In this document: positions 1 to 64,000 of the stretch, one piece after another
Numbering within the stretch: the stretch's first letter is position 1
How the letters are laid out: each line of letters starts with the position of its first letter
Source: Chloroflexota bacterium
GTDB lineage: Bacteria > Chloroflexota > Dehalococcoidia > Lucifugimonadales > UBA3495
NCBI GenBank assembly: GCA_028873965.1
Contig: JAPPMU010000051.1
Span: forward strand, 1 to 64,000
Reading direction: 5' to 3'
Length of the DNA: 64,000 nucleotides
Made by a program: the position numbers and the translations under genes
The notes under the pieces: model-generated
Database searches by the model: none
What the model saw: only the letters and a program-made list of their open reading frames with translations
Told to the model about the DNA's origin: nothing

Positions 1-9
1 GACTATGAC

Positions 10-417
10 TCATTGCATCCTACTTATGCCAGTACAGGTTTGATCGAGTACTAGCAGTTCTCCTGTGATGTTCAACGGGCGAGTCAGCAGCATTGCTATT
101 ATAGCGATTGCTATGGCCACGCCGCTGAAATCGCCCAGGGCCGCCATTGCGAAATCGCCAACATGATGCGGCCAGGGCCCGCCCGCCTCAGATGTCGCGG
201 CATTCCATTCCGCGGTCGGTTCGTGCCGCGCTCGGTGGCTGCCGTAAGCCAACCCCGCAATCCACAATACGCCGACCAGCCGGAAGAACGTCCGGGCGTC
301 CCGCCGGCTGATGCTCCAAATGGACTCCCGGTCCTCCGGTTGTGGCGTCGCCGGAGGCAGTAGTTTGCCGATGGCCCGGCGGATCCAATTTGATGGCCGC
401 CGGCGTTCCGGTTCCAC
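10..417 (-). CDS. Small two-helix membrane protein, unknown function
   Basis: The product is 135 aa with an arginine-rich N-terminus and two hydrophobic stretches at about residues 44-59 and 88-111, so it is probably an inner-membrane protein. I do not recognise the family. The start is GTG, preceded by a GAGGCGGG ribosome-binding sequence. It lies 37 bp downstream of a dienelactone hydrolase gene on the same strand and is probably the last gene of that run. The frame closes at the very left of the window with TGA. Confidence 0.5.
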   Translation of the reverse strand: MEPERRRPSNWIRRAIGKLLPPATPQPEDRESIWSISRRDARTFFRLVGVLWIAGLAYGSHRARHEPTAEWNAATSEAGGPWPHHVGDFAMAALGDFSGVAIAIAIIAMLLTRPLNITGELLVLDQTCTGISRMQ

Positions 418-454
418 TGACGCCCGCCTCTTTCACCACCGCCCGGCGAACCCG

Positions 455-1180
455 TTACGCTTTCAGGTGCTGCCCGAAGAACTCCAGCGTGCGCGGCCAG
501 GAGCGGTCGGCGGCTTCCTTCTGGTAGCGTGGGCCGGTGAAGTCCATGAAGGCGTGGTCCGCGTCCCGGTACACGTAGAACTGGTGCTCTTTGCCCAGTT
601 GATTCAACTCTTCGTCGAACCGGCGCATGTCGTCCTGGGAGGGATTTTCGTCAACCTCTCCGAAATGGAACAGCATGGGGCAGTTGATGTTGTTGGCCAG
701 TTCAAAAGGCGGGGTTTCCCCGGCTCCCCACGTTACCAGCAGGTTGCCGCCGTAATACGGCGCGACCGCGCTGAAGTGGGGGTTACTGGCGGCGGCCAGC
801 CAGGCCACGCGCCCGCCCATGCAGAAGCCGGTGACGCCGATCCGGTCGTTCACCGCGTCGTGGTTCCTCAACCAGTCCACCGTGGCGTTGATGTCGGCCA
901 CGATGTCGGGGTCGCTGAGCACGTCCCAGGGGCGAGGGCGCGGGTCGGCGTTCATCACCTCGTCGGAGTTGCGATGGTACAGGTTGGGGGCTACGGCCGC
1001 GTATCCTTCCGCGGCCAGGCGATCGCAGATGGTCCGGATGAACTCGTCAACGCCTCCGCCATGCTGCGCCACCACCACCGCCGGATACGGCGCGGAGAAG
1101 CCGGCGCTGCTGCTGGGCACGCTGGCGTACATGTCCATCTCGCTGCCGTCAACGGTGAGTTTTTCCCAGAAACTGGCCAT
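455..1180 (-). CDS. Dienelactone hydrolase family protein
   Basis: This is an alpha/beta-hydrolase of the dienelactone hydrolase family, 241 aa, the usual length. The catalytic triad can be read directly: Cys120 in the nucleophile elbow GFCMGG, Asp177 in GEVDENPS and His209 in DADHAF. Family members hydrolyse enol-lactones such as dienelactone in chloro-aromatic breakdown, but many act on other esters, so the substrate is open. The start has an AGGAGGT site 6-7 nt upstream. A paralogue lies directly upstream at 1313-2053 and the two share most motifs, so they look like a tandem duplication. Confidence 0.9.
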   Translation of the reverse strand: MASFWEKLTVDGSEMDMYASVPSSSAGFSAPYPAVVVAQHGGGVDEFIRTICDRLAAEGYAAVAPNLYHRNSDEVMNADPRPRPWDVLSDPDIVADINATVDWLRNHDAVNDRIGVTGFCMGGRVAWLAAASNPHFSAVAPYYGGNLLVTWGAGETPPFELANNINCPMLFHFGEVDENPSQDDMRRFDEELNQLGKEHQFYVYRDADHAFMDFTGPRYQKEAADRSWPRTLEFFGQHLKA

Positions 1181-1218
1181 TTCGGTACCTCCTGATCGTG
1201 CGTCATTAAATCAATTCT

Positions 1219-1304
1219 CGTCATTCTCGCCTTCGCGGGAATCCATAGCATCGGCGCCGTCTGCTTTGCCTGGTAGATGGATTCCGGCTTTCGCCGGAAT
1301 GACG
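1219..1304. repeat. Palindromic intergenic repeat, GGCTTTCGCC family
   Basis: Two arms in inverted orientation (1219-1245 and 1277-1304) carry the pattern cgtcattc...cgggaatccat and its complement, built around CGGCTTTCGCCGGAATGAC. Related copies occur at 33817-33899 and 51388-51493, with a half copy near 42890-42925. It separates the two dienelactone hydrolase genes. Confidence 0.7.
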
Positions 1305-1312
1305 GGATTAGG

Positions 1313-2053
1313 CTATCCTGTGAGATGCTGCGCGAAGAACTCCAGGGTGCGCGGCCAGGATGCCACCGCCGCCGCCTCGTTGTACCTGCCGCCGGCGGGG
1401 TTCATGAAGGCGTGGTCGGCTCCGGAGTAGGTATAAAACTGGTGCGCCTTGCCCAGCCGGTCCAGTTCGGCGTCGAGCGTCCGCATGTCGTCCTGCGACG
1501 GGTTTGCGTCAATCTCGCCGAAGTGGAAAAGCATGGGGCAGTCGATGTTGTTTGCGAGATCAAAGGGTGGGGTTTCGCCCGTGCCCCAGGTGGTCATCAG
1601 GTTGCCGCCGTAGTAGGGAACCACGGCCTTGAAGTTCGGGTTGGACGCGGCCGCCAGCCACGCCACGCGCCCGCCCATGCAGAATCCCGTGACGCCGATC
1701 CGATCGCTCTGCACCGCGTCGTGGCCGAGCAGCCAGTCGACGGTGGCGTTCACGTCGGCAACGATGTGCGGGTCGCTGAGGAGAGTGGCCGGACTGGGCC
1801 GGGGGCCTCCCGCGGCGGAAGCGGCGATGGCCTCCTCGCTGTGCCGGTGGTAGAGGTTGGGCGCGACCGCCGCGTATCCATCCGCCGCCAGCCGGTCGCA
1901 GATGTCCTGGATGAAGGCGTCCACGCCGGTGGCGTGTTGCGCGACCACCACGGCCGGATACGGCGCGGAGAAGCCGGCGCTGCTGGACGGCACCGCCGCG
2001 TACATATCCATTTGCTGTCCGCCTACGTTGATCTTTTCCCAAAAGCTTGCCAT
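1313..2053 (-). CDS. Dienelactone hydrolase family protein (paralogue)
   Basis: This is a second dienelactone-hydrolase-family alpha/beta-hydrolase, 246 aa from the preferred start. It has the same Cys elbow GFCMGG, Asp in GEIDANPS and His in GADHAF as its neighbour. I chose the ATG at 2053 because it aligns with the MASFWEKI start of the paralogue and has a GAGAGG site just upstream; an in-frame ATG 12 codons earlier overlaps the preceding gene. Relative to the paralogue it has a short insertion after residue 70. The substrate is unknown; duplication suggests two related substrates. Confidence 0.9.
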   Translation of the reverse strand: MASFWEKINVGGQQMDMYAAVPSSSAGFSAPYPAVVVAQHATGVDAFIQDICDRLAADGYAAVAPNLYHRHSEEAIAASAAGGPRPSPATLLSDPHIVADVNATVDWLLGHDAVQSDRIGVTGFCMGGRVAWLAAASNPNFKAVVPYYGGNLMTTWGTGETPPFDLANNIDCPMLFHFGEIDANPSQDDMRTLDAELDRLGKAHQFYTYSGADHAFMNPAGGRYNEAAAVASWPRTLEFFAQHLTG

Positions 2054-2085
2054 GGTTACCTCTCGATGCAATTGTCTGGTGCGGT

Positions 2086-2322
2086 TCACCCTGTCGGGTC
2101 GCCTTCGCCGTTCTGCTGAGCGGAGCTACGGTGTTCTTCCCAAGCCTCTTTGAAAAGCCAGTTCAACATTGAGGTCAGCGCCAGCAGAATCAGAGCAACC
2201 CCCAGCGCAATCAATGCCGGGATGCCCTGTATTTCCAACAGCACGCGGTAGAGAACATCGACATACACCAACCCCACGCCGATGGACAACAGGGACAGCC
2301 ACGCGATCTGCAAATATCGCAT
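2086..2322 (-). CDS. Small membrane protein, two helices
   Basis: A 78-aa hydrophobic protein with two predicted membrane helices (about residues 5-25 and 33-57) and a charged, glutamate-rich tail. No recognised family. Its ATG lies 3 nt after the stop of another tiny membrane ORF (2326-2496), so the two are probably translationally coupled and may form a complex. It sits between the aminotransferase and the dienelactone hydrolases. Confidence 0.6.
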   Translation of the reverse strand: MRYLQIAWLSLLSIGVGLVYVDVLYRVLLEIQGIPALIALGVALILLALTSMLNWLFKEAWEEHRSSAQQNGEGDPTG

Positions 2323-2325
2323 TGC

Positions 2326-2496
2326 TCAATCCGAGAATATCCGCACTAACCAGAATGTCATGCCGAAACCCAGCAAGGCGCCCAAACTCGACGCCAACAG
2401 AGCCCGGTCGATCCCATCTTCCCAAACCGCGCCGAAAGTCGCGCCAAAAACGGCTAACCCCACAAAGATGGCGGCGATCAATATCAAGGGTTTTAT
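2326..2496 (-). CDS. Tiny membrane ORF with non-standard start
   Basis: A 56-codon frame encodes a hydrophobic two-helix peptide beginning IKPLILIAAIFVGLAV and ending FWLVRIFSD. It has a strong AGGAGG site (2503-2508), but the codon at the correct distance is ATA rather than ATG; a TTG lies three codons further in. The stop TGA is 3 nt before the next ATG, as expected in an operon. It is either a real gene using ATA or TTG, or one that has lost its start by point mutation. Confidence 0.4.
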   Translation of the reverse strand: MKPLILIAAIFVGLAVFGATFGAVWEDGIDRALLASSLGALLGFGMTFWLVRIFSD

Positions 2497-2534
2497 GACT
2501 GGCCTCCTGTGTGGGTTGCGAACAACCTCCGGGG

Positions 2535-4637
2535 CTAAACCAGTCCTTCCGCGCGTACCTCCGCCAGCGTGGCCTCAAAAGCCGCGAGGGTGGAGTCGAT
2601 GTCCGCCTCGGAGTGCGTCGCGGACACCAGGAATGCGTCCCGGCCCATGATGTCGATGCCGTGGTTCTGGAGGCCACGCTTGATGCCGGTCACCGCCGGC
2701 GTGGCGGCGGCGCGCTTGATTTGACGGTCAACTTCCGGCCCGAATTCGTTGTCGAAGTCGCCCTCGGCCAGCGTGAAGTGGATCATGGACGCGATGCCGT
2801 AGGCATGTCCGCCGACCTCCATGCGCGTGAACACCTCGTTCAGCCCTGCCTTCAGCCGGGCCGCCATGGCGTCGGCGTGCTCGTTCAAAGGCTCGGCGGC
2901 GATCAGTTCCAGGCAGGTCGCTCCCGCCACCGCGGACAGCGGGTTGCCGTTGAACGTCCCGGGGTGGTACACGCGCTCGGTGTTGTCCCATTCGGGGTCG
3001 CCGCGCTGGGCGATCATGTCCACGATGTCGGCTTTGCCGCCCACGGCTCCGCCGGGCAGGGCGCCGGCCACGATTTTGGCCATGGTTGTCAGATCGGGCG
3101 TGATCCCGTAGCGAACCTGTGCTCCGCCGGGTGACGCCCTGAAGCCGGTCACCACTTCGTCGAAAATCAATACCACGCCGTGTTGGTCGCATAGCTGGCG
3201 CAAGCCCGCCAGGTATCGCGGCACGTTGAAAGGCAGCTGCCCGTAGTGAGCGCCCGTGGGTTCCAGGATGATCGCGGCGATGTCGGTGTCCCGCTCCATG
3301 GCCTGTTGCACCGCGTCCAGGTTGCCCGCCGGCACGATGATCATGCTGCCCCACGATTCCGCCGGGATTCCCGGCGCCGGGCGGTCGGAACCGGCCATGG
3401 CGTAGTCGTGCCAGCCGTGGAAGTGGTCCTGCAGCTTGATGACCTTGTTGCGCCCGGTGTAAGCGCGGGCCAGGCGCATGGCCATCAGCGTGGCTTCCGT
3501 GCCGCTGCTGTGGAACCGCACCCGTTCCACCGCCGGCATCAGGTTCATGATTGCCCGGGCCCACCGCAGTTCCTCATCGGTGCACGCGCCCAGGTGGGTG
3601 CCCCGCCGGATCTGTTCCGAAACGGCGTCCGCCACGGCAGGATGCGAGTGCCCCAGCAGCAGCGCGCCGTGACCCGATACGTAGTCGATGTACTCGTTGC
3701 CGTCCACGTCCCATTTTCGGGGCCCCTGCCCGTGGGTGATGTACAGCGGGAACGGTTCGGCGTAGCGGTTGTCGTGGGTGACTCCTCCGGGGAAAATGCC
3801 CACGGCGTCACGATAGCGCTCGGCGGAGCCGGCGTGATTGGCGATGTACTGTTCCAGGATGGTGGGCATTTTCTGACTCCCATTCGTGGGTGTGTGGGAC
3901 GTTGGGAACAAGCTGCGTGGGATGGTCGTGGTTGCGGCGGCCAGGGAATTCTCCGCCGCCATCAACAGACGGGCGACGATTTCGCATAGCTTTCCCTCGC
4001 TGGCCGTTACCGCCTCGCCGCGCCAATAAGCTTCGATAATGTCACGCTCTTCATCATCAAGATGCTGCATCGCTTCCGTAGTGTCCGCGGGCAACTCCGC
4101 GATGAGTTCAGCCAAAGACAAGGGGCGTCGTTGCGGCGGGATCCGTGGATTTTCCTCTGGTGGCAGGCCAAGGGTATTCCGAGCGGCTTCCTTTAGCATG
4201 GTCACTATCCGCACGTACTCGTCGTCGCTAACCGGAGACCATTCGCCTCGATTAAGCGACTCAATGATTTCGCGCTCATCATCGTCAATATAAGGGTAAT
4301 CAATGTGAATCATAACTCCCCTTCGCAATCCGTAATCTCGCATTCGCCCGCCGTCCGGGTAGGCTGTCACAAGCCGAACCGTGTCATCGTCAATTTGATA
4401 AAAAGGAACAGCATAGAGATATTCTCTCACCATAACCAGAAGCAAGTGCTGTCCAGGATGCCGCTCCGGATTGTGATCACGAATGGTAGCAACCACATTG
4501 TCTCGGTTAACCTCAATAGCGATATCCTCAAAAGCTATCATCCGCTGCCGCCGTATCAGGTAATTCTTATCATCCGACCAAGTGAAAATCATCGGTTGAC
4601 CATCGTCAGGGGAACTATAGATTGCCAGCATCGACAC
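2535..4637 (-). CDS. Class III aminotransferase (GSA aminomutase-like) with in-frame TA-like N-terminal extension
   Basis: The open frame is 700 aa. Residues 257-700 form a complete PLP-dependent class III aminotransferase of the glutamate-1-semialdehyde aminomutase type (FPGGVTHDNRY near the start, GHSHP, SSGTEA, FDEVVTGFR, TMAKIVAGALPGGAVGG around the PLP lysine, and HPGTFNGNP). An internal ATG at 3869 with a GGGAG site 7-8 nt upstream would give a normal 444-aa enzyme, and I think that is the main start. The upstream 256 codons resemble a BrnT-like toxin plus antitoxin segments and have no stop before the enzyme. The first codon at 4637 is GTG; an ATG at 4592 is the more likely toxin start. 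True tetrapyrrole role versus another amino-acid substrate is not decided by sequence. Confidence 0.75.
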   Translation of the reverse strand: MSMLAIYSSPDDGQPMIFTWSDDKNYLIRRQRMIAFEDIAIEVNRDNVVATIRDHNPERHPGQHLLLVMVREYLYAVPFYQIDDDTVRLVTAYPDGGRMRDYGLRRGVMIHIDYPYIDDDEREIIESLNRGEWSPVSDDEYVRIVTMLKEAARNTLGLPPEENPRIPPQRRPLSLAELIAELPADTTEAMQHLDDEERDIIEAYWRGEAVTASEGKLCEIVARLLMAAENSLAAATTTIPRSLFPTSHTPTNGSQKMPTILEQYIANHAGSAERYRDAVGIFPGGVTHDNRYAEPFPLYITHGQGPRKWDVDGNEYIDYVSGHGALLLGHSHPAVADAVSEQIRRGTHLGACTDEELRWARAIMNLMPAVERVRFHSSGTEATLMAMRLARAYTGRNKVIKLQDHFHGWHDYAMAGSDRPAPGIPAESWGSMIIVPAGNLDAVQQAMERDTDIAAIILEPTGAHYGQLPFNVPRYLAGLRQLCDQHGVVLIFDEVVTGFRASPGGAQVRYGITPDLTTMAKIVAGALPGGAVGGKADIVDMIAQRGDPEWDNTERVYHPGTFNGNPLSAVAGATCLELIAAEPLNEHADAMAARLKAGLNEVFTRMEVGGHAYGIASMIHFTLAEGDFDNEFGPEVDRQIKRAAATPAVTGIKRGLQNHGIDIMGRDAFLVSATHSEADIDSTLAAFEATLAEVRAEGLV
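3870..4637 (-). other. BrnT-like toxin and repeated antitoxin segment fused upstream of aminotransferase
   Basis: Residues 16-107 of the fused frame (starting MIFTWSDDKNYL, with HPERHPGQ-like and YLYAVPF motifs) resemble BrnT-type toxins that sit beside short antitoxins. Residues 115-156 (DDDEREIIESLNRGEW to AARNTL) resemble the N-terminal half of such antitoxins, and residues 193-231 (DDEERDIIEAYWRGE to AAENSL) look like a second copy. The usual DNA-binding tail of the antitoxin is missing, and so are the stop codons that normally separate toxin, antitoxin and next gene. Resemblance is from memory of the family; no search was run. Confidence 0.5.
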
Positions 4638-4643
4638 GAGCCG

Positions 4644-4674
4644 ATTGTAGCATAGCAGGGCGGCCGGCTATGCT
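4644..4674 (-). promoter_or_regulatory. Putative promoter with overlapping inverted repeat
   Basis: On the minus strand a TACAAT -10 box (4649-4644) lies just before the toxin-like start. Directly upstream is a perfect 8-bp inverted repeat, AGCATAGC...GCTATGCT (4649-4656 and 4667-4674, 10-nt spacer). This is an operator position, as in self-regulated toxin-antitoxin operons. No good -35 is seen. Confidence 0.4.
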
Positions 4675-6026
4675 CCGGACACGGCCGACTGCCCTTGCGT
4701 CAACTCCGGCGGCCGTTTGATGAACAGGAAGCACGCGCCGGCGGCGAAGGCGCATATCGCCCCCGGGATTATCGCGTAGTCGTAGTGCCCGAAGCGGTCG
4801 CCGACCCAGCCGGCATATACCGGGGACGCCACCAGAGCCCAGGCGTAGGCGAAGGTGATGTAGCCCCGCAGGGTGGCAAACCTGGTGCGGCCATAGTACT
4901 CGCCCAACGCGGCCCACACGATTACGCCGGCTCCGTCCATCATGCCCTCGCACACGATGAACGCCACAACCAACGTGATGCCGACCGCCGTCTGCCAGTC
5001 GCCAAGCCACAGGCACAGATATCCGATCCCTTCCACCGTGAGACTCAGGAACATGATGGTTTTCTTGGATACCCGGTCCCCCATATACCCCATCGCCAGC
5101 CGGGATACGAAGTTGATCGCCGACATCGCTCCGATCAGGTTAGCGGCCATCTGGGTGCTCATGCCCTTGTCATCAACCAGGATGGGGAACAGGCTGATCA
5201 GGATACCCAGCGTCGCCATCTGCCGCAGACCGGCGCCCACCAGCAAGAGCCAGTACGCCTGGGTTCGCAGCGCTTCCCCCACCGTGTAGTCCCGAGTTTC
5301 GCGCCGGGCCGCGGCCGAACCGGGACGGGCCGGAGGCGGCCGCGTGGCTCCGTCGGGCAGCAGTCCCATGTCTTCCGGGCGGTTCCTGAACCAGTAACAC
5401 AGCGGCAGCAGGATGACCGCGTAAAACGCCCCCGAAGCGATGAGGCCCCAGCGCAGGCCGGCCCGGTCGATGAGGAGGTTCATCGTGGGGATCAGGGCCA
5501 GGCCGCCCAGGGATGCCACTGCGGCCAGGACAGATATTGCCAGCGCTCGCCGCCGGTGGAACCATTGGTTCAGGCCGGCGAAACAGGCGTGTTGAAACCC
5601 CATGCTGTTGCCCAATGACACCAGCCCCAGGTAGATGATGGCAAACCCCCAGAACCCTGGCAGCCAGAACGCCATAATGAAGTAACCGACGACGGTGATA
5701 ATCAGCGACGGCACCAGAACCTTGCGGTTGCCGAACTTGTCGATCAGCCATCCCGCCAGCGGCCCCTCCAACCCGCCTTCGGCGCGCGCTATGGAAAAAA
5801 CTAGGTTCGTCTGCGCCTGGGTAATCCCCAACTGCTCGCGAATGGGCAGCACCAGCACGCCAAACCCGCGGAAGAAGATACCGCTGGCGAAGAAGCTCAT
5901 CACCGAGGTGACGGCGACCATCCACCAACCGTAGTAAATGCGTCCTCCGGAAGACGCGCCTCCGGGGGGCGCCGGTCCTCCAATACGTTCCTCTGTCCTT
6001 GCCACTGGGTCGACCGTCGCTTGCAT
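4668..6026 (-). CDS. MFS transporter, oxalate/formate or monocarboxylate-like
   Basis: A 452-aa major facilitator superfamily permease with about 12 hydrophobic helices. It begins with the YYGWWMV motif typical of the OFA/MCT-like branch and has the signature GWLIDKFGNRKVL between helices 2 and 3. I chose the ATG at 6026 (GGTGA upstream); in-frame codons further up encode an arginine-rich stretch unlike a membrane protein. It probably moves an organic anion across the inner membrane. It is followed by the fused toxin/aminotransferase frame, which has its own promoter. Confidence 0.8.
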   Translation of the reverse strand: MQATVDPVARTEERIGGPAPPGGASSGGRIYYGWWMVAVTSVMSFFASGIFFRGFGVLVLPIREQLGITQAQTNLVFSIARAEGGLEGPLAGWLIDKFGNRKVLVPSLIITVVGYFIMAFWLPGFWGFAIIYLGLVSLGNSMGFQHACFAGLNQWFHRRRALAISVLAAVASLGGLALIPTMNLLIDRAGLRWGLIASGAFYAVILLPLCYWFRNRPEDMGLLPDGATRPPPARPGSAAARRETRDYTVGEALRTQAYWLLLVGAGLRQMATLGILISLFPILVDDKGMSTQMAANLIGAMSAINFVSRLAMGYMGDRVSKKTIMFLSLTVEGIGYLCLWLGDWQTAVGITLVVAFIVCEGMMDGAGVIVWAALGEYYGRTRFATLRGYITFAYAWALVASPVYAGWVGDRFGHYDYAIIPGAICAFAAGACFLFIKRPPELTQGQSAVSGA

Positions 6027-6187
6027 CAAATTCACCCGGCCTGCCCGCCGACGGCGGATAGGCCGGGTGCAAACACAACGCGAACCAGTGTACCCCTTGG
6101 CCCGAGTCAGGGCAACGCGGGTGCGGACTTTGACATCAGTGGCGCCCCTACGGGCGTCCCACGGAAACATCGGCCACCTCCCGTTGC

Positions 6188-6193
6188 TATAAT
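6188..6193 (+). promoter_or_regulatory. Putative -10 box for the 6229 gene
   Basis: A perfect TATAAT lies 36 nt upstream of the start at 6229, followed by a GGAGG site at 6217-6221. I see no convincing -35 at 16-18 nt. Confidence 0.4.
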
Positions 6194-6228
6194 CGGCTGC
6201 AATTCACCCGCATCACTGGAGGCTAACT

Positions 6229-7131
6229 ATGGCTGACGATTTGTCCGGGCTGCTTGCTGAAACCGAACTGACTCTGCTCGACGGGAACCAGGTTCGCACC
6301 GAGGGCCCATTGTGGCACCCCGGCGGCTACCTGACCTTTGTTGACCTGGAGCGCCAGCACCTCCTCAAGTGGGACCCACAGACGCGCGAGACCACGGTGA
6401 TCCGCGAGAACACCGGCGAGGGCAACGGCTGCACCCTGGACCGCCAGGGGAACCTGCTGATGTGTGAAGGCGCCGATCACCGATGCGTCACGCGCATGGA
6501 CGCGGACGGCAACGTCACCTCCATCGCCGACCGTTGGGACGGCAAGCGCTTCAACAAGCCCAACGACGTCATCTGCCGGACCGACGGAACGGTCTATTTC
6601 ACCGACCCGCACCTTCGTTTTCCGGAGGAACTGCGCGAGATCCCATTCGCCGGCGTGTACCGCATCGATCCAGCCGGAAACGTGCACCTGGCCACGGACG
6701 AATGCGAGTACTCAAACGGACTCGCCCTGTCCACTGACGAATCGGTCCTGTACGTCGCCATCAGCCGGGCGGAGCCCGCGGACTTCGACCGTGAGGAAAA
6801 TGGAGAATTTTGCCCGAACCGACGTATCCGAGCATTCGACGTCGCCGCCGACGGGACGTTGAGCGGCAACCGCATCCTCATCGAAATGGGATCTGACGCT
6901 CCGGGCGTGCCGGACGGCATGAAAGTTGACACTGCGGGGCGGGTCTGGTGCACCGGCTCAGGCGGAGTTTGGATCGTTTCGCCCGAGGGAGAGCGCCTGG
7001 GAGTGCTGGAAACGCCGGAAGTCACCCGGAACATCTGCTTCGGCGGCGACGACATGCGGACGCTGTTCCTGACCTCGGGTCAGTCGCTCTACAGCATCCG
7101 TGTGACAACGCCGGGGATTGGGGCATTCTGA
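6229..7131 (+). CDS. SMP-30/gluconolactonase/regucalcin family lactonase
   Basis: A 300-aa six-bladed beta-propeller lactonase. Family metal ligands are visible: Glu25 in TEGPLW, the Asn residues in FNKPND (about 107-113), Asn in YSNGLALS and Asp in VPDGMKVD. Members open sugar lactones such as gluconolactone using one divalent metal. A GGAGG site precedes the ATG. It is followed by a GNAT gene and an NHL propeller gene on the same strand, but promoter spacing does not prove an operon. Confidence 0.88.
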   Translation: MADDLSGLLAETELTLLDGNQVRTEGPLWHPGGYLTFVDLERQHLLKWDPQTRETTVIRENTGEGNGCTLDRQGNLLMCEGADHRCVTRMDADGNVTSIADRWDGKRFNKPNDVICRTDGTVYFTDPHLRFPEELREIPFAGVYRIDPAGNVHLATDECEYSNGLALSTDESVLYVAISRAEPADFDREENGEFCPNRRIRAFDVAADGTLSGNRILIEMGSDAPGVPDGMKVDTAGRVWCTGSGGVWIVSPEGERLGVLETPEVTRNICFGGDDMRTLFLTSGQSLYSIRVTTPGIGAF

Positions 7132-7172
7132 CGAGATCCGGCCGGTTTCCGAAGCCTTTGACCATTTGCGCC

Positions 7173-7730
7173 ATGCGCATAGTTGATCTGGTAACGCTGG
7201 GGGCTGCCGGAAAACATCAAGCGGCCTCGCTGCTGGTCGAAGGTTTTGCAGAGCACTGGCCCGACGCGTGGCCGGACTTTGAAGCGGCAACCCGTACCGT
7301 GTGGGAGTGCCTGGACTGTCGCCGTATCTGCCGGGCTGCGGTCGACCCGGACGAAAACGTGCTGGGATGGTCCGCCGCCGAGCCCATTTATGGGGGCAAC
7401 GTCTGGGAGCTCAACGTCCTGGTTGTGCGACAGGACCGTCAGCGCCAAGGGATCGGCAGTGCGCTCCTTTCCGACTTGGAACCCCAGGTCGGGGATCGAG
7501 GGGGCCTCACCATCTGGCTGGGCTCTGACGATGAGGACAACATGACCTCCCTGGCGGGTGTTGACCTGTATCCTGACCCACTGTGGCACCTGGCGCGCAT
7601 CACCAACTTCAAGAGGCACCCCTACGACTTCTACCGGAAGATGGGCTTCGCAATCGCCGGCGTCTTGCCCGACGCCAACGGGCCCGGCAAACCGGATATC
7701 TTCCTTGCCAAGTCGGTGGCGCGACGCTGA
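7173..7730 (+). CDS. GNAT acetyltransferase, AAC(6')-like
   Basis: A 185-aa GNAT-fold N-acetyltransferase. The acetyl-CoA loop motif RQGIGSAL (about residues 91-98) follows the strand NVWELNVLVV. The block LTIWLGSDDED...SLAGVDLY and the ending HPYDFYRKMGFAIAGVLPDANGPGKPD match proteins annotated as aminoglycoside 6'-acetyltransferase type I in environmental bacteria. The real acceptor is not proven and could be another amine. The ATG at 7173 fits the domain start. Confidence 0.8.
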   Translation: MRIVDLVTLGAAGKHQAASLLVEGFAEHWPDAWPDFEAATRTVWECLDCRRICRAAVDPDENVLGWSAAEPIYGGNVWELNVLVVRQDRQRQGIGSALLSDLEPQVGDRGGLTIWLGSDDEDNMTSLAGVDLYPDPLWHLARITNFKRHPYDFYRKMGFAIAGVLPDANGPGKPDIFLAKSVARR

Positions 7731-7803
7731 CCGGCATCAAATTGTGGTAAAACTAGGCTGTACCCAAGGGATCGCCACACGCAATGCCAATGAGGAGGCT
7801 CAA

Positions 7804-8724
7804 ATGACCACTGCCACCAATGTCGTCGGCAACGGCGCGCACACCTACGAATTCGATCGCAATTGGGCTCAGGCGCCCGATGGCATTCCAATGCCGGCTG
7901 CGGCAGTTTTCGGCGACGACGAGGATCGCGTCTATTGCTTCAACCGCAATCCCGACCATCCGATCATGGTTTTCGACAAGGACGGCAAGTTCATCAAGTC
8001 CTGGGGCGCCGGAATGTTTGAGTTCCCGCACGCAATCATCATCGACCAGTGGGGTTACGTGTGGCTCGTGGACCGCAACATGGGCCAGATTTTCAAGCTC
8101 ACCAAGGACGGCGAGCTGGTCATGACCATCGGCGAGTACGGCTTCCGCTCCGACACCGGCGCCGACAACACGGCCTTCGATTCGAACTCGTGGCACCAGG
8201 TGGTGCGCGGCGCCGATCCGTTCAACATGCCGGCCGGCATCGCGCTCAATGACGCCGGCGAGATCTACATCGCCGACGGTTACGCCAACGCCCGGGTGCA
8301 CAAGTTCACGGCCACCGGCGAGCACATCTTCTCGTGGGGCGAGCCGGGCGCGGGTCCTGGCCAGTTCAACCTGCCTCATGGCGCCTGGATCAACCGGCAG
8401 GGCAATCTTCTGATCGCCGATCGCGAAAACGATCGTGTTCAGGTCTTCAACCAGGACGGCACGCACGTCACTGACTGGCCCAGCAAACTGATTGGCCCCG
8501 CCGTAATCTGCATCGACGACGATGACGTCGCTTACGTGGCGGAACACAACGGCGGGATGCTCAGCATTCTTGATGCGAACGGGGAGCGGCTGGCCCAGTG
8601 GGGCGACCTGACGCACCGCAGCTGCCACGGCGTATGGGTCGACAGCCAGAAAGATCTGTACGTGGTTGAGCCCTATGAGGGAAGCACCGGCCGCACGGTG
8701 GTGAAGTACACCCGCAAGGGTTAG
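7804..8724 (+). CDS. NHL-repeat beta-propeller protein
   Basis: A 306-aa protein made of NHL-type repeats, each with a pattern like FxxPxGIAxxxxGxIYIADxxNxRVxxF (for instance around FNMPAGIALNDAGEIYIAD and FNLPHGAWINRQGN). It resembles the peptidyl-alpha-hydroxyglycine lyase-like group, but catalytic residues cannot be assigned. No signal peptide is seen, so it is probably cytoplasmic. The start at 7804 has GAGGAGG upstream, and a strong hairpin follows the stop. Confidence 0.8.
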   Translation: MTTATNVVGNGAHTYEFDRNWAQAPDGIPMPAAAVFGDDEDRVYCFNRNPDHPIMVFDKDGKFIKSWGAGMFEFPHAIIIDQWGYVWLVDRNMGQIFKLTKDGELVMTIGEYGFRSDTGADNTAFDSNSWHQVVRGADPFNMPAGIALNDAGEIYIADGYANARVHKFTATGEHIFSWGEPGAGPGQFNLPHGAWINRQGNLLIADRENDRVQVFNQDGTHVTDWPSKLIGPAVICIDDDDVAYVAEHNGGMLSILDANGERLAQWGDLTHRSCHGVWVDSQKDLYVVEPYEGSTGRTVVKYTRKG

Positions 8725-8746
8725 CCGGCACGCCGTGCAAATTGTG

Positions 8747-8778
8747 CAGGGGCGGCTGCACAGCCGCCCCTGCTTTCT
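8747..8778 (+). terminator. Intrinsic terminator-like hairpin
   Basis: A perfect 12-bp inverted repeat CAGGGGCGGCTG / CAGCCGCCCCTG (8747-8758 and 8761-8772) with a 2-nt loop is followed by CTTTCTT. It lies 22 bp after the NHL gene. Confidence 0.65.
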
Positions 8779-8821
8779 TGTGCGAATTCTGTTCAGCGCA
8801 TTTATTTGTTTCGCAACGATA

Positions 8822-8852
8822 TTGAGCAATTCGCGCAATATCTGATTATAAT
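8822..8852 (+). promoter_or_regulatory. Putative promoter for the 8977 gene
   Basis: TTGAGC (8822-8827) and a perfect TATAAT (8847-8852) are separated by 19 nt, slightly long. The predicted transcript would have a leader of about 115 nt. Confidence 0.4.
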
Positions 8853-8976
8853 GCGCAGCCGAACGTGCACCCGGTTCCCTTGCGGCGCGGTGCCGACTCC
8901 AGCGCGAGCAACCCTGCTCGCGCGTGAAGATTTTCGCAGATTCTACTCCCAGCACTCATTCAGAGGATGGACAGCA

Positions 8977-9423
8977 ATGGCTACCGTCACGCTCAACATC
9001 TCCGGCGACAGTCAGGAGGTGATCTCGGTTATCCGTTCCCTGGCAAAGCAACAGGAAATAGGCCCAGCACCGGTCGCATTGGAAACGCCGGAGGTTGCCA
9101 ACGACGCCACCATGGACACTGTGACCGCCGCGCCGCGCGCGCACACTTGGTCGGCCGTCACTGCCAGGGACACCCGCAACAACGTATCCGCGGACGCGCA
9201 GCGGCTGTTGGACGCCCTGGTGCGCGCCCCAGACCATCAGATGCACATTGATGAAATTTACAGCCAGCTTGAGCTGGACCGTTACGGCCTGATCGGCGCT
9301 CGGCGTTCCATCTCCGCTGCCCTCAGGCGCAATGCGGCGACGGCCAACGCTACCCTGCTTGCCACCAAGGACCGCCGCGTTACCCTGAACAGCGAATACG
9401 CGGACGCGATCTCAGTGGGGTAG
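8977..9423 (+). CDS. Hypothetical protein, winged-helix-like C-terminal half
   Basis: A 148-aa protein. The ATG at 8977 has AGAGGA upstream; earlier in-frame codons look like leader sequence. Residues 1-30 form a beta-alpha element (ATVTLNISGDS...VIRSLAKQ), followed by a loose alanine/threonine-rich linker. About residues 75-145 look like a small winged helix (LLDALVRAPDHQMHIDEI ... ARRSISAALRRN). The DNA-binding role is inferred from this pattern only. Confidence 0.55.
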   Translation: MATVTLNISGDSQEVISVIRSLAKQQEIGPAPVALETPEVANDATMDTVTAAPRAHTWSAVTARDTRNNVSADAQRLLDALVRAPDHQMHIDEIYSQLELDRYGLIGARRSISAALRRNAATANATLLATKDRRVTLNSEYADAISVG

Positions 9424-9527
9424 GGCGCCTGTACATCGGTAAACCGGCGACGCTCCCGACCGCCAAGTGAGGACGCACCCCGCGCCGCGTTGCATTGTGA
9501 ACGGCAGGCAGCAGTGTTGCTGAAGGA

Positions 9528-10940
9528 TCATGCCACCCGCTCCGGCCACACCGGGTCATGATACCCCAGCGGGACTGTGGGCCTTGCCCAATACGGTTGC
9601 GTTTCGGAAAGCTGCAGCGTCGGCCCCAGGTGCGTCAGCTCACCCGCCGGCACCCGGCTGGCGGTGCGCCACCGGCTGATCTCGTCGGCGCTGAAATCCG
9701 TCTCTACGTCACGCAGGTCTGATTCCGGCACCTGTCCCCGGTCAACAAGCCATTTGCCGATTTGCGCCAGGGAAATCCTGACGAGCCAGCTCCCGCCTTC
9801 CCGGGCGCGGCGCGTCAGGGCAGTCAGCGCACCATAGGCCATCAGGTATCCGGTCAGGTAGTCGATTGCGGACACCGGGTAGAACTGCGGTCCCGGTTCG
9901 GCCCCGGGGAACAGCTGGCCCTGCCGGTCCGTGATGCCGCTGACGGTCTGGACCACCGTATCGAAACCGCGGCGTTCGGCCCACGGCCCGACCCGGCCGA
10001 AGGCTGATAGCGATACGTATACGATGCCCGGTCGGAGTTTCGCCAGGTCTTCAGGGGCGAGGCCGCGTTTCGCCAGAGTTCCCGGGCGGTAGCCTTGCGA
10101 GAACACGTCGGCCTGACTGACCAGGTGGCGCATCGTCGCCAGGTCGCTCGCGTCCCTGAGATCCAAGCGGGTGGACAACTTGCCGTGGCCGGTGTCGAAC
10201 TCCTGGACATCGCTGCTGGGCAAATGCTCGGCCGTCACTTTCATGACGTCCGCGCCATGCTCCGCCAGCGTGCGGGCGCAGGTGGGGCCGGCCAGCACGC
10301 GGGTTAAATCCAGGACCCGGATCCCCGACAGCGGACGAGAACCGTCCGGCAACGGTTCCGGCGGGCTGTCGCCGATCTTGTCAATCTCGAGGAGCGGCAA
10401 AGACGCTACGGCAGCCGATTGCGGATGCTGGGCCCATTCGTCCATGGACCGTACCATCCCGCCGGCTCCTCGCGCCGCAATGATCGCCTCTTCCAGTTCC
10501 AGGGCGTCCCAATTCGCCACCGCCTGCCGCACGGCTTCCCGGTCTTCGGGAACGCCCAACACGCTCAATGCCGCTTCCCGGTGATTCGGGAAGTTGCAGT
10601 GCAGATAGTTCCACCTGCCATTCCTGGCGGGATAAACACCCATCACTGACGGCCGTTCTCTGGCCGCCGGTGCGCCGTTGAGGGTCATGTAGCTGCTGCT
10701 GCGCAACGACGCCGTGGCCTGGCGGGCGTCCACCGCGACGTCCTGGCGGCGTCCCGTCCGAGTTTCCCACAGATCGGAGACTGCCAGCCCGACCGCGGCC
10801 AGGCTGGCGGCGGCGGCTTCACCGATGCGGAACGGAGTCGGCAGGATTGGGTCTACCCCTCCGGTAAACGAAACTCGCGAAGCCTGCTCCGGATCGCAGC
10901 CCGGAATGGTGAGCAAGGTTGATAGAATCTGATCAGCCAC
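9528..10940 (-). CDS. CaiB/BaiF family III CoA-transferase
   Basis: A 470-aa protein with family III CoA-transferase signatures: GIRVLDLTRVLAGPTCARTLAEHGADVMKV in the middle, then YRPGTLAKRGL, YVSLSAFG and GFDTVVQTVSG. The N-terminal half looks like a degenerate copy of the same fold, as in two-domain members. Such enzymes move CoA between carboxylic acids. The GTG at 10940 has an AAAGGAT site; upstream codons do not fit. The catalytic Asp is probably in the segment LSTRLDLRDASD. Transcribed divergently from the dehydratase operon. Confidence 0.82.
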   Translation of the reverse strand: MADQILSTLLTIPGCDPEQASRVSFTGGVDPILPTPFRIGEAAAASLAAVGLAVSDLWETRTGRRQDVAVDARQATASLRSSSYMTLNGAPAARERPSVMGVYPARNGRWNYLHCNFPNHREAALSVLGVPEDREAVRQAVANWDALELEEAIIAARGAGGMVRSMDEWAQHPQSAAVASLPLLEIDKIGDSPPEPLPDGSRPLSGIRVLDLTRVLAGPTCARTLAEHGADVMKVTAEHLPSSDVQEFDTGHGKLSTRLDLRDASDLATMRHLVSQADVFSQGYRPGTLAKRGLAPEDLAKLRPGIVYVSLSAFGRVGPWAERRGFDTVVQTVSGITDRQGQLFPGAEPGPQFYPVSAIDYLTGYLMAYGALTALTRRAREGGSWLVRISLAQIGKWLVDRGQVPESDLRDVETDFSADEISRWRTASRVPAGELTHLGPTLQLSETQPYWARPTVPLGYHDPVWPERVA

Positions 10941-11123
10941 TACGAAATCCTTTACTTTGCTTATTGCACGTCGGCAGAGAGCAAATCGGCGCGGGGAAAC
11001 CATCCATGTCAAGATGTTGGAACTTGACGATCATATTACACCAAAAGATCAGGGCCAAATCGTTTTGAAAGCGCGCGCGTTGGCCCACGGACTTCGGAGC
11101 GACGGCAACGTTCGGTTGGCGCG

Positions 11124-11152
11124 TTGTCGGTCTCGGCCTGCCCGTGTATATT
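11124..11152 (+). promoter_or_regulatory. Sigma-70-like promoter for the dehydratase-plsX-fabG operon
   Basis: TTGTCG (11124-11129), a 17-nt spacer and TATATT (11147-11152) lie about 50 nt before the TTG start at 11203. Confidence 0.55.
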
Positions 11153-11202
11153 GTTTGTACCGTGGGGCGGAGCCAGCCGTATCATCGGTCAGGGGAAGAG
11201 CA

Positions 11203-11592
11203 TTGCAAGATAACGCGATCAGCCTGGGCTCCTGGGATATTACCTCCGAAGCAGTCCGCGAATACCTTTCAGCCGTCGGCGATGATCTGCCGCTGTATAT
11301 GAACTTGCGATGCGCTCCTCCGATCATGCTTGCCGCTCGGGTTGTCGCCTTGTTGTTGGAACGTTTGTCACTACCGGACGGGGCGATCCATAGCCTGCAG
11401 GACATTGAAACTTTGGACGAGTTGCGGGTGGGTTATACGGTTTCCGCCGTAGCCACAGTGGAGCCGGTTCGCGAGCGCGGTGGAATGCGGTTTCTCACCG
11501 TGAACTACACGGTCTCCGATGAATCCACGGGATCGGATTTGATGAACGGTCGCACCACGGTGCTGCTTCCCGCGGATGAGAGCGACGAATAG
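11203..11592 (+). CDS. Hot-dog-fold dehydratase subunit, HadA-like
   Basis: A 129-aa protein from the TTG at 11203, which has AGGGGAAG upstream; no ATG fits. It resembles the N-terminal half of MaoC-type (R)-hydroxyacyl dehydratases (APPIMLAARVVALLLERLSLPDGAIHSLQDIE), the part that shapes the substrate channel but lacks the catalytic His/Asp pair. The catalytic partner follows at once (11604). This arrangement recalls mycobacterial HadA/HadB heterodimers. The role would be dehydration of 3-hydroxyacyl-ACP in fatty acid synthesis. Confidence 0.65.
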   Translation: MQDNAISLGSWDITSEAVREYLSAVGDDLPLYMNLRCAPPIMLAARVVALLLERLSLPDGAIHSLQDIETLDELRVGYTVSAVATVEPVRERGGMRFLTVNYTVSDESTGSDLMNGRTTVLLPADESDE

Positions 11593-11603
11593 ACAGAGCA
11601 GAT

Positions 11604-12068
11604 ATGCCTGCTGACGCTTCAACACACGCGCCATCGCAATTCGACGTGGGCCACGTGATCCCTCCGGTGCGGCGGTCCATCGGTCGCGACAACATCGATG
11701 CCTACCGATCGGCTTCCGGAGACCACAACCGCATCCATTACGATGATGAGTTTGCGGCATCGAGCCGGTTCGGTGGGGTGATCGCACACGGGATGCTGAC
11801 TTTGGCCATGATCTCCGAGATGATGGCGGGCGCGTACGGATCGCGCTGGTTGCAATCGGGGAGTCTGCGCGTCAGGTTTCGCGGGGCGGCGCATCCCGGG
11901 GATCTACTGGAGGCCGTTGGTTCGGTGACCAAGAGCGAATCGGTTGCGAATGGCAGCCGCCTCACTTGCAACGTCGAACTGCGCAACGTTGATAATGGAA
12001 ACAGGATCATCACCGGATCGGCGACCGTCGTGGTAGGCTCGGCGGATACGAGGGAAACTGCGCAATGA
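11604..12068 (+). CDS. MaoC-like dehydratase, HadB-like catalytic subunit
   Basis: A 154-aa single hot-dog MaoC protein. The catalytic hydratase signature is clear: YRSASGDHNRIHYDDEFA (Asp/His pair), then FGGVIAHGMLTLAMISEM. It is 11 bp downstream of the HadA-like gene and overlaps plsX by four bases (ATGA). The likely reaction is reversible dehydration of (R)-3-hydroxyacyl-ACP or -CoA. Confidence 0.82.
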   Translation: MPADASTHAPSQFDVGHVIPPVRRSIGRDNIDAYRSASGDHNRIHYDDEFAASSRFGGVIAHGMLTLAMISEMMAGAYGSRWLQSGSLRVRFRGAAHPGDLLEAVGSVTKSESVANGSRLTCNVELRNVDNGNRIITGSATVVVGSADTRETAQ

Positions 12069-13096
12069 GCAATAACGGAGACTTGCCGCGGGTACGGGTT
12101 GCGGTGGACGCGATGGGCGGGGACTTCGGTCCGCCGGAAACGGTCCCCGGGGCTCTGGCGGCGCTTGATGCCCATCCCGAATTGACCGTCATCCTGGTGG
12201 GCGATCACGATGCCGTGCAGGCCGAGTTGTCCCGTCACGACGTTGCCGGCCGCGCCGTTTCCGTAGTCCCCTCGGAGGGGAAGGTCGAGGACGACGAGCA
12301 TCCGGTAGCCGCCCTGCGTCGGAAACCGAAATCCTCAATCGCCGTTGCTATGGGCCTGGTTCAGCAAGGCGCGGCCGATATGGCGGTGTCCATGGGCTCG
12401 ACCGGAGCCACCATGGCCACGGCGGTTATGGCGTTGGGCCTGTTGGAAGGATTGGAGCGGCCCTGCATCGGCGGCAACTTCCTTGGCGTCGCGCCAAACA
12501 CCACCGTGGTTGATCTGGGCAGCAACGTGGATTGTCGCCCGTCGTTGCTGTTGAGTTTTGCCGCGCTGGGGGTTGCCTTTTCCCGCCGCCGGCTGGGCAT
12601 CGAGAACCCTCGGGTGGCGCTCCTCAGCGTGGGCGAAGAGTCGTCAAAAGGCAATCGCCAGGTCCAGGAGAGCCACACCCTTTTCCGGGAGAGCCATCTC
12701 AACTTCGTGGGCAACGTCGAGGGGATGGACTTTTTCACCGGCAAGGCGGATGTCATCGTGTGCGACGGGTTCATCGGCAACATCCTGATCAAGTTCGCCG
12801 AGGGCCTGGGCTCGGCACTGGTGCCTTACCTGCACCAACGCCTGTCGGCGGTTCTCCCCAGTGAGCAGGTGCAACGGATTGGAGAGGGTCTGTGGACCAC
12901 GATGAACCTGCCGCGCACCATGGGTGGGCCGCTTTTTGGCGTGGATGGCCTGGTCATGATCGGGCACGGTTCGTCCACCGCCACCGGCGTCGCCGGCGCA
13001 ATCAACACCGGCTTGCTGTGCCATCGGCTGGAGCTGGTGGAGGGGTTCCGGCAGGAGTTGGCGGAATTGCATCGCGCCGTCGCGCGCGAGACGTGA
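12065..13096 (+). CDS. plsX: Phosphate acyltransferase PlsX
   Basis: A 343-aa PlsX, normal length. It starts with the family signature VAVDAMGGDFGP, then has SMGSTGATMA, LDLGSN-like VVDLGSNVDCRP, LLSVGEE and ADVIVCDGFIGNILIKF. PlsX converts acyl-ACP to acyl-phosphate for glycerolipid synthesis at the membrane face. Its start overlaps the preceding dehydratase gene (ATGA), so translation is probably coupled. fabG follows after 18 bp. Confidence 0.93.
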   Translation: MSNNGDLPRVRVAVDAMGGDFGPPETVPGALAALDAHPELTVILVGDHDAVQAELSRHDVAGRAVSVVPSEGKVEDDEHPVAALRRKPKSSIAVAMGLVQQGAADMAVSMGSTGATMATAVMALGLLEGLERPCIGGNFLGVAPNTTVVDLGSNVDCRPSLLLSFAALGVAFSRRRLGIENPRVALLSVGEESSKGNRQVQESHTLFRESHLNFVGNVEGMDFFTGKADVIVCDGFIGNILIKFAEGLGSALVPYLHQRLSAVLPSEQVQRIGEGLWTTMNLPRTMGGPLFGVDGLVMIGHGSSTATGVAGAINTGLLCHRLELVEGFRQELAELHRAVARET

Positions 13097-13114
13097 AGGA
13101 TTGGGTGTTCAACC

Positions 13115-13879
13115 ATGTACACGATTGATTTGAGCGGTCAAGTCGCCCTGGTTACCGGTTCGTCCCGGGGCATCGGCGCCGTGATCGCGGCCAGGCTTGC
13201 CGCTGCCGGGGCGTCGGTAGCCATCAACTACCGGAGCAACGCCGCCGCCGCCGATGCCACGATCGACCAAATCCGCGCTGCCGGCGGTGAGGCTCTGCGC
13301 GTGCCCGGCGACGTTTCCGACGAGAACACCGCGGAGGCAGTGGTGAAAACCACCGCCGATCGGCTGGGACGGCTCGATATCCTCGTCAACAACGCCGGCG
13401 TCAACCGCGACCGGCTCATGCTGCGCATGACCGCCGCGGATTGGGACGAGGTGCTCACGGTGAACCTCCGCGGCACGTTTCTGGCCACCCGTTTCGCTGT
13501 GCCGTTGATGCTGCGCCAGCGGTACGGGCGCATCGTGAACGTCTCTTCCGTGGTGGGGCTCACCGGCAACCCGGGACAGGCCAACTATGCCGCGTCCAAG
13601 GCCGGACAGATCGGATTCACGAAGGCAATGGCGCGCGAGGTGGCCAGCCGCAGCATCACCGTGAACGCGGTCGCCCCGGGTTTCATCGAGGTCGGCGAAG
13701 ACGGCGGCATGACCGCCGGCATGACTGACGACCAGCGGAGCCAGGTGCTCTCCCGCATTCCGGCCGGGCGCTTCGGAGCCGCCGAGGACGTGGCCTCGGC
13801 CGTTCTTTACCTGGTGAGCCCGGGCGCCAGCTACGTCAACGGGCAGACGCTGACCATCGACGGAGGACTGACCGCGTGA
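13115..13879 (+). CDS. fabG: 3-oxoacyl-ACP reductase FabG-like SDR
   Basis: A 254-aa short-chain dehydrogenase. The NAD(P)-binding motif TGSSRGIG is at residues 14-21, followed by NNAG, the catalytic Ser in VNVSSVVG and YxxxK in NYAASKAG. The end VNGQTLTIDGG is typical of FabG. Its position behind two dehydratases and PlsX supports a role in reducing 3-oxoacyl-ACP. The end of the operon lies just after it. Confidence 0.85.
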   Translation: MYTIDLSGQVALVTGSSRGIGAVIAARLAAAGASVAINYRSNAAAADATIDQIRAAGGEALRVPGDVSDENTAEAVVKTTADRLGRLDILVNNAGVNRDRLMLRMTAADWDEVLTVNLRGTFLATRFAVPLMLRQRYGRIVNVSSVVGLTGNPGQANYAASKAGQIGFTKAMAREVASRSITVNAVAPGFIEVGEDGGMTAGMTDDQRSQVLSRIPAGRFGAAEDVASAVLYLVSPGASYVNGQTLTIDGGLTA

Positions 13880-13947
13880 ACTCGTTCCAGCGCTGCGTAT
13901 AGGGCGCTAAAGCGGCTGCCCATAAGAATGTAACAGGAAGTTTGGCA

Positions 13948-14562
13948 ATGGATAGAGTTTTCATCTATTGGGACAACTCCAACATTTTCATCAGCGCTCA
14001 ACAGGCGTCCATTGAACGGGAAGGCGAAACCGCTCGTTACCGGACTCGCATCCACTTTCGCAATCTGTTGGAATTAGCGCACGCAGGGCGGGAGATTGAA
14101 CGTGCAATCGCCGTGGGCTCCGTACCACCGGAGTTGAGACACGTCTGGAATCGCCTTGAAAACGAAGGTGTTACTGTTCAACTGCTGGAGCGTGGCGCGA
14201 TGGAGGACCGTGAGCAGGGTGTGGACCAAGTGCTGCAAACGGCAATACTGCGTGACGGGTTCGACTATAACGGCGATCCGGGCATCATAGTGATGCTTAC
14301 CGGAGACGGCGCGGGTTTTGATGACGGCGTAGGTTTCCACGCCGACATGGAGCGTATGCACCGGCGCGGCTGGCGCATTGAAGCGCTATCGTGGCGACAC
14401 AGCTGCAACCGCCGGATGCGAGAATGGGTGGAAGAGAACGGCAAGTTCATCGCACTGGATGATTTTTACGACAGCATCACCTATTTGGAACCACCGGCCC
14501 CGGGGCGACCGGTTGCTGATCCGCGGGATGTGATTCCGGTTGATTTATCCAAGCGACCGTAG
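13948..14562 (+). CDS. NYN domain (LabA/DUF88-type) protein
   Basis: A 204-aa protein. Acidic residues typical of the NYN/PIN-like nuclease fold appear at the start (VFIYWDNSNIFI), in the middle (GVDQVLQTAILRD) and in IIVMLTGDGAGFDDGVGFH. Such proteins are usually metal-dependent RNases or RNA-processing factors. The ATG at 13948 has AGGAAG 7-8 nt upstream; a TTG two codons earlier is possible. Confidence 0.72.
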   Translation: MDRVFIYWDNSNIFISAQQASIEREGETARYRTRIHFRNLLELAHAGREIERAIAVGSVPPELRHVWNRLENEGVTVQLLERGAMEDREQGVDQVLQTAILRDGFDYNGDPGIIVMLTGDGAGFDDGVGFHADMERMHRRGWRIEALSWRHSCNRRMREWVEENGKFIALDDFYDSITYLEPPAPGRPVADPRDVIPVDLSKRP

Positions 14563-14606
14563 CCGACAGTCCGTAGCGATAGAATTGCGATTAAGGAGCC
14601 TGTGCT

Positions 14607-15761
14607 ATGCGTGCCACCACCCGATTCCGACAATTGCTTGCCGAGCCCGGGATCATCACTGCCCCCGGCGCCTACGACTGCCTCACCGCCGCCATCATCG
14701 AGCGGACCGGTTTTCCGGCGGTGTACATGACGGGAGCCGGAACCTCGGTGGCCCGCATCGGCTACCCGGACCTGGCGCTGGCAACTGCCACCGAAATGCT
14801 GGCCAACGCGGCGGCTATCGCGTCCACGGTCGAGGTGCCAGTGATCGCCGACGCCGACACCGGGTATGGCGGAACCATGAACGTGCGCCGGACCATCCGC
14901 GAGTACGAACGGACGGGTGTCGCGGCGGTCCACATCGAAGACCAGCAGTTCCCCAAGCGCTGCGGCCACCTGGAGGACAAGCGGGTGGTGTCCATCGACG
15001 AGATGGTGCAGAAAATCCACGCTGCGGTGGACGCGCGCACCGATGACGACTTTACCATCATCGTCCGCACCGACGCGCTGGCGGTGACCGGGTGGGCCGA
15101 CACGATGCGCCGCTGCGACGCTTTCACCGCAGCCGGCGCCGACGCATTATTCGTGGAGGCGCTCGGCTCCGCGGAAGAGGCGGCGGAAATCGTGGCCCGC
15201 ACCAGCGTCCCTCTGCTCTACAACTTCGTGGAGACGGGCAAATCCCCCCTGCTCAACGTGGCCGAGCTGGAACGCCTGGGCTTCAAGATGGTCATCTTCC
15301 CGGGCAGCGCCTTCATGTCCGTGGCCCACACCGTGGCGCGGGTCATGGCGGAGCTCAAGGCCACCGGCACCACGGAGCATCTAGTGGGAGAGATGACCCC
15401 GCTCACCGAGGCGTTTGAGCTGATGGGCCTTTCGCAGATGCTGGAGCGGGACGCCGGGTATGCCGTGGCCGACGCTGACGGTAGCGAAAACGCTGCGGAT
15501 GAACGTCGTTTCCGGGAAAAAGAAAACAAGGCGATGGCCATTTACGAAACGCGCATCAAGCCGAGCTTAACCGAAGCCGACTTAGGCAAGCTGCTGATAA
15601 TCAACACGGAAACCGGCGAGCACGAGTTGTTCCATGACGAGTATGAGGGGCGCATGCGCTGGTTTGATTTCAAGCGCGGTGACCCGGTGCATATGATACG
15701 GATTGGATATCGCGCCGTAGATTACTGGGGCCCGCGCCCGCCGGATGAACCGAAGCTATGA
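14607..15761 (+). CDS. Isocitrate lyase/PEP mutase family enzyme with extra C-terminal domain
   Basis: A 384-aa protein. Residues 1-290 are a complete isocitrate-lyase/PEP-mutase TIM barrel: metal-binding DADTGYGG at 82-89, IEDQQFPKRCGH with the catalytic Cys, and FIVRTDA-like IIVRTDAL. The likely activity is carboxyphosphonoenolpyruvate mutase, methylisocitrate lyase or oxaloacetate decarboxylase type. Residues 310-384 (AIYETRIKPSLTEADLGKLL ... IRIGYRAVDYWGPR) form a second small domain that I recall as a stand-alone protein paired with clan AA aspartic proteases. An internal ATG at 15534 could start it separately. The stop overlaps the protease start (ATGA). Confidence 0.85.
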   Translation: MRATTRFRQLLAEPGIITAPGAYDCLTAAIIERTGFPAVYMTGAGTSVARIGYPDLALATATEMLANAAAIASTVEVPVIADADTGYGGTMNVRRTIREYERTGVAAVHIEDQQFPKRCGHLEDKRVVSIDEMVQKIHAAVDARTDDDFTIIVRTDALAVTGWADTMRRCDAFTAAGADALFVEALGSAEEAAEIVARTSVPLLYNFVETGKSPLLNVAELERLGFKMVIFPGSAFMSVAHTVARVMAELKATGTTEHLVGEMTPLTEAFELMGLSQMLERDAGYAVADADGSENAADERRFREKENKAMAIYETRIKPSLTEADLGKLLIINTETGEHELFHDEYEGRMRWFDFKRGDPVHMIRIGYRAVDYWGPRPPDEPKL

Positions 15762-16313
15762 CGGCGATGGAAGGCTACGTCAACCTGGAGCCCAAGGAGC
15801 CGCGTATCGTCGTCCATGTACTGGATACCAGCGGCGACGCGGTGCCGCTGGAAATGGTTATCGACACCGGGTTCACCGGGTTTATGACCTTGCGACCGTG
15901 GGTGACCCGCGCCTTGGGCTTGGAAAGTGGCACGGAAAGGAAAATGATGTTGGCGGATGGGCAAATCGTCACCACTCCAACTTATAGTGCGACGGCAATC
16001 TGGCACGGCAGTCCATTATAGATTGATGTGCTGGAATTATATGCCCGGCCCGTCATCGGTAACTGTTCAGACTTGCCGGGAAAACGTCATTGCGAGCGAA
16101 GCGCGGCAATCTCGTTGACGTAGGGGAGCGCTTTGGGGCAGACGTCGCGGCTAACGGCGTCGGGATTGCCAGGGCGTAACCGCCTCGCAATGACAACCCC
16201 CTGGATTCTGAACAGTTACCGTCATCGGCATGTCCCTCCTCTGGAACAGCGACCTGGCCATTGCGGCGCGCGGGGACGGTCGGGTGATGATAACCGAGGC
16301 GTCCCAAGCATAG
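15758..16313 (+). pseudogene. Clan AA (retroviral-like) aspartic protease, disrupted
   Basis: The first 87 codons encode a retropepsin-like domain with the catalytic triad motif VIDTGFTGF. An in-frame TAG at 16019 stops it early. Beyond that stop the same frame continues (IDVLELYARPVIG) until a 159-bp MITE at 16060. After the MITE and its target duplication the coding resumes as GMSLLWNSDLAIAARGDGRVMITEAS and ends at 16311-16313. The gene has thus been hit twice. Its ATG overlaps the end of the PEP-mutase/partner gene. Confidence 0.8.
16060..16218. mobile_element. MITE with 12-bp TIRs and 10-bp target duplication
   Basis: A 159-bp element ends in perfect inverted repeats TAACTGTTCAGA (16060-16071) and TCTGAACAGTTA (16207-16218). 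It is flanked by the direct repeat CCGTCATCGG (16050-16059 and 16219-16228). Removing the element and one repeat restores the protease frame. The interior holds the CATTGCGAGCGAAGCG repeat seen elsewhere (19344, 51235). It encodes no protein. Confidence 0.85.
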
Positions 16314-16355
16314 CCGCCGCCTGTTGATGACTGCCGACGACGCTAGCGGGCCGTT

Positions 16356-18776
16356 GTGAGGGACAGAGACGATTTCCCCCGCCGCCTGCCGGCCGAGGTG
16401 GCGCAGTGGCAAGCCGACGGCCTGATTTCCCAGGAGCAAGCCGGCGCCATCCTGGAGCGGTATGGCCTCCCTACGGAAGACGAGCTTCCCGACGAACCCG
16501 CCGCCACGGCTTCCATTGGCTCCGGGGATTTCACCGAAGACTTGGCGGAGCAGGGCGCCCTCGTCAACCGGGCGGTATCCATCATCGGCGTGATGGGCGC
16601 CCTGCTGGTCGGGCTGGGCATCATCATCTACGTCGCCGCCAACTGGGACGTGATCCCGGTCTGGGCCCGGGTCACAATGCTGGTGGGGTTGACGGCCGTG
16701 GTCAATGCGGGCGGTTGGGCGCTGCTGGCCCGGTTCGATTACCCGCGCGCCGGGGTGGCCATGCTGGTGGTGGGAGCGCTGGCGTATGGGGCGGCGATCC
16801 ACCTGATCGCCCAGATTTACCACGTTCCCGTAAATCATCCCAATCTGACCACCGTGTGGTTCCTGGGCGTGCTGCCGATGGGGTATATCGCGCGTTCCCG
16901 CCTGATGGTGGCATTGTCTCTGGCGCTTCTCGTCCTGAGCATGGGGTTCCGCACTCAATGGTGGCTGGGATACTACGGGGAAGAGACGATCCTGTTCCTG
17001 GCGCCGTTGACCCTGGCGCTTTCGGCGGCGGTAGTCTCTCTGGGCCTGCTCCAGTTGCGGTTTGCCTGGACACGACCCCTGGCGGCGTACTGCTACTATC
17101 CCGGCTTGGCGATTGGTTCCGTGGCTTTTTGCGTCATGACGCTCGCCAGCATTTGGACCGACGCGGGAAAACTCGCCTGGGAAGTGGTGTCTCCCGAGTA
17201 TTGGATCACGGCGGGCGTGGCAATCGCGACGGCGGCGGCGGCCACCGCCGGTCTCTGGTGGCCCTCCGGCGGCCAGCGCGACGGGCGCCCACTTGCCCAG
17301 ACTGCCCTGGTGGCCGCGATGGCGGTTACCGGGGCGTCCATGTGGCTCTGGTTCGCCTGGCCCGCGCCCACCCTGTGGTGGCTGTTCAACCTCGTTGCGT
17401 TCGGCGGCATCACGGCGGCGGCTTTCCTGAAGGGCGCGACCCGGCTGCTGGGAGCCGTTGCCGTCCTGTTCGTGGTTCTGGTGGCCTTGCGCTTGGTCAG
17501 CCTAGTGGACTTTGACGGCGAACCCGCGCCGATATTGCTTTCCGCTGCGGCGTTGACGGCGGGGTCGTGCCTTTTCGCCGGGAGCCTGGTGATGAGGGTC
17601 GTGCCCGCGATTGCGCGGTACAACCGGTACGTGGCCGCGGCGGGACTCACGCTGGCGGCGGCCAGCCTGCACGTCATGGGGTATGGGATTTTCTGGCGCT
17701 GGGAAACCCCGCCGGTTTGGGCCTGGATGCCGGCCGAATACTGGATCGTTGCGGCGGTGGGGTGGGTCCTCGCCGCATCGGGGGTTGGGCTGGCCCGGTG
17801 GAAACGCGGGCGTTCCGGCTACGGCGATGCGTTTTGGGAAGCCGGCGCGGTGGCGGTCATGGCGGTGTTGACGCTGGCAATGTGGCTGGGACTGATGTAT
17901 GGGGTGTCGATGTGGCCGATTTTCAACCTCGCCCTGCTGGTGGGTATCGGGGCGTTGCTCTGGTACGGCTATCGACGTCGAGAATTGCCGGTGGCGTACT
18001 TTGCCGGTTTCCTTTTTGCCGTTTCCCTGGTCATACGGTGTTTCACGGCGTTGGGCATTCTGGCAGAGAATGGACTGCTCCTGTGGCTGGGACCGGTGGG
18101 ACTGGGCATTGGTGCGCTGATCTTTCTGACCGGCCGGCTTCGGGTTCGTTGGGCGGGAACCGCCACGGCGGAACTGCGCATCAACTCCCGCGTCTGGGAC
18201 CTGGCCGGTCTGTCGGCGGCCATCGCCAGCGTTTACGCCATGAGCTACAGCGAACCCTGGGCTGCGGCGGCGGGTGGGACGGGGGGTACGGCGCTGGCCT
18301 TCCTGGGAGAATATTGGTTCCTGTCCGGCACGGTTTGGGGCGCGGCGCTGGCCGTTCTGGTCCTGATATGGGTGGTTGACATAAAGCGGTTAGCGCCGGT
18401 CCACGCATCACCGGGACAACTGAATTGGGAGACCTCGGGCGCCGCTGCGATGGGTTTGCTGGCGCTGGTTTCGTGGTTGGGGCTTCTGCTGGGCTGGACG
18501 TGGACGTGGCTTCCGTTGAACGTTGCCCTGCTGTGCACGGTGCTGGCGCTGGTGGCGGCCGGATACCGCTGGAACCGCGCGGACCTGATCAATCTGGCGG
18601 TCATCGCCTTCGCGATTACGCTGTTCACCCGCTATTTCGAGTTTGGCTTCGGGTTGCTGGGGCAATCACTGGCGTTCATCGTCGCCGGGGCGATCATGCT
18701 GGGCATGGGCTTTGGGCTCGAATTTCTGCGCCGGCGAATGCTGCGCGGCGTGCGTGTCGTTGCGGAGCCGGCATGA
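16356..18776 (+). CDS. DUF2157 multi-spanning membrane protein
   Basis: An 806-aa integral membrane protein with roughly 20 hydrophobic helices. The soluble N-terminus (LPAEVAQWQADGLISQEQAGAILERYGL) is the DUF2157 signature. I chose GTG at 16356. Its last codons overlap the next gene by four bases (ATGA), and that gene is a GDYXXLXY protein, the usual partner of DUF2157. The function is unknown; the pair may act together in the membrane. Confidence 0.85.
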   Translation: MRDRDDFPRRLPAEVAQWQADGLISQEQAGAILERYGLPTEDELPDEPAATASIGSGDFTEDLAEQGALVNRAVSIIGVMGALLVGLGIIIYVAANWDVIPVWARVTMLVGLTAVVNAGGWALLARFDYPRAGVAMLVVGALAYGAAIHLIAQIYHVPVNHPNLTTVWFLGVLPMGYIARSRLMVALSLALLVLSMGFRTQWWLGYYGEETILFLAPLTLALSAAVVSLGLLQLRFAWTRPLAAYCYYPGLAIGSVAFCVMTLASIWTDAGKLAWEVVSPEYWITAGVAIATAAAATAGLWWPSGGQRDGRPLAQTALVAAMAVTGASMWLWFAWPAPTLWWLFNLVAFGGITAAAFLKGATRLLGAVAVLFVVLVALRLVSLVDFDGEPAPILLSAAALTAGSCLFAGSLVMRVVPAIARYNRYVAAAGLTLAAASLHVMGYGIFWRWETPPVWAWMPAEYWIVAAVGWVLAASGVGLARWKRGRSGYGDAFWEAGAVAVMAVLTLAMWLGLMYGVSMWPIFNLALLVGIGALLWYGYRRRELPVAYFAGFLFAVSLVIRCFTALGILAENGLLLWLGPVGLGIGALIFLTGRLRVRWAGTATAELRINSRVWDLAGLSAAIASVYAMSYSEPWAAAAGGTGGTALAFLGEYWFLSGTVWGAALAVLVLIWVVDIKRLAPVHASPGQLNWETSGAAAMGLLALVSWLGLLLGWTWTWLPLNVALLCTVLALVAAGYRWNRADLINLAVIAFAITLFTRYFEFGFGLLGQSLAFIVAGAIMLGMGFGLEFLRRRMLRGVRVVAEPA

Positions 18777-19276
18777 CGCGGGTGGCAAGCATCCTGTTTT
18801 TTGCGGTGGTGGCGGCTCAGGTGGTTGGCCTGGTCGCTTTCGCCGGCGTGCGCGAGGTCGCCCTGACCGAGGGGCGCGAGATTATCCTGCAGACCGCGCC
18901 CGTTGACCCGCGCTCGCTGTTTCAGGGCGACTACGCGATTCTGGATTACGAGATTGCGCAAGTCCCGCCGTGGCTGTCAGGACAGCCTGCTGGCGCAAAC
19001 GTGTACGTAATCCTGGCGGAATGTGGTGACGTATGGTGCGCGTCGCGGCACACACGCTCGAAGCCGGAATCGTCGGACGTGTACATCCGCGGGGTGATCA
19101 ACGCGGATGGCCGCCTGGATTTCGGAATCGGCACCTACTTCGTACCTGAGGGCACGGGGCACATCATTGAGCGTGCTCAGGACGTGAAGGTTATCGTCTC
19201 CTTGGACGATCGAGGGCAGGCAGTCATCAAGAGTGTCCTGGTGGACGGCTTCCCTTTCAACCCCGACGGGAACTGA
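18773..19276 (+). CDS. GDYXXLXY domain protein
   Basis: A 167-aa protein with one N-terminal membrane helix (about residues 5-25) and the diagnostic sequence GDYAILDY following PVDPRSLFQ. The rest is probably an extracytoplasmic beta-rich domain. It overlaps the DUF2157 gene by ATGA, so translation is coupled. No biochemical role is known for the family. Confidence 0.85.
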   Translation: MTRVASILFFAVVAAQVVGLVAFAGVREVALTEGREIILQTAPVDPRSLFQGDYAILDYEIAQVPPWLSGQPAGANVYVILAECGDVWCASRHTRSKPESSDVYIRGVINADGRLDFGIGTYFVPEGTGHIIERAQDVKVIVSLDDRGQAVIKSVLVDGFPFNPDGN

Positions 19277-19343
19277 CCACAGGGATATGGCAGGTTCGCC
19301 GCTGGGAGTTACAGCCTCACGCGTACCCACTTGGCGCAATCTG

Positions 19344-19434
19344 TCATTGCGAGCGCAGCGTGGCAATCTCGTCGGGGTAAAGGGCGTAGCTATGGCAAAG
19401 AGATCACTACGTCGCTGCGCTCCTCGCGATGACA
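19344..19434. repeat. CATTGCGAGCGAAGCG-family palindromic repeat
   Basis: Left arm 19344-19370 (TCATTGCGAGCGCAGCGTGG...) and right arm 19400-19434 (...GTCGCTGCGCTCCTCGCGATGACA) are inverted copies. The left flank CCTCACGCGTACCCA (about 19315-19329) is shared with the copy at 51205. The element fills most of the gap between two convergent gene runs. Confidence 0.7.
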
Positions 19435-19455
19435 AACTGTGGACGTCACGAGGGG

Positions 19456-20892
19456 CTACATCCGGTTTCCCCAGTCAACGTACTGCGTCTTCCCCACCGC
19501 GCTGATTTGTAGTTCCTGACAGAACCCGGGCCGCTCAGCTCTATAAACCTGTCGGTCCGGCGCTGGACCCGGTGGCCCATTCTCCAGGGCCTCCAACAAT
19601 ATTCTGCCGTGCATCGCTGGCGCTTCCGCGTCCAGGCCCAGCAGATGCAGGATGGTGGGAGCGAAATCGATGTTGCCCGTTGGCGTCTCGATGATGGTTT
19701 CGCGCTTGAACGAAGGCCCGCCGGCCAGGCCGGTGTTCCGCAGTTCGTGCCGGCTCATGCTGCCGTGCTGACCCTGACCGACGGCGCCACCGGTGGCGGG
19801 AGCATGGCCGGCAAAGCCCGCCGGGTTGGAGCCACTCTGCCACGGGAATGACATGATCAGGTCCGGCGAGCGCGGCCCTTCGCATCCCAGCAGCGCCAGG
19901 GGCAGCGTGCCCGCCGGTTGCCCAACCCGCTCCGACGCGAACAGCGGGCCGCACCAGGGCTGCGCGACCAGCCACGCGGTCAGCTTTTCGGCCGCTTCCG
20001 GCTCGCCGTCGTTGACGTACAGCAGCGCAGACCCGCCGTTGGCCGCCACCGCCACACCGCCGGGCTGGTCAATTGCGGCGAACCCCGCTTCGCGCAGCAG
20101 TTGTTCCAGGCGCACGACCTCGCTGATGGTGGAATATCCGTGATCGGAGGCGATGAAAATGTCCGTAGTGTCAGCGCGGCCATGCTCCTCCAGCCAGGCC
20201 AGCAGCTCGCCGAACTCGGCGTCCGCTTCGGCGAGAGCCTGCGGAGCCCGGCCCAGTCCGACTCCGTCCTCGTGCTGGGTCTTGTCCGGCTCCGACGACC
20301 AGAGCAGCGCTACCGCAGGATCGCGTTCGGGCAGGACGAACTCGGTCAGGATGCGTCTGGCATGGGTCAAACGCGCCGTGTTGGGCAGGTCCTGGGCCGG
20401 CCAGTCGCCAAACCGCTGGGTCAGTTCGGCGTGCAGCGGACGGGGCAAGGTGAAATCGGGATGGATGGTCGCGCCGCCGGCCGTCGCCGCGTTGGGGTTA
20501 TGCATGTAGGCGTTGCCGCTGGTTCCGGTGCCGATGGCGAAGTATTCCATGCCGTGTTGACCCAGCACGTCGGCCAGTGTCGGCGCCAGCAGCGCGTGTC
20601 CGGTGGAGTCGACAACCTCCTGCATCGTGGGTTCCATGGCGGGAATCACGCGATGCGGATCGAAGTCCCGGCACAGGAAGGTGTTTCCGGCCAGGCCGTG
20701 TCGCCCGGGCATACAACCCGTGACCAGGCTCGAGGCGTTGACCCGCGTCACCGTGGGAAACACCGGATGATGGTTGGCGAAGGTGACGCCTCCGTGGGCG
20801 AACCGGGCCAGGTTGGGCATCAGCTCCGGCGTGATCTGCGCCGGCTGGAGACCGTCGAACACCACGATCAATACTTTGCGTTGGACTGCCAT
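19456..20892 (-). CDS. Alkaline-phosphatase-superfamily phosphodiesterase (type I NPP-like)
   Basis: A 478-aa member of the nucleotide pyrophosphatase/phosphodiesterase group. Visible features: metal Asp14 in IVVFDGLQP, nucleophile Thr in FPTVTRVNASSLVTGCMPGRHG, metal residues in SDHGYSTI and HGSMSRHE. No signal peptide is seen. It is the last of 13 minus-strand genes that begin with the hopanoid genes, 19 bp behind a nucleoside hydrolase. It could hydrolyse a nucleotide or phosphate ester, possibly one linked to side-chain processing; that is inference. Confidence 0.82.
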   Translation of the reverse strand: MAVQRKVLIVVFDGLQPAQITPELMPNLARFAHGGVTFANHHPVFPTVTRVNASSLVTGCMPGRHGLAGNTFLCRDFDPHRVIPAMEPTMQEVVDSTGHALLAPTLADVLGQHGMEYFAIGTGTSGNAYMHNPNAATAGGATIHPDFTLPRPLHAELTQRFGDWPAQDLPNTARLTHARRILTEFVLPERDPAVALLWSSEPDKTQHEDGVGLGRAPQALAEADAEFGELLAWLEEHGRADTTDIFIASDHGYSTISEVVRLEQLLREAGFAAIDQPGGVAVAANGGSALLYVNDGEPEAAEKLTAWLVAQPWCGPLFASERVGQPAGTLPLALLGCEGPRSPDLIMSFPWQSGSNPAGFAGHAPATGGAVGQGQHGSMSRHELRNTGLAGGPSFKRETIIETPTGNIDFAPTILHLLGLDAEAPAMHGRILLEALENGPPGPAPDRQVYRAERPGFCQELQISAVGKTQYVDWGNRM

Positions 20893-20911
20893 GGCGCCTC
20901 TCCCTCCATGC

Positions 20912-21871
20912 TCAGATCGCCGCCGGCTGGGACCACCCCAGCAATTCGCGGATTAGTTGTAGTGATGTTGGCACGTCGACACCCCCGGGTTCGGCGATGC
21001 TGATAGGCCCTTCGGTTTCGTCCAGCACCCGGCAACGGCCCCACAGAGTGCTGTCGTCGGTGGTTATCGAGTCATCAACCGTCATCGTCACCGAGCGAAA
21101 CTTGATAGCGTGCGGGTCTGCCGCTGCGACCAGCGTCAGCGGGTCGTACATGTAGAACCGCTCCCGAGTGGGGTCTTGCCTGAACCAACCGGAGAGCAAC
21201 CGTTCGGCCAAGTTACCCGCTTCAGTGGAGGCGCGCGCACCCTCGACATCCTCGCGGGTCAGGAAAACCTGCCGGCACGGCGCCATGTCAATGAGCGTTA
21301 ACGGTATTCCCGATTCCACCACCAGACGGGCGGCGGTGGGATCACTGTAGAAGTTGAACTCTGCGTGCGGCGTGACATTGCCGGGAGACTGCACCGCGCC
21401 GCCCATGACGAGCACGCGCTTCGCCAGCGGTAAAACTGACGGTTGATCCCGATGCAACCGGGCGAGGTTGGTTAACGGACCGAGGGCAATGACGGTGACG
21501 GCGCCCGGATGCGCTCGAAGTGTTGCGGACAGGAACGGCACGGCGCCCGTATCCGTCGTGTGTGTCGCAGGCGCCGGCAGCGGGTGGGTGAGGCCCTCCG
21601 CCGAGTGAACCTGACGAGCGTAAGCGTAGCGTCCGCGTACCGGCCGAGTTGCTCCTTTGGAGACTGGAATATCGGTGCGCCCCACGCTTTCCAGGATGGC
21701 GAGAGCGTTTCTGGTCGCCGGACCTATCGGAACATTGCCCGCAGTTGTGGTCAGGCCGACCACATCCATCTGAGGCGACGACAGCGCCATCAGCAGGGCG
21801 ATGGCATCGTCAACGCCGGGATCGGTGTCGATCACCACCGGGTCCGGAACTGCGGGATGCGGTGACGGCAT
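20912..21871 (-). CDS. Inosine-uridine-type nucleoside hydrolase
   Basis: A 319-aa nucleoside hydrolase. The calcium-binding motif DTDPGVDDAIAL is at about residues 15-26, with GGAV, NVTPHAEFNFYSDP and the C-terminal ligand in MYDPL. In classical enzymes the residue before that last Asp is a catalytic His; here it is Tyr, so the substrate base or mechanism may differ. It has four-base spacing to the upstream SDR gene and belongs to the long hopanoid-headed run. Confidence 0.85.
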   Translation of the reverse strand: MPSPHPAVPDPVVIDTDPGVDDAIALLMALSSPQMDVVGLTTTAGNVPIGPATRNALAILESVGRTDIPVSKGATRPVRGRYAYARQVHSAEGLTHPLPAPATHTTDTGAVPFLSATLRAHPGAVTVIALGPLTNLARLHRDQPSVLPLAKRVLVMGGAVQSPGNVTPHAEFNFYSDPTAARLVVESGIPLTLIDMAPCRQVFLTREDVEGARASTEAGNLAERLLSGWFRQDPTRERFYMYDPLTLVAAADPHAIKFRSVTMTVDDSITTDDSTLWGRCRVLDETEGPISIAEPGGVDVPTSLQLIRELLGWSQPAAI

Positions 21872-21875
21872 GACG

Positions 21876-22916
21876 TCAGGCCGGTTCCAGGAGGACTGAA
21901 TGGCAGTAGGCGCGGATGGCGCGGGCGGACGAGTACTTGAACCGGAAACCGGCGGATTGTTTGAATTTGGCGGAGCTCATTATCAGCGGATGTTTCGACA
22001 GCTGCCTTCCCATCGAGTTAAATGACCGGCTGGATCCGGCGTTTCTGGGCAGTCCGGGAACCCGGCACCATTCCAGAATGTCCAACGAATCCACCACCCC
22101 GTCGCCGGCCACGTTGAACACTCCGTCCAATCGCTGGGTTATCACCCGTTCTATCGCTCGCGCGAGGTCATGTTGGTGCAGGAACTGGAGCGGAAAACTG
22201 CGCTTCCGGTTGGCGGTAACGGCCGGCAGTAATAGCTCGTCAGCCGCAGGGCTCGCGTGATTGGCGCTGACCGACATCGCGGTACGCAGCACGGCCACCT
22301 TCATCGGTTGTTCGGCATTGTTGTGCGCCTCCGCAGGCGTTTCGTCTTCCGCCGCAGAGGGCGATGCCGGCTCAGCATCGGCCAGGTAACGGTGCTGGCG
22401 GCTGGGATTTGTGGAGGTTCGCTCCGTGATAGGGATAGGGTTGTCGGCATTTGCCCCGTAGACACGAACGTCCGACAGGTAGATGAACTGACGCACTCCC
22501 GCGACGCGGGCCGCGCGGAGCCAAAGCTGTGCGTCGGCGCAGAACTGTTCCGGGTTTGGTCCATCGTAATAGCTGCCGACGTGGATCAGCGCATCGACGC
22601 CTTCCAACTGCAGCACGTCCGGGATGTCGGCGATGGTCAGCTCGTGTCCTTCCAGGAACATATCCCACGCTTTCTGCTGCATAAAGTCTGGAATGTCGGA
22701 CATGGTCAGGATGCCGCCCACCCGATTCTGGGCCAGGCGGTAGGTGGAAATCCGTTCCACGGGCCAACGGAGCGGACGCTCGGCGATGGACACCAGCCAG
22801 CAGTCCGGTCGTTCCCGCTCCAGGTGCAGCAGCATCTGCGCCCCGAAGCTGGACGCAGCGCCCACCACGCCGATGGCGTGGGCAAACTCGCGTGACGCTC
22901 CAGATGTGGTGCTCAT
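21876..22916 (-). CDS. NAD-dependent epimerase/dehydratase-like (extended SDR) protein
   Basis: A 346-aa extended SDR-like protein. A nucleotide-binding start is seen in IGVVGAASSFGAQML, a strand IHVGSYYDGPNPEQF, then FIYLSDVRVYGAN. A clear YxxxK is not evident, so catalytic competence is uncertain. It lies between a class II aldolase and a nucleoside hydrolase in the hopanoid-headed run. Sugar-nucleotide or lipid-linked sugar substrates are possible. Confidence 0.65.
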   Translation of the reverse strand: MSTTSGASREFAHAIGVVGAASSFGAQMLLHLERERPDCWLVSIAERPLRWPVERISTYRLAQNRVGGILTMSDIPDFMQQKAWDMFLEGHELTIADIPDVLQLEGVDALIHVGSYYDGPNPEQFCADAQLWLRAARVAGVRQFIYLSDVRVYGANADNPIPITERTSTNPSRQHRYLADAEPASPSAAEDETPAEAHNNAEQPMKVAVLRTAMSVSANHASPAADELLLPAVTANRKRSFPLQFLHQHDLARAIERVITQRLDGVFNVAGDGVVDSLDILEWCRVPGLPRNAGSSRSFNSMGRQLSKHPLIMSSAKFKQSAGFRFKYSSARAIRAYCHSVLLEPA

Positions 22917-22971
22917 GTCTTGGCGCAGCCCTATCTGCGGTTGGGTGGCTGTGACCGGGTCCGGATTGCGT

Positions 22972-23634
22972 TCAGCGCCGGTCCTGAAACATTTGCATCT
23001 CGGTCGCTATGGCGTCGTCGGGTAGCGGGGCGGCGGCCCGCGGCCCGAAGTTGCGGGCGTGCACAAAAATCTGCGCCAGGCGCTCAACCAGGTCGCAGAC
23101 CTCCAGCGCCTCCCAGATGTCCGGCCCCACGCCCACGGCGCCGTGGTTGCGCAGCAGGGCGGCGTTGCGGTCGCCCAACGCGACGTAGGCTTGTTCGGCC
23201 AGTTCTTGCGTCCCCGGGAAGGCGTACTTGCTGACCTTGATCGGACCTCCGATGGTCATCAGCATTTCGTCAATCAGCGGCGGAATGTCCCGGCCGATGA
23301 CCGCCGCCACCGACGCGTATATGGAGTGGGTATGCGCCACCGCCTGAACGTCCGGTCGCTGGCGATAGATCTCGAGGTGAAGGCGGGTTTCCGACGACGG
23401 CGGCATGGGAGCGGGAGACACCGGTTCACCGTCCAGGTTCACCACCACCAGTTCGTCCGGCTCCAGCCGGTAATAGGGGTGATGCGTCGGGGTGACCAGC
23501 AGCAGGCTGTCGTCTCCCGCGTCGGTCAAACGCAGGCTGGTGTTCCCGGAATACGCGCCCACCAGACCGCGCCGGTACATTTCCCGGGTGGCCTCGGTGA
23601 GATTGGCGCGCTGTTCAGACCATTGGTCGGACAC
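22972..23634 (-). CDS. Class II aldolase/adducin family protein
   Basis: A 220-aa zinc aldolase of the fuculose/ribulose-phosphate type. It has SGNTSLR near the start, the zinc ligands in VAHTHSIYASV and LRNHGAVGVG, and a probable catalytic acid in IDEML. The GTG at 23634 has GGAGG upstream and overlaps the end of hpnE by 20 bp, so the two are coupled. Position suggests a role in processing a sugar-derived moiety, but this is inference. Confidence 0.82.
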   Translation of the reverse strand: MSDQWSEQRANLTEATREMYRRGLVGAYSGNTSLRLTDAGDDSLLLVTPTHHPYYRLEPDELVVVNLDGEPVSPAPMPPSSETRLHLEIYRQRPDVQAVAHTHSIYASVAAVIGRDIPPLIDEMLMTIGGPIKVSKYAFPGTQELAEQAYVALGDRNAALLRNHGAVGVGPDIWEALEVCDLVERLAQIFVHARNFGPRAAAPLPDDAIATEMQMFQDRR

Positions 23635-25030
23635 TCTTTTCCTCCAGGGTGCCTGCGGCGGCGCCGAAACGCGACATAACCGCAGCAGCAGCATTATATC
23701 CGCTGATGATTGCCCCCTCCATAGTCGAAGGCCACCCGGTGTCGGTCCATTCCCCTGCCAGAAAGAGATTGGGAGATGCAGTGACCGGCCCGGGTCGAAA
23801 TCGCCGCGCTCCCGGAGTGCACCGGAAAGTGGCGTTGCGCTGTTTTACCACCGTCGATTTCACGAGCTGCGCCTGGCGGGCTTTGGGAAATGCGGCGCGC
23901 ATCTCGTTGGCGATGCTGTTCGTCAGGTCCGGTCTCGGCAGGTCGATGTGTTCCCACGCTGCGCTAATGGACACCGTCAACGACTGGCCGCCGGGCGACC
24001 CGTCACCGCCTCGGATCAATGAATCGTTGAACACCCATTGCAGGGGGTTGTCGAGAAAGTAGCAGAACTCCCCGTCCATCACCGGGCGGTCGTATTCAAG
24101 ATGGACGTTGACGATGGGGGAGGCTTGCAAGCCGGTCAACGAATTGAACGGCTCTTTCCCTGCCAGGCCGTCCGTGATCAAGCTGGGCAGTATCCAGAAC
24201 GGCACCGCGCTCACGTAGGCGTCGGCGCGGAAAATCCGGCCGGCCCCAGCCTCGACACCCAGCACCAAGGCGTCTTCATCGGCCTTGATGGCATGGACCG
24301 GGCAGCCGAGTAGAGTCCGCACGCCCAGCTTGTGTAAGTAGGCTTCGCTCGGCACGCCTACGGCCTGTCCCAGGGGAGCATTGGGATACCCGATGTTGAT
24401 CTCGCGCCTCCCCTTCAACAAGCCGTCCTGGGCGATCATCAACCCCATCGCCGCGCTGACGTCTCGAATGTTGTCGTTGAGAGTTCCCTCGATGATCACG
24501 TTCCAAAGGTTGTAGATACATCGCTCCGACTGGCCGTGGGCCCTCAGCCAGTCGTAAAACGAGGTTGTTTCCATCTCGGGCGCGGTCCGGTCGGCCAGCA
24601 TCGCGGCGATCACGCCGCGAACCGCTCGTAACTTGTCGCCCAGGCTCAAGTGGCGATAGGTGACGAAAGCCGCCAGCAGGTGGGCCGGTGCGGGTCCGCC
24701 GAGTCCGTAGAGTTTTCCCCGGCGACCGGCGCGGTCATAGATATCGACGTTCAGCCTGGGCTGCAAGTGCCACAGGTCGGCGACCTGGATACGCTCGCAG
24801 AACTCTATAAGGTTGCGACACGCGCCCACGAACACGTGCTGCCCGTTGTCCAACTCGCGGCCACTCTCCCGGTCGACGAACGAAAAGGCTCGACCTCCCA
24901 GAGAGTTTCGAGCTTCCAGCAGCGTAACCCGCCAGCCGGACTCCGCGAGCCTGGCAGCCGCAGCGATGCCCGCCAGTCCGCCGCCAATTACCAGCGCCGA
25001 TGGCTCGGCATCGCCGCGGCCGCCGGTCAC
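23615..25030 (-). CDS. hpnE: Hydroxysqualene dehydroxylase HpnE
   Basis: A 471-aa FAD-dependent amine-oxidase-fold protein. The dinucleotide motif is VIGGGLAGIAAAARL, followed by LEARNSLGGRAFSF, and the C-terminal FAD contact is LFLAGEWTDTGWPSTMEGAI. HpnE reduces hydroxysqualene to squalene, the third step after HpnC and HpnD. The GTG at 25030 overlaps the hpnD stop (GTGA) and gives the usual short N-terminus; an ATG at 25054 is the alternative. Downstream it overlaps the aldolase gene. Confidence 0.9.
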   Translation of the reverse strand: MTGGRGDAEPSALVIGGGLAGIAAAARLAESGWRVTLLEARNSLGGRAFSFVDRESGRELDNGQHVFVGACRNLIEFCERIQVADLWHLQPRLNVDIYDRAGRRGKLYGLGGPAPAHLLAAFVTYRHLSLGDKLRAVRGVIAAMLADRTAPEMETTSFYDWLRAHGQSERCIYNLWNVIIEGTLNDNIRDVSAAMGLMIAQDGLLKGRREINIGYPNAPLGQAVGVPSEAYLHKLGVRTLLGCPVHAIKADEDALVLGVEAGAGRIFRADAYVSAVPFWILPSLITDGLAGKEPFNSLTGLQASPIVNVHLEYDRPVMDGEFCYFLDNPLQWVFNDSLIRGGDGSPGGQSLTVSISAAWEHIDLPRPDLTNSIANEMRAAFPKARQAQLVKSTVVKQRNATFRCTPGARRFRPGPVTASPNLFLAGEWTDTGWPSTMEGAIISGYNAAAAVMSRFGAAAGTLEEKSVRPMV

Positions 25031-25923
25031 TTCATCAAAGGGCCCGTGAGCCATGCCCTGGCCATCAACCCCAGCTTGGCGCCTTTGCTCAAGCTGATGC
25101 GCTCTCGAAACACGTCGTATCCGGCGGCTTCGATCTTGTTGAGAACTTCGCCATAGATGAGACCCAGAGCAGCCGGACAGGCGCGTGATCTTGGCGGGAG
25201 GTATGTCAGCAAACCCCGGCCGCTGGCGAAGTACTCCCGGGCCCGGTCGATCTGGAACTGCATCAGGTTGGCAAAGCCGTCGGTGACCGCCCGATTGCCC
25301 AGATCGGATTCGGTCACTCCGAACCGGAGCATTTCGTCCTGCGGCAGGTAAACCCTTCCGAATTCCCAGTCTTCCAGAACGTCGCGGCAGATGTTGGTCA
25401 GCTGCATGGCCAACCCCAGGTCGATGGCGCCCCGGCGGGCCTCTTCGCCGTTGCGATAGCCAAAGATGTGAATGCAAATCAGGCCGACCACCGATGCCAC
25501 CTGGTAGCAGTAGCCGCGCAATTCCTCGAAATTGGCGAACCTGGTCTTTACCAGGTCAGATTCCACTCCGCTCAGGACTTCCTGGAAGTATTCCTGCGGG
25601 ATGCCGTAGGTTGACGCCATGTCGGCCAGCCCGATGAACAGCGGCTGGTTGGCGGTCCCGGCGTAGGCTGCGGCCAGCATGTCGCGCAGGCGCTCGATGC
25701 GCTGCAACTTCTCAGCGTGCGTTCCTTCGGCGTCGACCGAGTCATCACAATACCGGCAGAACGTGTAAGCAACATAGATGGCCCGCCGCTGCCGGGCCGG
25801 CAGCGTCAGGAAGGCGAAATAGAAGTTTCGGGCTTCGCGCCTGGTAACCCGGCGGCATTCCTCATAGGCGGCCGCCAACGCCTCGGGCGACGGTGAGGAT
25901 GCTGTTGGCAAGGGGGTAGTCAT
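25027..25923 (-). CDS. hpnD: Presqualene diphosphate synthase HpnD
   Basis: A 298-aa squalene/phytoene-synthase-family protein. The first aspartate-rich motif is DDSVD (60-64) and the second is in NICRDVLEDWEFGRVYLP. HpnD joins two farnesyl diphosphates into presqualene diphosphate. It lies between hpnC (10 bp upstream) and hpnE (overlapping), the standard hpnCDE order. Confidence 0.92.
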   Translation of the reverse strand: MTTPLPTASSPSPEALAAAYEECRRVTRREARNFYFAFLTLPARQRRAIYVAYTFCRYCDDSVDAEGTHAEKLQRIERLRDMLAAAYAGTANQPLFIGLADMASTYGIPQEYFQEVLSGVESDLVKTRFANFEELRGYCYQVASVVGLICIHIFGYRNGEEARRGAIDLGLAMQLTNICRDVLEDWEFGRVYLPQDEMLRFGVTESDLGNRAVTDGFANLMQFQIDRAREYFASGRGLLTYLPPRSRACPAALGLIYGEVLNKIEAAGYDVFRERISLSKGAKLGLMARAWLTGPLMK

Positions 25924-25933
25924 GGGTCTTGCC

Positions 25934-26932
25934 TCAGGGATTGGGCAATCCGTACCCGGCGCCCAACTTGTTGCCCAACCAGGCAGACGCCAACAGCCAT
26001 GCTTTCTGACGTTTCGACAATGCGGGCCGGCGGCTCAGTACGTCGTATCCCTGCCGGCGAATGGCGTGGAGGATGGCCGCGCCGCCCCGAGTGAAGAGGG
26101 CCACCGGCAGTTGGGTTCGACGGTCCAGCGACTTAACCAGAGGCGCGCCCTGTTGGAACATTCCCATCGCGATGTCGCATTCGTATCGCAACAACGAGCG
26201 GAAAGCGTCGGTCGCTGAACCGTTCGCGATGTCGCTCTCGGTGACGCCGAACCGCTTCATGTCGGTTTGGGGGAGGTAGATACGGCCGCGGTCCCGATAG
26301 TCGCGGCCGACGTCCTGCCAGAAATTGGTGAGCTGCAGGGCGGTGCAGGTGTGGTCGGCGAGGAGGAGGCGCCGGCGATCGCCGTACCCAAACAGGTACA
26401 GGTACAGGTGTCCGACCGGGTTTGCGGAATGGCGACAGTATTCCACCACGTCGCCGAGTGTATCGAAACGCCCGGATCCCTGATCCATCAAGTTGGCTTG
26501 TATCAGGAGTTGGAACGGCTCCCTGGGGATGTCGAACGATGCGACGGTGTGCTGGACCGCGATGGATATGGGGTGCGCGGGTTGCCCCGAATAAATCGCC
26601 TCCAGCTCGTCTTCCCACCACGCCAGTTGGCCGCGGCGGTGGGCGGCGATCGTGTCGTCGAGTTTGCCGTTATCAACGGCTGTTGCCACCGGTTCTGACG
26701 GCAGGGATTCGTCGCCCAGGTCGTCCACCATCCGACACCAGGCGTAGATTGCATAGACGTGCGGCAGTTTTTCCCGGGGCGTGATCCAACCGCCGACGTT
26801 GAAATTCTCGTAGTGGCTGCGCGCCTGCGTTTCGCAGTACCGGTACGCTTCGGCCAGCGTCATCTTCTCCGCGGATGCGATCACGCCAGCATCCTCATTG
26901 GAGGTGTTTCGCTCTTCAAATGCGGCTGACAT
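25934..26932 (-). CDS. hpnC: Hydroxysqualene synthase HpnC
   Basis: A 332-aa squalene/phytoene-synthase-family protein, slightly longer than hpnD with a 22-residue N-terminal extension. The first acidic motif is DDLGD (70-74), the second NFWQDVGRDYRDRGRIYLP. HpnC converts presqualene diphosphate to hydroxysqualene. It starts 23 bp after the YjbQ gene. Confidence 0.92.
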   Translation of the reverse strand: MSAAFEERNTSNEDAGVIASAEKMTLAEAYRYCETQARSHYENFNVGGWITPREKLPHVYAIYAWCRMVDDLGDESLPSEPVATAVDNGKLDDTIAAHRRGQLAWWEDELEAIYSGQPAHPISIAVQHTVASFDIPREPFQLLIQANLMDQGSGRFDTLGDVVEYCRHSANPVGHLYLYLFGYGDRRRLLLADHTCTALQLTNFWQDVGRDYRDRGRIYLPQTDMKRFGVTESDIANGSATDAFRSLLRYECDIAMGMFQQGAPLVKSLDRRTQLPVALFTRGGAAILHAIRRQGYDVLSRRPALSKRQKAWLLASAWLGNKLGAGYGLPNP

Positions 26933-26955
26933 GCTGCTCGACGTCCGGAGCGCGC

Positions 26956-27399
26956 CTACTCACCCACGATCTGGACCATTACCTCGCGTGGCCGTGGATG
27001 GTCCAGCTCGATGAAGAAAATGCTCTGCCACTGACCGAACGGAATCTTCCCATCGATGAGCGGAATGGTTTCGCTTGACCCCAGCATCAAGTGCTGCAGG
27101 TGCGCGTGACCGTTGGGAGATTCTTCCTCGGTCATGTTGACCGTGCGTACCGAGAAATCGTTGTGCCGGTATTCCCCGAAACGAGGGCACATCTTCTCCA
27201 GGAACCGCGTCATGTCTTCAATCAACAACGGTTCGTTCTCGTTGATGATCACGGCGGCAGTGGTGTGACGGGAGTACACCACAACGAACCCGTTGCTGAC
27301 GCAGGACTTCCCAACGCAACCCTTCACCCAGTCAGTGATATCGATGAATTCGGGCGCGCCGGTGGTGTCGACTTTCAGGGAAAAATGTTCGGTTTTCAT
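26956..27399 (-). CDS. YjbQ/UPF0047 family protein
   Basis: A 147-aa YjbQ-type protein. Typical blocks are YSRHTTAAVIINENEPLL, HAHLQHLMLGSS and GKIPFGQWQSIFFIELDHPRPREV. Members have been linked to thiamin phosphate synthase activity, but the physiological role is unclear. Unusually it sits between shc and hpnC with gaps of 38 and 23 bp, so it is co-transcribed with hopanoid genes. I chose the ATG at 27399. Confidence 0.85.
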   Translation of the reverse strand: MKTEHFSLKVDTTGAPEFIDITDWVKGCVGKSCVSNGFVVVYSRHTTAAVIINENEPLLIEDMTRFLEKMCPRFGEYRHNDFSVRTVNMTEEESPNGHAHLQHLMLGSSETIPLIDGKIPFGQWQSIFFIELDHPRPREVMVQIVGE

Positions 27400-27437
27400 G
27401 AGCTGCACTGTGTAGGGGAGTGTGATGAAGGGAACAC

Positions 27438-29540
27438 TTATGCGGGATGGGCCGAGGTACGAGCCGGCGGCTCCATTGGCCGATAACCATTGCCTGGGGG
27501 TTTGCCGATCCGGTCTCCTTGAGCCCGGCTTGCCTGATAGCGAGCCAAGGCTATCAGCGGCCACGTGTTTCGGTAAAGGTGATAGTTGATCATGAATCCC
27601 GCCGAGAGCTCAGCGCCCTGGAATCCACGTTCGCCGGCCTGCGGGATCCTGTCCACTCGTTCGCCTTTCAGGTATCCGGGAAACCCGGTGCCGGTGAAGT
27701 ACGGCTCGTCCCAGTTGCCCTCCGCAAGTTGTGTTTCCAGCAAGTATGAAACGCCACGGTGCGTGGCCCGGTGGTCGCCGTATCCGGCGGCAACCAGCGC
27801 CATGATAGCCCAAGCGGTTTGGGAAGCGGTGCTGGGCCCGACCCCGCGTTGGGCGGAATCGATGTAGGACGCACAGGATTCACCCCAGCCTCCGTCGGGA
27901 TTCTGGTGGTCAATCAACCATTGCACGGCGCGGCGCACGTAGGGCTGGCGCAGGTTCTCACCCGCGGCCTCCAGGGCCGGCAGGACGGCCCCCAGTCCGT
28001 AAACGTAGTTTACACCCCATCGCCCGAACCAACTACCGTCTTCCTCCTGCTCCTGGCGCAGATAGCGATACGCCTCTTGCAGGAAAACCTGATCGGTTTT
28101 GTATCCGAGCTTGCCGTACATTTCCAGGACGTGGGCGGTTACGTCCGCGCTGGACGGATCAAGAACTTCTCCAAAATCGCTGAACGTCAGGGCCGTGACG
28201 TAACCGTGATTGTTGTCCTTGTCGAAGGATGCCCACCCACCGTCCTTGTTCTGCATCCCCTGGACCCATTCCGCTGCGCGCGAAATCGCGTCCTGACGCA
28301 AGTGGTCTTCAGAGCCCGGCAATTTGCCCAGACGCAGAGCCAGCACCACCTCGGCGGTGTCGTCGATGTCCGGATAGCAGTTGTTGTGGAATTCGAAAGC
28401 CCACCCGCCCGGTTGCAGCTGCGGGGCCTGCACCTGCCAGTCGCCACCGACCAGTATTTGCTTGTCCACCAGCCAGCGGGTGGCCGATTCCAGCATGGGA
28501 TCATCAGGGGATAGTCCACTCTCGGCCAGCCCCTGAACCACCAGGCACGTGTCCCAGACCGGCGAGATGCAGCCCTGGATGGTCCAGCGGTCGCCCTTTT
28601 GGATGGAGAAGCCGTCCAGGCCGGCGAAACCGCGGGCCATAGTGGGATGCTCGTTGCCGGTTCCGCAAAGGCTGAGGGCGATGAGGCTGTACACCCAGGG
28701 CGGCTGGATGCCGCCCCAGCTGCCGTCGGCCTCCTGGCGGTCGAGGATCCAGCGGATGGCTTTGCGCTCCGCGAACTTGCGCAGCGGATTCCAGGGAAGG
28801 CGATTGTAAGTCTTCCCGAGCAACCGTTCGGCCAGGTGCACCAGTCGGGGCAAATTGAGACCGGGCGGCGCAGGTATGGAGTAATCGGTCCCGGAGCGGC
28901 CATCGGGAAACAGCTCGTCGATAGCGTGCTCCGGCGCAACGGGTCGAGCCTGACGGCGCGACAGCACGATGGACAGAGGAACGATGCATCCGCGCGCCCA
29001 ACTGGCGAAACGGTATATGCTCAGTGGCGCCCAGGTGGGGAGCAGTATCATCTCGGTGGGGAGGTTGGGGGTGCCGTCCCATTCCCACTGACCGAACAGC
29101 GCCAGCCAGATTCGGGTGAACATCCGGGCGCGCGGCACTCCGCCGCGTTCCAGGACAAACTGTCGCGCCCGGCGCATGTGGTCGGCTTGCGGGTCTTCGC
29201 CGCACAGCTTCAGCGCGAAATAGCATTCTACGGTGGTGGACAGGTCGCCGGGAGCGCCGTAGTAGATCGCCCACGACCCGTCGTCCAGTTGCTTGCTCCG
29301 GAGATAATTGACGATGTGCTGCTCGCGCTCCGGATTGTGATGGCCCAGGAACCGGGACAGCATCACGTACTCGGCTTCCATGGTATTGTTCGATTCCAGC
29401 TCGCCCCACCAGAAGCCGGCCGGGTCCTGGATCCGCCGGAAGTACTCCTGCAGCCGTTCGATGGATCCGTCCAGCGCCTCGGGCGACGGCGCGTCAACAC
29501 CAGGGCTGGCCCCGTTGCGAGCGATTTCCTGGATAACCAT
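27438..29540 (-). CDS. shc: Squalene-hopene cyclase
   Basis: A 700-aa squalene-hopene cyclase. The catalytic acid motif DIDDTA is at residues 391-396. Several QW repeats are visible (for example QLDDGSW at 84-90, QEADGSWGG near 269, QNKDGGWASF, QEEDGSWFGRW and QNPDGGWGES). The enzyme protonates squalene and folds it to hopene or hopanol at the membrane. It lies in the hopanoid operon between hpnA and the YjbQ gene. Confidence 0.96.
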   Translation of the reverse strand: MVIQEIARNGASPGVDAPSPEALDGSIERLQEYFRRIQDPAGFWWGELESNNTMEAEYVMLSRFLGHHNPEREQHIVNYLRSKQLDDGSWAIYYGAPGDLSTTVECYFALKLCGEDPQADHMRRARQFVLERGGVPRARMFTRIWLALFGQWEWDGTPNLPTEMILLPTWAPLSIYRFASWARGCIVPLSIVLSRRQARPVAPEHAIDELFPDGRSGTDYSIPAPPGLNLPRLVHLAERLLGKTYNRLPWNPLRKFAERKAIRWILDRQEADGSWGGIQPPWVYSLIALSLCGTGNEHPTMARGFAGLDGFSIQKGDRWTIQGCISPVWDTCLVVQGLAESGLSPDDPMLESATRWLVDKQILVGGDWQVQAPQLQPGGWAFEFHNNCYPDIDDTAEVVLALRLGKLPGSEDHLRQDAISRAAEWVQGMQNKDGGWASFDKDNNHGYVTALTFSDFGEVLDPSSADVTAHVLEMYGKLGYKTDQVFLQEAYRYLRQEQEEDGSWFGRWGVNYVYGLGAVLPALEAAGENLRQPYVRRAVQWLIDHQNPDGGWGESCASYIDSAQRGVGPSTASQTAWAIMALVAAGYGDHRATHRGVSYLLETQLAEGNWDEPYFTGTGFPGYLKGERVDRIPQAGERGFQGAELSAGFMINYHLYRNTWPLIALARYQASRAQGDRIGKPPGNGYRPMEPPARTSAHPA

Positions 29541-29567
29541 GATGCTTACCCTGCAAATCCTGAAGCG

Positions 29568-30569
29568 CTAAATGTAACCGTAATCTCGAAACCAGCGGAC
29601 CGCTTTTTCCAGGGCCGCTTCAACCGGGCTCTGGGGCAGACCCAGTTCCGATACGGCCTTGCTGCAGCTGACGTACATCGGGTGCCTGGTGATCTTGATT
29701 GCTTCGACGGGAACCGCCGGCGGCCGTCGCAGCAAGGCGCCTTCGACAAATTCGTCCAGGTAGGCGATCCCCAGGATGGCCCAATGCGGTATGCGAATTT
29801 TGGGTGCGGGCCGCCCGGTGATTTCCGACAGCAGGTCGAAAATCTCTTTCAGGGTGAGATTGCGGCATCCGAGGATGTAGCGTTCACCGGGAGCGCCGCG
29901 TTCCATCGCCAATATGTGTCCTTCGGCGACGTCCGACACGTCCACCAGGTTCATGCCCGTGGCGATGTAGCCGGGGGCCTTGCCGCGGGCGAAGGACAGG
30001 GGGATTTGCCCGGTCGGCGTCGGTTTCACGTCCCATTCGCCTACCGGAGCGCAGGGGTTGACCACCACCACTTCCATCTCGTCGTCGTTGGCCGCCAGAG
30101 CGATTTGCTCGGTGGCGTACTTGGACTGCTTGTAATGACCGATAAGCAAAGCCGGTCGGGGCGGCATCTCTTCAGTGCCCAGGCGCTCCGTGTCGTCGGG
30201 GCCGTGGTCAGGGATGCCGATGGTGGACACCGAGCTGGTGAAAACCACCCGGCGCACGCCGGCCCGTCGCGCGGCGTCAAGGAGGTTCTCCGTTCCGGTC
30301 ACGTTGGAGCGGTACACTTCGCGCGGGCGTGGCGACCAGAAGGAGTAAGTTGCAGCGCAATGGTAGACGGTCTCGCAGCCCTCGGTGGCCCGGCGCACCG
30401 ATTCGCTGTCCAGAAGGTCGCCGGTTACCTGCGCCACTCCGGTGTCGCGAATTGCCAGGTCATTGGCGGTGGGCCGGACCAGAGCCCGCACGTCTTCGCC
30501 CCGGGCCCACAGAGCGCGGGCCAGGTTCCCGCCGACAAAACCGGTGGCGCCGGTTACCAGGGTAGTCAT
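29568..30569 (-). CDS. hpnA: Hopanoid-associated sugar epimerase/dehydrogenase HpnA
   Basis: A 333-aa extended SDR. The NAD(P) motif is VTGATGFVGGNLARAL, with VFTSSVSTIG and YKQSK as the catalytic YxxxK. The sequence follows the HpnA (dihydroflavonol-reductase-like) family found in hopanoid clusters. Its exact substrate in side-chain synthesis is not settled. Its ATG overlaps the hpnG stop (ATGA), and shc follows after 27 bp. Confidence 0.88.
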   Translation of the reverse strand: MTTLVTGATGFVGGNLARALWARGEDVRALVRPTANDLAIRDTGVAQVTGDLLDSESVRRATEGCETVYHCAATYSFWSPRPREVYRSNVTGTENLLDAARRAGVRRVVFTSSVSTIGIPDHGPDDTERLGTEEMPPRPALLIGHYKQSKYATEQIALAANDDEMEVVVVNPCAPVGEWDVKPTPTGQIPLSFARGKAPGYIATGMNLVDVSDVAEGHILAMERGAPGERYILGCRNLTLKEIFDLLSEITGRPAPKIRIPHWAILGIAYLDEFVEGALLRRPPAVPVEAIKITRHPMYVSCSKAVSELGLPQSPVEAALEKAVRWFRDYGYI

Positions 30570-31270
30570 GGGATCAACGGAACCGTACCGGCCGTGAGCA
30601 CAGGCGGCGCTTCCAACAATCCGGATACGCAGTCGGCCAGGCGACGTCGCGCTACCCGCGCCTTCCAGGCCAGCCGTATTAGATCCGGTGCGCTGCCGGG
30701 ATGTATCGCCAGCCCACGCAGCACGCCGAAAATTCCGTCACCGGCGTCGATGAGATACTCCGGCAGCTCATCCTGGGCGGTGTCCAGCACGGCCCGGACG
30801 GAGGCGAACGGGATCCCGTAAGTGGATGCGGCGCTCGCGGCCCAATAATCTTCCATGTTGACCGACATCGCTCCGGTGGCCGCGTGCAGGGTGGATTTTG
30901 ATTTCGAGTCGGCGATGGTCTTGACCGTCACGGAGGGGCCGCACACCAGGCGGGTCTGTTTCCCGCGGGCCCAGGCTTTAACGCTGTTGGTCAGCCCCGG
31001 CGCCGCGGTGATGGGCTCCATCCCATCGGCGGAGTGAAACACCTCGGCGACGTGCAGGTCGCCGGTACGCAGGTCCGGGTCCGCCCCGCCGGAGAAACCG
31101 ATCATGACAATCGCATCCGGCGACAGTTCCGCGACGGCGGCGACGCCGTCCTCGGCGCTCTGCCGGCCGACGCCGGTGACGCGCGACGTTACGGCACTTG
31201 CGCGCGCGCCGCCGATTGCCCGGCGCGCGCCGGCGATTTCCGTGGCCAAAGGCGCAACTATGGCAAGCAT
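30566..31270 (-). CDS. hpnG: Nucleoside-phosphorylase-like protein HpnG
   Basis: A 234-aa purine-nucleoside-phosphorylase-fold protein. Blocks include LAIVAPLATEI at the start, VMIGFSGGADPDLRTGD and VNMEDYWAASAASTYGIPF. HpnG removes adenine from adenosylhopane to give a ribosyl or phosphoribosyl hopane. I prefer the ATG at 31270; a GTG at 31360 would add 30 mostly basic residues. It overlaps hpnA and follows hpnH. Confidence 0.85.
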   Translation of the reverse strand: MLAIVAPLATEIAGARRAIGGARASAVTSRVTGVGRQSAEDGVAAVAELSPDAIVMIGFSGGADPDLRTGDLHVAEVFHSADGMEPITAAPGLTNSVKAWARGKQTRLVCGPSVTVKTIADSKSKSTLHAATGAMSVNMEDYWAASAASTYGIPFASVRAVLDTAQDELPEYLIDAGDGIFGVLRGLAIHPGSAPDLIRLAWKARVARRRLADCVSGLLEAPPVLTAGTVPLIP

Positions 31271-31374
31271 AGACGTACCAGCAGCGACCAACCTCAATCG
31301 GCCGGTCGGCGTTCTTGTTATCTCCCCGATTGCCCGCCACCCAATCGGTCGAGCGGACACAATGCCGGGATTGG

Positions 31375-32466
31375 CTAGCCGACGCTGATGCCTCCTTTAT
31401 GCGCGGCTCCGGACTTGATGAACGTGACCCATTCCCGGGGTTTGCCAATAGCGTTGAATATGGTTGCGGATTCAAAGCCGCAGTGCATCATGCAGTTGTT
31501 GCAACGGGGGTCTCTGCCCACGCCGTATTGTTCCTCCCACAACCGAGGTTCGTACAGTTCGTCGATGTCGGTGGCGTGTTCGTCCGCCAGCGGATAACAG
31601 GGCTTCCGCCAACCCATGACGGTGTAGGTGGGATTGGACCAGGCCGTACACTGGTATTCTCGCTCTCCCCGGAGGAAGTTCAGGTACAAGGGGTTATTGT
31701 AGAACCGCATCCCCTCGGTCCGGGTTGGGTCCAGCAGGTCCCGGAAGACGTTCCTGGATTCCTGACGGGTAAGGAAAAGATCCTGGTCGGGGGCGTCTTC
31801 AAAGTCGTAACCCGGCGAGATCATCGAGCCTTCGACGCCCAGGTCGCCGACGTAGCGGAACATCTCCCGCAAATCCTCGACGTCGCTGTTGCGGAACACC
31901 GTGGTGTTGGTACAGACGCGATAGCCCCGGTCCACCGCCATTTCGATGCCTTCCACCGCACGTTTGAACACGCCGGCCCGCGCCACCGATTCGTCGTGCT
32001 TTTCCTCCATGCCGTCCATGTGGATTACCCAGCAGAAATACTTGGATGGCGGAATCTTGTCCAGCATACGCGGCAGCAGCAGCGCGTTGGTGCAGCAGTA
32101 GACGAAGTATTTTTGGCTGACCAGGGTGTTGATGATCTCGTCGATTTTGGGATGGATGGTCGGTTCGCCGCCGGCGATGGACACTATGGGCGCGCCGGAC
32201 TCGTACACGGCGGCCAGAGCTTCTTCCACCGGCATCATCTGGTCCAGCACGCCGCGATATTCCCGGATGCGTCCGCATCCGATGCACGCCAGGTTGCACA
32301 TCTCCAGCGGTTCCAGCATGGTGACCAGCGGGAAACGCTTGCGGCCACGGAGCCGGTTCTTGAGTATGTACCAACCCATCCGCACGCCCAATTCCATCGG
32401 GCGCTTGGCCGGCTTGATAGCGGTTTGCGGGTCCTTATGTGTCTGTACCATGCTCAGGGTCTCCAT
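31375..32466 (-). CDS. hpnH: Adenosyl-hopene transferase HpnH (radical SAM)
   Basis: A 363-aa radical SAM enzyme. The cluster motif is CNLACIGC (Cys57, Cys61, Cys64), followed by SIAGGEPTIHP, and a C-terminal cysteine set GVGRDPRCNNCMMHCGFES. HpnH joins a 5'-deoxyadenosyl group to hopene to start the C35 side chain. The gene is 19 bp downstream of the polyprenyl synthase gene. Confidence 0.93.
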   Translation of the reverse strand: METLSMVQTHKDPQTAIKPAKRPMELGVRMGWYILKNRLRGRKRFPLVTMLEPLEMCNLACIGCGRIREYRGVLDQMMPVEEALAAVYESGAPIVSIAGGEPTIHPKIDEIINTLVSQKYFVYCCTNALLLPRMLDKIPPSKYFCWVIHMDGMEEKHDESVARAGVFKRAVEGIEMAVDRGYRVCTNTTVFRNSDVEDLREMFRYVGDLGVEGSMISPGYDFEDAPDQDLFLTRQESRNVFRDLLDPTRTEGMRFYNNPLYLNFLRGEREYQCTAWSNPTYTVMGWRKPCYPLADEHATDIDELYEPRLWEEQYGVGRDPRCNNCMMHCGFESATIFNAIGKPREWVTFIKSGAAHKGGISVG

Positions 32467-32485
32467 AGGTTATGGCCGGGGCCGG

Positions 32486-33595
32486 TCAGAATAGGCGGTA
32501 AGCCATGAAGTCAATCAGGTTTTTTGCGTCCTCCGCGGCCCAGGGCGGCAACTCCAGCAACGCCAGCGCGGCCCGGCCTTCCTCGGCGGTGGCCTCGGTG
32601 AGTTCGTCAGTCTGGCGGTCGGCTCCCAGGTCGTCCAGTATGTTCAGGACGTGATTCACGTCGTCTTCGTCGAGCTCCTCCTGGGCGTACAGGCGCAACA
32701 ACTCGTCGCGGTTGGCCCCTTCAGCATGTTGGAAGGCGCACACGATGGGGTAGCTTTTTTTGCGCTGGACGATGTCGCTGTCCGTGGACTTTCCGGTAAT
32801 GGCTTCGTCGCCCCAGATGCCCAGGTAGTCGTCCCTGATCTGGAACAATCGCCCGATGGCCCGGCCGAACCGGGCCACGCCCTCCAGGGTTTCAATATCG
32901 TGGGTGGCGATGGTGGCTCCGATGACCATGCTGCTGCGGATCAGAGCGCCCGTTTTCAGGGCTATCATGTCTAGGTATTCGTCCGACGCGATCACTTCGC
33001 GCCGCTCGAACTCCAGGTCGCGGCACTGGCCTTCGATCATTTCCAGGTAGCTTTGCGTGAGGAGTTGGGAAACGCGGATGGTGGTGTCTGGTGGCGCGCT
33101 GCCGCCCACGTTCAAAGCGCTCAGGTCACCCAGCGATTGCATCGCGTCGCCAGCCACCAGGGCTTGCTCCGTGCCCCAAACGGCCCAAACGGTGGGCTGG
33201 TGCCGCCGTTCCATCCCCTGGTCCTGGATGTCGTCGTGGACCAGGGAAAAGTTGTGGATCAGCTCCAGCGCGGCCGCAGCCGGAGCGGCACGAGCGGGGT
33301 CGCCCTGTAAGGCGTGGCACGCGAACATGCACAGGGTGGGCCGGAGCGCTTTGCCCTGGGACGCGGGAGTGGCTGCTGGCGTACCCGTCCGGTCCGGCCA
33401 TCCCAGATGGTACCGCAGCAACGCGTTGACCGCGTGACCTTCCAGAGGCGGCACTGCGGCTGCCAGCGCGTTTTCCAGGTGTTCTCGGTAACGGTCAAAC
33501 ATGGCGGGCAGATCCGGCGCTTCTCTTAGCGCCCTGTCGTTGCCCTGCCGAGCCAGCCGGCTGGCCTCCGTGGAGGCTGTTGGTGTTGTACCCAT
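32486..33595 (-). CDS. Polyprenyl (farnesyl/geranylgeranyl-type) diphosphate synthase
   Basis: A 369-aa trans-prenyltransferase. The first aspartate-rich motif is DDIQD (121-125) and the second region reads QIRDDYLGIWGD. It should make the C15 (or longer) allylic diphosphate feeding HpnD; chain length cannot be read safely. It is the first gene of the hopanoid-headed run, directly behind a strong promoter at 33682-33710. Confidence 0.88.
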   Translation of the reverse strand: MGTTPTASTEASRLARQGNDRALREAPDLPAMFDRYREHLENALAAAVPPLEGHAVNALLRYHLGWPDRTGTPAATPASQGKALRPTLCMFACHALQGDPARAAPAAAALELIHNFSLVHDDIQDQGMERRHQPTVWAVWGTEQALVAGDAMQSLGDLSALNVGGSAPPDTTIRVSQLLTQSYLEMIEGQCRDLEFERREVIASDEYLDMIALKTGALIRSSMVIGATIATHDIETLEGVARFGRAIGRLFQIRDDYLGIWGDEAITGKSTDSDIVQRKKSYPIVCAFQHAEGANRDELLRLYAQEELDEDDVNHVLNILDDLGADRQTDELTEATAEEGRAALALLELPPWAAEDAKNLIDFMAYRLF

Positions 33596-33681
33596 TGACG
33601 AAGCCTGCCGTGCGGTGAGAGTTGCGGGGTAGGCGCGGCGCGCGGTTTCGGGGTTGGGCCCGTCCGTTCCAACGTTGGGAA

Positions 33682-33710
33682 AATGTAACGAACGCCGGCA
33701 ATCATGTCAA
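33682..33710 (-). promoter_or_regulatory. Sigma-70 promoter of the hopanoid operon
   Basis: On the minus strand, consensus TTGACA (33710-33705), a 17-nt spacer and TACATT (33687-33682). A perfect 10-bp palindrome CCAACGTTGG (33669-33678) sits at the expected transcription start and could be an operator. The leader would be about 80 nt. Confidence 0.7.
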
Positions 33711-33798
33711 GCGAGCTGATTCGGGCCACGTTTCACGCGGCAACCGGGCTCTGAGCCCTAATGATGAGGGAACGTGTCAAGGCGGTCCCGGCGCTGTC

Positions 33799-33940
33799 AG
33801 AGCCTTTCCAATGTTAATCCGGCATTCCCGCGGAAGCAGGAATCCAGGAAGTCGTTGTGTTCGGAATGTTCTGGATTCCGGCTTTCGCCGTAATGACGGT
33901 TTGGAGCGCAAAGCCGCATCCGGGACTTTGGAAAGACCTT
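33799..33940. repeat. MITE-like element, GGCTTTCGCC family
   Basis: Inner arms at 33817-33846 and 33871-33899 carry the CTGGATTCCGGCTTTCGCC repeat. The outer ends GCCTTTCCAA and TTGGAAAGACC are inverted copies. It lies in the gap between the divergent-looking hopanoid promoter and the terminator of the MoaD gene. The 33596-34024 gap otherwise holds only those two sites. Confidence 0.55.
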
Positions 33941-33960
33941 GGGTGAGACCATGCGCGCCC

Positions 33961-33993
33961 AAAAGACAACACTCCCGCACCGGCGGGAGTGTT
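33961..33993 (-). terminator. Intrinsic terminator after the MoaD-like gene
   Basis: A perfect 11-bp stem AACACTCCCGC / GCGGGAGTGTT (33968-33978 and 33983-33993) with a 4-nt loop is followed on the minus strand by GTCTTTT. It lies 32 bp downstream of the stop at 34025. Confidence 0.75.
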
Positions 33994-34024
33994 CGGGTCA
34001 GGGAGGCAGCGCCACCCTGGGTAT

Positions 34025-34306
34025 TCAGGTCAGTCCGCCGGCGACGGCAGGGACAATGCTGATCTCGTCTCCGGACTTGATAGACGTTCGCAGCCCCTGG
34101 TCGAACCGGATATCCTCACCGTTTACGTAAATGTTCACGAAGTAGCGCAGTTCGCCCTCTTCGTCCAGCAGCCGCTCCTTGAAGCCGGGGTAGTCGCTCT
34201 CCAGTCGGTCGATCATCTGCGAAAGGTCGGCCACGTCCAGTTCGACCTTGTCCGCGCCGCCGGTCATGCGTCGCAGCGGGGTGGGAATGCGTACCGTTAC
34301 GCCCAT
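34025..34306 (-). CDS. MoaD/ThiS-like ubiquitin-fold sulfur carrier
   Basis: A 93-aa beta-grasp protein (VTVRIPTPLRRMTGG ... YVNGEDIRFDQGL ... GDEISIVPAVAGG). The active Gly-Gly is followed by two more residues (GGLT), so the C-terminus must be trimmed before it can be adenylated and thiocarboxylated; CysO- and HcyS-type carriers need a similar JAMM protease step. It is third in a run with a threonine-synthase-like enzyme and a NIL-domain protein. Confidence 0.82.
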   Translation of the reverse strand: MGVTVRIPTPLRRMTGGADKVELDVADLSQMIDRLESDYPGFKERLLDEEGELRYFVNIYVNGEDIRFDQGLRTSIKSGDEISIVPAVAGGLT

Positions 34307-34401
34307 CGGAATTGTTCCTCCTGCAATTTTGGGATGCCGTTTCGCGTCCGCCGCTGCGGCATGTTGGTTGGGACATCGGGTTGGTCTGCCGCGGAGTGGC
34401 G

Positions 34402-34644
34402 TCAGCCTTCGATCACGTCTCCCGCTATGGGGTCGACCCGCACGCCGGTGTTGCCAACCCAGTCGAGACCCCGCTGGATCTCCTCATCGGAGCCTTCCAG
34501 CTCCAGGATAACCCAGCCGACGTCCGAACGAACGTCGGCGCGCCGGATGTTGGTAACCACGTCGAAGTCGTGCCCCAGCCGGTAGATAATGGGCTCCCGC
34601 ACCATCTCGGCCGAGAACGTGAACCGCACGCGCTGTTTGGCCAT
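34402..34644 (-). CDS. NIL domain protein
   Basis: An 80-aa protein with the NIL ferredoxin-like fold known from the C-terminus of the methionine importer MetN (RVRFTFSAEMVREPIIYRL ... DVVTNIRRADV ... GWVILELEG). Stand-alone NIL proteins often accompany sulfur amino-acid genes. The ATG at 34644 lies 6 nt after the stop of the PLP enzyme; a TTG at 34650 is possible. Confidence 0.75.
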   Translation of the reverse strand: MAKQRVRFTFSAEMVREPIIYRLGHDFDVVTNIRRADVRSDVGWVILELEGSDEEIQRGLDWVGNTGVRVDPIAGDVIEG

Positions 34645-34650
34645 GAGCAA

Positions 34651-35940
34651 CTACACCCGAGCGGCCAGCCGATGTTCCAGGGCCTCCTCGAAGGAGCCCA
34701 TCATCGGCTTGACCTGGAGGGGGTTGACCACCTCTTCCACGGCTTCCTGGGTCTTCAGACCGTTGCCGGTAATGTAGGCCACCGTGAGTTCATCGGCGCC
34801 GATGGCGCCGGTGTCGGCCAGGTACTTCAGGGTGGAAACGGTCACTCCGCCGGCGGTTTCGGTGAAGATGCCCTCGGTTTCCGCCAGCAGCTTGATGCCT
34901 TCCACGACCTGGGATTCCGGCACGGCGTAGCCGCTTCCGCCCGACTCCCTGATGACGCGGAGGCTGTAGATCCCGTCCGCCGGATTGCCGATGGCCAGCG
35001 ACTTGGCGATGCTGTCGGGCCGCACGGGACGGATCTGGTTCTGCTGGTTTTCCCACGCGGTGACGATGGGGCAGCAGCCGGCGGCCTGAGCCATGTGCAT
35101 CCGCGTGGTGATTGCGGGATGATGCACGGTGTTCTGATCGGCTCCGAAGGGTTGCGGGTTCACGCCGTCCAGCAGCCCCAGGCACGCCAACTCGTTGAAT
35201 CCCTTCCAGATCTTGGTGAACATCGCGCCCGAAGCCGACGGCACCACCACGTGGTCCGGTATCCGCCAGCCCAACTGCTCGGCGACCTCGTACCCGAGGG
35301 TCTTGCTGCCTTCGGCGTAGTAGGGCCGCATGTTGATGTTGACGAAGGCCCAGGGATAATTGTCGCTGACCTCGCTGCACAGGCGGTTCACTTCGTCGTA
35401 GGTGCCTTCCACGGCTACCAGCGTGGGGTTGTAAACCGCGGCGCCAATGACCTTGCCGCGTTCCAGGTCAGCGGGTATGAAGACCACCGCGTCGATGCCC
35501 GCCCGCGCGGCGTGGGCCGCCACGCTGCAGGCCAGGTTGCCGGTGCTGGCGCACGCCAGCGTCTCGTAACCGAATTCGACCGCCTTGGTAGCGGCAACCG
35601 ACACCACGCGGTCCTTGAACGAGAACGACGGGTTCACGCTGTCGTTCTTGATGTACAGGTTGTTGAGGCCCAGCTTCTTGCCGAGGTTCCTGGCCTTCAG
35701 CAGGGGCGTGTAGCCCGCCATGATGTCCACCGGATCGTCCGCCTCCGCGGGGAGCAGATCCTGATAGCGCCAGATGCTCAGCGGTCCGTCGGCGATGCGC
35801 TGGTGGGTAACGACCTCGGAGATGGTCACGTAGTCGTAAATGACTTCCAACGGGCCAAAGCAGAAATCGCAAACGTTGAGGGGTTCGCCCGGGTATTCCC
35901 GGCCGCATTCCCGGCACTTTAATCCTTTGACAAACGCCAC
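34651..35940 (-). CDS. thrC: Threonine synthase-like PLP enzyme
   Basis: A 429-aa fold-type II PLP enzyme. A zinc-ribbon-like start has Cys9, Cys12, Cys24 and Cys27; the PLP lysine is Lys109 in SFSFKDRVVS; STGNLACSVAAHAA and PSASGAMFTKIWKG bind phosphate and cofactor. The closest family is threonine synthase (phosphohomoserine to threonine). Linkage to NIL and MoaD-like genes leaves open a sulfide-transferring role. GTG start with GGAGG 9 nt upstream. Confidence 0.82.
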   Translation of the reverse strand: MAFVKGLKCRECGREYPGEPLNVCDFCFGPLEVIYDYVTISEVVTHQRIADGPLSIWRYQDLLPAEADDPVDIMAGYTPLLKARNLGKKLGLNNLYIKNDSVNPSFSFKDRVVSVAATKAVEFGYETLACASTGNLACSVAAHAARAGIDAVVFIPADLERGKVIGAAVYNPTLVAVEGTYDEVNRLCSEVSDNYPWAFVNINMRPYYAEGSKTLGYEVAEQLGWRIPDHVVVPSASGAMFTKIWKGFNELACLGLLDGVNPQPFGADQNTVHHPAITTRMHMAQAAGCCPIVTAWENQQNQIRPVRPDSIAKSLAIGNPADGIYSLRVIRESGGSGYAVPESQVVEGIKLLAETEGIFTETAGGVTVSTLKYLADTGAIGADELTVAYITGNGLKTQEAVEEVVNPLQVKPMMGSFEEALEHRLAARV

Positions 35941-36098
35941 CGGACGTTACCTCCGTGGTTCTTGATGTACCCGTGCGCCAGTTTGCAACCCAACCGTCAG
36001 CACGGATCAAAACGCGTACACCGGGTACCCATTGTGCCAGAGGACGCCCGGACTATCAACCGGGCCAGCATCGCGCGCAGGTCGGGCCCGGGGACAAA

Positions 36099-36117
36099 AG
36101 TGGAGCCGATGAAGGGA
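36099..36117 (+). repeat. Left attachment site (attL-type copy)
   Basis: A 19-bp copy of the tRNA-Thr 3' end, identical to 51078-51096, with no tRNA attached. It marks the displaced original 3' end of the tRNA gene. Confidence 0.8.
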
Positions 36118-36214
36118 AACGATAATATCACTAAAACAGGGTATCGTGGAGTGCTGTAGGGCGAGATTTCCTACTCAAATCTCTATTCGCGGTGCGGTAT
36201 GGTGATGTAGGGTG

Positions 36215-36235
36215 CTGGGAATTTGTCCAGCAAAA
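36215..36235 (+). repeat. Subterminal direct repeat, left copy
   Basis: A 21-bp stretch beginning CTGGGAATTTGTCCAGC matches 50988-51008 at 20 of 21 positions in the same orientation. It lies 97 bp inside the left attachment site and ends at the integrase stop. It could be an integrase arm-binding site or an older junction. Confidence 0.6.
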
Positions 36236-37360
36236 TCAGGCCGCCTCCCGTATCAGGTCCGAGAAGGCGTCGGCCGCTCCGCGCTGCCAGCCCGGGAGAC
36301 AATGCGCGTAGATGGACATGGTGATGGCGGGGTTGGAATGCCCCAATCTCTCTGCGACCACGGACGGGTTGACGCCCGATTGCAGCAGCATCGAAGCGTG
36401 GAAGTGACAGAGACTATGCAGGGTCAATTTCGGACAGCCAGCACGTTCTGCCCACCTCGATACCACGCGGGCAATGACCGTCGGGCGGCACCAATCGGTC
36501 CAGTCTTGCTTTGGGAACACCATTTCCGGCGGCTCAATTCCCAGGGCCTTCGCTGATCGGCATTGTGCGTTGCGATGCCTCCGCAACAGTGCGACCGTGT
36601 CAAGGTCGAGATCAACGTCGCGTAGACCCGCCCTGGTCTTCGGAGGTTCCAGTTTGACGCCGTGCGCGGTCACCACCAGGGACTGGACGACCGATAAGTA
36701 TCCGGCATTGAGCTTCACGTTCTTCCAGGTCAACCCAGCCAGTTCACCGCGCCGGAGTCCGGTGTAGGCGGCTAGATGTATGACCGCCGACAGGTAGTGC
36801 TGGATTGCTGCGCCTCGGACATCAGGGCTCGAACCTGTGAGACTTTTGGGACAAACGCCTCTTTCCTCGGACACTTCGGCGGCTTGACCGGCGCGGCCGG
36901 GTTCCGCCCGATGAGTTCCATCATGAAGGCGTGTTCCAGGGCGGCGTCCAGGACGTTGTGAACTTGTTCTACGCCTATGGGGTCCATCCCCTTCTTGGTT
37001 CGTCCCTTTTCGTTGAGTTTCTCCTTGGTCAATTCCAGTTCCAGATCGCGATCTGGATCGGCCTCAGTTTTTTCAGCGGGATATTCCCGATTGCGGGTTT
37101 GAGGTGCAGGCGGATGATGACTTCGTAGCGTGTGATGGATTTTTCGCGGAGGCCGTCGGCTTGTTTTTCCTCCAGCCAGCGATCCAGCCATTCGCCGATC
37201 TTGTAGCGGGTTTTCGCGGGGGATGTCTTTGTCTACCTCGGTCAGGATTTCGCGGAGCCTGCGGTCGGCGTCGCACCTCACGCAGCGGGTGTCGTCCACG
37301 TACCAGAGACCGGGCGCGTTGCGGACATTGGCTTGGTCGGCTCGCGGCATTGATGAGACC
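36236..37360 (-). pseudogene. Tyrosine recombinase/integrase, frameshifted
   Basis: Three reading frames must be joined to rebuild one integrase of about 370 aa. The start (WYVDDTRCVRCDADRRLREIL) is followed after a shift near 37225 by a core-binding domain (KTRYKIGEWLDRWLEEKQ ... ITRYEVIIRLHLKP). Further shifts occur near 37046 and 36810 before the catalytic part (HLAAYTGLRRGELAGLTW with Arg, final SIYAHCLPG with Tyr). The box normally reading HxLRH is HSLCHFH, so a catalytic Arg is Cys. The protein cannot be active as it stands. Confidence 0.8.
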
Positions 37361-37390
37361 CTCCAACTTTTCTATACTGATCCCATCATA

Positions 37391-37850
37391 GAGAACTCGC
37401 GACGATGAACTGGACCAGGCCAGCCGGACCCGTTTGCTGTCAGCGTCGCCGATGCCCTTCATGCCCTACAATCGCGCCACAAAGGCAAAGGTGCTCCTGA
37501 GAATGCAGTTCATGGCCGCGCTCAACGACGTGGATGTCCTGGTGTCTCCCACGTCGCCCTACCCGGCGCCCCTGCACACGGCGCTGACGGCGCGGTTCGA
37601 GAGCGCAGAGGACGTGCGGACGCGCTGCTTCTTGCGCCGGGCCTACACCGGCTGCTACTCGCTGACCGCACTGCCGGCCATTTCCATACCCGGTGGCTTC
37701 ACCAGAGACGGACTGCCCATGGGCCGGCAACTCGGCGCGCGGCCCTTCGCCAAAGAGACGCCGTTCCGCGCCGCCCACGCCTACGAGCAGGCGACCGACT
37801 GGCATACCCGAATCGGACCGGCGGCCCAAGCACAAACCGACAGGAGCTGA
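37391..37850 (+). pseudogene. Amidase, C-terminal remnant
   Basis: About 150 codons match the end of amidase-signature/GatA-like enzymes (AYNRATKAKVLLRMQF, VDVLVSPTSPYPAP, LTALPAISIPGGFTRDGLPMG). The catalytic Ser-Ser-Lys region, normally some 300 residues upstream, is missing; the sequence before 37391 belongs to the integrase region. It stops 4 bp before the dehydrogenase gene, so it was once part of the cargo operon. Confidence 0.8.
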
Positions 37851-37854
37851 CGCC

Positions 37855-38949
37855 ATGACCGACACAATTCGCGTGGGAATCATCGGGGCCAACGCCAGCT
37901 ACGGCTGGAGCAAGCGGGCCCACCTGCCCGCCCTGCTGGGAATGCCCGACTTCGAGCTGACGGCGGTCTGCACCTCCCGCCCCGAAACCGCGGGGGAATC
38001 CAAGGCGTTCTACGGCGCAAATCTGGCCTTCCACGACTACACCGAGATGGCCAACCACCCCGACGTTGACCTGGTGGTGGTATCGGTCAGCGTCCCGGCC
38101 CATTACGGAATGGTGACAGCCGGGTTGCAGGCCGGCAAGCACGTCTTCTGCGAGTGGCCGCTGGGAGCCAACACCGTCGAGGCCGTCGAGCTGACCAGCC
38201 TGGCCCACGACAAGGGAGTACGCACCCTCATCGGCTTGCAGGCCCGCGGCGGCCCCGCGCTGCTGCGCCTTCGGGAACTGGTGGCCGAGGGCTACGTGGG
38301 CGATATGCTGTCTTGCAACATGACCATGTTCCTCCCCGGCCTGATGGGACGCGGCGCAGACCGCGCCTGGATGGCCGACCGGGCCAATGGCGCCAACAGC
38401 CTCAGCATCGCCTCCGGCCACGCCCTGGACATCTTCTGCCACTGCGTCGGCGAGTTCAGCGAGTTGTCCGCCCAGGTAAGCGTGCAACTGGGCCAGTGGA
38501 GCACCGGCGACGGCAACACCGTGGACGTGAGCGCGCCCGACAACGTGATGGTGAGCGGCACGCTGGAAAACGGCGCGGCGGCCTCGGCCCACATCGCCAC
38601 CATCCCCTGGAACGGCAGCGGCTGGCGTATGGAGGTCTACGGAACCCAGGGCACTCTGTCGGCCTGCTCCCAGGAGATGGTGCAGTACGGGGATGTCCGT
38701 CTCTATGGCGCTCAAGGCGCCGGACAACCCTTGCAGCCGCTGGAAGTGCCGTCCCGCTTGTCGCTGGCCCCGGAGGGTGTACCGGCAGGCGAGCCGTATA
38801 ATGTGGCCCAGCTTTACCGCTTCATCGGCGACGCCATCCGCGACGGTTCGGACGCGCAGCCCGATTTCGACACCGCCGTTGCCCGCCACCGCTTCCTCGA
38901 CCTTCTGCAAGAGTCGTCGGACGAGGGCCGGAGGGTCAAGGTGGGATAA
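37855..38949 (+). CDS. Gfo/Idh/MocA family oxidoreductase
   Basis: A 364-aa NAD(P)-dependent oxidoreductase. A Rossmann start RVGIIGANASYGWSKRAHLPAL is followed by VSVSVPAHYGMV and the EKP-type loop written here as CEWPLGAN, where the usual Lys is Trp. Such enzymes oxidise sugars, inositols or similar polyols. The ATG at 37855 has AGGAG upstream. First intact cargo gene of the island. Confidence 0.85.
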   Translation: MTDTIRVGIIGANASYGWSKRAHLPALLGMPDFELTAVCTSRPETAGESKAFYGANLAFHDYTEMANHPDVDLVVVSVSVPAHYGMVTAGLQAGKHVFCEWPLGANTVEAVELTSLAHDKGVRTLIGLQARGGPALLRLRELVAEGYVGDMLSCNMTMFLPGLMGRGADRAWMADRANGANSLSIASGHALDIFCHCVGEFSELSAQVSVQLGQWSTGDGNTVDVSAPDNVMVSGTLENGAAASAHIATIPWNGSGWRMEVYGTQGTLSACSQEMVQYGDVRLYGAQGAGQPLQPLEVPSRLSLAPEGVPAGEPYNVAQLYRFIGDAIRDGSDAQPDFDTAVARHRFLDLLQESSDEGRRVKVG

Positions 38950-39005
38950 AATGCGGGTTGGGTTGCATACTGGGTGATTTTCTTTGGCCTTACGATAGGG
39001 GCAAC

Positions 39006-39054
39006 CCTTGCCGGGCAATCCCATTATCAAATTTTGCCGGGATGCCCGGCAAGG
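39006..39054 (+). promoter_or_regulatory. Alternative hairpins in the leader of the luciferase-like gene
   Basis: Arm A (39006-39017, CCTTGCCGGGCA) is a perfect inverted copy of arm C (39043-39054, TGCCCGGCAAGG). A third arm B (39034-39041, TTGCCGGG) also pairs with arm C over 8 bp with a 3-nt loop. Only one pairing can form at a time. Arm C ends beside AGGAG sequences before the start, so the switch could affect translation. Confidence 0.45.
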
Positions 39055-39077
39055 AGTCAGGAGCGAGAAGCTTGTCC

Positions 39078-40178
39078 ATGCAAATCGGCATGTTCTATCA
39101 GATGCAGGTCCCCAGGTCGTCGTCCCGTTCCTACGAGGCTGACCGGTTCCTGGAAATGCTTGACCAGGTGGCCTTTGCGGAAGAGATGGGCCTGAGCAGC
39201 GTCTGGATGGCCGACCACCAGTTCCGTACCGAGTGGTCCCACTCCAGCGCCCCCGACGTAACCCTTGGCGCATTGAGCCAGCGCACCAGCCGGATGCGTC
39301 TGGGCATCGCCGTGGTGGTGCCCCCGGTGCAGCACCCTCTCCACATCGCGGCCCGCACCGCCACCCTGGACATTCTCAGCAAGGGAAGGGTTGACCTGGG
39401 CGTGGGCCGCTCCGGCTACCCCTACCAGATGGCCGCTTTCGGTACAGACCTGAAAGACGCCACCGGAATGGTGGAAGAAGCCCTGGAAATCATCCCGCAG
39501 GCATGGACCGAGGGAGAGTTCACCTACCAGGGCAACCACTATAAAATTCCCTTGCGCGAGGTCCACCCCAAGCCGGTCCAGCAGCCCCACCCGCCCATCT
39601 GGCTCGGTTGCAGCCAGGAAGACACGTTCAGGAAGGCGGGACTCATGGGCCTGGGCTGCCTGGCAATGGCCGGCGGCGGGGCTACGGGATTGGCTCCTCT
39701 CGTGCAAGCCTACCGGGGCGGCATCCGGAACGCCAGTCCGACCACCGGGGTTGTCCACAACCGCGTCTCTGTAAGCACCGTGGCCATCTGCGGGGAGTCG
39801 CGCCAGAAAGTGCAGGAGCGCTCCGCCGAATTGATCGACTGGTACCGCCATCAGCAGGCCCTCCGGGACGTCCGCGTGTGGAGCGAACAGGACGCGTCCC
39901 GCGTTCCCGAAGACTACCAGTGGCACTACACCCGCTCCACCGCGACCGACTCTCCAAAGCGCGAGGAAACATCATCCCTCGACCAGATAAGGAGTGGACG
40001 CTACTGCATCGGCGACCCCGACGACTGTATCCGCTACCTGGAAGCCTATGCCGAGGCGGGCGTGGACGAGGTCATGCCCCTGTTTCAGGTGGGCGGCATA
40101 TCCCATGAGGAAGTGATGGATACGCTGCGTCTCTTCGGCAAGCACGTCATCCCCCACTTCAACGCGAAGGCAAGTTAG
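39078..40178 (+). CDS. Luciferase-like (LLM) flavin-dependent monooxygenase
   Basis: A 366-aa TIM-barrel protein of the bacterial luciferase superfamily: MQIGMFYQMQVP at the start, SSVWMADHQF, VVVPPVQHPLHIAARTATLDILSKGRVDLGVGRSGY and PHPPIWLGCSQEDTF. Such enzymes oxidise organic substrates with reduced FMN (or F420) and oxygen. ATG at 39078 or the TTG two codons earlier, which has AGGAG at better distance. It follows the dehydrogenase on the same strand. Confidence 0.85.
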   Translation: MQIGMFYQMQVPRSSSRSYEADRFLEMLDQVAFAEEMGLSSVWMADHQFRTEWSHSSAPDVTLGALSQRTSRMRLGIAVVVPPVQHPLHIAARTATLDILSKGRVDLGVGRSGYPYQMAAFGTDLKDATGMVEEALEIIPQAWTEGEFTYQGNHYKIPLREVHPKPVQQPHPPIWLGCSQEDTFRKAGLMGLGCLAMAGGGATGLAPLVQAYRGGIRNASPTTGVVHNRVSVSTVAICGESRQKVQERSAELIDWYRHQQALRDVRVWSEQDASRVPEDYQWHYTRSTATDSPKREETSSLDQIRSGRYCIGDPDDCIRYLEAYAEAGVDEVMPLFQVGGISHEEVMDTLRLFGKHVIPHFNAKAS

Positions 40179-40494
40179 TCCTCCGGTAGCCCTGCAAGAT
40201 ATGTGGTCCCATTCCCTGCCCCAACTATTATTCCAGCGTCGGACGGAACCCCCTGCCCTGCCGTCAGCTTGCCAGACCACCTGACAGGGAACGCCTCCCG
40301 ATTTTCGGTAGCATATTACGTGCGGCAACTACTTTCTCAAAGTAACCTTTTTATTGAGGCAATGCGCGAGCGAATGACAATTATTGACACCAGCCATGAT
40401 GGCAATTTAGACTGACGTCGGGACGAAATATCAACGGATTTCGTCGTAATATCATGGCAAAATCTCCGGTATCTATTCCAATAAGGAGGATCCA
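40179..40494 (+). other. Intergenic region with a putative promoter
   Basis: The 316-bp gap holds a likely promoter for the next gene: TTGACA at 40384-40389 with TTTAGA at 40406-40411 (16-nt spacer). A strong AAGGAGGAT ribosome-binding site directly precedes 40495. Nothing else is recognised. Confidence 0.45.
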
Positions 40495-42516
40495 ATGGCG
40501 CATTACGACATTATCGTCAGAAAGGGCACGATAGTTGATGGAACGCGGACGCCACGGTACGTCAGCGACATAGCCATCAAAGACGGCAGGATCGCCAAGA
40601 TTGGCGGGTTGAACGGCGGCACCGCTGACCGAGTGATCGACGCAGAAGGGTTGATCGTAGCGCCGGGGTTCGTGGACCTGCACACGCACTACGACGCCCA
40701 GATCTTCTGGGACCCCTACTGCACTCTGTCGGGCTGGCACGGCGTCACGTCCGTGGCCCTGGGCAACTGCGGGTTCGGCTTTGCGCCGTCGCGGGTTGAG
40801 GACCAGGACCGGGCGATGCTCAGCATGACCCGCAACGAGGCCATTCCCTACGACGCCATGAAGGAAGGGATGCCCTGGAACTGGGTGACGTTCCCGGACT
40901 TCATGGAAAGCCTCAGCAACACTCCCAAGGGAGTGAACTGCCTGACCTACGTCCCGCTGACGCCGCTGTACGCCTGGGTCATGGGCTGGGACGAGGCGAA
41001 GACGCGCCGTCCCACTGAGGACGAGCTGCAGGAAATGGTACGGCTCGTCCACGAGGCCATGGACGCCGGCGCATGTGGCTGGTCAGCCCAGGTGCTGGGT
41101 GTGAACTCGGTGCAGCGTGACTACGATGGCACCCCGATGATCACCGATATGCTGTCCGAGCACGAGGTGCTGACCTTCGCCAAGGTGCTGGCCGACCGGG
41201 ACGAGGGTTTCATCGAATTGGCCTACCAGGAGACCGGCGAAGAAGGACGGCCTTTGGGTGAAGGGGCTCGCCTGTTCTTTGAAAAGGTAGCCGAGGTGTC
41301 GAACCGCCCGGTGCTTTACCAGACGGTATCTCCCAATTCCGTACACCCTGAACAGCACCGCGAGCGCATCCGCTGGCTGGAGAGCTGCGCGGAGCGTGGC
41401 CTGCGGGTATACGGACAGGGCAATACCCGTCGTGGTGGCTTTGAACTCACCTTCGAAGACTGGAACCTGTTCGACGACACTCCCATGTGGCGCGAGGTCA
41501 CCCTGGGCGACAAGGCCACCAGGAAAGCCAAGATGTCCGACCCGGAGATGCGCCGGAAGCTGAAGGAGGAATGGGACTCGGGACGGCGTCCCACCCAGGT
41601 CACCCCCGGCTCCGTGGGTAGCCTTCAGGTGATGACCCGGAAGGTGAAGATCGATATCGGCGCTGAAACCGACTTCACCCGCACGCCGGCCAAGGTCAAT
41701 GTCAACGGAGCTGACTACTTCCTGGTCAACACCCGCGACGGCTACAAGCTGCTGTCGGTCACCTGCCCCCACCAAGGTGGCTGCGTGGACGACGACGGGG
41801 ACAAGTTCGTCTGCGATACCCACGGCTACGAGTACGAGCACGACGGCGGACGGTGCATCACCAACGGCGACCTGCGCCTGAAGTCCTTTGTCGTCAACGT
41901 CGTGGATGGGCGCATGATTGCGCTGGCGCCCGACGAGACTGAGGCGTCCAGCCCGCAGGCCGGCCTCACCGTTCAGCAAATCGCCGACGAGCAGGGCAAG
42001 CACGTTATCGACGCGCTGCTGGACATGTGCGTGGAGGACGACCTGGCCACGGAGTTCTATGCCGACACGCAAGGTCGCGATGTGGCGCAGTACACGGCGG
42101 AAGTGCTGGACTCCAACCACGTCGTCGCTGGAGTTTCCGACGGCGGGGCGCACGTCAAGTTCCTGACCGCCGGCATCTACCCGACGGACATGTTGGCCTG
42201 GCTGGTGCGAGACGAACAGGTCATCACGCTGGAGGATGCCCACTTCAAGCTGTCGTACCTGCCGGCGCACTTCGGCGGGTTCCAGGACCGGGGCGCGCTG
42301 CGCGAAGGCGCGCCGGCGGACATGGTCATCTATGACCTGGAGAGGCTGGAAGTGCTACCGTCCGAGGTGGCCGAGGACCTGCCCGGCGGCGAGTGGCGCC
42401 GCATCCAGAAGGCCAAGGGCTACCGCTGGACGCTGGTGAACGGCGAAGTCACCTTTGAGGACGGCGAACCCACCGGCGCGATGCCTGGGCTCCTGCTGCG
42501 GAACGGGCGGGGATAG
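40495..42516 (+). CDS. N-acyl-D-amino-acid deacylase-like amidohydrolase with inserted Rieske [2Fe-2S] domain
   Basis: A 673-aa protein. Residues 1-370 and 480-673 form an amidohydrolase of the D-aminoacylase group: metal ligands in DLHTHYD (61-67), later SDGGAH (548-553), and the end REGAPADMVIYDL plus GYRWTLVNGEVTFEDG. Between them, about residues 378-480, lies a Rieske-like domain with the cluster ligands Cys424 and His426 (CPHQGG) and Cys440 and His443 (CDTHGYEY). The spacing between ligand pairs (13 residues) is a little short for Rieske proteins. The frame is unbroken, with a strong AAGGAGGAT site before the ATG. I know of no described protein with this layout. Confidence 0.85.
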   Translation: MAHYDIIVRKGTIVDGTRTPRYVSDIAIKDGRIAKIGGLNGGTADRVIDAEGLIVAPGFVDLHTHYDAQIFWDPYCTLSGWHGVTSVALGNCGFGFAPSRVEDQDRAMLSMTRNEAIPYDAMKEGMPWNWVTFPDFMESLSNTPKGVNCLTYVPLTPLYAWVMGWDEAKTRRPTEDELQEMVRLVHEAMDAGACGWSAQVLGVNSVQRDYDGTPMITDMLSEHEVLTFAKVLADRDEGFIELAYQETGEEGRPLGEGARLFFEKVAEVSNRPVLYQTVSPNSVHPEQHRERIRWLESCAERGLRVYGQGNTRRGGFELTFEDWNLFDDTPMWREVTLGDKATRKAKMSDPEMRRKLKEEWDSGRRPTQVTPGSVGSLQVMTRKVKIDIGAETDFTRTPAKVNVNGADYFLVNTRDGYKLLSVTCPHQGGCVDDDGDKFVCDTHGYEYEHDGGRCITNGDLRLKSFVVNVVDGRMIALAPDETEASSPQAGLTVQQIADEQGKHVIDALLDMCVEDDLATEFYADTQGRDVAQYTAEVLDSNHVVAGVSDGGAHVKFLTAGIYPTDMLAWLVRDEQVITLEDAHFKLSYLPAHFGGFQDRGALREGAPADMVIYDLERLEVLPSEVAEDLPGGEWRRIQKAKGYRWTLVNGEVTFEDGEPTGAMPGLLLRNGRG

Positions 42517-42537
42517 ACCCTCTCCCGTGGGGCGTAT

Positions 42538-42561
42538 CGGGGCGAATGGTTATTCGCCCCG
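42538..42561 (+). terminator. Hairpin after the amidohydrolase gene
   Basis: A 10-bp stem CGGGGCGAAT / ATTCGCCCCG with a 4-nt loop lies 21 bp after the stop. There is no U-tract, so termination strength is uncertain. Confidence 0.45.
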
Positions 42562-42950
42562 ACCCCGTGGTGGTTGATCTGCCAATTGAACTGGAGCCGG
42601 TCCGATTGTGTTTGGGACAGGCTCCTAAATGGGATTTGTGCAAAGACTAGAAAAGTGAAGAGGCCGGGAAAACTGGTCTGACCCCACATCGCACCATGGG
42701 TCACGTGTAAAGAGAGGCGATGAGGTCTCGTTGAAAAAGTAGCCGCGGCTGCAGCGGCGCTATCGGGGAGCGTTAGTGAGACCGGCGGTCAGGCAAATCA
42801 GCCAAGGGACAAGCCGGAATAGTTCGAGGAAATCCAGCATCGCATCGGCCGCGACCACCCCTTGCGGCAAGAACGATTGCCCCCATTTCACACCCTCTGG
42901 ATGCCCGCTTTCGCGGAAATGACGGTCCGCCTCTGGTGGATCGACACAAC
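42562..42950. other. Non-coding gap with degenerate repeats
   Basis: No gene is seen. A half copy of the GGCTTTCGCC-family repeat lies near 42890-42925. The stretch about 42645-42690 (agaaaag...ccgggaaaactggtctgaccccac) resembles about 45675-45720 and may be an old insertion-sequence end. Confidence 0.4.
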
Positions 42951-43757
42951 CTAAATCCCCCGCTCCGTGAACACGGCGTCGGCCTCCTCCAAAGCCTCCT
43001 CCACGTAAGGCCACCCGCGATACCAGCCGGCCTGCGAGAACACTTCGCATATCTCCCGCTTGGACATGCCCAGTTCCAAGGCGTAGTCGATGTGCTCTCT
43101 CAGTTGCCTCATGTGTCCCCGGCACATCAGCGCCACCAGGATGCACACCGTCCTTTCCTTGGGCGTGAGGTCGCCCCGCGCCCACACCTCGCCGAAGTTG
43201 TAGGCCTCAACCAGGGCGGCAGTCTCCGGCATAAGCTCGTGGGAGAGTGAGTTCTCCAGGTCGAACTCGGCGTTGTCGCCCCAGTTTGCCCGCCGTATTT
43301 CCCGTCCCCTTTCCAGTTTTTCCTCCACCGTAGCCAACCAGTCCGCCTGGAGCGGCTCCACGTCCTCGGCCACCCACATGGGCTGTTCGTTGATCACCCT
43401 TTGCGCCTGCGCCAAGGACGACACGGTCGCCGGTATCCCCGCGTAAAAGATCAGCTGCAGGAATATACCTTTCACCTTCTGCGGCGACATCCCCAGCGAC
43501 AGGCCGACCCTGATCTGGTGCTGGAGCCCGAACTCCCAGCCGTTGCAGCACTGCGCCGCGATCGTCGCCATGCTGCGCAGCGTCACATCCAGGCCCGGCA
43601 CCTGCCACACGCCGCCCCACATCACCTCCTCCTGCAGTTTCACGTAGTCCGTGCTGACGTCGGGCAGCGCAGCGGTGAGGCGCCGCTGGGGTACGTACTG
43701 GTCGATGAACGCGTGGAGGTTGGCGGCTTTACGTGCCAGGTCAGCGGCGGTGTCCAT
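42951..43757 (-). CDS. Double carboxymuconolactone-decarboxylase-like protein
   Basis: A 268-aa protein with two CMD/AhpD-like helical units (about residues 45-130 and 175-262). Unit 1 has LRSMATIAAQCCNGWEFGLQHQIRVGL; unit 2 has PKERTVCILVALMCRGHMRQLREHIDYALELG. The peroxidase-type CxxC is not evident, so a decarboxylase, isomerase or structural role is possible. It is one of three tandem paralogues facing the other cargo genes. Confidence 0.8.
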   Translation of the reverse strand: MDTAADLARKAANLHAFIDQYVPQRRLTAALPDVSTDYVKLQEEVMWGGVWQVPGLDVTLRSMATIAAQCCNGWEFGLQHQIRVGLSLGMSPQKVKGIFLQLIFYAGIPATVSSLAQAQRVINEQPMWVAEDVEPLQADWLATVEEKLERGREIRRANWGDNAEFDLENSLSHELMPETAALVEAYNFGEVWARGDLTPKERTVCILVALMCRGHMRQLREHIDYALELGMSKREICEVFSQAGWYRGWPYVEEALEEADAVFTERGI

Positions 43758-43808
43758 TTCAACTTCTCACCATGTTGCGATTTGCAGGGACGATCCGAGA
43801 GGCTGAGG

Positions 43809-44600
43809 TCAGGCTCTCCGGAACTCGAAAACCTCGTTGGCCTGCGCCAGCGCATCCTCAACGTACGGCCAGCCCCGGTACCAGCCGGCCTGGGCAAACA
43901 CCTCGCAGATCTGCCTTTCGTCCAGTCCGGCGTCCAGCGCATAGCCAACATGTCGCTTCAGCTGCTTCATGTGCCCGCGGCACATCAGCGCCGCCAGGAC
44001 GCAAACCATTCGTTCTTGCGGGTTCAGGTCCGCTCGACGCCAGACCTCCCCAAAGTGGTAAGCGTCCACCAGCTCCGCCGACTCCGGTATGAACCGCCGC
44101 GCGAGCGCATTCTCAACCGCCGCGTCGGCGCTTTCACCCCAATGCTTTACCCGCACGGCCTTGCCCTGCGCCAGCATCTCGTCGATGGAGTCCAGCCACT
44201 CGGTGTCCAGCGGTACGTCGCCGTCCTTCCATTCCTCCCGCTCGTTGATGACCTCCTGCGCGATCCGTAACCCGAATACGGTGGCCGGCACCCCCGCATA
44301 AAACATCAGCTCTATGAATATCCCCTTGATCTGCTGCGCTGTGATCCCCACGGTTAGTCCCGTTCGTACCTGGTGCTCCACGCCGAAATCGTATCCGTTC
44401 ACGCATTGGGCAGTGATCGTCGCGAAACTGCGTAGTTTCAAATCCAGCCCATCTGCCAGCCAGACGCCGCCCCACATCAGCTCGTGCTGCACCCTAACAA
44501 AATCGGCCAGCACCGGCGTGGGCCTTGCGTAGGGCAAGTGCTGATCGAAAAACTGCCGCAGCTTCGCCGATCGTTCCTGGATTTCCTGCACCGTCGTCAT
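43809..44600 (-). CDS. Double carboxymuconolactone-decarboxylase-like protein
   Basis: A 263-aa paralogue of the neighbouring proteins. Unit 1 reads LRSFATITAQCVNGYDFGVEHQVRTGL and unit 2 PQERMVCVLAALMCRGHMKQLKRHVGYALDAG. The ATG at 44600 has AGGAGGGG upstream; longer in-frame sequence upstream belongs to the preceding gene read in another frame. Middle gene of the triplet. Confidence 0.8.
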   Translation of the reverse strand: MTTVQEIQERSAKLRQFFDQHLPYARPTPVLADFVRVQHELMWGGVWLADGLDLKLRSFATITAQCVNGYDFGVEHQVRTGLTVGITAQQIKGIFIELMFYAGVPATVFGLRIAQEVINEREEWKDGDVPLDTEWLDSIDEMLAQGKAVRVKHWGESADAAVENALARRFIPESAELVDAYHFGEVWRRADLNPQERMVCVLAALMCRGHMKQLKRHVGYALDAGLDERQICEVFAQAGWYRGWPYVEDALAQANEVFEFRRA

Positions 44601-44632
44601 TCGAACCCCTCCTGACCCTGGGGAAGCAGCCG

Positions 44633-45415
44633 TCAGGCGCCCGTTGCCTCGAACACTTCCCGCGCCTGTTCCAGCGCGTCCTCCACATGGGGCCATCCCC
44701 GGTACCATCCCGCCTGCGCGAACACCTCGCAGATCTCCCGCTGCTCTAACCCCATGTTCAGGGCGTAGCGGATGTACCGCCTCAGTTGTTTCCAGTGCCC
44801 CCGCGCCATCAGCGCCGCCAGCACGCACACCATCCTCTCTTTCGGAGCCAGGTCGTCCCGCGCCCACACCTCGCCATAATTGTATCCGTCCACGATGTCC
44901 GATGCTTCCGGCGTCAGACGCTGCGCCAGCGACTCCTCAACCTCCCGGTTCGCCGCCTCGCCCCAGAGTTTCGTCCGGATCGCGCTGCCACGCGCCAGCT
45001 TGTCCTCCAGGGTCTCCAACCAGTCCGCCTCAATCGGCACGTCCGCCGCCTTCCATTCCTCGCGCTCGTTGATCACCGCCTGCGCCTGCAGCAATCCGTG
45101 GACGGTGGCGGGAATCCCGGCGTAGAACAGCAATTGAATGAATATCCCTTTGATCTGCCACGGCGGCATCCCCATTGTCAGCCCCACCCGGATCTGGTGC
45201 TTCAACCCGAAGTCCCAGCCGTTGACGCACTGGGCCGAAATCGTCGCGAAACTCCGCAGCTTCAGGTCCAGTCCCGGCCCTTGCCAGATCCCGCCCCACA
45301 TCAGTGGTTCCTGGATATTCCAATAGTCCGCCGAGATGGATGGAATGTCGCTGTTGACGGGCAGGTACGGCTCGAGTTCGTGAGCCCTCCGCGACATCTC
45401 GTCGGGCGTGGTCAT
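44633..45415 (-). CDS. Double carboxymuconolactone-decarboxylase-like protein
   Basis: A 260-aa paralogue. Unit 1 reads LRSFATISAQCVNGWDFGLKHQIRVGL and unit 2 PKERMVCVLAALMARGHWKQLRRYIRYALNMG. I chose the ATG at 45415, 9 nt behind AGGAG; the ATG three codons earlier touches that site. First gene of the triplet, closer to the middle copy than to the last. Confidence 0.8.
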   Translation of the reverse strand: MTTPDEMSRRAHELEPYLPVNSDIPSISADYWNIQEPLMWGGIWQGPGLDLKLRSFATISAQCVNGWDFGLKHQIRVGLTMGMPPWQIKGIFIQLLFYAGIPATVHGLLQAQAVINEREEWKAADVPIEADWLETLEDKLARGSAIRTKLWGEAANREVEESLAQRLTPEASDIVDGYNYGEVWARDDLAPKERMVCVLAALMARGHWKQLRRYIRYALNMGLEQREICEVFAQAGWYRGWPHVEDALEQAREVFEATGA

Positions 45416-45740
45416 CGTCTGCATCTCCTGGCAAAGGCGTGCACTACGCCGGCAATTCTAACCGACCGCGCAGTTCTGGGAAACGATGGCCCGACCGGAT
45501 CCAGAGTCTTGTAGGTTGGCGGAGGGAGTACGGTGGCGGAGACCGGTACGGCAGACCGGCAGGGTCTTGGTCAGAGGAGGCCGTTCGAAATCGTGGGTCG
45601 CCGCACCTTTCCCCAAAGAGCCCGAACAGTTGCCTGGTCCAGCCAAGCCCGTATCTTGCCTGAAGTTTACGTAAAATTTAGAAAAACTATAAAGACCGGG
45701 TAATCTGGCTCGCCCCCACTTTCGACGGAAAGGCCCAGCC
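45416..45740. other. Non-coding gap, possible IS end
   Basis: No gene is recognised. The AT-richer part (about 45665-45720) precedes the transposase remnant and may be the terminal region of that element. Confidence 0.35.
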
Positions 45741-46050
45741 ATGCTCACCCTGCCGGATGCCATTGTACCGATACTCGCTCCCTTTGCCATGCTATTCACC
45801 AACCCAAACCTGGCAGAAAGCCCAGTTCCTGCTGGTGGGGGCGATCTTGACCCCGGGTCAACGCACCGTGGCGGCGGCGCTGCGCGTCATGGGCCGCCGT
45901 GACCAGCGCGGCTACGTCCGCTACCATTAGGTGCCCAATCGGGCGGTGTGGTCGTCCCGTGCGGTGGCCCACATCCTGCTCTTGCTGTTGCTCCGGCACT
46001 TGGGGATCGGGGCGACGGGCGGTTGTGAAACGCCTCGGACATTGAGCCAG
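45741..46050 (+). pseudogene. IS701/IS4-like transposase, N-terminal remnant
   Basis: Starts MLTLPDAIVPILAPFAMLF, then after a one-base shift near 45805 reads WQKAQFLLVGAILTPGQRTV...LRVMGRRDQRGYVRYH, then an in-frame TAG and RAVWSSRAVAHILLLLLLRHLGIG. This is the N-terminal region of a DDE transposase. It is cut off by the IS630 copy that follows. Confidence 0.65.
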
Positions 46051-46075
46051 TGATCGCCAAGGACTATGTACCACG

Positions 46076-47171
46076 CTAAACTGAAGCCAAGGTGAGATCT
46101 ACATTTGCAGGGCGGAGAGGGTTGGCTTGCAGCACGGTTCGGCAGCGGCGTTTGACTTCTTCGTGTCGCTGGGTCAGATCAGTGAAAAAGCCGCCCACTT
46201 TCTCCCGGACTGCGGCACGGGTTCCCAGGCACTGGTTGGCGGTTGCTTCCTGGCGCACCCAGCCCCAGATGGCTTCATCAGCGTTGAAGTCCGGACTGTA
46301 GCTGGGCAGGTTCACTAGGCGCAGGTTCAGGTTGGGTGTGGTGAGATAAGCCCGGATAGCATCGCCCCGATGGGCGGGGGAGTTGTCCCAAATCACGATC
46401 AGCGGTTCGGGGTGTTGACCCCGCAGTTGCCGCAGGAAGGCAGTGGGGGTCCCGGCGTTGCTGTTGCCCTCCAGTTCCATCACCGCCACCTCGCCGGTTT
46501 CCAGGCACACCGCCGAGTAGTAGCTGACCTTCTCACCTCGGCGCGGACTGGTGGAATCCACCGGCGCCGGTTCGCCTTTCAGCACCCACTGGCCCCGTAG
46601 ATCAGCGTCCGCCTGAAAGTGGGCCTCGTCGGCGAAGAATACCTTGGCTCCAGTTCGTCGCGCTGCCACCGCCAGCTTCGCATACTCCCCCACGAATGCT
46701 GCCCGCCGCGCTGGGTCCCCCTTGAGCAACCGCTTCTTGGGCCGTTTCAGCACAAACCCCAACCGATGCAGGTAGTTCAGACAACTACTCCGGCTCAACA
46801 ACAACCCGAAGCGGTCCCGCACAAACCGGCGCACCGCCCTCCAGTTCCAGTTGGATAGCTCGATACCCGCCTGCGACGGCAACCCCTCCACCGCCGACTT
46901 CAGCTCGCCGCGTTGCGCCACATCCAACGCGGGGGGAACCACCAGTCTGCTCAAAAACCAGTGCCTTGGGACCGCCCTCGGCGAATGGCTTGGCCCATTG
47001 GCCTATGGTATGGGCATGCCGCTCCAGGACTCGACCCACCGCCGCTGCTGTCCATCCCCCGTGTCAAGCACGGGGCAAGCTCTGGGTCAGCAGCCACACC
47101 GCGTGCCACCGCTCCCGTTCCCGTGGTGTCGCCGCTCGGTACATCCGCCGCCGCACCTCAGCCTCGTCCAT
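46076..47171 (-). pseudogene. IS630-family transposase, interrupted
   Basis: The C-terminal 292 codons contain the DDE catalytic residues in FADEAHF, VIWDNSPAHR and FNADEAIW. The N-terminal helix-turn-helix part (from MDEAEVRRRM to FEQTGGSP) is in another frame, joined at a run of six C near 46935-46940. In that part a TGA interrupts the frame near 47060, inside a small palindrome CCCCGTGcttgaCACGGGG. The frame change could be programmed; the TGA looks like damage. Confidence 0.7.
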
Positions 47172-47301
47172 CCGTCACTGCTCCAGCAACCCACCCATCT
47201 CCTGCATACGCAACTACCCCCTCAGATCTCCCAAACACCGGTCCTATTTGCCCCCAATTCTATCCAACACCAATGCGAGTTTCACCCTGGCTTCGGTTTA
47301 G
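46076..47301 (-). mobile_element. IS630-family insertion sequence, degenerate
   Basis: Inverted ends of 20 bp match at 18 positions: CTAAACTGAAGCCAAGGTGA (46076-46095) and the complement of 47282-47301. They bracket an IS630-type transposase gene whose stop lies inside the left end. Total length is about 1226 bp, normal for the family. Confidence 0.7.
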
Positions 47302-47668
47302 GCTGGGAATCGAGCCCCAGATCCGGCCCTGGGTGGCTGATGATTCTACGGCCGTTGGGTGGGGTTCGGGACGCCCCAGTAGAAGGGTAGAGAGGTTGAG
47401 GGTCTTTTCTTGACACTATGTTCCGTTGAGGGTATTTCCGTCAAACGATGTTCAATTAGAGGTTTGTTTAGCAGCAACCTACTTAACCGAACGTAGTTTA
47501 ATGCGAATCCCCTCTACTCCCTCTACTCTCAAGAATTAGGGTTAAGGATTGGGCTATTCCCTACTCAAAACGGGGGCGGAAACGCGGTAGACGGTCGCAT
47601 AGCGCGACCGTCTACTGGCGGTTTCGTGCCTATACACCCTCTGCGATAGTAGAAGGTCTGTAGAGGGT
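47302..47668. other. AT-richer gap with palindrome and CCCTCTAC repeats
   Basis: No gene. A 12-bp perfect inverted repeat GTAGACGGTCGC / GCGACCGTCTAC (47587-47598 and 47604-47615) lies downstream of the VapE gene. CCCTCTACT occurs twice near 47510-47528 and its complement near 47655. Two degenerate copies of a gAtGTTC..TTgAGGG motif lie at 47410-47465. It could hold an origin or just a terminator. Confidence 0.35.
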
Positions 47669-48793
47669 TTATGCTGGTGGGACCCAGACGCGTCGACCCT
47701 TAAATTCGCCACGGGTTCCGTTAGTGCGCGTCCAGCCTTCGCGGATCAAGCCGGACGCGATTTCGCGTTGCAGTTTCTGCTGGCGGTCCAGCAGGGCGGA
47801 TACCTCGTCTGCGGCTCCGGCGTTCGGAAACGTCGTACCCTGTCGGTGCAGATGGCGGGCCAGCGGCATGGGCTCGAGATAGCGTTTGTCCATCACGTAT
47901 TCCGTCAAAGACATCGCAATATCGCCGCCCATGGTGTTGGCTCGATGGGCATCCACTGCGTCGCGATGCTCGTTTGATAGTGTGGCCGGGGGACGCCAAC
48001 TGTCTGACGGTCCGGTGTAAGTGCGATATTCGTAGAGCGCCTGGGCCCACAGCTGCTCCCGGTTGTCATTCAACCACTGTCGGGAGTCAGACAGGTCTTT
48101 CAATGTGATGGTATTGCGTGTGGGGACAGGCCAGAACCGCCGCTGCTTGCCTTCAATGTCGAACAGGCCCGCGCCCTCGTCATTGGCCGTTCCCACGAGT
48201 ATGAACGCGCGTGGTTGCTTGGGCGTCGTGCGTCCGTAGGCTTCGCGGGCGATGTCATATGGATCATCGAGAAGATTTTTAACCCTGTTGCGCGAACGGT
48301 GGTCGAGACCCTCGAGTTCGGAGCACTCGACGATGACATACCCGCGGGTGTCCTCGATGATCTCATTTTGCGTCCGGTCGAGGCGCAGGCTTTTCCTGTA
48401 CCAAATGTCCTGCCACGGGCGCGGCAGGAGTTCGCGCATGCCGGTGGTCTTGCCCGTCCCTTCGTCGCCGATCAGGACCACACAGAGATCGTGAACGCTC
48501 CCCGGTTGGTAGCCGCGTTGTACGGCCCCATTGAGGATGATGCGGGTCGCGGCTACCAACCAATCCTGCGATCGGGCTTTTGGGTCGGCTTTCAGCGCAA
48601 TCACCGCAGCATCCGCGTATCTGTCGTCCTGGTCCCACTCGGGCAGACGTTCCAGCCAGTCAATGAAGGGGTCAGCATAGTGGCCGGTCATGGACCCGAG
48701 CGCTTTTACCATGCGGATAAATTTTGCCGCGCCGGGGCGGGCGCGTTTCTTCACTACGTCGGCGATGTCGTCACACAGCGCTTCGGCCGCCAT
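47669..48793 (-). CDS. VapE-domain helicase/ATPase (C-terminal part of primase-helicase)
   Basis: At least 374 aa. The Walker A motif GDEGTGKT is at 109-116 and ECSELEGLD follows as the probable Walker B region. The block DPFIDWLERLPEWDQDDRY is the usual start of the VapE (virulence-associated E) ATPase. Such proteins unwind DNA for replication of phages, satellites and islands. The frame appears to continue upstream of the ATG into the primase through a one-base shift near 48866, so the ATG at 48793 may be artificial. Confidence 0.75.
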   Translation of the reverse strand: MAAEALCDDIADVVKKRARPGAAKFIRMVKALGSMTGHYADPFIDWLERLPEWDQDDRYADAAVIALKADPKARSQDWLVAATRIILNGAVQRGYQPGSVHDLCVVLIGDEGTGKTTGMRELLPRPWQDIWYRKSLRLDRTQNEIIEDTRGYVIVECSELEGLDHRSRNRVKNLLDDPYDIAREAYGRTTPKQPRAFILVGTANDEGAGLFDIEGKQRRFWPVPTRNTITLKDLSDSRQWLNDNREQLWAQALYEYRTYTGPSDSWRPPATLSNEHRDAVDAHRANTMGGDIAMSLTEYVMDKRYLEPMPLARHLHRQGTTFPNAGAADEVSALLDRQQKLQREIASGLIREGWTRTNGTRGEFKGRRVWVPPA

Positions 48794-50076
48794 GTCGTCA
48801 ATCGGGATCCAGCCGTCGGGCTGCTGTGCGGAACGGAAGTAATCCCTTCGGCGTAGCCAATCGTCGGGGCGAGGATTTCCAGGAATCCCGACCGGACGTT
48901 GCGGCGGCCTTTCATTCCCGGGGCGACTCGGTCCAGTACCAACGCAAGGTCTTCACCGGTGTTCGGGGAGCACAGAAGGTCAGCGGGGGCATCGTGCGTT
49001 TCGACCTGGTCGTGCGTCGCACTGCTGCTGGTCTGGGACCAGGATGGATCGACGACGCGCCCCTCGACTCCTAACCGCTTGGCCATCCCGTTGACGACGG
49101 CCGCGGGATTGTCGGAAGGTAGCAGGTGCTCCCATTTCCGCGAGATCTCCCCTGGGACGTATCGATCGCCCCCCTCGCTGGAAATGGATTCCATCATCTC
49201 GATGTCCATCCCGGCCGATTTCAACGCCCCCATCAGCCCGAACCACGAGTTGTAGTCTAGCCCGGTAGCCACGACGAGGCGGGCGACGCGTTCCATTTGC
49301 ACCAACAGGCTGTCCCGAGAGTCTCGGTCGTGCTTGTTACACCCGTTTTCTGCACGGGGGTTTCGTCCTGTGTGGGCGTCTCCTGGCGCATCCTGCCAGC
49401 GGAGCGGCTGGGGACGGTCGGCGAGCCACGCGTCGGTGTCGCTGCTGACGAAACTCGGCCGCATCAGATTCTTCGCGGCCGGGTCTGAGGCCACCGACGC
49501 GACTGGCAGGCGTCGGGACAAGTCTTCCACCAGCGCGGCGAAGGCGATGTGGCTGTCCTCCTGACACACCGGCGCGGGATCTAGGGCGGCGAATAGGTGC
49601 AGCCCGTCGCCGCCTACGGATAGCCAGCAGGCCTCGGCCCACGGTACAACGCCGTCCCGCAATTTCATCATGATGAAATTGCGGGTGAAAGCATCCAGAT
49701 CGTCGAGGTCCAGCAATCTCAAGGCGGATGGCACTCTCATTCCATTGACATCGCAGGGTTGTCCGTCGTGTTTGGCACGGTCAGCGTGGCGGTGTTTGGT
49801 GTCCCAAGTACCGGACACGACCGCGTAAGACAACGTTCGTTCCTTGAGGAAGCTGTACTCTCGGGCGCGCGTGGATTTGCGCTGGCCCGTTTCGTCTTTT
49901 TCGCGCTTGTAAGGGGCCAGCTTGTGGACAGGGGCTATTGTTTCGTGCCACTTCTCACTTTTGACGGCGCGGTGAAGACTCCGTAGTGTCCACAACTCGG
50001 CGGTGTGATGAGCCGACCGGACGGGAGAGGTGAATAGCGAGAACTCGCGGTCTCGAATATCTGGTGTCATGGTCAC
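48754..50076 (-). CDS. VirE-N/BT4734-like primase-type protein
   Basis: A 440-aa protein. Residues about 80-230 fit the VirE N-terminal (BT4734-like) primase domain: VSGTWDTKH, LLDLDDLD, ACWLSVGGDGLHLFAAL, SDPAAKNLMRPSFVSSD. The last 35 residues look out of frame. A one-base change in a C-run at 48866-48870 would join LEILAP to DDWLRRRDYF and continue into the VapE domain, giving one primase-helicase of about 800 aa. As written the C-terminus is truncated. Confidence 0.7.
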   Translation of the reverse strand: MTMTPDIRDREFSLFTSPVRSAHHTAELWTLRSLHRAVKSEKWHETIAPVHKLAPYKREKDETGQRKSTRAREYSFLKERTLSYAVVSGTWDTKHRHADRAKHDGQPCDVNGMRVPSALRLLDLDDLDAFTRNFIMMKLRDGVVPWAEACWLSVGGDGLHLFAALDPAPVCQEDSHIAFAALVEDLSRRLPVASVASDPAAKNLMRPSFVSSDTDAWLADRPQPLRWQDAPGDAHTGRNPRAENGCNKHDRDSRDSLLVQMERVARLVVATGLDYNSWFGLMGALKSAGMDIEMMESISSEGGDRYVPGEISRKWEHLLPSDNPAAVVNGMAKRLGVEGRVVDPSWSQTSSSATHDQVETHDAPADLLCSPNTGEDLALVLDRVAPGMKGRRNVRSGFLEILAPTIGYAEGITSVPHSSPTAGSRLTTWRPKRCVTTSPT

Positions 50077-50090
50077 ACCTAAATGTAGGA

Positions 50091-50124
50091 AACGCCCCCG
50101 GTGCCTAGTGCGCGCGGGGGCGTT
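50091..50124. terminator. Strong palindromic hairpin
   Basis: A 10-bp stem AACGCCCCCG / CGGGGGCGTT (50091-50100 and 50115-50124) is followed by TCTTT on the plus strand and TTCC on the minus strand. It sits just upstream of the primase start and may block transcription entering from the right. Confidence 0.5.
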
Positions 50125-50341
50125 TCTTTAACCGAACACGAAGCACTTGCATTCGGTGTGCGGTCGGCGTCGATGCCGATCCGTTTTAGGTGTGCGGCCG
50201 GCTGGTCGCCGGTCCGTGGGCACAAAAAATGCGCCCCGGCTTTGCCGAGACGCTAGTTGTGCGGCATAATCTATCGCAGGCCGTCGCGTGCTGGCTCTGC
50301 CGTGTCCGGGGGCGTGGGAACCCGCCGGATAGAAATAGCTC

Positions 50342-50377
50342 ACTGCCCCAGGCGAGAACTGTCAAGCCTGGGGCAGT
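50342..50377. terminator. Hairpin upstream of the primase, near the HEPN gene
   Basis: A 12-bp inverted repeat ACTGCCCCAGGC / GCCTGGGGCAGT with a 12-nt loop is followed by AGTTTT on the plus strand. It lies about 45 bp after the stop of the 50423 gene. The 50077-50422 gap contains only these two hairpins. Confidence 0.4.
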
Positions 50378-50422
50378 AGTTTTGAGGCGATATCGGTACT
50401 CGCCGGGGCAGAGCAGCCGTTG

Positions 50423-50788
50423 CTACGTCTGATTCCGCAACGGTAGGAGCTTGTCCATCAGGGCCTCGACATCGTCCAAGCCTTCAGCTACTTCGAAGGC
50501 CTCCATCGTGTTCTCGTAGAAGTTTTCGTGGAGGGCGCTGGCTGAGTTGAAGAAACGGCGGATGTCGGCGTCGCCGGTTTCCGAGCGCAGTCTGCTGGTT
50601 GTGACGAGGTGATGGTGGTGTCTGGTGTGTTCCCAGCCGCGCTGTTCGGCGACAGCCTTGAGGATCTGGACAACGGCGCCCCAGCCTTTTCCAGATGCCT
50701 GAGGGAGGTCGCCTTTGGCGAGTACCCCTCTGGCCTGCGCCAGGAAATGCTCGCTGGTTCGTTGGTACTGCTGGGTCGTCATTTTCAC
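50423..50788 (-). CDS. PaREP1/HEPN-like protein
   Basis: A 121-aa all-helical protein. The pattern GKGWGAVVQILKAVAEQRGWEH...ADIRRFFNSASALHENFYENTM matches the PaREP1/HEPN group, whose members are often RNases or partners in toxin-antitoxin and defence pairs. The classic RxxxxH active site is not clear here. It is the gene closest to the right end of the island. Confidence 0.65.
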   Translation of the reverse strand: MKMTTQQYQRTSEHFLAQARGVLAKGDLPQASGKGWGAVVQILKAVAEQRGWEHTRHHHHLVTTSRLRSETGDADIRRFFNSASALHENFYENTMEAFEVAEGLDDVEALMDKLLPLRNQT

Positions 50789-50987
50789 CTCTCCGCTGGC
50801 TCTTGCAGGTTACCTTCGCAAGAGCGTTCGGGGGAATGTAGCCGAGCCGGCCTTAATGGCGTTCGAATCCAAGTAGCGAAATCGCCTCAGTAGTGTTTTG
50901 GCCAGCCCGGAACGAAAACGCGCCCAGGCAGGACCAGGGCGCGATTGCCGTCTAGTGGTGTGGAGTATGGCCCGGTGCTGTCTTGTA

Positions 50988-51008
50988 CTGGGAGTTTGTC
51001 CAGCAAAA
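50988..51008 (+). repeat. Subterminal direct repeat, right copy
   Basis: Matches 36215-36235 at 20 of 21 positions and lies 69 bp inside the right attachment site. Confidence 0.6.
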
Positions 51009-51077
51009 CGGGCCAAAATCGGTTGAAACCCTGCTTATTGATACCGCTCCAAGCACGGAGACCACTCTTATTGAGAG

Positions 51078-51096
51078 AGTGGAGCCGATGAAGGGA
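51078..51096 (+). repeat. Right attachment site inside tRNA-Thr
   Basis: The 19-bp copy that forms the tRNA 3' end: last base of the T-loop, 3' strands of the T-stem and acceptor stem, CCA and two more bases. Identical to 36099-36117. Confidence 0.8.
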
Positions 51097-51155
51097 CTCG
51101 AACCCTTGACCTGCGGTTTACGAAACCGCTGCTCTTCCGGCTGAGCTACATCGGC
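51080..51155 (-). tRNA. tRNA-Thr (anticodon CGU)
   Basis: A complete 76-nt cloverleaf with encoded CCA. The acceptor stem is GCCGATG/CATCGGC with discriminator U. The anticodon arm is GCGGT-TTCGTAA-ACCGC, giving anticodon CGT for ACG codons. The T-arm is AAGGG-TTCGAGT-CCCTT. It is the integration target of the island on its 3' side. Confidence 0.95.
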
Positions 51156-51209
51156 GTGAGATTCATTGTACCGCCAACCCTACCTCTTTCCAACTGCTCC
51201 CGCGCCTCA

Positions 51210-51338
51210 CGCGTACCCAGTTTCAATCGAACGGTCATTGCGAGCGAAGCGTGGCGATCTCGTTGATGGTGTAGTCGTCACTGTGGTAACGAGATCGCCA
51301 CGTCGCTGCGCTCCTCGCGATGACAATCTGGGTACGCG
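51210..51338. repeat. MITE-like element, CATTGCGAG family
   Basis: Outer inverted ends CGCGTACCCAG (51210-51220) and CTGGGTACGCG (51328-51338) enclose long inner arms (51235-51264 and 51288-51325) of the TCATTGCGAGCGAAGCGTGG type. The 129-bp element has no coding capacity. The same inner repeat is found in the MITE at 16060. Confidence 0.7.
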
Positions 51339-51360
51339 CGAGCTTCCGCGCCGGTGACAA

Positions 51361-51514
51361 GGTCTTTCGGTTTTCAAAATCCTTATACCGTCGTTCCTGC
51401 GAAAGAACGTCACCCCGTACTTGATACGAGGCGGGAACCCGGAAGGTCTTTGCAGCAGAGGACTCTGGATTCCGGCTTTCGCCGGGATGACGGAAATGGG
51501 AGAACCGAAAGACC
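51361..51514. repeat. MITE-like element, GGCTTTCGCC family
   Basis: Outer inverted ends GGTCTTTCGGTTTTC (51361-51375) and GAGAACCGAAAGACC (51500-51514) differ at one position. Inside are the arms at 51388-51409 and 51463-51493. Together with the preceding element it fills the 51156-51615 gap, where no gene is seen. Confidence 0.65.
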
Positions 51515-51615
51515 CTGGCTCCGGTGGCGGCGCAGTTGACGGTGAGTATTCTCCGCGCATAGCATTCGGCCACCAACGGTGGCGCTGACCGCCGCCCAAG
51601 CAGGAGTTGACCAGA

Positions 51616-52392
51616 ATGCGCGAAAACACCATGAAAAAGAAGCTACAGGCGGGCCAACCGGTGTTCGGATCGATGATCACGTTTCCCTCCCCGGTGGTGG
51701 TCGAGATGCTCGGGTACCTCGGCTACGACTGGGTGCTCATCGACAACGAGCACGGCAGCATCACCGTTGACCTGGCGGAGGACATGATCCGCGCCGCCGA
51801 GTACTCGGGCACGGCGCCCATCGTCAGGCCCGTGGGCAACCGGCCGGAAATCATCTCGCCGTTCCTGGATCGAGGGGCATGGGGCGTCCAGGTACCCCAC
51901 GTGAACACCGCCGACGAGGCCAGGGCCGCCGTCGCCGCCGTGAAGTATTATCCGGAGGGCGATCGCGGCCTGTTCAGCGGGGGCCGACCCGCCGAGTACG
52001 GGTTCAGCGGAGCCACGCCGGACTACGTGGCGGAGGCCAATCGCAACACCCTGGTCTGCCTCATGCTGGAAGAGGTCGAAGCCATCGAGAACATTCCGGA
52101 GCTTGTCAAAGTACCTGGGGTGGATGTGTATTTCATCGGGTCCGGCGACCTGTCCCAGAGCATGGGCTACCCGGGACAGCAGACCCATCCGGAAGTCCAG
52201 GCGCTGGTGGAGAAGGGCGTACAGCAGATCGCGGCGTCCGGCATCACTGCGGGGTGCAGTTGTCCCGATGCCCTGGTGCCGCACTACCTGGAACTGGGCG
52301 TGCGATATTTCCACAACACCGTGGGCCGGCTGATCCAGGGTGCGAGCAACGAGTACCTGAACACCATGCGGGCCGCCGCGGACGGCCTATAA
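51616..52392 (+). CDS. HpcH/HpaI-family class II aldolase
   Basis: A 258-aa TIM-barrel aldolase of the 2,4-dihydroxyhept-2-ene-1,7-dioate aldolase family: GSMITFPSPVVVEMLGYLGYDWVLIDNEHG at the start, VRPVGNRPEII, GVQVPHVNTADEA, VCLMLEEVEAIENI and VYFIGSGDLSQSMG. Members split 2-keto-3-deoxy acids into pyruvate and an aldehyde with a divalent metal. The ATG at 51616 has AGGAG 9 nt upstream. Confidence 0.87.
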   Translation: MRENTMKKKLQAGQPVFGSMITFPSPVVVEMLGYLGYDWVLIDNEHGSITVDLAEDMIRAAEYSGTAPIVRPVGNRPEIISPFLDRGAWGVQVPHVNTADEARAAVAAVKYYPEGDRGLFSGGRPAEYGFSGATPDYVAEANRNTLVCLMLEEVEAIENIPELVKVPGVDVYFIGSGDLSQSMGYPGQQTHPEVQALVEKGVQQIAASGITAGCSCPDALVPHYLELGVRYFHNTVGRLIQGASNEYLNTMRAAADGL

Positions 52393-52440
52393 TGGTTACG
52401 GAGCGACATCACAAGACCACGGCGACGGGAGGGGAGCAAA

Positions 52441-52668
52441 ATGCGGATTGACGTTAGCGAACTGCCGGAAGAAATGGCCGAACTGGCGCGGCAGTCCTGG
52501 TTCCAGCGTGAGGTGGTCATATGCAGGGACGGCCAACCTTGGGTTAAGCTGGTCCCCCACGACGCTTATCGACCGACCCCACGCCCAGGCGTACTGAAAG
52601 GGAATTTCGTGGTGCCGGAAGATTTCTGCGACACTCCGGAAGGCATCATCGAGGATTTCTACAAATAG
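52441..52668 (+). CDS. Antitoxin-like partner of PIN toxin
   Basis: A 75-aa protein (MRIDVSELPEEMAELARQ ... EVVICRDGQPWVKLVPHD) resembling Phd/AbrB-like antitoxins that precede PIN-domain toxins. It ends 2 bp before the PIN gene. It probably neutralises the toxin and represses the pair. Confidence 0.7.
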   Translation: MRIDVSELPEEMAELARQSWFQREVVICRDGQPWVKLVPHDAYRPTPRPGVLKGNFVVPEDFCDTPEGIIEDFYK

Positions 52669-52670
52669 CC

Positions 52671-53054
52671 ATGCCGGACTACTTGCCTGACACGCACGTA
52701 TTCCTTTGGTATGCGACGGCGTTGCGTCCCATGAAAGAAGAGACCTACCGGATCCTGCGAGATCCTGCCAACCAAGTTTTCATCAGCGCGGCGAGCATCT
52801 GGGAGATCGCCATCAAACAGGGGCTGGGAAAACTACAGCCACTGGATCAGGAACCGGAGCAGATTGTCGATGATTCTCGATTCAGATTGCTGGACATCAA
52901 CGCAGTCCACGCCAAAACTGCCGGCCTGCTGCCGTTGTTGCACCGCGACCCCTTTGACCGGATGCTGGTGGCCCAAGCGCAGATTGAAGACCTGATTTTG
53001 ATTACCAACGACCCTAAAATAGAGCAGTACGACGTGACAACCCTGCGGCCCTGA
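52671..53054 (+). CDS. PIN-domain toxin (VapC-like)
   Basis: A 127-aa PIN nuclease. Acidic residues of the active site are in PDTHVFLWY, ISAASIWEIAIK, HRDPFDRMLVAQA and ITNDPKIEQY. The family cleaves RNA in a magnesium-dependent way when freed from its antitoxin, which is encoded just upstream. Confidence 0.82.
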   Translation: MPDYLPDTHVFLWYATALRPMKEETYRILRDPANQVFISAASIWEIAIKQGLGKLQPLDQEPEQIVDDSRFRLLDINAVHAKTAGLLPLLHRDPFDRMLVAQAQIEDLILITNDPKIEQYDVTTLRP

Positions 53055-53074
53055 ACCGAACGGAGACTTGAATC

Positions 53075-53656
53075 ATGACCACCCCCGTTGATCCAGCAGC
53101 AATTCGCCTCACCGGCGAGAACTCCTTCATCCGCCTGTCGCCGGAACCCGGCGGCGAGCAGACCACCCGCACCAGCCACTGGCGCGTGCTGTGGACGCCG
53201 GCCGGCGCCGGCCACGTATTGTTCCTCAAGAGCGCTGACCTGGACGGCGACCAGGTGCGCGTGTACTCGGACAACATCGCCATGACTCGGTATGTGCAGG
53301 CAGAAATCGAGTCCATGCTGTTCCCGGAGTTTGGCGACACTAGCCGGCCGGTCATTCCCGCAGAGTTCAGCAGGTCCGGCAGCATCGCCAGCGCGTACAA
53401 CGAGATAGTGGCGGCGTCCACGGAAACGGTGGTTTTGAGCTGGCACGACTTCCTGACGCCCTATATGCTCAACAACCCGGCCGGCGAGGCGTCAGGCCGC
53501 ACGCACGGCGTGTACAGCTGCTTCTTCCCGGCGCGGCAAGCGCAGATTACGGTGGGCGACCGGACGCTGCCGGGCGTGGTGTCGCTGGAAGCCCGGGGTT
53601 CGGCCCAGAGCAGCACGGCTTGTTGCGCCTGGTCGGAGACCTGGGTGAAGCCGTAA
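53075..53656 (+). CDS. Hypothetical protein
   Basis: A 193-aa soluble-looking protein with no family I recognise. The sequence is beta-rich (HWRVLWTPAGAGHVLFLKSADL ... VRVYSDNIAMTRYVQAEI) and has two adjacent Cys near the end. Codon usage matches the surroundings. It stands between a TA pair and the convergent halogenase gene. Confidence 0.55.
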   Translation: MTTPVDPAAIRLTGENSFIRLSPEPGGEQTTRTSHWRVLWTPAGAGHVLFLKSADLDGDQVRVYSDNIAMTRYVQAEIESMLFPEFGDTSRPVIPAEFSRSGSIASAYNEIVAASTETVVLSWHDFLTPYMLNNPAGEASGRTHGVYSCFFPARQAQITVGDRTLPGVVSLEARGSAQSSTACCAWSETWVKP

Positions 53657-53671
53657 TGCGACGCCCGGAGA

Positions 53672-55252
53672 TCAGGGCGTCGCGCTGATTGCGCCGTCGA
53701 CGTACAGGATCTGCAGGGCTTCGAGCGCGACCGTTTCCACCTGTTGCGTCGCGTCGGGTTCCAAGCCCCGGCACAGGTCAGCGACGGCTTCGGCGACGGT
53801 AGTTCTGCCGTCCAACCCGTGCAGCAGCCGTGCCACCAGCCCGCTGCACGGGAGCCCCTCCGGATGCCCGTCGGTCACCAACCCGTAGCCCCACACGAAA
53901 TCGCCGTCGGCCAGCACCGGCTGGCGCTGCAGGACAACGCCGTGGGCCAGACGCGGCCGCGCTTCGGGCCGCAGGGGATGGTCCCGCCGGCGCTGCCGTT
54001 CGGCCTCCACGCCCGTCACGCTGTTGGCGAACCCGGCGGGCGCCAGGCCGTGGGACAGCACGGCGCGCTCGTACCCGCGGGGCGGCTGGCCCGCCACCGC
54101 CTGTATGAACGACTGGCGCGGGGTCAGGGACGGATCGTCGTCGAGCAGGCGGCGCGCCTCCCAGAAGTACGAATCCGCAGTCCGGTTGCTGGAGTAGAAC
54201 AGCCGGGCCAGTTCCCGAAAATGTCCGTACTCCTTGTAGTACAACTGCTGGTACACCTGTCCCACCGGCCCGGCCATGTCGGGATCGGACAACGCTGAAG
54301 CGACCGCGGCGGCGGCCAGGGTAGCCGACGTCAAAGCCAGGTGCACGCCGGACGAGAACAGCGGATCAATGAAGCAGCCGGCGTCACCCACCAGGATGTA
54401 TCCCGAGCCGTAGAGCTGCCGGCAGCGGTACGACCAGTCTCGGACGATTTCCGGGCCCGAGGCGAGCCGGGCGTTTCCCAGCATTCCAGCGGTTTGAGGG
54501 GCCGCAGCAATCTGCGCCTCCAGGAATCCGCGCGCACCCAGCCGCCGGATACCTTCCTGGCCGGTCTCCGAGTCAACCACCGCGCCGACGCTGGACCACC
54601 CGTCGCGGAGCGGGATGTTCCACAGCCAGCCGTTGGATTGAGACTCGATCAGGATGTTGCCGTCGTCCGGCGGTTCGAGCCTGTCCCCGCCCTGGTAGTA
54701 CGCGTACACCGCCAGGTTGCGGAAGAAATCGTCCCATTGCCGCAGACCCAGCTGCCGCGACAACAAGCCTCCCTGTCCGCTGGCGTCGACGACGTACCGG
54801 GCCGGCATGGTTTCGTCGCCACATCGCACCGCTATCGCCGTCCCGGAGTCGTCGAAGACTACGCCGGTTGCTGCACACGCTTCGCGCACGTCAACGCCGC
54901 AGCTGCGAGCGTTATCCAGCAGGATGGCGTCGAACTCAGGCCGCCACACCTGGTACGAATGCGGGTTGGAGGCGTTGGTCTCGCTGAAGTACCAACTCCA
55001 CGGCTCCCGGTCCACCCCCCAGATCATGGTGGCGCCGCGCTTCACGACGAACCCGGCGCGCTGCACCGCGCCCAGCACGCCAAGATCATCCAGGATCGGA
55101 ATGCTGGCAGGGAGGAGCGACTCGCCTACGTGGTCCCGGGGAAAGCGTTCCCGTTCCAGCAGCGTAACCGCATAACCGCGACGCGCCAGGAGGGTGCTGA
55201 CACAGGAGCCGGCCGGGCCTCCGCCGATGACAACGATGGGGGATTCAGGCAC
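53672..55252 (-). CDS. Flavin-dependent halogenase-like protein
   Basis: A 526-aa FAD-dependent protein. FAD motif VVIGGGPAGS (7-16), PRDHVGESLLP (38-48), Lys71 in VVKRGATMIWG, and WLWNIP (209-214), which fits the WxWxIP signature of flavin-dependent halogenases. DAGCFIDPLFSSGVHLA is the later FAD/chloride region. A C-terminal stretch of about 120 aa beyond the catalytic fold recalls CmlS/PltA-type enzymes. A chlorinated or brominated small molecule or carrier-bound substrate is likely; no biosynthetic cluster is seen around it. Confidence 0.8.
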   Translation of the reverse strand: MPESPIVVIGGGPAGSCVSTLLARRGYAVTLLERERFPRDHVGESLLPASIPILDDLGVLGAVQRAGFVVKRGATMIWGVDREPWSWYFSETNASNPHSYQVWRPEFDAILLDNARSCGVDVREACAATGVVFDDSGTAIAVRCGDETMPARYVVDASGQGGLLSRQLGLRQWDDFFRNLAVYAYYQGGDRLEPPDDGNILIESQSNGWLWNIPLRDGWSSVGAVVDSETGQEGIRRLGARGFLEAQIAAAPQTAGMLGNARLASGPEIVRDWSYRCRQLYGSGYILVGDAGCFIDPLFSSGVHLALTSATLAAAAVASALSDPDMAGPVGQVYQQLYYKEYGHFRELARLFYSSNRTADSYFWEARRLLDDDPSLTPRQSFIQAVAGQPPRGYERAVLSHGLAPAGFANSVTGVEAERQRRRDHPLRPEARPRLAHGVVLQRQPVLADGDFVWGYGLVTDGHPEGLPCSGLVARLLHGLDGRTTVAEAVADLCRGLEPDATQQVETVALEALQILYVDGAISATP

Positions 55253-55263
55253 TGCGATATTGG

Positions 55264-55701
55264 CTAGGCTAACTGAGTGAAATGGGCGAAGGGATTTACC
55301 ACGCGGAGGCCGTCGTAGTCCTGCGCGTCGCTCATGTCCTCGGAATAGACGGCTTCGCAGCCGAGCAAACGAGCCGCCGCGAGGATCGCGCAGTCCCAGT
55401 AGTTCAAGCCGAAGCGGGCGCGGATGTCTAAGGCATTTTGCACCAGTTCGAGGGTGACAGACTGCACCGGGAATGGAAGCAGATGAGTTGTGATAAATCC
55501 CACTGCTTCGTCATGCGTCATTTGCCATGGGCCTCGGTCACGTGTGGCCTGCGTATAGAATTCCTGCAGTACTTGAGCCGACAGAGCAAGGTCTCCGCCA
55601 TCAATCAGTTCAAGTGCGATTGATCGCTTGTCCAGTTCCTCCGGCAACGGGCTGACTGCGTAAAGCGCGATGTTCGTATCAACGAAGCGCATCGCGGTCA
55701 T
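55264..55701 (-). CDS. PIN-domain toxin (VapC-like)
   Basis: A 145-aa PIN nuclease: FVDTNIALYA, LSAQVLQEFYTQA, NYWDCAILAAARLLGCEAVYSEDM give the conserved acids. An ATG three codons in (55692) is an alternative start. It overlaps the antitoxin gene by about 20 bp, typical of vapBC pairs. Confidence 0.82.
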   Translation of the reverse strand: MTAMRFVDTNIALYAVSPLPEELDKRSIALELIDGGDLALSAQVLQEFYTQATRDRGPWQMTHDEAVGFITTHLLPFPVQSVTLELVQNALDIRARFGLNYWDCAILAAARLLGCEAVYSEDMSDAQDYDGLRVVNPFAHFTQLA

Positions 55702-55954
55702 GTAGTTCTTCCCGCGTCAGCTTTTTGGCGGTTCGCAGCTCATCACCCCTAGCCTTGGCTCTTGCATCGATGTTGGCTTGAATGCGGTACCATGTCTCGC
55801 GCCGACGTTCATTCTCTCTGGACGATGCGAGCGGGGGCGTGACACCTGCCAATCGTGAGGTCACCCACTCTTCCACAGAGATTCCCGCGGCTTCGGCGTT
55901 GTGCTGGTAGAGATGATAGGTTTCATCGTCCATAGATATGGTGATGGTTTTCAT
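55679..55954 (-). CDS. Ribbon-helix-helix-type antitoxin
   Basis: A 91-aa protein starting MKTITISMDDETYHLYQHNAEAAGISVEEWV, a ribbon-helix-helix DNA-binding pattern, with a basic helical tail that should bind the toxin. It overlaps the downstream PIN toxin gene. Confidence 0.75.
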   Translation of the reverse strand: MKTITISMDDETYHLYQHNAEAAGISVEEWVTSRLAGVTPPLASSRENERRRETWYRIQANIDARAKARGDELRTAKKLTREELHDRDALR

Positions 55955-55998
55955 AGTTCAGCCTCGCCCGTACAGCATAGCATGGGCTGATCCGACGG

Positions 55999-57642
55999 CT
56001 ACACATAGTACTGCGAGAACACCGGCTCTTCGCGGGTGATGATTTCCAGCACGCAGGGCTGCCCGGTGGACGAGATTTCCGTTGCCCGCTCTATGGCTGG
56101 CCCGACTTCCTCGGGGTCAGTCACGTGCTCCGAGTAGGCGCCCAGGGCTTCGGCCATGCGGGCGTACTCGCCGGTGACGTACTTGGTGCCGTACCGCTCC
56201 GTGGCGACGGGGATGTTCTTTTCGTAACCGCCCATGGCGCCGTTGTTCACGATGACCGTGATGATGCCGAGCTTTTCCCGCGCCGCCGTCTCGAAGTCCG
56301 TTCCGGCCATGCCGACCGCCACGTCACCCATCAGGTTGACGCAGGTCTTCTCTGGGAAGGCTACCTTCGCGCCCATGGCATAACCCAAGCCGCTGCCCAG
56401 TTGGGTCGAGTTGCCCCAGCCGATGTATCCGCGCGGAGTGGTGGCCGCGTAGAAGGGCACGATCTGGTCTCGCGGGTTCCCGGAGTCATGGGTGACGATG
56501 CTGTTGGCCTTGTCCAACCGCGCGTTCAGCTCGTAAACCACGCGGTACGGGCTGATGGGAACGTCGTTGCTGGAGAGCCGGGGCATCCATTCGGCCAGCC
56601 ATTCCTGCCGCACCTGCCGGATCTCGGCGGCTACCGTTTCGTCGCCGCGCCGGCCGTTCTCGCCCAGCCGATCCTTGATTTCCCCGATCAGTTGGCCAAG
56701 AACCAGCTTGGCGTCGCCGACAATGATCTCGTCCAGCGGATACTCGCCGTTCAGGTCCTTTTCGTCGATGGTGGACTGGATGACGGTCTTGCCGGGTGGA
56801 ACCGGAGCCGACGCCAGGGTCTTCTGGAAGCTGGTGCCAATCCCGAACACCACGTCGCTTTTTGCCAGGAACTCGCCGACCATCCTGGTGCCGGTATTGC
56901 CGCCGGCGCCCAATGCGAGAGGGTGGTTTTCCGGAAACCCGCTCTTGCCCAGCGTGGTGGTCATGGTGGGGGCGTTCAGCAGTTCCGCCAATTCCACCAA
57001 TTCCGGGGTGGCCTCGGCGTACAGCACGCCCTGGCCGGCGTAGATGACGGGCCGGCGGGCGTTGACCAGCAACTCGGCGACCCGGGAAACATCGCGCGGG
57101 TCGCCGGCCGACCGGCGCTTCTGCTGCGGCAGATAGTGGAATTGTTCCTCGGAGATCTCCCCGGCCAGGACGTCGTTCGGCATCTCGACCAAAACCGGGT
57201 TGGGCCGGCCGGTGCGGAGTTGCGTGTACGCGCGGCGCATCATCTCGGGGATGCGCTCGGTGTAGTTGGCGGAGTCGGCCCACTTGGTGACGCCCTCATA
57301 GTTCCGGGCGGCGTCAAAGTCGGACGACACCCCATGCCGTCGCGTCCCGGGGTGGTTGGGCACCATCAACAGCGGCGAGGAGTCGGCGTATGCCTGCGCG
57401 ACCCCGGAGAAGGCGTTTTCAATCCCGGGCCCGCCCTGAACGAGGACCACGCCGTTTTTGTTGCCGTTGTTGACCCGGCTGTAAGCGTCGGCCATGTTGA
57501 CCGCGGTCCGCTCCATGCGGGAGATGATCGGCCGTATTCCGGCCGCCGCGCAGGCGTCGATCAGGATGTTGTTGGGAAAACAGAAAACGACATCCACGCC
57601 CTCCCTGGCCAGGATGTTGGCAAATGCGGTCTTGCCGTCCAT
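55999..57642 (-). CDS. Thiamin-diphosphate-dependent enzyme, acetolactate synthase-like
   Basis: A 547-aa ThDP enzyme. Glu44 in RMERTAVNMADAYSR is the activating glutamate; the cofactor site is in NLMGDVAVGMAGTDFETAAREKLGIITVIVNN. The three-domain layout matches acetolactate synthase, oxalyl-CoA decarboxylase and related decarboxylases. No regulatory subunit gene is near, so a catabolic decarboxylase or ligase role is as likely as valine/isoleucine synthesis. A GGAGGA site precedes the ATG, and a TATAAT lies about 36 nt upstream. Confidence 0.85.
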   Translation of the reverse strand: MDGKTAFANILAREGVDVVFCFPNNILIDACAAAGIRPIISRMERTAVNMADAYSRVNNGNKNGVVLVQGGPGIENAFSGVAQAYADSSPLLMVPNHPGTRRHGVSSDFDAARNYEGVTKWADSANYTERIPEMMRRAYTQLRTGRPNPVLVEMPNDVLAGEISEEQFHYLPQQKRRSAGDPRDVSRVAELLVNARRPVIYAGQGVLYAEATPELVELAELLNAPTMTTTLGKSGFPENHPLALGAGGNTGTRMVGEFLAKSDVVFGIGTSFQKTLASAPVPPGKTVIQSTIDEKDLNGEYPLDEIIVGDAKLVLGQLIGEIKDRLGENGRRGDETVAAEIRQVRQEWLAEWMPRLSSNDVPISPYRVVYELNARLDKANSIVTHDSGNPRDQIVPFYAATTPRGYIGWGNSTQLGSGLGYAMGAKVAFPEKTCVNLMGDVAVGMAGTDFETAAREKLGIITVIVNNGAMGGYEKNIPVATERYGTKYVTGEYARMAEALGAYSEHVTDPEEVGPAIERATEISSTGQPCVLEIITREEPVFSQYYV

Positions 57643-57677
57643 GCAGTTGTCCTCCGATGGATGCTGATAGCCGGGGC

Positions 57678-57683
57678 ATTATA
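57678..57683 (-). promoter_or_regulatory. Putative -10 box of the ThDP enzyme gene
   Basis: TATAAT on the minus strand, 36 nt before the start at 57642; the -35 region is weak. Confidence 0.4.
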
Positions 57684-57727
57684 CCCGTGTTCCGATGTTT
57701 ATCGGGCGGCGCTTTCCGTCAGCGCAT

Positions 57728-60187
57728 TCAGTTAGCCTCAGTCAACGTGCCGGTTCCCATGCTGTTGTCGATGGGGCTGCCGTAGTTCCGGCCGACCAGA
57801 AGTCCGATCTGGCGCTTGCCGGTCACGTCACCGCTGGCCTCGCAGTTGCGGATGTCGCCGCCGTTGTCCCCGATCAGTCCGCCCACGTACTCGTTGCCCG
57901 ACGCGGAGCCGGAGGCGACGCTGGCGTCCACCACGCCCACCGTGTTCTGACCGATGAGGCCCCCTACGTAATCGGAGCCCGTCGCCGGCCCTTCCGCGGT
58001 GCTGCCCCGGATTGACCCCTCATCGCTGGAGCCGATCAATCCACCGACGTAATTGTTCCCCGAAGCCGAGCCGCTGGCCGCGCACCGCGTTACGTCACCC
58101 CGATAGTTCCGGCCGATAAGCCCGCCCGCAAAGTCCTGCGTGCTGGTGGCGTCGCCGCTGGCGCTGCAATCGCTGATGTCGGCGTCGTTGTAGCCCATCA
58201 GACCTCCGACGCTGGCATCGCCGGATGCGTCGCCGTTCGCCTCCCCGGCCTGAACAACGCCGTCGTTGTGTCCGACCAGGCCGCCCACGTTCTCGCCGCC
58301 CGCAGCCGACCCGTTGGCGACGCTGTCGTTGATGGTTCCGCCGTTGTTCCGGCCGACCAGGCCGCCCACGTTCTCGTTCCCAGTGACGACGCCGTCTGCC
58401 GCGCTGTTGCTGATGTCTCCCTCGCTGTCCCCGACCAGGCCTCCGACGTCGTCCTCGCCGCCAACTGTGCCGGATGCCGAGCTGTCCGTGATCGCGCCGC
58501 CCTCTTCGTGGTACCCCGCCAGCCCGCCAACATTATCGTTGCCCGAAACCTCTCCGCTGGCTGTGCAGGAACTGACGCTCCCCCCGTTGTTTCGCCCTAC
58601 GAGGCCTCCCACGTCGTCAACACCCCGGACGGATCCGGACGCGGCGCAGTCGCTGAGCGCGCCATCGTTGTATCCAACGAATCCACCGACCTTGTTGTTG
58701 CCAGTGGCGTTGCCTTCCGCAGCGCTGTTGAGCACCGCTCCGTCGCCGTTGCGCCCGATGAGACCCCCCACGTTGTCGCGGCCGCTGGCGGAGCCAACAG
58801 CGAGACTGTTGCTGACGTCCCCCTGACCGTTGTAACCGGCGAGTCCGCCCACGTTGTCCTGTCCGGTTACCGAGCCCTGCGCGCTGCTGTCGCTGATGTC
58901 GCCATCGTTACGTCCGATCAACCCTCCAATATCGGTCCTGCCGGTTACGTCGCCGCTGGCCAGGCTGTTGTTGACTTGACCTCCGTTGCCTCTGCCGACC
59001 AGGCCTCCGACGTTGACGTTACCCGAGACGTTGCCGGCGGCTGAACCGCCCTCGATGCTGCCGTCGTTGAAACCGACCAAACCTCCCACGAAGTCGTTGC
59101 CGGCCACGTCTCCCTCGGCTGAATTGTTGCGCGCCGCGCTGCCGAAGTTCCCGTCAATACGCCCGACGAGGCCGCCCACATACCGCAGGCCCGTGACCGC
59201 GCCGCTAGCAGCGCTGTCGGATATGCGTCCACCTTCTTTGTCGTCGCCGACGAGACCGCCCACAAAATCGTTTCCGGTGACGGTTCCGTGGGACACGCAG
59301 CCGATGACGCGGCCGCTTTCTTCGTTGTTGCCCACCAAGATTCCCACATAGTCGTGACCCGTCACGTCGGCTTCGTTCACGGTAACGTTCCGGATCACCC
59401 CGCCACTGCTGAATCCGAAGAGACCGACGTAATCCTCGTGGGGGCGGGAGATGTACAGGTTGGCGATGGTATGGCCGCCGCCGTCAACCAACGTCTCGAA
59501 TGCCTGCTGGTCATCCGATCCCCGGTAGTATCCGATGGATTCCCAACCGGAGCCTGCATTCCAATATGCATCCTCAGGATCCGGGCGGCCGTTGCCATTG
59601 GTGTCGAAATCCAGGTTGGCCACGAGTTCATAGCCTTCACACCCGCCAACTCTGCATCCCATTCCGTCCGCAGGATCCGGATAAGCCTCCAGATACGGAG
59701 CCTGGCCGTCTGCGTCGTCAGCCATGCCGTCGCCATCCAGGTCGTATCGAACGGCGTCCAGTTGCGCCAAGTCGTAAATCTCGATGAGACCGTCATCGTC
59801 GGCGTCATAGTCACCACCGATGGCTGCCAACGGGGTAGGTTCGGGGGGTTCGGTCGGTTCGACGGTCACGGCGTCGGGGGTCGGAGTTGGTTCGGGCGTC
59901 GCCGTCGGCTGCTCAGGGACCCGGTCCGACAGTATGAGCACGGGGGTTGGAGACGGGAACGGCATTCTGGTCGGCTCGCTCCGGTCGTCGGCGGATGCCG
60001 TTGGGGGCGCACTGGTCGCCGTGGGTTCCCCGCCGCCGCCGTTCCCCGGTTCATCCTGCGTCTCCGGGCCGGCGCACGCTGCCAGCAGCGTCATGACGGA
60101 GAGCGACCCGAATACAGTCAAGGTTAATGTGATCGATCTCCATGATCGAGCAGTGGAAAGGAACTTTCGATCTTTCGACGGATTCAT
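57728..60187 (-). CDS. Lipoprotein with about 21 GLUG repeats
   Basis: An 819-aa surface lipoprotein. A signal peptide ends in a lipobox LLAAC with Cys38, then a Pro/Thr-rich linker to about residue 120. A section with calcium-binding-like motifs follows (DYDADDDGLIEI, DLDGDGMADDAD, DTNGNGRPDPED). About 21 repeats of 30-35 residues then run to the C-terminus with a core like VGGLVGRNNGG..NSxAxG (GLUG type), expected to form a beta-helix. The repeats are diverged at DNA level. It is probably an adhesin or a surface-exposed binding protein anchored in the membrane. Confidence 0.88.
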   Translation of the reverse strand: MNPSKDRKFLSTARSWRSITLTLTVFGSLSVMTLLAACAGPETQDEPGNGGGGEPTATSAPPTASADDRSEPTRMPFPSPTPVLILSDRVPEQPTATPEPTPTPDAVTVEPTEPPEPTPLAAIGGDYDADDDGLIEIYDLAQLDAVRYDLDGDGMADDADGQAPYLEAYPDPADGMGCRVGGCEGYELVANLDFDTNGNGRPDPEDAYWNAGSGWESIGYYRGSDDQQAFETLVDGGGHTIANLYISRPHEDYVGLFGFSSGGVIRNVTVNEADVTGHDYVGILVGNNEESGRVIGCVSHGTVTGNDFVGGLVGDDKEGGRISDSAASGAVTGLRYVGGLVGRIDGNFGSAARNNSAEGDVAGNDFVGGLVGFNDGSIEGGSAAGNVSGNVNVGGLVGRGNGGQVNNSLASGDVTGRTDIGGLIGRNDGDISDSSAQGSVTGQDNVGGLAGYNGQGDVSNSLAVGSASGRDNVGGLIGRNGDGAVLNSAAEGNATGNNKVGGFVGYNDGALSDCAASGSVRGVDDVGGLVGRNNGGSVSSCTASGEVSGNDNVGGLAGYHEEGGAITDSSASGTVGGEDDVGGLVGDSEGDISNSAADGVVTGNENVGGLVGRNNGGTINDSVANGSAAGGENVGGLVGHNDGVVQAGEANGDASGDASVGGLMGYNDADISDCSASGDATSTQDFAGGLIGRNYRGDVTRCAASGSASGNNYVGGLIGSSDEGSIRGSTAEGPATGSDYVGGLIGQNTVGVVDASVASGSASGNEYVGGLIGDNGGDIRNCEASGDVTGKRQIGLLVGRNYGSPIDNSMGTGTLTEAN

Positions 60188-60377
60188 TATGGTGCAGACC
60201 TGCCAGGGCGTCTCAATCGACGCCGCGTGTTCGTATCATGGTATCGCAGGGCAACTCCGTCCTGCTGGGGCCACGCTTTCACATCGGGCGAGATTATATA
60301 CCGGAGTTTCACCGGAGGCATTACTGCGTACACGGATTCGCGCTATTATATGTCTCAATGCAGCAGGAGGATATGAA

Positions 60378-60812
60378 ATGCCCGAATACATTCCGTCGAC
60401 CCGGGATTGGGTGCGCGAGCAGGTGGAGTTGTACGAAAGCAGCGGCGGTACCGAAGGGACCACGTTGCGAGAAACGGGTCTGCCCGTGATCATCGTAACC
60501 AACCGCGGCAACAAGACCGGGGCCATCCGCAAGACCCCGTTGATGCGCGTGAAGGTCGGCGACGCCTACGTGCTGGTGGGTTCGCAGGGGGGCGCCCCGC
60601 GCAATCCCGTTTGGGTGTACAACCTGCGCGTGGATGCCAACGTCGAAATCCGGGACGAGACTGAGGTCCATACCATGCGTGTCCGCGAAGTGACTGACCC
60701 CGACGAGCGGGCTCGGCTGTGGGCCGCTTCCGTCGAGGCTTTTCCTCCTTACGAGGAGTATCAGGGACGCACCTCCAGGAGGATACCGGTTTTCGTAGCC
60801 GAACCCGCGTAA
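60378..60812 (+). CDS. F420-dependent deazaflavin oxidoreductase (Ddn/nitroreductase family)
   Basis: A 144-aa split-beta-barrel protein of the Ddn type: LPVIIVTNRGNKTGAIRKTPLMRV, VLVGSQGGAPRNPVWVYNLRVDANVEI and ARLWAASVEAFPPYEEYQ. These enzymes reduce quinones or nitro compounds with F420H2, so the organism probably makes F420. The ATG at 60378 has AGGAGG 7 nt upstream; longer upstream frame is antisense to the lipoprotein. Confidence 0.87.
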   Translation: MPEYIPSTRDWVREQVELYESSGGTEGTTLRETGLPVIIVTNRGNKTGAIRKTPLMRVKVGDAYVLVGSQGGAPRNPVWVYNLRVDANVEIRDETEVHTMRVREVTDPDERARLWAASVEAFPPYEEYQGRTSRRIPVFVAEPA

Positions 60813-60896
60813 ACCGGAACTGGGTGATGCGCTCCACAAATGGGCTCGGCGTCGGCGCCGAAACCCTTGATTTTCCGATTCAGGCGGTGAAAATCG

Positions 60897-60925
60897 TTGT
60901 TTGCCGCCGTTGATGCCAGTATAGT
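60897..60925 (+). promoter_or_regulatory. Sigma-70-like promoter before the zinc-ribbon gene
   Basis: TTGTTT (60897-60902), a 17-nt spacer and TATAGT (60920-60925) lie about 110 nt before the GTG start at 61038. Confidence 0.45.
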
Positions 60926-61037
60926 ATTGGCAGCGAAATTGCGCCGGTCCTCCTTCCTTGGGTATTGTAATCGCTGTGCCCGACGAAACAGACCTTGCGT
61001 GTGCACCGTGATTACCAACCAGGCCGGAGGATGAACC

Positions 61038-61355
61038 GTGGCCCTTTCCGACATGACCCTTGAATGCAGCGACTGCGGAGCAGAGTTTCTCTTCACCGTA
61101 GGCGAGCAGGAATTCTATGCCTCGCGAGGCTTCACCAACTATCCGAAGCGGTGCGTTTCGTGCCGGAACGCTCGGCGAGGCCAGCCTCGTGACAACTTCG
61201 GCGGCGGTGGCGGCGGCGGGTTCGGTGGAGGCCAGCGCGAAAGCTTCCCCATCGTCTGCAGCAATTGCGGGGTTGACGCAACCGTACCCTTCCGCCCCCG
61301 CGGCGACCGCCCGGTATATTGCAGCGATTGCTTTAGCCAAATGCGAAATTCCTGA
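61038..61355 (+). CDS. Two-zinc-ribbon protein with Gly-rich linker
   Basis: A 105-aa protein. The first half has CSDCGAEF and CVSCRNARRG, the second CSNCGVDATVPF and CSDCFSQM, so two four-Cys zinc ribbons are joined by a linker with a long Gly run. The first half resembles the zf-trcl type, the second the CxxC-x-CxxC type found beside cold-shock or RNA-binding proteins. GTG start with GGAGG upstream. The role is probably nucleic acid binding. Confidence 0.75.
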   Translation: MALSDMTLECSDCGAEFLFTVGEQEFYASRGFTNYPKRCVSCRNARRGQPRDNFGGGGGGGFGGGQRESFPIVCSNCGVDATVPFRPRGDRPVYCSDCFSQMRNS

Positions 61356-61408
61356 GGCCGGCGTCCTGGCCTCAGACGCGTTTCGAATCTGAGGCCACTG
61401 CGATCGCC

Positions 61409-62881
61409 ATGCCGTACCGGGATCTTCGCGAGTTTATCGCCTTTCTCGAAAGCAAAGGCGACCTGCGGCGCATCTCTGCTCCGGTGAGCCCGGAGCTCGA
61501 GATGACTGAGATCGCCTATCGCTCCCTGCGAGCCGACGGGCCGGCGCTGCTGTTCGAAAACGTGGCTGGCCACGACATGCCCGTGGCCATCAACCTATTC
61601 TGCTCAGAGCGGCGCATGAACTGGGCGTTGGAGGTCGAGGACGCCGATTCCCTGGCCGGACGCCTGGAAGCCATGATCGAAATGGTGCAGGGCGGGCCTC
61701 CCCAGGGGGTGTTGAACAAGCTGCGCACCCTGGGGCGGTTGGTTCACGTCGGCGCTTTTCAGCCCAGGACCATCAGCAACCCACCGTGTCAGCAGGTGGT
61801 CCTTTCCGGTGAGGATGTTGACCTCTACAGCCTGCCGATCATCAAGTGCTGGCCCCTGGACGCGGGCCCGTACATCACCCTGCCATTGGTGATTACCCGG
61901 GACCCTGAAACCGGCACACAGAACTACGGCATCTATCGGATGCAGGTGTTCGACCGTAACACCACCGGCATGCACTGGCAAACCCACAAAGTGGGGGCTC
62001 GCCATTACCGGGCCAGTGCGGAAAAGCTGGAGGTGGCGGTCGCGCTGGGCGGAGACCCGGCATCAATTTGGACCGGATCGGCGCCCCTGCCGCCGGATAT
62101 CGACGAGATGGTGCTGGCCGGATTCATTCGCGACGAAGGCGTCGAGTTGGCCCAGGCGGTGTCGGTGGATCTCAAGGTGCCGGCCCACGCCGAGATCGTC
62201 CTGGAAGGGTACGTCATCCCTGGCGAGGAAAGAACCGAAGGTCCCTTCGGGGATCACACGGGCTATTACTCCCTGGCCGAGCCCTACCCGGTGTTCCACG
62301 TGACCACCGTCACTCGCCGCCACAATCCCATCTACCCCACCACCTTCGTGGGGCGACCGCCCACCGAAGACTACTGGATGGGCAAGGTCACCGAGCGCGT
62401 GTTCCTGCCGTTGATACGCCTCATCCTGCCCGAAGTCGTCGATATCAACATGCCGGCGGAAGGCATTTTCCATAACCTGGTCATAGTGTCGATGAAGAAA
62501 GAGTACCCCGGGCACGCTCGCAAGGTGATGTACGGCCTGTGGGGTTTGGGACTGCTCAGCCTGACCAAGGTGATTGTGGTGGTGGACGACTTCGTGGACG
62601 TGCAGAACCCTTCGGAAGTGGCGTGGAGAGTGGCCAACAACATCAACCCGGCCACCGATCTCGTCATGGTCGACGGCCCCATAGATGACCTGGACGTGGC
62701 GTCACCGACGCCGCGCTTCGGCAGCAAGGTGGGTATCGACGCGACCCGGAAGGGACCGCAGGAAGGCTACCACCGTGAATGGCCGCCGGACATCGAAATG
62801 ACTGTGGAAATCCGGGAGCGGGTCTCGGCCCGGTGGGCTGAGTTGGGTCTCGACGACATCGTTCCGCCGCCCGGTTCCTGA
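61409..62881 (+). CDS. ubiD: UbiD family decarboxylase
   Basis: A 490-aa UbiD-fold decarboxylase: RDLREFIAFLESKGDLRRI at the start, IYRMQVFDRNTTGMHWQ with prFMN contacts, EGPFGDHTGYYSLAEPYPVFHV with the catalytic Glu, and PEVVDINMPAEGIFHNLVIVSM. These enzymes use prenylated FMN made by UbiX. With the UbiA gene 600 bp downstream, a menaquinone role of the MqnL/MqnP type is likely. Aromatic acid decarboxylation is the alternative. Confidence 0.9.
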   Translation: MPYRDLREFIAFLESKGDLRRISAPVSPELEMTEIAYRSLRADGPALLFENVAGHDMPVAINLFCSERRMNWALEVEDADSLAGRLEAMIEMVQGGPPQGVLNKLRTLGRLVHVGAFQPRTISNPPCQQVVLSGEDVDLYSLPIIKCWPLDAGPYITLPLVITRDPETGTQNYGIYRMQVFDRNTTGMHWQTHKVGARHYRASAEKLEVAVALGGDPASIWTGSAPLPPDIDEMVLAGFIRDEGVELAQAVSVDLKVPAHAEIVLEGYVIPGEERTEGPFGDHTGYYSLAEPYPVFHVTTVTRRHNPIYPTTFVGRPPTEDYWMGKVTERVFLPLIRLILPEVVDINMPAEGIFHNLVIVSMKKEYPGHARKVMYGLWGLGLLSLTKVIVVVDDFVDVQNPSEVAWRVANNINPATDLVMVDGPIDDLDVASPTPRFGSKVGIDATRKGPQEGYHREWPPDIEMTVEIRERVSARWAELGLDDIVPPPGS

Positions 62882-62899
62882 AGCCCCGAGAGGGGCACG

Positions 62900-63244
62900 T
62901 CAATTCGCTGTTGTCGGCGCAGTCTCCAGGTTGACCTCGACCTCAACCTCGAGGACGGCGGCGGGTTCGTCGTCATAGTCCGGTTCGGGGGCGGGAAAGT
63001 ACCCGCCGTAGTCGTTGGGCTGCGAACGGTGGTACTCAAGGGCCTGTTCCACCGACATTTGCGGCGGGGGAATGGGGTCGCCGTACTCGTGCGAAACCTC
63101 AATGTGGAGGACCATGGCCTCTTTGATCATTGCCTGGATGCCATCCCAAGTTTTGTGCGTGGCGATGCAACCGGGCAAGTCTGGGATATAAGCGCAGTAG
63201 TTGTTAGGCGTTTGTTCAAATACCACGGCGTAGATCAGTTTCAT
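62900..63244 (-). CDS. hicB: HicB-like antitoxin
   Basis: A 114-aa protein with the HicB RNase-H-like fold (YAVVFEQTPNNYCAYIPDLPGCIATHKTWDGIQAMIKEAMVLHIE) and an acidic, proline-rich tail in place of a typical DNA-binding domain. GGAGGTGAAGCC precedes the ATG at 63244. It lies 5 bp after the HicA gene. Confidence 0.85.
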   Translation of the reverse strand: MKLIYAVVFEQTPNNYCAYIPDLPGCIATHKTWDGIQAMIKEAMVLHIEVSHEYGDPIPPPQMSVEQALEYHRSQPNDYGGYFPAPEPDYDDEPAAVLEVEVEVNLETAPTTAN

Positions 63245-63249
63245 AGGCT

Positions 63250-63441
63250 TCACCTCCGAAGACCGGCTTGACGCAAAATGCTCTGCCACGTGTCCTGACG
63301 TAAATCCTGACTCGGATGCCCGGCGATGGTCACTGTTCCGGGTTTGAAGGGATGCCTGTACTGGCGGTGGCTGCCTTTCGTCCGGTCAAGCCGCCAGCCG
63401 TCTCGCTCGACGATCCGTATGGCTTCTCTCACTTTGGGCAT
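63250..63441 (-). CDS. hicA: HicA-like mRNA interferase toxin
   Basis: A 63-aa double-stranded-RNA-binding-fold toxin: REAIRIVERDGWRLDRTKGSHRQYRHP with the catalytic His in GSH, then GTVTIAGHPSQDL. HicA cleaves mRNA when not bound by HicB. The ATG at 63441 is preferred over an upstream TTG. Confidence 0.87.
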   Translation of the reverse strand: MPKVREAIRIVERDGWRLDRTKGSHRQYRHPFKPGTVTIAGHPSQDLRQDTWQSILRQAGLRR

Positions 63442-63486
63442 CGTCAATCTCTGGTAATCGGGCGCCTATGTTACCATGATGACACA

Positions 63487-64000
63487 ATGCACAATGCCCC
63501 AGCACATCCCGGCCCTTTTCGTGTGGCGGCGGGCAAGGTTCCGCACTACCTGAACGCGATCAACATCTCGGAATCGTTGTTCGCCATGCCGTTCGGCTAC
63601 ATCGGGATGGTGTTGGCGTCGCACGTTTCGGGCGGGAGCGGGTGGCCGGGCTGGCACGCCTTCATCTGGATCACCCTGGCGTTCCTGGGGGTAAGGACGC
63701 TGGGCATGTCCGCCAACCGCATCATCAACGCCCGGGAGGACGCGCGCAATCCCCGGACGGCGGGCCGGCACATCCCCGCCGGAATCCTGAAGCCCCTTGA
63801 GGTTGGCGCGATGGCCACCGTGGGTGTGGCGGTGTTTTTTGTCGCCGCGTGGCAGTTGAACCCCCTGGCGCTGATGCTTTCCCCGGTAGCCGCCGCGTAC
63901 GTGGTGCTCTATTCCTTCGCCAAGTACTACACCTGGCTGTGTAGCCTGATGCTGGGGCTGGCTCTTTCCATCGCCCCGTCCGGGGCCTGGATCGGGGTTA
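63487..64000 (+). CDS. ubiA: UbiA family prenyltransferase, partial
   Basis: The first 171 codons of a membrane prenyltransferase, cut by the window edge. The prenyl-diphosphate-binding region reads GMSANRIINAREDARNPRTAGR, followed by hydrophobic helices. It is the likely partner of the UbiD-family gene at 61409 in quinone synthesis (MqnP-type), attaching a polyprenyl chain to an aromatic ring. Confidence 0.85.
   Translation, partial: MHNAPAHPGPFRVAAGKVPHYLNAINISESLFAMPFGYIGMVLASHVSGGSGWPGWHAFIWITLAFLGVRTLGMSANRIINAREDARNPRTAGRHIPAGILKPLEVGAMATVGVAVFFVAAWQLNPLALMLSPVAAAYVVLYSFAKYYTWLCSLMLGLALSIAPSGAWIGV

Follow-up and report, generated by a model that had tools for sequence, protein, structure and literature searches.

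Amidohydrolase-fold enzymes that work with a Rieske protein have been described as oxygenases. AibH1H2, which is built from two barrels of the amidohydrolase superfamily, hydroxylates aminoisobutyrate; the electrons pass from NADH via the reductase AibF and the Rieske ferredoxin AibG, and the metal ligands of AibH2 are Asp25, His27, His211, Glu265, Asp337 and His340 (PMC7782822). The AibH1H2 cofactor was later reported to be Mn/Fe, and 90% of 555 relatives have an adjacent small Rieske protein (PMC10401708). SfbO was found through a search for Rieske genes beside amidohydrolases (PMC10811679). Hence, the statement in the first-pass annotation of our locus that a hydrolase needs no electron carrier overlooks amidohydrolase-fold oxygenases such as AibH2 and SfbO, which have a dedicated Rieske ferredoxin (PMC7782822, PMC10811679). 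In these amidohydrolase-related dinuclear oxygenases (AROs; AibH2, SfbO and PtmU3), the Rieske protein is a separate chain.

Here, we describe a gene in which a Rieske domain lies inside the chain of an amidohydrolase barrel. The window, the whole stretch of DNA analysed, comprises 64,000 nucleotides of a Chloroflexota bacterium, which we take to be a SAR202 member of the sponge and ocean type. The fused gene (40495..42516, + strand) is an open frame of 673 amino acids with an ATG start, and a Shine-Dalgarno sequence AGGAGG (40484..40489, +) lies 5 nt ahead of the ATG; the frame was thus rightly described at first pass as intact and equipped with a ribosome-binding site. On the same strand, the N-terminal part of the barrel (aa 1-358, 40495..41568; assigned by Pfam PF07969 and VIA-align to 1m7j) and the C-terminal part (aa 492-673, 41968..42513; best PF07969 stretch 492-654) flank the inserted Rieske [2Fe-2S] domain (aa 372-482, 41608..41940). 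The Amidohydro_3 profile PF07969 matches on both sides of the middle (8.5e-23, 82 bits against a cut-off of 29.7), and the Rieske profile PF00355 matches aa 389-457 (2.1e-6, 28.0 bits against a curated cut-off of 20.3); in a genome-wide profile scan, the Rieske domain of the fused gene scores 32.2 bits. No Rieske subfamily of NCBIfam exceeds its cut-off with either the insert or its stand-alone relatives. The cluster motif reads C424-x-H426-x13-C440-x2-H443 (CPHQGGCVDDDGDKFVCDTH from aa 424), with the first cluster-binding loop C424-P-H426-Q-G-G at 41764..41781 (+) and the second, C440-D-T-H443, at 41812..41823 (+). A pattern of the form C-x-H-x(10-22)-C-x2-H is present in just 17 of 20,000 shuffles of the fused protein.

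Structural predictions agree with this assignment. A full-length model based on 49 sequences (mean pLDDT 85, pTM 0.80) shows an amidohydrolase fold in which residues 378-479 make up an all-beta block, and the segment singled out at first pass (41626-41934, aa 378-480) corresponds to this predicted beta-domain. Structure prediction had been suggested as a check at that stage, and it gives a Rieske fold for the insert: folded alone with AF2, the insert reaches a pLDDT of ~90 across its core, and Rieske proteins rank first among its PDB matches, namely the naphthalene dioxygenase ferredoxin 2qpz and the toluene 4-monooxygenase ferredoxin 1vm9 (both VIA-align Z 11.7). The domain shares the fold and the C-x-H ... 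C-x2-H motif with these soluble ferredoxins and differs from them in not being free-standing. For the barrel, the closest solved folds are D-aminoacylase and N-acyl-D-glutamate deacylase (1m7j, 3gip; COG3653; Z 42-43), and 1m7j aligns with the whole model at VIA-align Z 43.0 and rmsd 2.9 over 439 residues. By the strand order of the model, the insert follows three helices (330-361) and separates barrel strands 7 (305-309) and 8 (543-545). In D-aminoacylase, the beta7-beta8 connection forms a lid above the active site. By all tests applied, the fused protein is a Rieske domain plus an Amidohydro_3 barrel, so that Pfam, motif, predicted fold and 12 further complete fused copies (see below) uphold the original call of a Rieske domain within an amidohydrolase barrel.

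The metal set of D-aminoacylase consists of H67, H69, C96, H220, H250 and D366. According to the alignment, the fused family keeps H63, H65, C92 and D549 as equivalents and has H553 as an additional invariant residue. The motif His63-Thr-His65 (40681..40689, +) and the segment S-D549-G-G-A-H553 (42136..42153, +), which holds the strand 8 aspartate and the family-specific histidine, are invariant in 49 aligned proteins; Cys92 (40768..40770, +), the equivalent of ligand Cys96 in the alignment with 1m7j/1v4y, is invariant as well, and D549 aligns with the metal ligand and catalytic residue Asp366. The full D-aminoacylase set is not present in the alignment, because the beta-metal histidines H220 and H250 are replaced by L242 and Q276. 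Plain D-aminoacylase hydrolysis is therefore unlikely. The label "D-aminoacylase-type" given at first pass thus fits the fold, in which HxH, Cys and the strand 8 Asp are retained, but not an assumed activity, given the two replaced histidines and the ~110-residue Rieske domain in the beta7-beta8 connection.

In comparison with the AROs, the fused protein likewise combines a barrel of the amidohydrolase superfamily with a Rieske [2Fe-2S] protein dedicated to it, linked as genes or domains, in a likely catabolic setting. The trait of an associated small Rieske protein takes the form of an internal domain here, and the sister ferredoxin of this domain pairs with another amidohydrolase. The AROs, however, belong to PF04909 (Amidohydro_2), whereas the fused protein belongs to PF07969. 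PF04909 gives no match to the fused protein at E <= 10, and a genome scan places it at 17 sites, none of them at the fused gene. Moreover, sequence alignment against the published ligand list shows that the ARO ligands D-x-H, H, E, D and H (AibH2) are not shared: the fused protein has H63-T-H65, L242, Q276, D549 and H553 at these positions, i.e., an HxH-C-D(-H) arrangement without the strand 5 and 6 ligands. AibH2 and PtmU3 are not among the 50 best structural matches listed by Foldseek. On the profile evidence, the fused protein falls outside the PF04909 oxygenases, though by analogy it may work in a similar manner.

Complete fused proteins occur at 12 other loci with 77-97% identity, including the chromosome-level assemblies L010 and L020, as found in a genome contig scan. 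The same scan returned many relatives without the insert, which carry a short loop at the insertion site. These single-domain proteins (Reyranella, Gammaproteobacteria, Binatota and others; 52-58% identical) belong to the same barrel family and retain the same putative metal residues. Long N-terminal extensions in L059, L061, L067, L076 and L084, which resemble further fused domains, were rejected by eye as probable opposite-strand frames running through GC-rich genes. The insertion site is identical in all fused copies, and with the insert taken out, the fused barrels form one clade (support 100) amid insert-free proteins; the tree therefore points to a single fusion event, and as judged from it the fusion arose once. 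The fused form is found in 8 of 197 genomes of the same order, all of one family, and in a phylum sample of 400 genomes it is found in the source genome only.

The fused gene is under constraint. For the insert, dN/dS is 0.04-0.16 between the source copy and close relatives. It rises to 0.23-0.41 against the fused copies furthest from the source copy, for which synonymous changes approach saturation; the barrel has lower values (0.02-0.12), and at the protein level the insert changes 2-4x faster than the barrel. Inserts diverge to as little as 55-60% identity, yet their ligands do not change: C424, H426, C440 and H443 are found in each of the 13 fused copies and also in P0002, a stand-alone relative, and the first loop (C424-P-H426-Q-G-G) is invariant throughout this set. 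These rates indicate that the insert is under purifying selection and that the fused layout is kept by selection. Since the ligands stay constant despite the divergence of the insert and its dN/dS is low, a [2Fe-2S] cluster is probably bound and used. The same data bear on the reading of the Rieske domain as a sequencing or assembly chimera or a functionless, decaying insertion. Many of the copies are MAG-derived and the source assembly has an estimated contamination of 7%, but 13 intact copies with one insertion site, two of them in chromosome-level assemblies, together with invariant ligands and low dN/dS, leave this reading hardly credible. The chimera absent from relatives, a concern raised at first pass, is ruled out by the presence of the insertion in 12 relatives.

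The origin of the domain provides a link to amidohydrolases that is separate from the fusion. The inserts form one clade (98/96), whose closest relatives (100/99) are stand-alone ferredoxin-like proteins of ~122 residues. In 11 of 12 genomes checked, many of which are close kin, an insert-free amidohydrolase is encoded at a distance of 75-532 bp from the stand-alone Rieske gene. None of ten more distant Rieske genes has such an amidohydrolase nearby. The paired amidohydrolase belongs to another subfamily, ~40% identical to the fused barrel, and the pair is usually convergent, so it does not form one operon. This kind of Rieske protein thus has two links with amidohydrolases, one through gene proximity and one through fusion.

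The source genome also carries a split version of this arrangement on another contig (C34), with a stand-alone Rieske gene (L087:8746-9114) beside an insert-free amidohydrolase (L087:9396-11087). A second stand-alone pair is present in genome G583 (L129), and a second, more distant stand-alone Rieske protein is encoded at L088:8823-9419 (contig C33). In other genomes of the family, distant stand-alone Rieske genes are located near short-chain dehydrogenases, a nitroreductase and a Rieske oxygenase of the LigXa type.

Two alphaproteobacterial MAGs hold the fused gene as well, one with two copies (G590; L015:4251-6269 and L016:2417-4438) and one with a single copy (G591; L017:6001-8013). Among 150 family genomes and 385 class genomes of G591, the fused gene is present in G591 alone. 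Misbinning was considered and rejected: the tetranucleotides of three stretches fit their own bins better (0.94-0.97) than SAR202 (0.68-0.80), and for the small contig 279 the fit is less clear (own bin 0.85, SAR202 0.72). Gene transfer is preferred because the contig tetranucleotides match their own bins, and the fused gene has probably passed between phyla, reaching Alphaproteobacteria. Both MAGs lack the stand-alone ferredoxin, which suggests that the fused protein can serve alone.

With a confidence somewhat short of even, we favour the interpretation that the fused protein is a single-chain redox enzyme in which the Rieske cluster would feed electrons to the barrel metal for O2 chemistry. 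This electron feed is proposed by analogy, because of the precedent of AibH1H2/AibG and SfbO. Also in its favour are the oxygenase ferredoxins among the structural neighbours of the insert, its invariant ligands and purifying selection, the pairing of its sister ferredoxin with another amidohydrolase, the replaced beta-metal histidines of the barrel, and the fused gene of G590 and G591 that occurs without the stand-alone ferredoxin. An external reductase would reduce the Rieske cluster, which would hand the electrons to a barrel metal (Fe, or Mn/Fe) held by H63, H65 and D549, perhaps with C92 or H553; the metal would activate O2 for the oxidation of a small organic substrate. The inserted Rieske domain would then do the job thought to be done by the separate AibG and its relatives for AibH2 and SfbO. 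A narrower version, which we regard as rather unlikely, has a mononuclear Fe site of His63, His65 and Asp549 fed by the Rieske domain in the lid, so that the combination of a two-His-one-carboxylate site with a Rieske cluster would have a second, independent origin in an unrelated fold. The proposed analogy is to the Rieske non-heme iron oxygenases, which have both elements in one chain. Their catalytic domain has a different fold that is not a TIM barrel. There is no homology beyond the Rieske domain, the catalytic part of the fused protein is an amidohydrolase barrel in place of their type of domain, and the fused protein is not a Rieske non-heme iron oxygenase. Against oxygenase chemistry stand the PF07969 membership and the ligand set, both of which differ from those of the known amidohydrolase-fold oxygenases, as well as the convergent orientation of the stand-alone pairs and the close kinship of many paired genomes. 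A further objection comes from the insert-free relatives: the contig scan found no insert-like Rieske ORF in insert-free loci from Proteobacteria and other phyla, and the clusters of two annotated plasmid homologues without the insert hold no annotated Rieske gene. One of these clusters is catabolic and encodes CoA transferases, enoyl-CoA hydratases and acyl-CoA dehydrogenases; the other homologue is located near a P450 and other oxidoreductases. With the same metal residues in these insert-free relatives, the site is thus not peculiar to Rieske-coupled chemistry. Going by the alignment, ordinary D-aminoacylase chemistry should be taken for granted neither in the fused protein nor in its insert-free relatives, and the root activity of the barrel family may be hydrolytic.

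For the same reason, a barrel that is still a hydrolase remains a serious rival, with the Rieske domain as a redox switch or sensor, or as a structural lid that tunes substrate access, and with no catalytic electrons involved. The position of the insertion in the beta7-beta8 lid region, the wide occurrence of insert-free homologues with the same metal residues (one in a catabolic cluster) and the faster evolution of the insert speak for it. We consider it possible if doubtful, given that the cluster ligands are invariant, that the beta-site histidines for D-aminoacylase-type hydrolysis are missing and that the closest relatives of the insert are free ferredoxin-like proteins paired with an amidohydrolase, which better fits electron delivery. 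The Rieske domain might also carry electrons to another protein, such as a Rieske oxygenase or a flavin monooxygenase, with the barrel as a carrier or product processor. The domain resembles free oxygenase ferredoxins, seven of the genome's Rieske matches fall in reading frames as long as those of Rieske oxygenases (449-644 residues), and the source genome holds 88 matches to the luciferase-like monooxygenase family (a few of them partial) in 3.88 Mb, one of which adjoins the fused gene. An insertion within the lid is, however, awkward for a freely docking ferredoxin, and the 12 other fused loci have no conserved neighbour in common, so that such a partner appears improbable. The first-pass annotation had named the neighbouring luciferase-like monooxygenase or Gfo/Idh dehydrogenase as possible electron acceptors. 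Orthologues of these neighbours lie beside none of the 12 other fused copies. Some luciferase-like gene does occur at 6 of the 12 loci; with 88 in 3.88 Mb, about 1 in 4 such stretches would have one by chance, and its presence therefore means little. The early interpretation thus holds in its view of an intact, functional-looking Rieske domain for which we found no described example, and its proposed electron partners are not supported.

In the open-access literature, our search yielded no account of an amidohydrolase with an internal Rieske domain, and likewise none for Rieske, amidohydrolase and SAR202 combined or for a Rieske domain inserted in a TIM barrel. What appears to be new is the fused layout; separate-chain amidohydrolase-fold oxygenases with Rieske partners are already known. 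Annotation pipelines would call the fused protein an amidohydrolase, and by analogy a database "hydrolase" may be a self-contained O2-using enzyme. Should electrons from the Rieske domain reach the barrel, oxidative enzymes would exist within one branch of the D-aminoacylase-like family, and the amidohydrolase superfamily would have given rise to oxygenase chemistry on more than one occasion. The protein would then be a self-contained ferredoxin-oxygenase chain that may need a reductase only. SAR202 bacteria, presumed oxidisers of resistant oceanic organic matter (PMC6946804), would likewise gain a candidate oxidative enzyme.

The 12 Rieske and 88 luciferase-like matches of the source genome match the paralogue expansions reported for SAR202. 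In the window, the fused gene is followed by three tandem paralogues of the carboxymuconolactone decarboxylase (CMD) family with two CMD stretches each (42951-45424, - strand). L020 has a matching CMD trio on the other side of its fused gene (2398-4918), which shows that the locus has undergone rearrangement. A gene of the phage-integrase family (36236-36874, -) lies upstream of the oxidative genes. Near the start of the window, two tandem paralogues (455-1180 and 1313-2089, -) have near-identical starts (MASFWEKL...MDMYA...VPSSSAGF).
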